The translations under genes and the position numbers were made by a program. Source: a virus. From it: a stretch of 22,799 nt of DNA. How positions within the stretch are numbered: the first letter of the stretch is position 1; the number at the start of each line of letters is the position of its first letter. Location: positions 1 through 22,799 of IMG/VR virus record IMGVR_UViG_3300032265_000488; one strand, 5' to 3'. Under the pieces are notes generated by a model. The model worked only from the letters and a program-made list of their open reading frames with translations, did not search any database and was not told the origin of the DNA. Positions 1-22,799 of this stretch are shown here, one piece after another.

Positions 1-26
1 GGTGGGGAGGCATACACACGCACAAG

Positions 27-44
27 TGTTGTAATAGTACAACA
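27..44. other. Short inverted repeat
   Basis: A 7-bp stem (TGTTGTA / TACAACA) closes a 4-base loop ATAG. No T-tract follows on either strand, so it is not a typical terminator. It lies upstream of the first leader copy. Its role is unknown. Confidence 0.4.
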
Positions 45-82
45 GCGCATGGGTACCGAGTGTATTTTCACCATCTAAAACT

Positions 83-156
83 ATAAGTACTTCTTTATAA
101 TTTTTTGCGCGACAGATTTTTTAGATCGCTAGGACCCATTTGGGCTATATACTACT
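83..156 (+). promoter_or_regulatory. Leader copy 1 upstream of a 40-aa small gene
   Basis: This stretch shares five blocks, in the same order and nearly the same spacing, with 524-595: ATAAGTACTTC (83-93), TTTTTTGCGC (101-110), AGA (114-116), CGCTAGGACC (127-136) and GCTATATACT (144-153). An ATG follows three bases later. The first block resembles the T4 late -10 element TATAAATA with A changed to G. The last contains a TATACT hexamer but has no recognisable -35 at normal spacing. No Shine-Dalgarno sequence lies next to the ATG. Whether it acts as a late promoter with a conserved 5' UTR or in another way is inference. Confidence 0.5.
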
Positions 157-279
157 ATGTCGCCCCTATTAGAACAAGTCGCTTGGATCCTGCTTACATG
201 CATCTGCTGTGTTGCTGTAGTCCCTCCCATACATGCTCTAGGCTATTGGCTACAACGCATACTCAAGCTAGATCAATAA
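157..279 (+). CDS. Small hydrophobic protein (40 aa)
   Basis: This short frame starts with ATG three bases after the conserved GCTATATACT block of leader copy 1 and ends with TAA at 277-279, just before a hairpin. The product begins MSPLLEQVAWILLTCICC and is hydrophobic from about residue 8 to 28. It has clustered cysteines at residues 15, 17 and 18, then a short basic tail. It could be a single-pass membrane peptide. The main support is positional: the duplicated leader at 524-595 puts an ATG at the equivalent place for the better-looking gene at 596. No family is recognised. An overlapping frame from 105 runs through the hairpin and is less likely. Confidence 0.4.
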   Translation: MSPLLEQVAWILLTCICCVAVVPPIHALGYWLQRILKLDQ

Positions 280-301
280 AAAAGCCCTACGTATAGGGCT
301 T
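275..301 (-). terminator. Rho-independent terminator, minus strand
   Basis: A perfect 8-bp stem (AAGCCCTA at 282-289, TAGGGCTT at 294-301) closes a CGTA/TACG loop. On the minus strand it is followed by a T-rich tract (275-281). It would stop leftward transcription past the hydrolase gene. On the plus strand no T-tract follows. Confidence 0.65.
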
Positions 302-595
302 AAGGTTTCGGGCACGACCCGTCTAGTTAGTTAGCAGTGATCTCTACAGTCTAGTTTGGTGGATTCTCTGAGTGTAATAGCTTAGTTTGGGGCTTGTGAT
401 CTAAATATCTTATAGCATACATACAACCTCCCTATACACAGTTCAAATTCTGTGTACAAGTATTTACTAGATTACTAGATGATTACATGGTTGTTTAGAC
501 CCATTTTTATCTCATGACTTTCCATAAGTACTTCACAGGATTTTTTTGCGCTATAGAAATTTGCCCCGCTAGAACCAATTCATGCTATATACTGT
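302..595. other. Gene-poor spacer with a hairpin and leader copy 2
   Basis: I see no credible reading frame across about 300 bases. The spacer holds a 7-bp hairpin at 435-456 (TACACAG, 8-base loop, CTGTGTA) whose loop TTCAAATT superficially resembles a tRNA T-loop, and then the second leader copy at 524-595. The tetranucleotide CTAG occurs at 323, 351, 467 and 475. An untranslated RNA cannot be excluded, but nothing identifies one. Confidence 0.45.
524..595 (+). promoter_or_regulatory. Leader copy 2 upstream of the small-gene operon
   Basis: This is the second copy of the leader at 83-156: ATAAGTACTTC (524-534), TTTTTTGCGC (542-551), AGA (555-557), CGCTAGAACC (567-576) and GCTATATACT (584-593), followed after two bases by ATG at 596. 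Gaps between blocks match copy 1 to within one base, while the bases inside the gaps differ. That pattern suggests selected function rather than a very recent duplication. It probably drives or controls 596-1344. Confidence 0.55.
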
Positions 596-811
596 ATGCG
601 TCACTACTATATACTCAATCAAAACCCCCGACATTCGGATCTTGTTGGCTGGATCCGAGCTCACGGCCTGGACCATGAAATACACCTTAATCGCACACGC
701 TTTTGGGTTCCCCATGGGCCTATTCTTACAGAGTTTATCTTACGTTTCTCTGACCATTGCGGGCGGGTATTAGACTCACAGAACCTAGCTACAGGACTAG
801 ACTATGAATGA
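596..811 (+). CDS. Conserved-looking small protein (71 aa)
   Basis: The product (71 aa, starting MRHYYILNQNPRHSDLV) has a mixed composition typical of a folded protein, and its middle (RTRFWVPHGPILTEFILRF) alternates charged and hydrophobic residues. It is the first gene of a tight plus-strand run: the next ATG at 804 lies inside its last codons. The ATG follows leader copy 2 directly. No Shine-Dalgarno sequence is evident, so initiation may depend on the leader. A competing frame from 582 is less protein-like and does not fit the overlap arrangement. I know no function. It recalls small hypothetical proteins of aquatic T4-like phages, but that is an impression. Confidence 0.65.
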   Translation: MRHYYILNQNPRHSDLVGWIRAHGLDHEIHLNRTRFWVPHGPILTEFILRFSDHCGRVLDSQNLATGLDYE

Positions 812-989
812 ACTCTATAATGAAACTATCGAACGGCACGGTAAGATCTATCACTACGATCCAGACATGGACTGTTACTACTGTAGATACTCAGATGAAG
901 TAGGCCCCATCAAATGGGCATGGCTTGTGCTATGTATAGTCTTAGCCATTGCCTGTTTCTGCTTAGAGTCGCGTCCCGGATTAGTTTAA
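804..989 (+). CDS. Small single-pass membrane protein (61 aa)
   Basis: The start ATG overlaps the end of the preceding gene by 8 bases and has a good Shine-Dalgarno AGGA at 793-796 with a 7-base spacer. The first 35 residues are polar and rich in Tyr, His and acidic residues, with a Cys-x2-Cys pair at 24 and 27. Residues 36-54 (IKWAWLVLCIVLAIACFCL) form one clear membrane segment, followed by a short tail. The layout fits a type-III or tail-anchored small membrane protein with its soluble part on one side. The function is unknown. A role in host takeover, lysis control or superinfection exclusion is possible but unsupported. Confidence 0.65.
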   Translation: MNELYNETIERHGKIYHYDPDMDCYYCRYSDEVGPIKWAWLVLCIVLAIACFCLESRPGLV

Positions 990-991
990 CC

Positions 992-1198
992 ATGAACTAC
1001 TCACTTTGGCTAAGCCGTTTATTAAGCGGGTTAATCAGCGTTATACAAGCTAGTACGCTTCGTGATCGCTACTACACGCTAGAATCACGTCAAGAACTAT
1101 TTGAACTGGCCATAGAAGATATTGCTCGCATTAACGCTAATTCAGCTAATCCCAATGCACTTATTAGTGGGATTTGTAACAATCTAAGGAACTTATAA
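992..1198 (+). CDS. Small protein with amphipathic N-terminus (68 aa)
   Basis: The frame is open further upstream to 914, but the ATG at 992 lies two bases after the stop of the preceding gene and gives a sensible protein, so I choose it. The N-terminal 20 residues (MNYSLWLSRLLSGLISVIQA) could form an amphipathic or membrane-associated helix. The rest is a soluble, helix-prone sequence with acidic and Arg residues. Its TAA stop shares a base with the next ATG at 1198, so translation is probably coupled. No family is recognised. Confidence 0.6.
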   Translation: MNYSLWLSRLLSGLISVIQASTLRDRYYTLESRQELFELAIEDIARINANSANPNALISGICNNLRNL

Positions 1199-1344
1199 TG
1201 AACGATAAAGATACACAAGGATTTACTGGCTTACCAGAACAGTCAATAGCTGGACTATACTCTAGTTTCGTATTTGTAGGTGCTGTTGTTGCCTATGCAC
1301 TCATGATCATTGCGGGCATTATACTACTAGCCTACTGGCATTGA
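1198..1344 (+). CDS. Small membrane protein (48 aa)
   Basis: ATG at 1198 overlaps the preceding TAA by one base. A clear Shine-Dalgarno AAGGA at 1186-1190 sits 7 bases upstream. Translation gives 48 residues beginning MNDKDTQGFTGLPEQS, followed by one long hydrophobic stretch (about residues 22-46), and ends YWH before TGA at 1342-1344. It therefore looks like a single-pass membrane protein and the last member of the plus-strand small-gene run. The function is unknown. Confidence 0.6.
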   Translation: MNDKDTQGFTGLPEQSIAGLYSSFVFVGAVVAYALMIIAGIILLAYWH

Positions 1345-1433
1345 TTCCGGCCTTGAACTGATCAGTTACTGTAAAACACCCTAGATAACCATTAGGCCCA
1401 TAAGGTGCGCCCGCTAGCAGAACTTGCGTTTTG

Positions 1434-1512
1434 CCGCTACGCTTCGCGTAGTGTACCCTAAAAATTTTCCGCTTTGCTTCGCGAGTAAAAATTTTTGCGC
1501 TGCCGCTTTGCG
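1434..1512. repeat. GC-rich short repeats with a hairpin at the 3' end of the hydrolase gene
   Basis: Three related short units occur close together: CCGCTACGCTTCGCGTAG (1434-1451), CCGCTTTGCTTCGCGAG (1469-1485) and the shorter CCGCTTTGCG (1503-1512). The first forms a perfect 6-bp hairpin, CTACGC-TTC-GCGTAG (1437-1451), just past the minus-strand stop at 1458. The two A+T blocks AAAAATTTT (1460-1468) and AAAAATTTTT (1487-1496) lie between units. The first unit is outside the gene and the others inside, encoding its basic tail. The hairpin may stabilise or end the minus-strand transcript. No strong T-tract is present. Confidence 0.45.
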
Positions 1513-2354
1513 TTGATTAATCCGATGACCTTGCTCATCACACCGGGCACGATATTATTATGATCTAGATCTACTTGAACAGGGTGGCCGCCTGTAGGTT
1601 TATACACTGCCTTTTTCCAACGATCCAGTTCTTTCTGTTGATAAAAGTTCCAATAGTCACCTGCGGCCTGATGATCCAGCTGTTCTACTGTAGAGTACCA
1701 TCCTGCTATACTGACTGTTAGTGCGGGTCTAAGTGCCTGCATGAGTAAACAGCATTTTGCGCCCATTGAGTAGCCCACTAGTACTAGCTTGGTACTAGGA
1801 CGACTTTGATAGTATCTGCTGGCTTCGGCAACTACTGATCCTACATTAGCTTCACTAGTGGGCCCCCATACTCGACCCCCTGTAGCTTCTGCTATCTGCT
1901 CACAGGCTTGATTGCCCCTAGTACCATGGCTCATGCCCTTGAACACGCAGACAGTAAGCTCTTGACCCTGTGCTTCCATTTGATGAAATCTACTTGATTG
2001 ACCAGCATAGGGAGCCTGTAGATTATCGCCTACTGCTTCTTTGGGCTGTTTCTGCAGGGGACCGTCCCAGCCTCCTTGATAAGCATTGGCAGCTTCCGCT
2101 TCTGAACGGTTGATTAGGCGAAAGTAGGCCTTGACCGTGTTCATGTCCCAGGGTGGTTGTGGCCATCCACGGGGAATACGCTTGCTATCATACTGCTTTA
2201 GAGTCTGCTGAACTTCGGGCTCTTTGGCAAAACTCGCTTGCATTTGTGCCTTGGTTTTACCATACAGCTTGATAAACTCGGGCTCGGCTAGATCTGCAAG
2301 ATCTTGAAACAGACGTTTAAGATTAGCTTCTTTGATGATTTCTCTAATTCGCAT
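1458..2354 (-). CDS. Alpha/beta-hydrolase-like protein (298 aa)
   Basis: The C-terminal half carries a nucleophile-elbow motif, GYSMG (residues 194-198, Ser196), after a hydrophobic strand (KLVLVGYSMGAK). A late His, with Asp beside it (VDLDHNNIV, Asp264 and His265), would suit the catalytic His. The ~130-residue N-terminal region is charged and helical and starts MRIREIIKEA. It does not look like hydrolase and may be an anchoring or packaging part. The fold could be an esterase, lipase or cutinase; the substrate cannot be told. The C-terminal ~15 residues are very basic and encoded by the GC-rich repeats at 1469-1512. An ATAAATA element lies four bases before the ATG, and no Shine-Dalgarno sequence is seen. 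Confidence 0.6.
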   Translation of the reverse strand: MRIREIIKEANLKRLFQDLADLAEPEFIKLYGKTKAQMQASFAKEPEVQQTLKQYDSKRIPRGWPQPPWDMNTVKAYFRLINRSEAEAANAYQGGWDGPLQKQPKEAVGDNLQAPYAGQSSRFHQMEAQGQELTVCVFKGMSHGTRGNQACEQIAEATGGRVWGPTSEANVGSVVAEASRYYQSRPSTKLVLVGYSMGAKCCLLMQALRPALTVSIAGWYSTVEQLDHQAAGDYWNFYQQKELDRWKKAVYKPTGGHPVQVDLDHNNIVPGVMSKVIGLINAKRQRKNFYSRSKAENF

Positions 2355-2358
2355 TAGA

Positions 2359-2366
2359 TATTTATC
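2359..2366 (-). promoter_or_regulatory. ATAAATA late-promoter-like element before the hydrolase gene
   Basis: The minus strand reads GATAAATA, four bases upstream of the ATG at 2354. It matches the core of the T4 late -10 element (TATAAATA) in 7 of 8 positions. The distance to the ATG is very short for a promoter with a normal leader, so chance or a leaderless start are both possible. Confidence 0.3.
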
Positions 2367-2398
2367 GGCAAATAATATTCTCTAGGTCAGAAATATCT

Positions 2399-2408
2399 AA
2401 TAAGTACT
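2399..2408 (+). promoter_or_regulatory. AATAAGTACT late-promoter-like element before the 2OG oxygenase
   Basis: The same ATAAGTACT core as in the two leaders at 83 and 524 sits 23 bases upstream of the ATG at 2432. A Shine-Dalgarno GAGGA at 2423-2427 follows. The spacing suits a late-type -10 element with a short leader. Confidence 0.4.
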
Positions 2409-2431
2409 AGAGCAAAAAACACGAGGATCCC

Positions 2432-3004
2432 ATGTATCTAACCAGCAGACTAGTACGAGCACCCATAATACTCACTCGGCAAGAGCGAGCTATCATAGAT
2501 CGTGATGTGCTATCAGCGGTCATGCCCTGGTATGCTAATGATCATACAGTGGGCCTAGCTACGCATCCCGAACAGGCGGTTAATGCCACAGACATTCCCT
2601 ATATGTTTCATTATCTTATGATACGCACAGTTAATCCCGAACATGAAGGACTTGTAGTAGATCCCGGACTTTATGAGTTTTTTAAAAACATATTTGCTCG
2701 TTGGGCCGCTGCCAATGCTGTACCTTGGACCAAGATCTATAGGGCCAGCCTTAATATGAGTTTTTCAACTGATGCTGAGTTTAGTCTACCGCATGTGGAT
2801 CATACATTTCCACATTGGAACTGGATATGGTATCTGGACACTATTCCCAACACTCCCACAGTGCTATGGGACGATAACTGGCAGATAACAGATGAAATTG
2901 ACTGTGTTGAAGATCAGTGTGTGGCCTTTACTCAACGTCAGCATGCTTGGCGCTATGCTCCGGGATTTTACCGTCGGAGACTAGTGGTCTTTACCTTTAT
3001 CTAA
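2432..3004 (+). CDS. 2OG-Fe(II) oxygenase-like protein (190 aa)
   Basis: The C-terminal half has the double-stranded beta-helix signature: HVD (His121, Asp123) for iron, a distal His (His171 in RQHAWRY) about 48 residues on, and Arg residues (181-183) followed by the hydrophobic strand LVVFTFI, suited to bind the 2-oxoglutarate carboxylate. Proteins of this kind hydroxylate a protein, nucleic acid or small molecule, but the substrate is unknown. Trp-rich stretches (HWNWIWYL) flank the site. The start has a good Shine-Dalgarno sequence. Its end overlaps that of the convergent gene at 3001-3237 by four bases. It is the most divergent of the three oxygenases here. Confidence 0.65.
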   Translation: MYLTSRLVRAPIILTRQERAIIDRDVLSAVMPWYANDHTVGLATHPEQAVNATDIPYMFHYLMIRTVNPEHEGLVVDPGLYEFFKNIFARWAAANAVPWTKIYRASLNMSFSTDAEFSLPHVDHTFPHWNWIWYLDTIPNTPTVLWDDNWQITDEIDCVEDQCVAFTQRQHAWRYAPGFYRRRLVVFTFI

Positions 3005-3237
3005 CTCCACGCCAAGAGGAATAAACTGCGGTGTTTGTCGTATTTAAATGCCACTGACACATCATAGCACTCCAGGGCCCAATGCCATGCCCAACGTTGA
3101 TATTTAGATCCCACATAGCCCGTGAGCCACTGTTCTACTTCTTCTACACCCGAGACCCAATCTACTTGTCCGGCAAGTCCGGGCCAGTGTACATTAGCCA
3201 CATATTGAAAGTCATGTAGGTCTGGAAAATAATCCAC
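3001..3237 (-). CDS. Small conserved-looking protein (78 aa)
   Basis: The start codon is GTG with a strong Shine-Dalgarno GGAG six bases upstream, which lifts it above chance. The product is rich in Trp (WVSGVEEVEQWL, YQRWAWHWALE) and ends in the hydrophobic run SLFLLAWS. It resembles small hypothetical proteins seen in aquatic phages, judging only by general pattern. Its start lies just after the T-tract of the terminator at 3248-3280, so it would need readthrough or its own promoter. The stop overlaps the convergent gene by four bases. Confidence 0.6.
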   Translation of the reverse strand: MDYFPDLHDFQYVANVHWPGLAGQVDWVSGVEEVEQWLTGYVGSKYQRWAWHWALECYDVSVAFKYDKHRSLFLLAWS

Positions 3238-3247
3238 TTGCTACTCC

Positions 3248-3280
3248 AAAAAAAAGCACTCCGAAGAGTGCTTTTTGTTT
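3248..3280. terminator. Bidirectional rho-independent terminator
   Basis: The stem AGCACTC (3255-3261) pairs with GAGTGCT (3266-3272), extended by A/T pairs. On the minus strand the loop is TTCG closed by C-G, the extra-stable UUCG tetraloop, and a run of eight T follows. On the plus strand TTTTTGTTTTTTT follows. It ends the structural-gene transcript coming from the right and could also stop the plus-strand oxygenase transcript. Confidence 0.85.
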
Positions 3281-3285
3281 TTTTG

Positions 3286-6200
3286 TTAGGCTTGTGCTTC
3301 ACCCCAACGTAGAACCAAGTTGGCCAACACTGGCGCACCCTGTGTCAAGTACACGTTGATGAATAGTACGTCTGGACCGTTGGGGAATGTACCACGTCCA
3401 CCGATTGGCGTGTTGGTCAATTCCTTAAATGGTGTTAGATCTAATGAGTCCTTGTTAGCTGGCGAACTAATAAACGAGAATACAGTTTCGCCTGGTATAG
3501 CATAAGTTGAACGACTAACTGTGATTATACTACCTGCTTGAACAGTACTAGTCAATGCTTGGTTAATCTGTATAAAGCTAGCACTAGCACCGGTTGGTGT
3601 GTTGCTGAATGTTTGGTTAACAGCGTATGTACCTGCACCACCTATAGTACCACCTAACTGTGCAACAATATATGTACCAGCTGTTACTGAACCACCTGTT
3701 AACTGCATACCTGTTTGAATTGTACCAGTTACTGATGTTGGAGCAAATGTATACAGAGTAGCTGTCATTGTGGTCAAACTTTGCTGACTACCCACTGACT
3801 GTGTTTGGCTTACAGTAAATGAGCTTGGAGCTGTTGTAGCTGAACCAGTTAAGATTGCAGTGATAAATGTACCAGCGGCAACACCGTTACCAGTGATCAT
3901 AGCACCTACTGCGAATCCAGTAGTACCACCTGATGATGGAGCAAACAAGTACAGTGTAGTACCACTGATATAAGCACCGTTAGTTACTGTACCAGCAGTG
4001 TTGGCTGTTACTACTGAACCGGTAAATGTTGCCGAAGCTGTAGTAGCGGCAGTTACTTTGGTTAATCCCAAGAAACCAGTGCTGGTTGCGCTACTTACGT
4101 CATCACCTACTTGTATACCGCTAATTGAACTAACTGGTAATGCAGTTGAACCAGTTTGGATAGCAATGTTAGCTGTTGGGCTTTGGGTGTTATTATTAGC
4201 AAATGTTACACTAGTACCGGCAGCAATTTGGCTAAAGCTAGGCTGGCCAGTTTGTAGTGCTGTTGAGTTCAATGAGTTCCAAGTAATGTTAGACACGTTA
4301 CTTGGATAGTTACTTGGATTTAAAATACCTTCAATAACCACAGCTGAGTTAGTATTAGATGAGCCGCCAACTGTAATCTCAATTGTCTGTAACAACAACT
4401 GCGCACGATTAATCAAGTCACGAACACCTAAATCGCCTACAATAGCGTTCGACACGCTTGGTGCTAGACGAATAGCAAACGCTGTAGTTTTACGAGTACT
4501 AATACTGGTGTTAATACTTTGATAGTTAAAGATGTAACCACGATCACTATCAAAACCACCGTCTTGTAAGAACGCTGAACCCCAATGGCTAATACTTGGA
4601 GTAGCTGTTTGACCAACAAGTATAATACCAGTGCTTGCGGCATGTCCAGCAGCCGCTCCTGATGTGAACAAACGTGTTGTTCCACTTACGTAGACTGGCA
4701 AACTAACACCACGGCTAACGCCTGTTAGTGTTCCAGCACGGATAGTTTGATTTGTATTGTCTTGTGATAGTGTGCTGACAGTTTTACCTGTATAGCTGAT
4801 CAATTCATTTTCAACGTAGCAGTACGCTGGATATGTCGCACTTGGTGTTGGGAAATAGGTAACATCAGTTAGACTTAAGAAGTTGTCACCTACTAGGGCG
4901 GCACTACTTAGGCTAGTACGAGCGGCTTCATTAACCACTTCATAACGAACAGGCTGGTTACCAGAACGCATGTAAGCTTCTGTGTTCAAGTTGTTACCAC
5001 GTAGGCGATGCACAGTTAGGTACTTGCCGTCTGGACCACGTAGCATCCAGTCAACAAATCCCGCACCGTACCATGTCCACTGTAAACCAATCATCTGCAT
5101 CTTGTTAACAATGATATTATAGCCACTTGGATTAAATGCATTACCTGAACCATCACAACGATCCACGTTCCATTGGCTTTGTGGTACTAGGCGATCAACA
5201 GTCTTGACCATCTTAACACCGCTGCCAGCTACTGAGCCACGATAGTCTGGAGTTACATAAATTTGTGTATCACTTGTTACTGTAGTAACCACGTGTGTCA
5301 TACCTTTAATAACCACACGATCACCTGCGATCAATTGGCTAGTAAAACGACTATTTGATCCTGTTACTAGGTTTGAATCCGGATTTACTGTTACTGTACC
5401 GGCAAGCTGGAATGTTGAACTGCGACGTCCCACTGCCATGGCCTGACCGTCCCACTGCCAAAATTGGCCGTTTTGTTCGTCAAATGTACCAGCACGTACT
5501 GTAGCACCCCACCATCCGATGATCTGCATAGTACATGGGCTAGCAATAGCACCCGTTGTTGTCGCTAGTGCATAGGTGACCGGAACAATTAGTTTACGTT
5601 CGTCAATGATCGCACCAACAGTGTAAACACCGTTGAAACCGCTGGTTGTAACACCGATAATGTTAACCTGAGCACCTGGTTGACAACCGTGATCAGTGTC
5701 GTCTGTTTCAATAGTAATACCTGGAGTAAATGTTATAGTAGTACTAGCACTGATAGTAGATAGTGTGGCAATACTGATTGTTAAACTAGTTGAACCACCG
5801 CCAGAAACAATATAGCTACCTACGGCAATACCTGTACCGCTAATTAACATACCGTTAATAGCGTTAGTTCCGCTAGTAACAGTAATTACTGTTGAACCTG
5901 TACTGATCGTACCAGTTGATGTTGTTGTATAAGTTGTAGTTGTAGCATTAGTTGCCGCAATTGAACGAATATCATAGTTAGGAGCAAATAGTGCACCGGT
6001 ATTATAGTTAATAGCCTTACCAGATTGATAACGGATATATTTCTTACTCATACGTACTGCCATTGAACCATGAGTTGGTCCACCGGTGCCTAGCATTACA
6101 CCACCGTCGAATGGTCTATGCTGATAAAAAGCATCTGGGCGTGAGTAAATCACACCAGTTGGTGTGCCTGAAATTTGCCCGCTTGCACGAGCTGTGTAGG

Positions 6201-7635
6201 TAATTGTTGTTAAACTTGGAACTGTTTCAACAAAAAATGGACCTTGTGCTAGACTGTGGTTGTTGGTACCAGTATCTGATCCAATTTGTGCAATAATTGT
6301 ATTACCCGGAACAAAACCATGGTTAGTAGCAAATGTTACTGTAATCGTACTTGATGCAGTGGTACCGTTAATAGTAACACCGCTGGTAGTGCTGGCCACT
6401 AGCACAGCATAAGTTCCGTTACCGCCAGTACCGTTAAACGCACCAGGGAATGTACTAGAACCTGAAACAATAATTACACTACCTGTAGATACGTTAGTAC
6501 CGCTTAGTGTTTGTCCCACAGCAAATCCGCTCGATGTACCGCCTGCGGTAAATGTATTAGTAGTTGCAGTGAATACCAATTGGCTACCACTTGAACCTAG
6601 TGTTTGACTTGAATTTAAAGTCCAACTTGTACCACTTCCTGATACGATATAGGTTCCAGGTAGTATTCCGTTTCCTGTCAGTACTTGACCAATTGCCGGA
6701 CTTCCAGCTGATGTTGTTAGTATCGTACCAGCGATATAACCAGTAACTGTAGTTCCAGATGTTGCAATAGCACCTGAACTAGATGTTCCAACCGCAGTCA
6801 CGGCGCTTGCGCTAAATGTTGATGTGCCTACTGGCGAACCAGTATAGAAGTTACCTTGACGTAGCTGTGTATAGGTTTGCGATAAAACATCACCGTTAGT
6901 TGTACCTACTTTAGATTTTGCATAGTAGGTTAATACGTTACTGCTTACAGAGTTAATCAAAAAACTACCTTCTGCACGAGCAAAACCTTGAACTGTGTTC
7001 AAATAACCTTTAACTGTAATCGGAGTACCTACAGCCCAGCTTGCTGGAAAAGCAGTTGAGTTTGTTATTGTAATTAAACTTTCGCCTACCCCACCTGTAC
7101 CGGCTGAAGCATCAGTAGTAACACTTGTTACTGATTGATCTGTACCTGGAACTTCATAAACGCTTGGATAACCACGTATCAAATCATAGGTCAACCATTT
7201 AGTTGGTTGTAGTCCATACTCAAAGTCAGCGTCAAGCATAGACTGTGGGGGACTAACACGAGTACGTTCAAATGCATCTGTACCAACTTCTGGCATGCGA
7301 ACTAGTTGTTCAGGACGTTCGTATAATATTTGAATTTGATCGCTAGAACTCATCAAGTGGGTATCTGCACCTACTAGTGTAATTGTAGTAATACCGTCGC
7401 TGTTGTCTAGTGAATTAAAAAAGTTTGTAGTGTCGTTTGCACGGCTAAATCCTACAGTTGTACCGCTAAAACTAGGATCGGCAAAGTTATACAATATTGT
7501 GTTACTAGTACTATTAGTAATCAATAAGATCTGACTTAGATCATACTTTCCTGCTACTTTAATCGTGCCATTAAAGGGTGCTTGTGTATTAGCCCCTGGT
7601 GTAAACACGTATTGTCTAATTTGACTCTTTGCCAT
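3286..7635 (-). CDS. Large modular virion or tail-fibre-like protein (1449 aa)
   Basis: The product is extremely rich in Thr, Ser, Gly and Ala. The first ~180 residues look like an ordered domain (MAKSQIRQYVFTPGANTQAP onward, with charged YERPEQLVRMPEVGTDAFER). The middle holds repeats of the form G-x-x-L/I-x-G-x-G-I/V-x-x-G-T/S-x-I-V, encoded near 3640-3720, 3855-3925, 5790-5855, 6450-6530 and 6625-6700. Between repeats lie less repetitive parts containing Trp, Arg and Tyr (encoded about 4900-5200 and 5950-6150). The C-terminus is ordinary (FINVYLTQGAPVLANLVLRW). Composition and size fit a fibre or other virion surface protein. No catalytic site is recognised. A Shine-Dalgarno CGGAGAA and two ATAAATA elements precede the ATG, and a terminator follows at 3248-3280. 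Confidence 0.8.
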   Translation of the reverse strand: MAKSQIRQYVFTPGANTQAPFNGTIKVAGKYDLSQILLITNSTSNTILYNFADPSFSGTTVGFSRANDTTNFFNSLDNSDGITTITLVGADTHLMSSSDQIQILYERPEQLVRMPEVGTDAFERTRVSPPQSMLDADFEYGLQPTKWLTYDLIRGYPSVYEVPGTDQSVTSVTTDASAGTGGVGESLITITNSTAFPASWAVGTPITVKGYLNTVQGFARAEGSFLINSVSSNVLTYYAKSKVGTTNGDVLSQTYTQLRQGNFYTGSPVGTSTFSASAVTAVGTSSSGAIATSGTTVTGYIAGTILTTSAGSPAIGQVLTGNGILPGTYIVSGSGTSWTLNSSQTLGSSGSQLVFTATTNTFTAGGTSSGFAVGQTLSGTNVSTGSVIIVSGSSTFPGAFNGTGGNGTYAVLVASTTSGVTINGTTASSTITVTFATNHGFVPGNTIIAQIGSDTGTNNHSLAQGPFFVETVPSLTTITYTARASGQISGTPTGVIYSRPDAFYQHRPFDGGVMLGTGGPTHGSMAVRMSKKYIRYQSGKAINYNTGALFAPNYDIRSIAATNATTTTYTTTSTGTISTGSTVITVTSGTNAINGMLISGTGIAVGSYIVSGGGSTSLTISIATLSTISASTTITFTPGITIETDDTDHGCQPGAQVNIIGVTTSGFNGVYTVGAIIDERKLIVPVTYALATTTGAIASPCTMQIIGWWGATVRAGTFDEQNGQFWQWDGQAMAVGRRSSTFQLAGTVTVNPDSNLVTGSNSRFTSQLIAGDRVVIKGMTHVVTTVTSDTQIYVTPDYRGSVAGSGVKMVKTVDRLVPQSQWNVDRCDGSGNAFNPSGYNIIVNKMQMIGLQWTWYGAGFVDWMLRGPDGKYLTVHRLRGNNLNTEAYMRSGNQPVRYEVVNEAARTSLSSAALVGDNFLSLTDVTYFPTPSATYPAYCYVENELISYTGKTVSTLSQDNTNQTIRAGTLTGVSRGVSLPVYVSGTTRLFTSGAAAGHAASTGIILVGQTATPSISHWGSAFLQDGGFDSDRGYIFNYQSINTSISTRKTTAFAIRLAPSVSNAIVGDLGVRDLINRAQLLLQTIEITVGGSSNTNSAVVIEGILNPSNYPSNVSNITWNSLNSTALQTGQPSFSQIAAGTSVTFANNNTQSPTANIAIQTGSTALPVSSISGIQVGDDVSSATSTGFLGLTKVTAATTASATFTGSVVTANTAGTVTNGAYISGTTLYLFAPSSGGTTGFAVGAMITGNGVAAGTFITAILTGSATTAPSSFTVSQTQSVGSQQSLTTMTATLYTFAPTSVTGTIQTGMQLTGGSVTAGTYIVAQLGGTIGGAGTYAVNQTFSNTPTGASASFIQINQALTSTVQAGSIITVSRSTYAIPGETVFSFISSPANKDSLDLTPFKELTNTPIGGRGTFPNGPDVLFINVYLTQGAPVLANLVLRWGEAQA

Positions 7636-7653
7636 TTAATTCTCCGTTATTGA

Positions 7654-7674
7654 CTATTTATCATGTATTTATCT
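7654..7674 (-). promoter_or_regulatory. Two ATAAATA late-promoter-like elements before the large structural gene
   Basis: On the minus strand AGATAAATAC (7674-7665) and GATAAATAG (7662-7654) lie 19-40 bases before the ATG at 7635, followed by a Shine-Dalgarno CGGAGAA. Both match the T4 late -10 core TATAAATA in 7 of 8 bases. Placement directly before a virion gene makes a late promoter likely. Confidence 0.5.
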
Positions 7675-8531
7675 TAGCTCAGGGCCGCTGCCATGGCTAT
7701 TGACAATGATTTAATGTTTGTGGTACCCACAGTTAAAGTACCCTGGATGGTAGTATTTCCAGCAATACCAACGCCGCCGCTGACTACTAGAGCACCGTTA
7801 TTATAAGCTGTGCTAGGTGTAGTACTGTTAATTGTTGTGGTTCCTGTAGTTGCTCCGACTGACAATGTAGTTGCGGCGCCGGCAAAATTGACTGTAGTTG
7901 CTGTAGTGTTGACTAGTGGAAATGTAGTTGAACTAGTTGTAATTCCACTCGATGAATTAACTGCTACTGCACCTGAACTAGTAAGTCCGGTTAAAGTACC
8001 TAGACTGGTTAAACTTGAAGTTACTACATTACTTGCTAGGGCAGTGCCGGTTAGTGTGCCGGCAGCCGCTACAGTACTACTAGAAACCCATGCAAATCCC
8101 GATCCAGACCAAGATAAAAATGTATTTGAAACAGCAGGGACTGAAATAAATCCAGTAGTATTTGCGCCTGTTTGGTACAGTAGTTGATTAGTAATTCCAC
8201 CTGCTACTGCGGTAGCACGATTAGCAGTGCCTGCGTTTCCTGATATACTACCTGTAATAGTGTTTGTTACAGTTAAATTTACCAATGTACCTACACTGGT
8301 TAAACTTGAATTTGTTACATTTGGAGCTAGCGTGACTCCGGTTAGTGTTGCGGCAGGTGCTTGTGTAACATTATTTTGGGGATATGGAAGTGTTACCCAT
8401 GGATCAATGCCATTACCATATTTTACCTTAAGGGTATCAGTTTCTAATCCCGGTTCACCGCTGGCTAATGTAGGATTAACACTGACCCAATTAGCTGCCG
8501 TATCTCTTCTTAATTTTATTTGTACTGTCAT
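7674..8531 (-). CDS. Fibre-like structural protein with Mtd-N-type head (285 aa)
   Basis: The N-terminus (IKLRRDTAANWVSVNPTLAS, then GEPGLETDTLKVKYGNG, DPW) matches the short beta domain often found at the start of phage tail-fibre and tropism proteins (Mtd N-terminal-like). The remainder is Ser/Thr/Gly/Ala repeats with units such as NSSLTSVGTL and SSLTSLGTL. It ends NIKSLSIAMAAALS, nearly the same tail as the two genes to its right. It follows the 8547-9059 gene after 15 bases with a GGAAAA Shine-Dalgarno-like site. A role in host contact is inferred from composition and the N-terminal domain. Confidence 0.75.
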   Translation of the reverse strand: MTVQIKLRRDTAANWVSVNPTLASGEPGLETDTLKVKYGNGIDPWVTLPYPQNNVTQAPAATLTGVTLAPNVTNSSLTSVGTLVNLTVTNTITGSISGNAGTANRATAVAGGITNQLLYQTGANTTGFISVPAVSNTFLSWSGSGFAWVSSSTVAAAGTLTGTALASNVVTSSLTSLGTLTGLTSSGAVAVNSSSGITTSSTTFPLVNTTATTVNFAGAATTLSVGATTGTTTINSTTPSTAYNNGALVVSGGVGIAGNTTIQGTLTVGTTNIKSLSIAMAAALS

Positions 8532-8546
8532 ATTTTATTTTTCCGG

Positions 8547-9059
8547 TTATGCTAGTGCGGCACCCATTGCTATTGCTAAACTTTTTATATTGATATTACC
8601 AATATATGCGTTTCCACTTACTCTCAATGTAGTTAACGTTCCTACACTAGTTAAACTTGAATTCACTACAGTACTATTTAATGTATTTCCGGTCAAAGTT
8701 CCGGCACTAGCAGTTACAGTTCCAGATGCTCCTAAAACAATACTGGTTCCATTAATAGTAACGGTACTAGTTTTTAAAGTGTTGAAATTATCTACAGTTG
8801 CGTAAGTTGCAAGATTTGACGCTAGTGCATATGAATTAAGATTAGCTAGTGTTGCGTACTGACTTAGTTTAGCAGAAGTAGCATACTGTGTTAGGTCGGG
8901 TCTATTAATAAGATCAGTGTAGTTGCCGCTAGTAGCTACCGATGCTAGACTTGGCTGGCCTAAGGTCCAATTTATTCCATTCCATACCCAAGTGGCGCTG
9001 CCGGTAGAGTATGATTGATATAGTGTTGGATTTGAAGGAAATGTTACAGAAACTGTCAT
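8547..9059 (-). CDS. Fibre-like structural protein (170 aa)
   Basis: The head differs from its neighbours: VTFPSNPTLYQSYSTGSATW followed by VWNGINWTL, a short Trp-rich beta module common in phage fibres. Next come YAT-containing repeats (QYATSAKLSQYATLANL, SYALASNLATYAT) that look like a trimeric shaft, then the NSSLTSVGTL unit. It ends NIKSLAIAMGAALA. It starts four bases after the stop of the 9064-9612 gene. Likely a virion fibre component; the exact position is unknown. Confidence 0.7.
   Translation of the reverse strand: MTVSVTFPSNPTLYQSYSTGSATWVWNGINWTLGQPSLASVATSGNYTDLINRPDLTQYATSAKLSQYATLANLNSYALASNLATYATVDNFNTLKTSTVTINGTSIVLGASGTVTASAGTLTGNTLNSTVVNSSLTSVGTLTTLRVSGNAYIGNINIKSLAIAMGAALA
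8554..8588 (-). repeat. 35-bp direct repeat, copy A
   Basis: 34 of 35 bases match 9071-9105. Both copies encode the end of the shared C-terminal peptide. Near identity at DNA level suggests recent duplication, gene conversion or strong constraint. It would allow recombination that swaps or deletes the 8547-9059 module. Confidence 0.8.
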
Positions 9060-9063
9060 GATA

Positions 9064-9612
9064 TTAGGCCAGTGCGGCTCCCATTGCTATTGCTAAACTT
9101 TTTATGTTAACTCCGCCTATAATTGCAGTTGGTACTGTTAGTGTGCCTGTGAGTACAGGATTAGCTATAGGTGCCTTAAGAGCAAGTGCAGATGTTTGAG
9201 ATGAAGTAGTTACATATGAACTTAGACTTGCTTGTGTGGCATAGGTACTACTTGCTGTAGCAGTTGTTAGATATGAACTTAGACTTGTTTGTGTGGCATA
9301 GGTACTACTTGCTGTAGCAGTTGTTAGATATGAACTTAGGCTTACTTGTGTGGCATAGGTACTACTTGCTGTAGCAGTTGTTAGATATGAACTTAACGCA
9401 GTATTTCTAGCAGTAATCGTATCATATGAGTTAAGTAAATTACTAGTCCATGTTTGGGTAGCAAGTTTAATACCACCTTGACTAGTACCATTCATTACTC
9501 TAATAGTGCCGTTGGTAGAATCGTAGACTATATCGCCATTCATGTAGCTTAGGCGATCTAACTCTACACTGGCGTATGGGAATAATTTAACAGAATGTAC
9601 TGTTTTGCTCAT
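9064..9612 (-). CDS. Fibre-like structural protein with 19-residue tandem repeats (182 aa)
   Basis: The N-terminal ~55 residues (LFPYASVELDRLSYMNGDIV onward) form a distinct module. Then come three near-perfect copies of a 19-residue unit, SYLTTATASSTYATQxSLS, encoded by a 57-bp tandem repeat (9214-9384). The C-terminus is NIKSLAIAMGAALA, identical in its last 14 residues to the 8547-9059 product. The repeat suggests an extended shaft. An AAGGA lies 10 bases before the ATG, and a TAAATA element a little further upstream. Likely a virion fibre or related surface protein. Confidence 0.7.
   Translation of the reverse strand: MSKTVHSVKLFPYASVELDRLSYMNGDIVYDSTNGTIRVMNGTSQGGIKLATQTWTSNLLNSYDTITARNTALSSYLTTATASSTYATQVSLSSYLTTATASSTYATQTSLSSYLTTATASSTYATQASLSSYVTTSSQTSALALKAPIANPVLTGTLTVPTAIIGGVNIKSLAIAMGAALA
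9071..9105 (-). repeat. 35-bp direct repeat, copy B
   Basis: Partner of 8554-8588 with one mismatch. It encodes the C-terminal peptide of the 9064-9612 gene. Confidence 0.8.
9214..9384 (-). repeat. 57-bp tandem repeat, three units, inside a fibre-like gene
   Basis: Units begin at 9214, 9271 and 9328, and a partial fourth at 9385. The period is exactly 57 bases, that is 19 codons, so copy-number changes keep the reading frame. Units differ by only a few bases. Slippage could vary fibre length. Confidence 0.9.
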
Positions 9613-9634
9613 GGAATACTAGTCCTTTATAACT

Positions 9635-9643
9635 AGTATTTAC
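9635..9643 (-). promoter_or_regulatory. TAAATA late-promoter-like element before a fibre-like gene
   Basis: The minus strand reads GTAAATACT, 22-30 bases upstream of the ATG at 9612, with AAGGA between them. It is part of the ATAARTACT family seen before several other genes here. Confidence 0.4.
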
Positions 9644-9649
9644 CTGCTT

Positions 9650-10093
9650 TTATTCTTTGTGGTAGTACTGATAGTTTACTGATGTTTCGTTTGTTTTGTG
9701 TACTGTAGCACCGTTTTTTAGATGAAAACGTCGAGCCATTTCAGTTTGCGGACTTAGTGTAACAATATTTTTAACATCTTTAAATTCACCTAAAATCCAT
9801 TCGGCAGCCTGTTTAATTAATGCGGCGCCCGCGCCTGGTTTATAACTCCAGATAGTATAAAATACTGCTGTATTTTTATCTTTGCCCATGTTAATTAAAT
9901 CTTGTTCGTCTTTAGGTATATCGCTTAACCATTGCAGGCAAGTGGCCGCTAGTATTTCTTCTCCTGCTCGAAGAATTAAAATTTCAGCAGTTTCATTTAT
10001 ACGCTGGCTTAAAGGAATATGTGGACGCACTGGGTCGTCCTGAATAACTCTAGTAAGGGGATCATCGGTTGAGCGTAAGTGGTATAGTTCCAT
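9650..10093 (-). CDS. GNAT-like acetyltransferase (147 aa)
   Basis: Strand-helix order fits a small GNAT fold: a central strand pair around EEILAATCLQWL and TAVFYTIWSYKP, a Gly-containing turn then helix (GAGAALIKQAAEWILGEF, about residues 92-109) where acetyl-CoA would bind, then NIVTLSPQTEMARRFHLKNG (about 114-133), a typical GNAT strand and helix. The end is YQYYHKE. The canonical Q/R-x-x-G-x-G/A motif is only loosely kept, so activity is uncertain. It lies alone between gp41 and the fibre genes, with an ATAAGTACG element upstream. The substrate is unknown. Confidence 0.5.
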   Translation of the reverse strand: MELYHLRSTDDPLTRVIQDDPVRPHIPLSQRINETAEILILRAGEEILAATCLQWLSDIPKDEQDLINMGKDKNTAVFYTIWSYKPGAGAALIKQAAEWILGEFKDVKNIVTLSPQTEMARRFHLKNGATVHKTNETSVNYQYYHKE

Positions 10094-10118
10094 GGCGTAG
10101 ATTCACAAGTATTATATA

Positions 10119-10127
10119 CGTACTTAT
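10119..10127 (-). promoter_or_regulatory. ATAAGTACG late-promoter-like element before the GNAT-like gene
   Basis: The minus strand reads ATAAGTACG, followed by TATAAT at 10116-10111, upstream of the ATG at 10093. Either could be a -10 element. The 53-bp A+T-rich gap separates this gene from gp41. Confidence 0.4.
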
Positions 10128-10146
10128 CTCTTTAATTAAAAATGTG

Positions 10147-11580
10147 CTAGATATCGTCTGATGGAAGATTATTAAGTAGTTCTCTCAACTTACTCGACTC
10201 AACTTGCGCACGAACTTTTGGCACGGCCGCTCCGGTTGTTGGATCGTTAATTTCACCAGTTGATGCATTAATTGTTTGACGTTGCTTAATTGAATTTAAT
10301 AAAGTAGAGCCTGCAGATTGGCTGTTAAGATTACCATAACTGTCTTCATCGGCTAGGTCAGTAATACGTAGACTATCAATATTAAATTCTAAATCAATCT
10401 TCATACCAACACCGCTGGAACTACGTGTTTTCATCAGTTGGATTTGATAGCGACCACGTTCACGCATAGCACGGCTTGTGAAAATACCAAACACATTATC
10501 TGCTGTTTGAATCTTGGATAAGCCTCCTGAAATATGTGAGTGGTCGAATTCAACTTCTTCTACAGCACCACGATTCAACTGTGCCGCAGTTACAAACACA
10601 CAGTTCTTTTCTACCGCTAGATTTCGTAATTCTTCACTAACATACTTGTCTTTAATAAACAGGTCTGCTGGACTAATTTTCTTACTCTGCGGCATTAACA
10701 AGTCCAAGTAGTCAACTAACAGAACATCGACTTTTCGGCCTGTCTTGATTTCATATTCTTTTAAGTAGCTTCTAATATCATTGGCAGTTTTACCACTCGG
10801 CATATATTTTACCTGGTAAGTACCAGATTTTTTACCTACCATTTTAACTTTCATCTCGACATCATCGAGGTTCTTAAATATCTCACGAGTGGCCATTCCA
10901 GTTATCATTGCATCCATACGCATAGACACTAGTTCTTCTGAAAGTTCTAATGTCAGGTACACCACGTTCAAGCCAGCAAGTGCCCAATTGATACCTAAAT
11001 TTGCCAAAAATAGTGATTTTCCTGCGCCTGAACCGCCTGCAAAAATATTCAGTTCACCTCGGTTCATACCGCCGAATAATTTATCATCCATAGCTTTCCA
11101 ACCAGTACTTACTTGACCGTTGTTATCTTTAATCCTCATTAGACGAGCACGTGGATCTAGGAAATAATCAGTACCCATATCCTTAGTTAAGCCTACTTGG
11201 ACCGCGGCTTTTATCTTTTCTTCAACAGGACCATACTCGCCCTTTTCCAGCAAGTCTGCTGATTCTAAAATAGCTCGTTCAAGTCCTTTGTGGCGTATAA
11301 ATGTTTCAAAATCATTCATTAGCCAGTCAAAATGTTCTTCACGTAGGTCTGCAGAAACCTTAAAATCACTGCCAGTAGCGGCGTTTACAATGTCTTGTGT
11401 AGGCATAACGTTGTGTTCTTCAACATATTTGTTTAAAAATTCTGCAGGCACTTGGAGCTTGCGATCAAACAAACTTGCGTCAAAAATACTTTGACAACGA
11501 ACAAATGTTGCCGCATCTGCTAGCATCATTTCTAGGTATAATTTCTGTATATCGTAACCGTAATCTGTATTTTGTGTCAT
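10147..11580 (-). CDS. gp41: Replicative DNA helicase, T4 gp41 (DnaB family)
   Basis: This is the hexameric 5'-3' helicase that unwinds the fork and works with primase gp61. An N-terminal helical domain (about 1-150) precedes a RecA-like core: Walker A GGSGAGKS (182-189), the following LTLELSEE (about 209-216), Walker B LLVDYLDL (287-294), then AAQLNR and the SGGLSKIQTADNVFGI region with the Arg residues expected of the DnaB family. The length of 477 aa is near that of T4 gp41 (475). It ends the operon gp61, 69-aa protein, oxygenase, gp41, ten bases after the oxygenase. No clear Shine-Dalgarno sequence is seen. Confidence 0.95.
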   Translation of the reverse strand: MTQNTDYGYDIQKLYLEMMLADAATFVRCQSIFDASLFDRKLQVPAEFLNKYVEEHNVMPTQDIVNAATGSDFKVSADLREEHFDWLMNDFETFIRHKGLERAILESADLLEKGEYGPVEEKIKAAVQVGLTKDMGTDYFLDPRARLMRIKDNNGQVSTGWKAMDDKLFGGMNRGELNIFAGGSGAGKSLFLANLGINWALAGLNVVYLTLELSEELVSMRMDAMITGMATREIFKNLDDVEMKVKMVGKKSGTYQVKYMPSGKTANDIRSYLKEYEIKTGRKVDVLLVDYLDLLMPQSKKISPADLFIKDKYVSEELRNLAVEKNCVFVTAAQLNRGAVEEVEFDHSHISGGLSKIQTADNVFGIFTSRAMRERGRYQIQLMKTRSSSGVGMKIDLEFNIDSLRITDLADEDSYGNLNSQSAGSTLLNSIKQRQTINASTGEINDPTTGAAVPKVRAQVESSKLRELLNNLPSDDI

Positions 11581-11590
11581 ATAGTGTTTA

Positions 11591-12142
11591 TTATTTTAGC
11601 AAAGGTCCAGTGAACCATATTGAAAGCGTTTTTCTATTACCTTTTGTTACAGGAGTCACTCTGTGGTAAGTCCACGATGGAAATACTATAACTGAACCTG
11701 GTGTATCTAATTCTAAAATCCGCCGTGGACCGCCTTTTAAAAACAATTCAAAATGGCCGCCTTCGTATTCTTCGTCTGACAGATTAACTATAGCTGTTAG
11801 TTTAACGTCCCATATATCGTTTTCTCTATAGTCTTGATGCCAACCATATTCACCGTTGACCTCTGATTGATATTGATTGTAGTTTACACATATTCTGTCG
11901 TTTAGATCATAGAGATCTAGACCAAAACACATTTGATTTGTAAAAATAACATGCTGTTCTAAATCTTTAATATAATCTTTAGCAAGTTTCCAAGCTACTA
12001 GATCAACCTTTGCAGATTTAACTACTCCCAATGATGGAATGTCTTTAGCCGGTGTTATTTTACAATCTCGTTCCAAATTAGAACAAATTTCTTGACATTG
12101 TTCTTTTGAATAAAACGGGCGGACATAGTAGTGACTTTTCAT
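11591..12142 (-). CDS. 2OG-Fe(II) oxygenase, prolyl-4-hydroxylase type (183 aa)
   Basis: The iron-binding triad is clear: HQD (His102, Asp104) and a distal His160 in WTYHRV, with the usual PGSVIVFPS strand before it. A basic residue (Arg170 or Lys171) is placed to hold 2-oxoglutarate. The region between them (LTAIVNLSDEEYEGGHFEL) is typical of this family. Its ATGA start overlaps the stop of the 69-aa gene. The placement between primase and helicase suggests expression during replication, but the substrate is unknown. It is clearly distinct in sequence from the oxygenases at 2432 and 16600. Confidence 0.85.
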   Translation of the reverse strand: MKSHYYVRPFYSKEQCQEICSNLERDCKITPAKDIPSLGVVKSAKVDLVAWKLAKDYIKDLEQHVIFTNQMCFGLDLYDLNDRICVNYNQYQSEVNGEYGWHQDYRENDIWDVKLTAIVNLSDEEYEGGHFELFLKGGPRRILELDTPGSVIVFPSWTYHRVTPVTKGNRKTLSIWFTGPLLK

Positions 12143-12348
12143 TTTATTTTCTCTAACAATTCTTCTCTATATATTTGCCATTCTGATTGTGTACTAGCAC
12201 TTAAACACAATTCTATTGCACCTTTAATTTCTTCATCTTTAATTGTAGCATCTTCCATCATACTAAGCAAATGATTGAATACCGTACGAGGTAATCCGAC
12301 GCCGTCTGGCCCACCGTGTTTAGGTATTTTAATTAGTCTTTGAACCAT
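12139..12348 (-). CDS. Small hypothetical protein in primosome operon (69 aa)
   Basis: The first 22 residues are basic and Gly/Pro-rich (MVQRLIKIPKHGGPDGVGLP), the rest an acidic helix-prone sequence (SMMEDATIKDEEIKGAIEL onward). The start overlaps the end of gp61 by 16 bases and the stop overlaps the next start by four (ATGA), so it is translated with its neighbours. I do not recognise the family. It could be a small protein partner of the primosome, judged only by position. Confidence 0.75.
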   Translation of the reverse strand: MVQRLIKIPKHGGPDGVGLPRTVFNHLLSMMEDATIKDEEIKGAIELCLSASTQSEWQIYREELLEKIK

Positions 12349-13325
12349 TGTTTTGCTCGTAATCTAATTTTTAATGCATTTGATTCTTTTGCTGAAACAA
12401 TTAACCACAACGTAGCCAATCTTCCTATTTTGATCACTGCATCATTAACATCCTTAACACCTTCTGGCCAATTGGGCATGCTAACAGACCAACCGTATTC
12501 AATTGCTTGCTCTACTGTTCTAGGACCTTCATGATCTCTGTCTGGAACTAGTACAATCTCTTTACCTAGCTGTTTTAATAACCAGTTTTGACTGTCTTTT
12601 ATCTCCGCTCCTAGCAAAGCACACGCATCAATACTTAGTGCGTCAAACGGACCTTCACAAACAATAGTGAACTCTCGTTCATCATGTTGATTATCTAAAT
12701 TAAACACGTATCCAGGCTGTTGTTCCGACAGATATTTAGGTTGAGCATCATTAATCGCACGAGCTGTCCAGCCTACGATTTCTCCCTTGTATAAAAACGG
12801 AATAATAATTCTGTTGTTGAATCCTACTTTATTAGTGTGATAAAAAGGATAACCGAATATGTCGATATTTCGTTTGACCAGATATTCTACCACCTTGTTT
12901 AATGCATCGGGCATGACATACTCATCATCTGTCAGCTTAAGAAACGTAATCCATTCATCAAAACTACGAGCATCCATAGGTAATGCTCTTGTTTCGAATT
13001 TAGGAATTATACTTCGAACTTCTGTAGTTGTGTTTTGATCTAATCTAAGTGCTTCTAGTCTAAGTTGATTAATGGTATCATCCGGAATATTAAGGTCCCG
13101 CATAAACTTATTCATCTTTTGGCTGATGTGCCTGCCAGGTTGCCACGAACATTTAAATCCGCAATTGAAACAATGATAACTTACGGCATCGCCTTGATTG
13201 ATAATAAATCCACCCCGCTGTCGTTTGTCATCACAGCAGGGAGCATTAAAACTTATCCAACCACTTGGAGTATGTTTTCGTTTTGCAGGTAGATAAGTTT
13301 GTAGTGTATCTGCGATTAGGCTCAT
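12333..13325 (-). CDS. gp61: DNA primase, T4 gp61 type
   Basis: It synthesises RNA primers for lagging-strand replication together with gp41. The N-terminus has a zinc-ribbon with Cys30-Cys31 and Cys52-x2-Cys55 (YHCFNCGFKC). The Toprim domain follows: the glutamate motif VCEGPFDAL (Glu224) and the metal-binding DRD (Asp262, Asp264) in LVPDRDHEG. The length of 330 aa is near that of T4 gp61 (342). The start ATG lies right after the structural gene at 13338, and a TATAAT sits exactly six bases upstream. Confidence 0.93.
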   Translation of the reverse strand: MSLIADTLQTYLPAKRKHTPSGWISFNAPCCDDKRQRGGFIINQGDAVSYHCFNCGFKCSWQPGRHISQKMNKFMRDLNIPDDTINQLRLEALRLDQNTTTEVRSIIPKFETRALPMDARSFDEWITFLKLTDDEYVMPDALNKVVEYLVKRNIDIFGYPFYHTNKVGFNNRIIIPFLYKGEIVGWTARAINDAQPKYLSEQQPGYVFNLDNQHDEREFTIVCEGPFDALSIDACALLGAEIKDSQNWLLKQLGKEIVLVPDRDHEGPRTVEQAIEYGWSVSMPNWPEGVKDVNDAVIKIGRLATLWLIVSAKESNALKIRLRAKQWFKD

Positions 13326-13331
13326 AGCCTA

Positions 13332-13360
13332 ATTATACTAGGAAACTGTGACAGATACAA
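13332..13360 (-). promoter_or_regulatory. Putative sigma70-like promoter for the gp61-gp41 operon
   Basis: The minus strand shows a perfect -10 TATAAT (13337-13332). With a 17-base spacer the -35 position reads TTGTAT, a weak match. The expected start of transcription falls at or near the A of the gp61 ATG (13325). The promoter overlaps the end of the upstream structural gene. Confidence 0.45.
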
Positions 13361-14207
13361 CCTTTCCGGGCCCATTATCTGCCCCGTATCCACCATAAGT
13401 GGTAATATAGGAACTGATACTAGTAGTGCTTGGCCATTGCCAAGTTACTCGAAAATAGTTATAATTTGCTATTGGGATTGTAAGACTAGATATACTTTCT
13501 GCCGAGGTAGTAGTGCCGCTACTAGTGTTATCAAAAATTGTAGTTTTGGTTGCATTTAACCAACTATTAACACTGATGGTCATGTCGGTTGTACCTTCTA
13601 CATAAACGGTACCTGCGAATCCTGAACTAATATCTACAGCAAAAGTTAAATTGGTTGTAGGAACTGCTTCATAAAATTTAGCTGGGATCGCTGAACTATG
13701 ATGCATAACATTACCGGCAAAATCAATCTCGCCTGTAAAAGTATTATATACAAGATTTGTTTTCGCCGTTGGTACTGCTGATCCCATGATTTCAATGGTG
13801 CCGGTTGCGCCGAATCTCGTATCGCCATACAATAGTGTAGTAACTCCACTGATAACGGCGGTTACGCTATATTGTAAGTATTGATCTTTTAAACCAGCAA
13901 TATCAATAGCTGGTATTGTAACTCTTGATAGCCCTGTGATCGGTGTGTTAGGAGTGATGGTATAAGGGCTATTTGGAAGTCCGTTACCGCTTGTATCCAT
14001 AACATTCAAACTTAAACTTGTAACTGTAGATAAGTCGATACGTTTCTGATCAGCATTGATTATGTCAAACTCTAGGACATTAGGAACGCCTCGATAAATT
14101 TTTATTGTTCTTTGATACACGTTGGTATACTCCGTAGGTATAGATCCTGCCAGATCAGCTGTAAGTATGATTCTATTTGGATATAAATAACTTGAAATTT
14201 TTTGCAT
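13338..14207 (-). CDS. Virion-type structural protein with BppU-like N-terminus (289 aa)
   Basis: The stretch IKIYRGVPNVLEFDII and the following NADQKRIDLSTVTSLSLNVMD (about residues 36-70) recall the N-terminal beta domain of baseplate upper proteins (BppU family). The rest is Ser/Thr/Gly-rich beta-like sequence (TTNLTFAVDISSGFAGTVYV, PIANYNYFRVTW) similar to other phage virion proteins. There are no catalytic motifs. It is unusual to find it between replication genes. An ATAAATA element lies 18-26 bases upstream of the ATG, so it may be expressed late although its neighbours are early-type genes. The baseplate or fibre role is inferred. Confidence 0.65.
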   Translation of the reverse strand: MQKISSYLYPNRIILTADLAGSIPTEYTNVYQRTIKIYRGVPNVLEFDIINADQKRIDLSTVTSLSLNVMDTSGNGLPNSPYTITPNTPITGLSRVTIPAIDIAGLKDQYLQYSVTAVISGVTTLLYGDTRFGATGTIEIMGSAVPTAKTNLVYNTFTGEIDFAGNVMHHSSAIPAKFYEAVPTTNLTFAVDISSGFAGTVYVEGTTDMTISVNSWLNATKTTIFDNTSSGTTTSAESISSLTIPIANYNYFRVTWQWPSTTSISSYITTYGGYGADNGPGKVVSVTVS

Positions 14208-14220
14208 CTGGCGGAACCTT

Positions 14221-14233
14221 TAAAGTATTTATG
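14221..14233 (-). promoter_or_regulatory. ATAAATACT late-promoter-like element before the virion-type gene
   Basis: The minus strand reads CATAAATACTTTA (14233-14221), then AAAGG before the ATG at 14207. It lies at the start of the divergent plus-strand gene, so the two starts share DNA. Confidence 0.45.
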
Positions 14234-14605
14234 GCAAAATTAAGAGACAATATAGAACAAAATCTACCGTTTATCAGCGTTATTAACTATGGCGAGGATG
14301 AATACGTAGGTATCATAATAAATCAGGATCAGTTCGTAACTAGCTTTTACGACCTTAATTCTATACGGACTCCCGAGGAAAAAACACTTTTTCTCGAAAT
14401 AGGAGAAATATGGTGGTGGGAGTCAAATCGACAGTTTCCCATTAACATATTCTGTAGAGAACAAATTGCGCCATTTCACTACGCTGTAAAAACCTTTAAC
14501 AGCAAAGATACTCGTATTATACTAGGGCCTGTGGTTAATTTGATGAACTTGACTATGAAGAGAGTTAAACGAAAATCAGTCCAACTTGTGCGTAAAATCA
14601 AGTAA
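14231..14605 (+). CDS. Plus-strand hypothetical protein (124 aa from ATG)
   Basis: The frame is open from a TTG at 14177, but the first ATG is at 14231 (MAKLRDNIEQNLPFISVINY). A TTG at 14192 would add 13 residues (LKFFASGGTFKVF) that also look protein-like, so the true start is uncertain. The product has a folded-protein composition (EDEYVGIIINQDQFVTSFYD, GEIWWWESNRQFPINIF) and a very basic C-terminus (MKRVKRKSVQLVRKIK). Its end overlaps the end of the 14576 gene by 30 bases, and its start is divergent from the 14207 start. It is the only plus-strand gene in this part. The basic tail suggests nucleic-acid contact; the family is not recognised. Confidence 0.7.
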   Translation: MAKLRDNIEQNLPFISVINYGEDEYVGIIINQDQFVTSFYDLNSIRTPEEKTLFLEIGEIWWWESNRQFPINIFCREQIAPFHYAVKTFNSKDTRIILGPVVNLMNLTMKRVKRKSVQLVRKIK

Positions 14606-15163
14606 ATTTTCAATAATTAAATTCATCTGTACTACAATTACATGTGCATAGGCAATAGCATGTGCCTTTTTAAAATAGTACTCATCGTTTTCGGGCCTTG
14701 CCCAAATATCGCCCATTACTGTATCCCAGTCTTTCCCGATTAGATAGCGTTTTGCAGGGCGTATCATAGCCAAAACTGCTGCCAGTTGTTCTATACTGCT
14801 TGGCTTCATCTGACGGAGAATAGAACCATGTCCATTCACATGAAATAATTTGTTTGTGAAGTCGTCTTCTAGTAGTAGGTCCCATAAGGGTTCAGTCTCC
14901 AATAGTTTAGTTAAGTGCTCTTTATTTTTAACACCTTCATAGACGCTTACATTTAAAAAATCTATCTTAAAATAGCCCCTATCTTCTGCTTTTTTGTAAT
15001 CTATAGTACTTAGCCCAGTTAACGGATTGTAGGGAATGGACGTACAATATATACCAGTGTTGTGCTTTTTAAAAGTTCCATTATCGTCAATAGCCGCAGT
15101 GACATGCTTGAACTTTTCAAGTGCTTTTTCTCTATCAAAAAAGTCTATATCGATATCTGGCAT
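14576..15163 (-). CDS. Miniature DnaE-like (C-family DNA polymerase) protein (195 aa)
   Basis: The protein opens with MPDIDIDF (1-8), the form of the catalytic motif of bacterial polymerase III alpha (MPDFDVDF, E. coli Asp401 and Asp403). FKIDFLNV (65-72, Asp68) corresponds to KFDFLGL (Asp555), the third catalytic Asp. Two further DnaE-like blocks follow in the right order: KPSSIEQLAAVLAMIRP (120-136, compare KPDCFEDMIALVALFRP) and FKKAHAIAYA (164-173, compare FNKSHSAAYA). DnaE is about 1160 aa, so PHP, most of the fingers, and the OB and tail domains are missing. The start shares a base with the upstream stop. Homology is inferred from motif order; activity is unknown. It may be a regulator, a decoy or a remnant rather than an enzyme. 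Confidence 0.6.
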   Translation of the reverse strand: MPDIDIDFFDREKALEKFKHVTAAIDDNGTFKKHNTGIYCTSIPYNPLTGLSTIDYKKAEDRGYFKIDFLNVSVYEGVKNKEHLTKLLETEPLWDLLLEDDFTNKLFHVNGHGSILRQMKPSSIEQLAAVLAMIRPAKRYLIGKDWDTVMGDIWARPENDEYYFKKAHAIAYAHVIVVQMNLIIENLLDFTHKLD

Positions 15164-15855
15164 TATAAATTACTCTCTCTAACCACCTGCCGAACTAGTT
15201 CTATATCTGCTGGCAATTTTTTAAATTTGTTTAACCAAAAAGGAATATCCATAACTGTATTGATAGCAGTCAATTGTTCGTCGTTGAATTTTTTCACCAT
15301 TTCTTTACCACTAGCCGAATTTAAAACAAGCCAAGGGCTTATTTTTCCATCTTTGATATCGAATGTTGCTCGACTTAGACTTACATAATGGAAATAATGA
15401 TCCCATTGTGAGTTGTTATCATTAGCCCACGATAACATATGACTAATACTGCGCTCTAATGCGACTTCTACCGGTTCACTTTTAATTAAGTGTACAACAT
15501 AATTATCATACAACTCATCTCTACACCAGTGGTCTAATTTAACTCCGCTAGTTACAACATAGTTAATAAACTTGTCAGGATATAAAGGATTAACATTGCT
15601 GACAAAACTGCCAAATTTGACAAACGCATTGTAGTAAGGACTCCTAGCAAATTCTTCATAGGTTTTATCACCCTTATGATTTTGACTCATCTTATAAAAT
15701 TTATTAAATGTGTCATAGCCTAGTATTACATGTTTTTCAGTACGTGCTAGATATCTACGCTTCTGTTCACACACGTGAACAAATAGAGTTTTCTCCTGCA
15801 TAAACCCTTTATTACAAAATTGACAGATAAACGGCTGACTGATCAATGACATCAT
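15163..15855 (-). CDS. Zinc-finger-like protein of unknown function (230 aa)
   Basis: The N-terminus carries a C2HC-like finger: Cys10-x2-Cys13 (FICQFCNKGF), then HVC with His27 and Cys29, followed by basic KRR. The remaining 200 residues are mixed alpha/beta with many aromatic residues (SPYYNAFVKFGSFV, YFHYVSLSRATFDI) and no motif that I know. The start overlaps the upstream stop (ATGA) and the stop overlaps the DnaE-like start, so the two are probably co-translated. DNA or protein binding through the finger is an inference. Confidence 0.75.
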   Translation of the reverse strand: MMSLISQPFICQFCNKGFMQEKTLFVHVCEQKRRYLARTEKHVILGYDTFNKFYKMSQNHKGDKTYEEFARSPYYNAFVKFGSFVSNVNPLYPDKFINYVVTSGVKLDHWCRDELYDNYVVHLIKSEPVEVALERSISHMLSWANDNNSQWDHYFHYVSLSRATFDIKDGKISPWLVLNSASGKEMVKKFNDEQLTAINTVMDIPFWLNKFKKLPADIELVRQVVRESNL

Positions 15856-16331
15856 TTAAGTTTCTTTGCAATCGTAGCTTCATCCATGCCATGCTTACGA
15901 GCCAGATCTTTTATTTCCTTGTCTGTTGACATATCTGCTAGCATTTCAAGTTCATCATTTTTTCTATTGGGATAGATTTCTTGTAAAAATTTAAGTTTTT
16001 TGCCACCACTGCCTTCTTTTTTCTTGTGTCCTAACCATTGATGAAAGAATGTAGCCTGTCCGTTGTAACTACACATACATAACAAAATCCACAATAGTTT
16101 AGGATGTTTTTGCAGTAAGTTCCAGTGCTTATTAAAATACTCATTAACAGTTAAAACAAAATGTTCTTGGACTTCACGCTTTTGTCCTTGTACATTACTG
16201 ATATATCTATTAAGAATAAAAAATTCACCCTTAAGGCTTTTTTGCTGTTCGGGAGTCATTTCATCCCAAACAGCTCGGGCATTTAAATCAACAAATGCTA
16301 TCTTTTCCTTAAGTTCAATTTTATCACTCAT
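15852..16331 (-). CDS. Possible clamp-loader small subunit, gp62-like (159 aa)
   Basis: It is a helical, Lys-rich protein. The middle (FFILNRYISNV, then VNEYFNKHWNLLQKHPKLLW) and the end (KLKFLQEIYPNRKNDELEML, then EIKDLARKHGM) follow a pattern similar to the helical T4 clamp-loader small subunit gp62 (187 aa), where an N-terminal FMVENALS-like block is followed by a W-x-K-containing region and a K-LAKRY-like helix. The similarity is weak and partly subjective. The partner gene gp44 is not in the window. Start and stop overlap the neighbouring genes (ATGA). If not gp62, it remains a conserved-looking unknown. Confidence 0.45.
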   Translation of the reverse strand: MSDKIELKEKIAFVDLNARAVWDEMTPEQQKSLKGEFFILNRYISNVQGQKREVQEHFVLTVNEYFNKHWNLLQKHPKLLWILLCMCSYNGQATFFHQWLGHKKKEGSGGKKLKFLQEIYPNRKNDELEMLADMSTDKEIKDLARKHGMDEATIAKKLK

Positions 16332-16597
16332 AGTTTGTCTTTACTTAGTTTGTATATCATTATAGCACGATCCAAGGCCTTTTGTAAAGTAGGATTGGTC
16401 TTTGCTTCTCTCCGAATTTCACCCCAAAGTTTATCGTCCATAGTATGATCATGCAAAGGCCTACCATCGCTAGTACGTGGATCATAGTTCCAACCAATTT
16501 CTTTTCGTGTGCTAGGATCTGCGCCAATTTCTCTAGCATAAACTGTGCCATTATTTCTTTCGTACACGTAGGTTGCTCCTGGTTTAAGACTTCCCAC
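16328..16597 (-). CDS. Small conserved-looking protein (89 aa)
   Basis: The start is GTG with a good Shine-Dalgarno AAGGA seven bases upstream, inside the end of the preceding gene. The product begins GSLKPGATYVYERNNGTVYA, contains REIGADPSTRKEIGW and a Asp/His-rich DGRPLHDHTMDD, and ends in a basic helix (LQKALDRAIMIYKLSKDKL). It closely recalls small hypothetical proteins in T4-like cyanophages, from memory only. Its stop overlaps the next start. No function known. Confidence 0.75.
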   Translation of the reverse strand: MGSLKPGATYVYERNNGTVYAREIGADPSTRKEIGWNYDPRTSDGRPLHDHTMDDKLWGEIRREAKTNPTLQKALDRAIMIYKLSKDKL

Positions 16598-16599
16598 TG

Positions 16600-17223
16600 T
16601 TAGTCCTTAGGTAATAAAATAGCGTCAAATGCCATAACAGTTCTATTGCCGACTCCACGCCAAGGGTACACAGTATGTGGTATATGACTTGGAAATAATA
16701 TCATAGTGCCAGGAGTTGGTTCATATTTCCATGTGTCGTTCATAATAAATTTACTCACGTCCTTAGTATGCGGTAATCTAAACAATATCTTACCATCGCT
16801 AGGATGACTATTATCGGCTAATTCAGGTGCGCTAATATAAATGTTACCACTCAAATGTCCTCGAGGGTGTGAATGCATTTCTTGATAGTCGCCTTGGTGC
16901 TGTCTAATAGTCCAAACACTTACAATTTTAACCTTGCATAGTTTTAATTCTTCGGCGCCACTTTGTGCAGTAATTAATTCTAAATATCCCTGGCAAATAC
17001 TTTCTAGCCAAGGTACTAACCACTCAACATCTAGCCCTAGTTGGTTAGGATACACCTGTATCTGTTGTCCGCCACGAACACTGATTAACGGATCTCCGCT
17101 ATCATTTAATTCAGGATGCAAATGTAAAGTTTCAGCTAGGCTGAATATTTTACTAAACTGTACCGGAGGTACATCATCTATAGCTATTGTTGTGGGTTGA
17201 AAATAAGCAACTTTTAGTGTCAT
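16600..17223 (-). CDS. 2OG-Fe(II) oxygenase, TIGR02466/PF13759-like (207 aa)
   Basis: The motif MHSHPRGHLSGNIYI (His117, His119) matches the HxHP-x-SG-YY signature of this oxygenase family. The distal part PGTMILFPSHIPHTVYP supplies His183, and Arg194 follows in GNRTVMAFD for the co-substrate. The first ~100 residues are typical lead-in (helix and strands, LVPWLESICQGYLELI). Such proteins are very common in marine T4-like phages, and their substrate is unknown. The start overlaps the upstream stop (ATGA). Confidence 0.85.
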   Translation of the reverse strand: MTLKVAYFQPTTIAIDDVPPVQFSKIFSLAETLHLHPELNDSGDPLISVRGGQQIQVYPNQLGLDVEWLVPWLESICQGYLELITAQSGAEELKLCKVKIVSVWTIRQHQGDYQEMHSHPRGHLSGNIYISAPELADNSHPSDGKILFRLPHTKDVSKFIMNDTWKYEPTPGTMILFPSHIPHTVYPWRGVGNRTVMAFDAILLPKD

Positions 17224-17726
17224 AATAGTTTATCTAATTGAATAATCTCGCTTTGTCTACTTATTTCTTTCACAAAGTAAACACAGCTAGGTTTAGAACC
17301 TTGTCTTATTGGTGTGGCGAGTAACTGACCATTTTTCATCTTTGGAAAGTACCACTTAACATCATTGTAAAAATTTACAATTTCTATTTTTTTAAACTCT
17401 ACTCTAAACGAACTTAACGGATTAAAACACAGTGCTTCAAATCCTCTATCATTTAAACTTGTTAACGGTAATATTTCAATATCACATCCACTTTGACTAT
17501 CACCGACTGCAATACACCAGTCAATAGGCATAGTTACTTCGTCTTCACCTATACGTAATACCATTGCTGGTGCATTGAAACTTTCTAAAAATATTAATGG
17601 CATGAAGAAAAAGTCCGGTTCCGATGGATTGCTATTATCTAGTACTGCAAATCTAGTGTTTTCATCTACCTCGTCCGGTAAATTGTTTAATGAAAATGTT
17701 TGATCATCTAATGTTAATATCTGCAT
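17220..17726 (-). CDS. Conserved-looking hypothetical protein (168 aa)
   Basis: It follows uvsW after six bases and overlaps the next start by four, so it belongs to the operon. The product is acidic, rich in Phe, Leu and Pro (FFFMPLIFLESFNAPAMVLR), with a Cys pair in the centre (DWCIAVGDSQSGCDIEILPL) and no catalytic motif. There is no signal peptide or clear membrane segment. The family is not recognised. Its place next to UvsW hints at recombination or repair, but this is only position. Confidence 0.8.
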   Translation of the reverse strand: MQILTLDDQTFSLNNLPDEVDENTRFAVLDNSNPSEPDFFFMPLIFLESFNAPAMVLRIGEDEVTMPIDWCIAVGDSQSGCDIEILPLTSLNDRGFEALCFNPLSSFRVEFKKIEIVNFYNDVKWYFPKMKNGQLLATPIRQGSKPSCVYFVKEISRQSEIIQLDKLL

Positions 17727-17732
17727 AATTCC

Positions 17733-19199
17733 TTATTTTTGCCAATCTATCTTATCAATAGTAAATGGATATTTGGCATCCTTGTAAAATTTCTTACGTT
17801 CAGTAAGATGTCTTTTTGCGTATTTGCAGGTACTAGTTATATCCCAGATTTGTACGAAGTCTTTGTCTTCGGCTTTTCTAATGCCTCGGCCAATTGATTG
17901 TATAACCCTAACAAAGCTCTTTCCGGGCTCCAGAAGAACCATATTAAAAATCCTAGGGATATTAATACCAACAGCGGCCACACCGTAAGTCGCCACAATA
18001 ATCTTGTTATCGCTTGTTTTAACTTCGTCATACTCTTCTTTTCTATCTTTAGTTTTAACTTCACCTGATACAAATACTGCGTCGGGTATTTCATTTATTA
18101 TAAATTTGCCTGAATCAATTCTATTAACTAGAACTAGAGTATTGCCTGTTAGAGATATTTTTTTAATTAATTTTGAGATATAGATCATTCTGTCATCATC
18201 AGTGACGAGATATTTTAATTCTTCTGCATAGCCGGTAAATTCTGGTAAATCTATCATTTGAACTACGTTTACATGGCAGTTACTTAAAACTCCCATTGCT
18301 TGTAACTCGTGTGCTTTAATGCCTCCGACTACCGGACCAATTGATGCAAATATGCTCTCGCTTTCAAATTTTTCTTTAGGTACAGTGCCAGTCAACCCCC
18401 AACGTATTGCGGCATTACACAGATTTTGCGTAAGTAGATTCTTTAGCACTTCTGCTTTGGCCATGTGTACTTCGTCAACAATAACTGTCTTTACACCGTC
18501 AAGGAATTCTGCTAGCGTAACAATTTCTTGCTCATGATTTTTACTTTTCTTGTCTAAAATGTTTAAACTTTGCCATGTGCATATTGTATGTGTTTTGTTT
18601 AAATCTTTACGATCACCATAGTATACACCCACATCTAATCCAACAGTAATAAAATCTTCTTCTGTTTGTTCTACTAGACTTTTATTAGGAACAATAGTAA
18701 TTGTACGACCTAGTTTTTCACATAGTTGTGATAGTGTTGCTGTAGTGATAGTCTTGCCAGCCCCTGTGGCAATTTCTTGTAAGGCCTGGGGTGTTTCAAG
18801 GAACTTATTAATTGCTTCTACTTGGTAGTCACGTAACATGATAGGTTGGCCTTCTTGTTGGTGACCTTTTGGCCACACTTTACCTTGGTCAGCCCAGTAT
18901 GTTTCAGTAACAGGTGTAAATTCTATCTTAGGAGTAACTCGCAGATCTTCTACATCTTCAATACCAATACCCATCTTACCTAAAATACCCAAGATAGTTT
19001 CTAGCTGATTTAGATATCCGTTACCACCGAGACCAAACAAGCTAACCATACCGTCCCAGCGTCCTAATTTAAAAGCCGGATGATATCTAGCGTATGGAAT
19101 TTCATATTTAAAAGCATTAGCCAGTTTCTTACGAGCTTCTAAAGGTAAGCCTTCTAACTTAATATTAACCTCATCTCGTATCACTAGTTTAACAGTCAT
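17733..19199 (-). CDS. uvsW: UvsW-type DNA/RNA helicase (488 aa)
   Basis: In T4, UvsW is a superfamily-2 helicase that unwinds branched DNA and R-loops and shifts origin- to recombination-dependent replication. The motifs are complete: Walker A ATGAGKT (144-150), Walker B as DEVH (242-245), motif III-like GLTGT (268-272), and motif VI QSIGRGIRK (434-442). The N-terminal ~120 residues (RYHPAFKLGRWDGMVSLF) form the small UvsW-specific domain. The size is near that of T4 UvsW (503 aa). It overlaps the 403-aa gene upstream by four bases. Confidence 0.95.
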   Translation of the reverse strand: MTVKLVIRDEVNIKLEGLPLEARKKLANAFKYEIPYARYHPAFKLGRWDGMVSLFGLGGNGYLNQLETILGILGKMGIGIEDVEDLRVTPKIEFTPVTETYWADQGKVWPKGHQQEGQPIMLRDYQVEAINKFLETPQALQEIATGAGKTITTATLSQLCEKLGRTITIVPNKSLVEQTEEDFITVGLDVGVYYGDRKDLNKTHTICTWQSLNILDKKSKNHEQEIVTLAEFLDGVKTVIVDEVHMAKAEVLKNLLTQNLCNAAIRWGLTGTVPKEKFESESIFASIGPVVGGIKAHELQAMGVLSNCHVNVVQMIDLPEFTGYAEELKYLVTDDDRMIYISKLIKKISLTGNTLVLVNRIDSGKFIINEIPDAVFVSGEVKTKDRKEEYDEVKTSDNKIIVATYGVAAVGINIPRIFNMVLLEPGKSFVRVIQSIGRGIRKAEDKDFVQIWDITSTCKYAKRHLTERKKFYKDAKYPFTIDKIDWQK

Positions 19200-20386
19200 A
19201 GCATAGTTCTTTTTTCAAATAATACAGGTGCATCTGCCCACTCAATAATTAAATCACAACAGTTAGAGTATACACTAGTTTTGCCGTGACGTAAACCCAT
19301 CTTAGTATCAAGTGCAATCACACTCATCGGTTGCCATGTATTTTTCAGGAAAAATTTTGGAATTTTTCCACTTTGCACAACAGCAATCTTAGTGGTATTA
19401 TCTAGTGGATGATTAAATTTATTATCTTTAATAAGTTGATTAAATTTTTGTCCGGTTTGATTATTAGGCAATCTAAAATAAATTCCGACGCCTGAATCTA
19501 GACCGTTATTTTCCAAAGATTCCTTCAAAATTTCCAGATTTTTTAGTGATTTTTCATCGTCTGAATTTTCAAACACAACTAGGGTTGGTAGTCTTTTTAA
19601 ACTATTAAGTGCGTCTAGTATTTCAGTCATAGTGTGTTCATTTTTGTTAATCCACACTTTGGTCTCAGATCTGTTGGCAATAAATTCCACCAAATTTTCA
19701 CCTGGATTTTTAGGATTTTCCACAAAATACTGGTAACGGACACTTCGGTCATTTATAATATTTTGATCTATCGAGGTTTCTATACCCAAGTCCTCGGTAA
19801 TGTATTTTTGAAAGTTTTTATTTTCAAAATTTGTAATTAGATATTGATTTTCAAATTCTGTTTTTGACCAAGATTTAATGATTTTGTAAAAATCCTGGAT
19901 TTTTCCGTCTATCGTAAAATCAAACGGTGCTAGTGTATCGACTAACAAGACGATATTTTTTTCTGTTAGTTCTGCTTGATAAAACTTACCATTAGAGGTA
20001 AAGTTACCTTCTACAACTTTATTAAGGTCACCTAAAATTTTCCTAATTTGAGGATTGAATGTGAACTCTATGGTTAAAAACTGGCCATTATCTCGATCGT
20101 TTTCAATCGTTAGTGTTCTTATCTGTTCTATCTGCCTAAAGCTCTTAGACCAAACAGGGGTCACTATGGCTTCTGTTATTTTCTTATCAAATTCAGTTAA
20201 TTTTTTTTGATTTTCTTTGAGAATTTTTACTAATAATCTTGATTGACTCTCAGTAATAAACGTAGGTCGCTTAGTTGCGGCTTCTAAACTGGTTAGCGTA
20301 TCAAAGTCACGTTTAGTCAATACCGACTTTGCATAATCGTCAGGTTGACATAATATTTCTACTAGTAAGTTATCAATAGTCATCAT
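19196..20386 (-). CDS. Unknown protein heading the uvsW operon (396 aa)
   Basis: A longer frame starts at a TTG at 20407, but that lies inside the promoter, so I prefer the ATG at 20386 (or 20383, MTIDNLLVEIL). The sequence is Lys/Asn/Glu-rich with many Phe, and shows no Walker, zinc or catalytic motif. The C-terminal ~130 residues look most ordered (SGVGIYFRLPNNQTGQKF, IPKFFLKNTWQPMSVIALD, YSNCCDLIIEW). Between UvsY and UvsW it is well placed for a recombination or replication factor. I recall similar hypotheticals beside uvsW in aquatic T4-like phages, without a name. Its stop overlaps the uvsW start (ATGA). Confidence 0.8.
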   Translation of the reverse strand: MMTIDNLLVEILCQPDDYAKSVLTKRDFDTLTSLEAATKRPTFITESQSRLLVKILKENQKKLTEFDKKITEAIVTPVWSKSFRQIEQIRTLTIENDRDNGQFLTIEFTFNPQIRKILGDLNKVVEGNFTSNGKFYQAELTEKNIVLLVDTLAPFDFTIDGKIQDFYKIIKSWSKTEFENQYLITNFENKNFQKYITEDLGIETSIDQNIINDRSVRYQYFVENPKNPGENLVEFIANRSETKVWINKNEHTMTEILDALNSLKRLPTLVVFENSDDEKSLKNLEILKESLENNGLDSGVGIYFRLPNNQTGQKFNQLIKDNKFNHPLDNTTKIAVVQSGKIPKFFLKNTWQPMSVIALDTKMGLRHGKTSVYSNCCDLIIEWADAPVLFEKRTML

Positions 20387-20392
20387 ACAGTA

Positions 20393-20421
20393 AGTATACA
20401 CTAACAAATTTCAAAGGTCAA
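20393..20421 (-). promoter_or_regulatory. Sigma70-like promoter of the uvsW operon
   Basis: The minus strand shows -35 TTGACC (20421-20416), a 17-base spacer and -10 TATACT (20398-20393). It lies directly after the uvsY terminator. The ATG at 20386 is only six bases past the -10, so the transcript start should fall on or near the start codon. Confidence 0.65.
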
Positions 20422-20429
20422 CCTCTTAG

Positions 20430-20463
20430 AAAAAAATAGGCCTCAATATTATTTAAGGCCTAT
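20430..20463 (-). terminator. Rho-independent terminator after uvsY
   Basis: On the minus strand ATAGGCCT (20463-20456) pairs with AGGCCTAT (20443-20436) across a 12-base A/T loop, followed by a run of seven T. It ends the gp32-uvsX-uvsY transcript and separates it from the promoter at 20393-20421. Confidence 0.8.
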
Positions 20464-20486
20464 AGTCACAATTTTGAGCAAATTAG

Positions 20487-20939
20487 TTATAGTGTGGCAT
20501 CTTCCATACCTGCTACTCGTAATTTAATAATATTAGAAAGTTGCCATTGTTTAATATCTAATGCTTTAGTAATGCTTAACCACTTATTGCGTAGTAAGGC
20601 AAATTCGTTGATAATTTTTTCAAAGTCAACTACATCTGCCTCACCTTCCACAAATTTTTCACAGTCTCGACTACTTAGAGCACGTTGATAATTCTCAAGA
20701 TACTTTCTAAAGTTTTGACTTTTTAAACGACGTAACTCGATGTTAAGATATTCCAAAATTGCCTCAATTTCCTGCAATTGACTAAAACGTTGTTCAACAA
20801 TTCCAGGCATGGCCGCTGATGCTTTTTCAATATTACCAAAAACACGAACTTCTTTACGTGCTTCTTCTAACTCATCGTTATAGTATTGAACAGCATCAGG
20901 AATGTGACTAATGTCTTTAGCAATCTTAGTATACCACAT
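20487..20939 (-). CDS. uvsY: UvsY-type recombination mediator (150 aa)
   Basis: In T4, UvsY loads UvsX onto gp32-coated single-stranded DNA. The protein is nearly all helical and has the characteristic block YQRALSSRDCEKFVEGEADV (about residues 84-103) and a basic KSQNFRKYLENY before it. The length is near that of T4 UvsY (137 aa). Its ATG overlaps the stop of the 76-aa gene by one base. Position just after uvsX fits the family. Confidence 0.9.
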   Translation of the reverse strand: MWYTKIAKDISHIPDAVQYYNDELEEARKEVRVFGNIEKASAAMPGIVEQRFSQLQEIEAILEYLNIELRRLKSQNFRKYLENYQRALSSRDCEKFVEGEADVVDFEKIINEFALLRNKWLSITKALDIKQWQLSNIIKLRVAGMEDATL

Positions 20940-21169
20940 TAAAAGTCCAATTCGTCAATGTCGTCTGCTTCTTCACCGTCATCAAGATAATATTCGATTG
21001 CGGCATCTAAATTACTGTCAACTCCGCTAGCGGCTTCTAATGTCCGATCAGTGACTCCAAAGTCTGCTAACAATTCGACATAGCGTTCTGCTACTGCTTC
21101 GATTTGTTTTTTGTCAATAAAGTCGCTAAAAAGTAACCAGATGTCACCAATTTGTGTATCATTCAACAT
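20939..21169 (-). CDS. Small acidic protein between uvsX and uvsY (76 aa)
   Basis: The protein is helical and strongly acidic at the C-terminus (YYLDDGEEADDIDELDF). A GAGATAGAAGAGA stretch serves as a Shine-Dalgarno region, and the start lies 11 bases inside uvsX, with the stop overlapping the uvsY start. The acidic tail recalls the gp32 tail and could compete with DNA or bind partner proteins, which is inference. No family is recognised. Confidence 0.8.
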   Translation of the reverse strand: MLNDTQIGDIWLLFSDFIDKKQIEAVAERYVELLADFGVTDRTLEAASGVDSNLDAAIEYYLDDGEEADDIDELDF

Positions 21170-22214
21170 TCTCTTCTATCTCCTCTGGAATGGTAGTTGT
21201 TGTAGGCTTGATATGAAATTTACTCATTATCATATCTAATTTATCATCTTTCCATTCTTTTCGGTAGAATTTGAATTCTTCACCTGTCTCTGGATCAACA
21301 TACTTGAGTCTGTTGCCTTCTTGTTTTAGCAAGCCGGCTTTTTCAGCCATATCGACTAGACCACTATACGGATCCATGCCTGTTTCGTATGGAATTTTAA
21401 TTTGCAAAGTCTCGAAAGGTTTTGCATACCGAGTTTTCATAATCTTACAAGCGGCACGAATACCATTTACTTCACTGGTCTTATTGCCATCTTCATCTTC
21501 TTTAAGTTTAAGTTTTTTCATCGCAACAACAATACTAGATGCGTAGACGAAGCCTTGCCCGCCACTAATTTTGTCATCTGGATCAAACATATCTTGACTT
21601 GCGTATGTGTGATTTGTACAAACCATACCTACGTTTAAGTTACCAAACATATTAACACAATTACGAACAAGTGCGGTTAGTGCTTTAGGTTTACGACCCA
21701 TATCACCTTTCAAATCACCTGCTTCAAACTGATTAATATCAGTTGGCGTTAAGAGCATACCAAGGCTGTCTATGACAAAGAGGACCTTCGGACGGTCAGT
21801 CATTTCCTTGTATTCTTTAGTAAATTCATGAATGGTTTTAGCCACATCATCAATCATTGCCATATTGAGTTTAAGAAGTTTATCTTCGCTAGTATCCACA
21901 CCGAGTGCGTGTAACCATGCTTCGTCTAGTGCGTTTTCCGAGTCAATCAAAATAACATAAATGCCATCTTTCTGAGCATTTCGTACTAGATTACCTGAAC
22001 AGATAAAACTCTTACCTGCGCCGGATTCGCCGGCAAATACAGTGACTTTACCTAACGGAACACCTTTGTTGAAGTCTCCACTGATTAGATAGTTTAATGC
22101 ATAATTGCCTGTGCTGATCCAATCTGTTGGATCATTAAATCCAACTCCAAGTCCGTCAATAGACTTGGTTAATGTTTTTCTAAATTTCGATAAATCGAAG
22201 GCTTTTGTAGCCAT
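21159..22214 (-). CDS. uvsX: UvsX recombinase, RecA family (351 aa)
   Basis: It catalyses strand exchange in recombination and recombination-dependent replication. Walker A is GESGAGKS (62-69), Walker B VLFVIDS (144-150). Loop 2-like sequence with ISGGQGFVYASSIVV follows, and then the KMMKTRY-like IMKTRYAKPFE block typical of UvsX. The C-terminus is acidic (IPEEIEENVE), as in T4 UvsX, where it contacts partners. AGGAG lies close upstream of the ATG. The length is a little below T4 UvsX (391 aa). Confidence 0.95.
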   Translation of the reverse strand: MATKAFDLSKFRKTLTKSIDGLGVGFNDPTDWISTGNYALNYLISGDFNKGVPLGKVTVFAGESGAGKSFICSGNLVRNAQKDGIYVILIDSENALDEAWLHALGVDTSEDKLLKLNMAMIDDVAKTIHEFTKEYKEMTDRPKVLFVIDSLGMLLTPTDINQFEAGDLKGDMGRKPKALTALVRNCVNMFGNLNVGMVCTNHTYASQDMFDPDDKISGGQGFVYASSIVVAMKKLKLKEDEDGNKTSEVNGIRAACKIMKTRYAKPFETLQIKIPYETGMDPYSGLVDMAEKAGLLKQEGNRLKYVDPETGEEFKFYRKEWKDDKLDMIMSKFHIKPTTTTIPEEIEENVE

Positions 22215-22238
22215 AAGTTAATTCTCCTAAATGATGTA

Positions 22239-22254
22239 GGGGACCGAAGTCCCC
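22239..22254 (-). other. UUCG-tetraloop hairpin between gp32 and uvsX
   Basis: The minus strand reads GGGGAC-TTCG-GTCCCC, a 6-bp G+C-rich stem closed by the extra-stable C(UUCG)G loop. No T-tract follows, so it is probably not a full terminator. It may protect the gp32 mRNA 3' end or allow different expression of gp32 and uvsX. Confidence 0.7.
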
Positions 22255-22261
22255 TTGCTTA

Positions 22262-22799
22262 TTACTTCTGACGATTGCGAATCATTGCCAAGATATCTTG
22301 AGCACGTGAATCACCACCTTCTGTGGCAGCTGGCGTAGTTGCTTTTGGAGCAGTTGCTACCTTAGCTACAGGTGCGTCTTCTTCGTCAATGTCATCTGTA
22401 ACTGGCGCAGATGCTTTAGGAGTTGACCTAACAGGATCACCGGTATTTTGACCAATGCCTGCTGGCTTGAAGTATTGTCCCCAACGTTCCAAGTCATATG
22501 CTTCGCCGTCAACACTTGCTTCAAACATTTCTTTCATAACTTTCAACTCAACTTCGCCTGGTTTCTTTGGCAAGAAGTCTGACAAGGTATACAAGCCATG
22601 TTGTTTGACAGCGGCGTTTTCGATGTCGCTTAGTGGACGCTCACGACGTGCCCAACTTGATGTTGAGTAGTCAGCATAACCGCCTTTTGAAGTTTTCTTC
22701 ATGCGATAGTCCAAACCATGTACAAAGTCAGTTGGCAAGTCTTCCAATTCTGGATCCACTAACGCCGCACGGATTGATTGGAAAATCTGAGGACCGATA
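22262..22799 (-). CDS. gp32: Single-stranded DNA-binding protein gp32, C-terminal part
   Basis: The frame runs open off the right edge, so about the N-terminal 100 residues are missing. The visible 179 residues contain the core end (DPELEDLPTDFVHGLDYRMK, then YADYSTSSWARRERPLSD) and the linker with the acidic Asp/Glu/Ala/Pro tail (DDIDEEDAPVAKVATAPKAT) and the final DILAMIRNRQK. T4 gp32 is 301 aa and uses its acidic tail to bind partner proteins. A GTG at 22759 is internal, not the true start. Neighbouring uvsX and uvsY fit this identity. Confidence 0.92.
   Translation of the reverse strand, partial: IGPQIFQSIRAALVDPELEDLPTDFVHGLDYRMKKTSKGGYADYSTSSWARRERPLSDIENAAVKQHGLYTLSDFLPKKPGEVELKVMKEMFEASVDGEAYDLERWGQYFKPAGIGQNTGDPVRSTPKASAPVTDDIDEEDAPVAKVATAPKATTPAATEGGDSRAQDILAMIRNRQK

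Follow-up and report, generated by a model that had tools for sequence, protein, structure and literature searches.

Three consecutive small fibre-like genes of an IMG/VR virus end in a common 14-residue peptide. This C-terminal tag is real, widespread and modular. Its position directly before the gene for a giant virion protein (in one group, before a second giant) is near-exclusive, and the N-terminal heads that carry it are exchanged among phages. We think it probable that the tag serves as a C-terminal docking element, by which virion adaptors carry the separately encoded part of a split giant fibre.

Three tagged genes and their giant neighbour

The window, that is, the whole stretch of DNA analysed, is a 22.8 kb virus record (22,799 nt; IMGVR_UViG_3300032265_000488, positions 1-22,799). 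It contains T4-like replication genes, including a DnaB-type helicase and a UvsW-like helicase. Three small fibre-like genes, all on the minus strand, were found between the helicase and the giant virion gene (Table 1). A 147-aa protein encoded between the helicase and the fibre genes (9650-10093) matches the C-terminal domain of malonyl-CoA decarboxylase (PF05292, 6e-7), is kept at the same place in relatives and is perhaps a GNAT-type acetyltransferase. A 298-aa protein (1458-2354) shows weak DLH/cutinase similarity below cut-offs and is a possible alpha/beta hydrolase.

Table 1. Tagged fibre-like genes, their modules and the giant gene in the window.
Feature	Position	Strand	Remarks
ORF1	9064..9612	-	182 aa, tagged fibre-like, VHSVKL/GDIVYD head
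ORF1 head module, residues 1-52	9457..9612	-	from head comparison with relatives
ORF1 shaft, residues 74-130	9223..9393	-	three nearly identical 19-residue repeats SSYLTTATASSTYATQxSL, from translation
ORF1 C-terminal tag NIKSLAIAMGAALA	9067..9108	-	read from sequence
ORF2	8547..9059	-	170 aa, tagged fibre-like, FPSNPTLxQ head
ORF2 head module, residues 1-33	8961..9059	-	from head comparison with relatives
ORF2 C-terminal tag NIKSLAIAMGAALA	8550..8591	-	read from sequence
ORF3	7674..8531	-	285 aa, tagged fibre-like, directly upstream of the giant
ORF3 head, Mtd_N domain, residues 5-42	8406..8519	-	PF18454, E=2.3e-13, 50.3 bits vs cut-off 26.3
ORF3 C-terminal tag NIKSLSIAMAAALS	7677..7718	-	modelled as helix 273-284
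Giant virion protein, phrog_5838	3286..7635	-	1449 aa, E=3.8e-237; proposed docking partner of the tag

The common C-terminal peptide reported by an earlier, sequence-only reading was recovered as described: the C-termini of the three proteins read NIKSLAIAMGAALA, NIKSLAIAMGAALA and NIKSLSIAMAAALS, with the stop codon following at once, and all fit NIKSL[AS]IAM[GA]AAL[AS]. The range given for it, 7677-9105, takes in all three tags and the greater part of the genes, but ORF1 extends to 9612. The tags of ORF1 and ORF2 are identical in 14/14 residues and in 38/42 nucleotides, while the ORF3 tag matches either of them in 11/14 residues and 26-30/42 nucleotides. The ORF3 tag DNA differs from the other two at many synonymous sites with the peptide kept. 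These divergences indicate that the ORF3 copy is old and that the ORF1 and ORF2 copies are close. Only 35 of 10,562 same-locus gene pairs have seven or more of the last 14 residues in common, with the window pairs highest among them. The last nine residues are uncharged in all 106 tagged proteins (106/106), compared to a background of 13.8%.

The N-terminal modules had been described as unrelated. This holds for the heads, which belong to separate head clusters, but ORF2 and ORF3 also have a low-complexity shaft repeat in common (GTLTGxTLxSxVVxSSLTS[VL]GTL), so the tag is not their sole joint part. Comparison of the window shafts by blastp without composition correction gave significant matches, but these are low-complexity and were not used as evidence for related heads. 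ORF1 has neither a Pfam nor a PHROG match, and ORF2 has none in Pfam. Among the three tagged ORFs, Mtd_N exceeds the curated Pfam cut-off in ORF3 only, and the T4_gp9_10_N domain was not detected by Pfam in any window ORF. In PHROGs, the ORF3 head also matches tail fibre, tail spike and hyaluronidase families at their N-termini. The C-type-lectin variable domain of the whole major tropism determinant is absent from ORF3, in which Pfam shows only Mtd_N and the end is the tag.

The giant is mostly beta, and an AF2 model of residues 1-1190 is nearly all beta. A PDB sequence search with the giant gave no match, and Foldseek gave no PDB match at E<=0.001. The best of its weak matches were endosialidase tailspikes and a tail-tip structure of phage Chi; the strong ones, from BFVD, were phage proteins either uncharacterised or named 'virion structural'. 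Longer giants of other phages have an N-terminal region in common with the short-tail-fibre family phrog_4527. DSL-LC01 was checked as a possible adaptor-giant fusion and is not a fusion.

Forms of the tag and its linkage to the giant gene

Relatives were retrieved by DNA-pattern and protein scans of IMG/VR, and the tag was found at their exact C-terminus. The sequence-only reading had named two findings that would speak against it, absence of the tag from close relatives and wide occurrence in unrelated non-virion proteins. Neither was observed, and the NIK form has 0 matches in the GTDB genome contigs scanned. A tblastn search of phage records with the bare tag, a query too short for this purpose, gave no matches, and a first locus search with ORF1 retrieved chiefly proteins that match its shaft repeats and lack the tag. 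The first loci yielded 17 distinct NIK-type proteins, including the three of the window, whose genes form runs, one to three genes long, before the giant. The three-gene order of the window is found in L027 and L028, two tagged genes in L025, L037, L276 and L281, and one in L029 and L044. The tag lies 0-1 residue from the stop, with the giant next or with more tagged genes between, in the window, L027, L028, L025 and L281.

In a wider set, a second form, YVDxxxxA[LF][AS][IV]A[LF]G, was identified at the C-terminus of the gene preceding the giant. Since the ORF1-type head bears the YVD form in G009, the two forms look equivalent. Together they occur in marine and freshwater T4-like phages and in a podovirus, ctQRb9. 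An unlike C-terminal peptide (LPEKIKNLFF-like) recurs on several proteins of 254-303 aa encoded at one locus of L014, which is part of a 140,755-base contig, and may mark a second family of such tags.

The core of the tag is present in 38/49 nonredundant genes directly upstream of the phrog_5838 giant and in 9/466 other genes (Fisher p=6e-39), with a core motif composed after seeing the data. Six to seven of these nine are further tagged tandem neighbours in the same runs. Because of the way the motif was composed, a second test was made that ignored the giant and scanned IMG/VR with a DNA pattern of the YVD form. It gave at least 84 sites. Among the matches listed, 83/84 lie 0-1 residue before the stop, and the giant is next in 83/83 of these C-terminal sites, 81 by BLAST and 2 by a cut but recognisable N-terminus.

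Whole records show the same arrangement. One tagged gene each was found in S-CAM1 (178 genes) and in the large contigs G001 and G012, and the sole tagged gene among the many fibre genes of S-CAM1 adjoins the giant. P-SSM2 retains the S-CAM1 head family (phrog_11338) with neither the tag nor the downstream giant. L039, L040 and G009 have two tandem giants, each with its own tagged gene upstream, and G009 carries four tagged genes, two before its two tandem giants and two before a different giant. In these sequences, the tag tracks the giant rather than the head. Gene adjacency by itself can reflect co-regulation. In L039/L040 (about 395-12638), the tandem phrog_5838 paralogues are 2305 and 1439 aa long, with one YVD tag and one NIK-like tag upstream.

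There are exceptions. A cyanophage clade comprising S-PM2, Syn1, S-RSM4 and ACG-2014h has a shorter giant and an untagged upstream gene, and the tags are degenerate in a freshwater clade (L048-L063, L081-L092). In G009, L282 and L283, a pair of tagged proteins is followed by a different giant, in which He_PIG domains (L283) or a haem-peroxidase domain (G009) were identified. The partner is thus not always phrog_5838, and the tag may serve more than one distal partner. In L261 (7118-8278, the end of the G009 contig), the giant virion-type protein starts with MPLNIWTQPTGY and has an animal-type haem peroxidase domain (PF03098, 4e-64). It directly follows two tagged proteins, one of which is headed by the T4 gp9/10 N-domain.

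The tag is better conserved than the head or the giant N-terminus. In Mantel tests, tag divergence tracks the giant N-terminus slightly better than head divergence does, with differences that are small, confounded by phylogeny and of weak support, and in one comparison head divergence follows the giant C-terminus about equally well. In a simple-descent reading, the tag is an inherited terminus of a single duplicated gene family, conserved but not indicative of any interaction. This would fit the nearly identical tag DNA of ORF1 and ORF2 and the shaft repeats common to ORF2 and ORF3. It is hard to reconcile with a tag that sits on unrelated heads in unrelated phages, is better conserved than the remainder of the protein and keeps its peptide in ORF3 through many synonymous changes, and we regard it as highly improbable.

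The tag could instead be a mere folding and trimerisation nucleus that seals off a short, partnerless fibre at its C-terminal end, similar to the foldon of T4 fibritin, a C-terminal trimeriser (PMC3797505). The AF2 monomer of ORF3 has a terminal helix (273-284, pLDDT about 75) after a beta segment, as this would predict, in models of low overall confidence (mean pLDDT 60 and 63). Similarity to the YVD region of the S-CAM1 protein was also found inside the fibre families phrog_6518, 1640 and 2647. A partner-free nucleus, however, leaves unexplained the 83/83 giant adjacency among the YVD matches listed, the untagged state of the other S-CAM1 fibre genes and the loss of tag and giant together in P-SSM2. 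An uncharged, fully hydrophobic helix would also have exposed faces unless a partner covers them. The foldon has no sequence relation to the tag, which tracks a partner gene. We consider this explanation unlikely.

A short, conserved, C-terminal peptide on otherwise variable proteins could also be a recognition signal for an assembly chaperone or a protease. No small chaperone-like gene was found alongside the tag, whose constant neighbour is a virion protein of 1-2.5 thousand residues, and other fibres of the same genome (S-CAM1) are untagged, so that we give such a signal very little weight. The general trimerisation or chaperone tag suggested by the sequence-only reading is disfavoured because S-CAM1 has a single tagged gene among many fibre genes.

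Heads and the polarity of the tagged proteins

The 97 nonredundant tagged proteins comprise seven head clusters, and the same heads also occur untagged. The ORF1-type head is tagged in L025, L027, L028, L044 and G009 and untagged in L037 (482 aa) and L042 (177 aa). The ORF2-type head is tagged in L028, L073, L159 and L168 and untagged in L037 and L058. An Mtd_N head with 86% identity is untagged in L058.

The heads that can be named appear, by sequence similarity, to be virion-attachment modules: T4_gp9_10_N, podoviral tail-fibre N-termini and Mtd_N. An 84-aa tagged protein consists of PF07880 T4_gp9_10_N (1e-6, above cut-off; phrog_677, 1e-14) and the tag. This N-domain was found only in second-locus relatives such as L283. 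In the podovirus ctQRb9, residues 1-125 of the tagged protein align with residues 1-119 of podoviral tail fibres that are 650-1000 aa long. The protein then ends in ...YAIALGG-stop, followed by the phrog_5838 giant. In S-BM3, residues 1-280 match the first 279 of the 1092-aa fibre family phrog_9851, and the protein ends in ...YAITFGV-stop, again followed by the giant. In both layouts the tag stands where the distal part would start in a one-piece fibre. The Mtd_N head of ORF3 presumably has a virion-proximal role as well, which is backed by the N-terminal position of Mtd_N in many fibre and spike families.

The sequence-only reading had proposed the opposite polarity, in which one common site on the virion receives the tag, and the interchangeable heads are the receptor-binding tips and a route to change host range. 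One constant end with many variable ends, and three tandem copies in one genome, would suit this arrangement. Yet the identified heads are N-termini that attach to the virion, and the tag is common to a podovirus and to T4-like phages with different virion sites, whose joint feature is the giant. We therefore consider tip-like heads improbable. Because the heads resemble virion-attachment modules and the tag tracks the giant, the heads are probably mounted on the virion with the tag facing the distal giant, and the polarity first proposed is most likely reversed. The modular-attachment idea was right in kind, as the tag is an element on virion fibre proteins with interchangeable N-terminal modules and is conserved in relatives.

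A proposed docking model and its relation to known fibre systems

We infer a mechanism involving a trimeric plug, physical docking, several virion sites and a receptor role of the giant. Each small protein would consist of an N-terminal virion-mounting module, a beta-rich shaft, a C-terminal beta-turn and a short uncharged helix, namely NIKSLAIAMGAALA, or YVDxxxxALAIALG in other phages. In the trimer, three C-terminal helices may form a hydrophobic plug, which the downstream-encoded phrog_5838 giant would cap or seat on as the distal, probably receptor-facing part. As the plug would be constant, the heads could be exchanged or multiplied. In the window phage, the same giant may be mounted by the three adaptors at as many as three virion sites, or the adaptors may be in competition for it.

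Joining of a proximal C-terminus to a distal part encoded next door is familiar from the T4 long tail fibre (gp34/35/36/37) and from T-even gp37-gp38. No sequence relation to the tagged proteins was found in these, and to our knowledge they carry no such tag. The T4 gp9 socket is another likeness: gp9 contacts baseplate gp7 through its N-terminus and offers its C-terminal domain as the seat of the long tail fibre (PMC3004832). The likeness lies in the one tagged relative with a PF07880 N-domain, which has a shaft and the 14-residue tag instead of the gp9 C-terminal domain. The window heads are not gp9-like, and seating of the distal fibre on the C-terminus is here suggested by gene order only.

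Klebsiella phage KP32 gp37/gp38 shows fibre-fibre docking via a short conserved peptide (PMC13082707). KP32 gp37/gp38 and G7C gp66/gp63.1 are branched receptor-binding protein systems with fibre-fibre docking and exchangeable parts, like the proposed tag system. In these two, the docking peptide belongs to the N-terminus of the second protein and fits into a branching domain, whereas the tag is at the C-terminus of the upstream, virion-proximal protein.

Kyanoviridae S-CAM1 and S-CAM3 also have this gene pair, as the 'tail fiber protein' phrog_11338 plus phrog_5838, and their tag is of the YVD form. There a single tagged gene with an unrelated head lies before gp13, whereas the window genes follow the replicative helicase. 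The tagged gene and giant directly precede the neck genes gp13 and gp14 in S-CAM1, S-CAM3 and S-BM3, and at 3286-11580 of the window the fibre-giant module adjoins the replicative helicase. These different locations suggest that the module moved as one unit.

Most host-recognition parts of abundant aquatic phages lack annotation, and cyanomyoviruses have been described without recognisable wac, g10, g11, g12, g34, g35 and g37 (PMC2984593). We found no description of this tag in the literature searched, whose coverage was incomplete. Because the tag is short and predicts a fibre-giant pair, it is a simple handle for adaptor and distal fibre genes, and provides a testable docking interface. More tentatively, the tag might be a general plug-and-socket standard common to T4-like myoviruses and podoviruses of aquatic bacteria, by which any virion-attachment head gaining a tail of ~14 residues can mount the same giant adhesin. 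If true, one phage could display one giant fibre at several virion sites via tandem adaptors, and phages would exchange mounts independently of adhesins.

Follow-up and report, generated by a model that had tools for sequence, protein, structure and literature searches.

What can a protein of 195 residues retain of the bacterial replicative polymerase DnaE, and what would a T4-like phage do with it? The question is raised by an open reading frame at 14576-15163 on the minus strand of IMG/VR record IMGVR_UViG_3300032265_000488, the whole of which is the 22.8 kb stretch analysed here (the window). The frame begins with ATG, and a preliminary description had noted in its translation four sequence blocks in the order in which they occur in DnaE; all four (MPDIDIDF, FKIDFLNV, KPSSIEQLAAVLAMIRP and FKKAHAIAYA) are present in that order. 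We consider it probable that this gene encodes the C-terminal half ('B') of a split, two-chain minimal DNA polymerase III alpha of T4-like jumbo phages, comprising palm strands with the metal-binding aspartates and a reduced fingers domain, and that the two halves assemble, catalyse nucleotide addition and serve in a secondary role.

Homology, conserved residues and predicted fold

The profile search proposed in the preliminary description gave DnaE matches well above noise. In PHROGs, phrog_11778 ('DNA polymerase') aligned with residues 3-187 over profile positions 8-195 of 197 (E=1.3e-69), and phrog_405, the full-length phage DnaE family with a profile of 1190 positions, also matched (E=1.6e-8). 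Pfam and NCBIfam returned DnaE matches only below their thresholds, because the protein is a small and divergent piece, and PF00136, the Pfam family of the family-B polymerases such as T4 gp43, gave no match. A single-sequence search of the PDB was weak (E=0.058); the identity was resolved by a profile search with the family, in which DNA polymerase III alpha accounted for nine of the ten rows at E<=1, the best being 5lew (1.7e-4) and 7pu7 from M. tuberculosis (5.2e-4). A profile built from 138 relatives matched E. coli DnaE collinearly at positions 399-420, 596-641 and 750-767, with a full-sequence E-value of 3.4e-6 computed against this single sequence. The similarity to DnaE is homology, not chance. 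At least 555 relatives are encoded in IMG/VR and there are 90 phage records, the nearest named relative being that of Atu_ph07 (53% identity). A scan of bacterial contigs with the 121Q homologue, which used short-motif seeds and was non-exhaustive, yielded no relative among bacterial or prophage sequences, and a bacterial origin of the gene was set aside.

In C-family polymerases, three aspartates bind the two catalytic metals and a GRGS loop binds the incoming nucleotide. The three aspartates that had been matched to E. coli D401, D403 and D555 align as proposed and are invariant in 138 of 138 relatives: D3 and D5 (D401 and D403) lie in MPDIDIDF (residues 1-8; 15140-15163, minus strand), and D68 (D555) lies in KID (residues 66-68; 14960-14968, minus strand) together with K66, the invariant equivalent of K553. 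KID is part of FKIDFLNV (residues 65-72), whose KIDFL block was paired by motif with E. coli VKFDFLGL (552-559). Upstream of it, HNTG (residues 34-37; 15053-15064, minus strand) corresponds to E. coli HAGG (511-514), the palm strand after the deleted thumb. The segment KPSSIEQLAAVLAMIRP (residues 120-136; 14756-14806, minus strand) is the fingers segment at E. coli positions of about 624-640, and FKKAHAIAYA (residues 164-173; 14645-14674, minus strand) corresponds to FNKSHSAAYA (756-765), with H168 equivalent to H760. Residues identical in all 138 relatives are D3, D5, D7, H34, G37, K66, D68, P121, R135, P136, K138, F164 and H168, and the C-family fingers segments KPxSIEQLAAVLAMIRP and FKKAHAxAYA are near-invariant. 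The length and boundaries of the protein are near-constant across these relatives, and pairs with unsaturated synonymous sites give dN/dS values of about 0.06-0.12. Purifying selection acts on the family.

The structure prediction that had been suggested as a further check also yielded a fold that matches DnaE. An AlphaFold2 model built with 48 relatives as input (mean pLDDT 93.6) places D3 and D5 in or next to the first strand (4-8) and D68 within the strand 66-71. Its top 13 Foldseek matches in the PDB are all C-family polymerases (best E=4.4e-4), including Pol III alpha of Thermus, Mycobacterium and E. coli, as well as inhibitor-bound entries named 'DNA polymerase' that we take to be PolC. 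Among viral models, the named matches up to E ~0.05 are phage DNA polymerases, several of which are labelled DnaE. These structural matches are partial, with TM-scores by query of about 0.4-0.6 and, for several, a large rmsd over long alignments, as expected of a protein that lacks the thumb and parts of the fingers. The protein spans E. coli DnaE from position 399 to soon after 767, with the ~90 thumb residues (421-509) replaced by ~13, and its alignment to E. coli DnaE contains no PHP domain, thumb, (HhH)2, OB or clamp-binding motif.

The partner half on a distant gene of the relatives

The GRGS dNTP-binding loop is absent from the window protein and, in its relatives, is carried by a partner chain. 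When complete relatives were searched with phrog_405, a second open reading frame of 170-180 aa was found to match family positions 360-437. It covers the DnaE segment immediately before the part encoded in the window, includes the dNTP-binding loop as GRGSS, identical in 75/75, and ends in ...WGVGRGSSVASYVLYLIGVHKIDSIKYKLDWKEFLR. This partner half passes the Pfam family PF07733 (DNA_pol3_alpha NTPase domain) with 48.5 bits against a curated cut-off of 23.9, and it corresponds to phrog_11127, which PHROGs labels 'DNA polymerase', as it does phrog_11778. The first 13 PDB matches of its model (pLDDT 87.6) in Foldseek are all C-family polymerases, with weak E-values (best 0.029) and probabilities up to 1.00. 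The partner profile aligns to E. coli positions 322-392 and ends at 392/393, and the window protein starts at 399, indicating that the active site is cut between its dNTP-binding and metal-binding halves, just before the PDxDxDF strand. Together, the two halves are predicted from these alignments to restore the palm and a shortened form of the fingers, with the PHP domain, the thumb and everything past the fingers gone. The preliminary suggestion that the window protein is a small polymerase or nucleotidyltransferase on its own is not supported, because the half of the palm with the GRGSS loop is encoded by a separate gene.

Both halves are present, in one copy each, in 14 of 14 tested IMG/VR records of at least 220 kb and in one of 181 kb; both are also present in Atu_ph07, Phosso, PAC2, 121Q, RAS14, SCTP-2 and Vibrio 2.275.O. 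The distance between them is usually tens to hundreds of kilobases (about 15 kb in RAS14), and the records with one half only are 133-213 kb fragments. The window shows no partner gene, and the split is observed in the relatives only; because the record is only 22.8 kb, we infer the partner in the window's own phage. No natural fusion of the two halves occurs among 138 loci of half B and 80 of the partner half (A), and the BFVD entry A0A249Y020, with 374 aa, has the right size for such a fusion.

These phages also encode another polymerase. A T4-type family-B polymerase was detected in 24 of 24 larger relative records and was not found in four fragments of 141-154 kb; every tested phage carrying both halves has it (the 14 IMG/VR records of at least 220 kb and the named phages). 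A family-A polymerase was considered as the replicase of these phages and rejected, as no match exceeded the cut-off.

Gene neighbourhoods of the two halves

The preliminary description had placed a reduced DnaE-like palm in a T4-like phage, and both the family-B polymerases of the relatives and the gene neighbours agree with this. In the window, the polymerase gene is flanked by a UvsX-UvsY-UvsW-SSB group on one side and by a primase-helicase pair on the other, the helicase being of the gp41 type. The same layout surrounds the polymerase half in PAC2, 121Q and Vibrio 2.275.O, and part of it is found in Phosso, Atu_ph07 and SCTP-2. Two further genes accompany half B in most of the 144 loci searched, the flanks of which differed in length: the convergent gene phrog_11637 (124 aa; 14231-14605, plus strand), which overlaps B by 30 bp at the 3' ends, in 136, and phrog_11058 (230 aa; 15163-15855, minus strand), directly upstream of B, in 140. 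The product of phrog_11058 has a possible N-terminal C2H2 finger that is not significant in Pfam, and we regard it as a candidate partner. The tail-to-tail and mostly overlapping arrangement of phrog_11637 with the polymerase half is maintained even in distantly related jumbo phages.

The partner half has fixed neighbours of its own. In 80 of 80 loci, the next genes are an uncharacterised one, of about 110 aa and with a motif resembling VNARGDELGPGG, and a GroES-like one; in 69, a gp44-type clamp loader follows as well. These linkages of the two halves were not found in the sections of Iyer et al. 2021 (PMC7824862) that we consulted.

Several other genes of the window deserve mention in their own right. 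Between UvsW and UvsY lies a 397-aa open reading frame (19196-20389, minus strand) with no significant Pfam or PHROG match, which is present in 58 of the 144 related loci and whose place is taken in 121Q by a gene for a DnaQ-type exonuclease. Three consecutive tail-fibre-like frames on the minus strand (7674-8531, 8547-9059 and 9064-9612) end in a near-identical C-terminal peptide (NIKSLAIAMGAALA / NIKSLSIAMAAALS), and this common tag may act as a signal for docking, trimerisation or processing. Three 2OG-Fe(II)-oxygenase-like frames occur within 23 kb (2432-3004, plus strand; 11591-12142 and 16600-17223, both minus strand), and all of them match phrog_274, whose PHROG label 'endonuclease V' looks like a mislabel of the 2OG-Fe(II)-oxygenase fold. 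Finally, a 147-aa frame (9650-10093, minus strand) scores above the Pfam cut-off of the malonyl-CoA decarboxylase C-terminal domain and is more likely a protein of the GNAT acetyltransferase fold.

The proposed two-chain enzyme and its comparison with known systems

In the mechanism that we propose, the window half would supply the palm strands with the two-metal aspartate triad (D3, D5 and D68) and the trimmed fingers, or template-binding, segment, and the partner chain would supply the N-terminal palm with the GRGSS loop for the dNTP or triphosphate. Once assembled, the two chains would form a single active site, with its break between E. coli positions 393 and 398, and the pair would add nucleotides by standard two-metal catalysis. 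Neither the LRRAMGKKK helix of the DnaE fingers (about 708-716 in E. coli) nor any part of the thumb has an equivalent in the pair, so that DNA synthesis is not assured. The enzyme would be held at its site by partners, which may be the clamp and clamp loader, SSB or the neighbouring gene products, and would work beside the family-B replicase in a secondary role. Such a polymerase is probably distributive, and because it has no thumb, PHP, HhH, OB or clamp region and a family-B replicase is present, a distributive, partner-recruited auxiliary role is the most likely one. This role is most likely gap filling, recombination-coupled repair or lesion bypass; the position of B among recombination genes and of the other half next to a clamp loader favours, as a matter of context, gap filling or recombination-repair.

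It is conceivable, though rather unlikely, that the polymerase has more than two chains, with the products of phrog_11058, phrog_11637 and the gene downstream of the partner supplying the missing thumb, DNA-holding or tethering functions. If so, it would be a multi-subunit C-family polymerase for phage recombination-repair, encoded by at least two distant operons. We consider it improbable that the two-chain complex is a nucleotidyltransferase that does not copy a template into DNA, such as a terminal or RNA/nucleotide-modifying transferase with a Pol-beta-type palm. In favour of this reading, the thumb and much of the fingers are missing, and the palm is of the Pol-beta nucleotidyltransferase fold (PMC7824862). 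However, the C-family-specific fingers segments are kept near-invariant and both genes reside in replication neighbourhoods, which argues against this alternative.

A decoy or regulator of host replication, the other role raised in the preliminary description, is very improbable. The small size of the protein and the second polymerase of its relatives would suit a catalytically dead binder of host DNA polymerase III or of its clamp or template, but the metal- and dNTP-binding residues, which a decoy would not need, are all invariant in both halves, and the family is spread over phages of very different hosts. Although the other half was called 'truncated' in one phage paper (CBB_328, PMC5259590), an origin as the decaying remnant of a full-length DnaE gene acquired from a host is virtually precluded by the near-constant length and boundaries of 138 relatives, the dN/dS of about 0.1, the conserved synteny and the strict co-occurrence with the other half. 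Residue invariance and dN/dS thus exclude decay and argue against a catalytically dead decoy, and we rejected both readings in favour of the two-chain polymerase.

This enzyme does not represent a new class, since both of its halves are already labelled 'DNA polymerase' in PHROGs and the split was described by Iyer et al. 2021 (PMC7824862). Group 2.2 jumbo phages, including Atu_ph07, are reported there to have a 'phage-specific minimal version' of the alpha subunit, made of two proteins from distant genes, for which cooperation with the family-B enzyme or a role in repair is suggested. In earlier papers, only a truncated alpha subunit had been recognised for CBB_328 (PMC5259590) and only a single alpha subunit for Atu_ph07 (PMC6102473). 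The split polymerase of Iyer et al. is a prediction, and our analysis reached the same conclusion independently. Judged from its sequence, the window protein is a further member of this family, with phrog_11778 as the C-terminal and phrog_11127 as the N-terminal unit. In the relatives of the window protein, as in the system described there, an NTP-binding protein and a Mg2+/template-binding protein are encoded at distant loci in the same phages and coexist with a family-B polymerase; unlike it, the window member comes from an uncultivated phage and its partner gene lies outside the window. Relative to the sections of that paper that we consulted, our analysis adds the exact seam, the invariance of both half-sites and the fixed neighbours of each half.

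The prediction dates from 2021, and no biochemical test, published activity or other experimental characterisation of the split polymerase was found in the literature searched; the terms 'polymerase III', 'DNA polymerase' and 'split' do not occur in a 2026 review of jumbo phages (PMC13282480). Among jumbo phages that have a family-B replicase as well, the split polymerase is widespread. Should it prove active, it would be a C-family polymerase of exceptionally small size, with an active site shared between two independently encoded proteins, and it would reveal the parts of Pol III alpha that catalysis needs. It would also bear on whether the C family originated from small modules, as proposed in PMC7824862, or whether phages reduced a larger enzyme.

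With bacterial DnaE and PolC, the window protein has in common the equivalents of D401, D403, D555 and K553, the fingers blocks with R639/P640 and H760, and the predicted fold. The bacterial enzymes, however, are chains of ~1160 aa, whereas the window protein has 195 aa, leaves the N-terminal palm to another chain and is without the PHP domain, thumb, LRRAMGKKK helix, HhH, clamp motif and OB. T4 gp43, a family-B enzyme, has homologues in the genomes of the relatives, encoded by a separate gene, and its fold and family are unrelated to those of the window protein. The full-length DnaE-like polymerases of phrog_405 are likewise C-family polymerases of phages, but they are single long host-like chains, whereas the family described here is split and reduced and has a family-B replicase alongside it.
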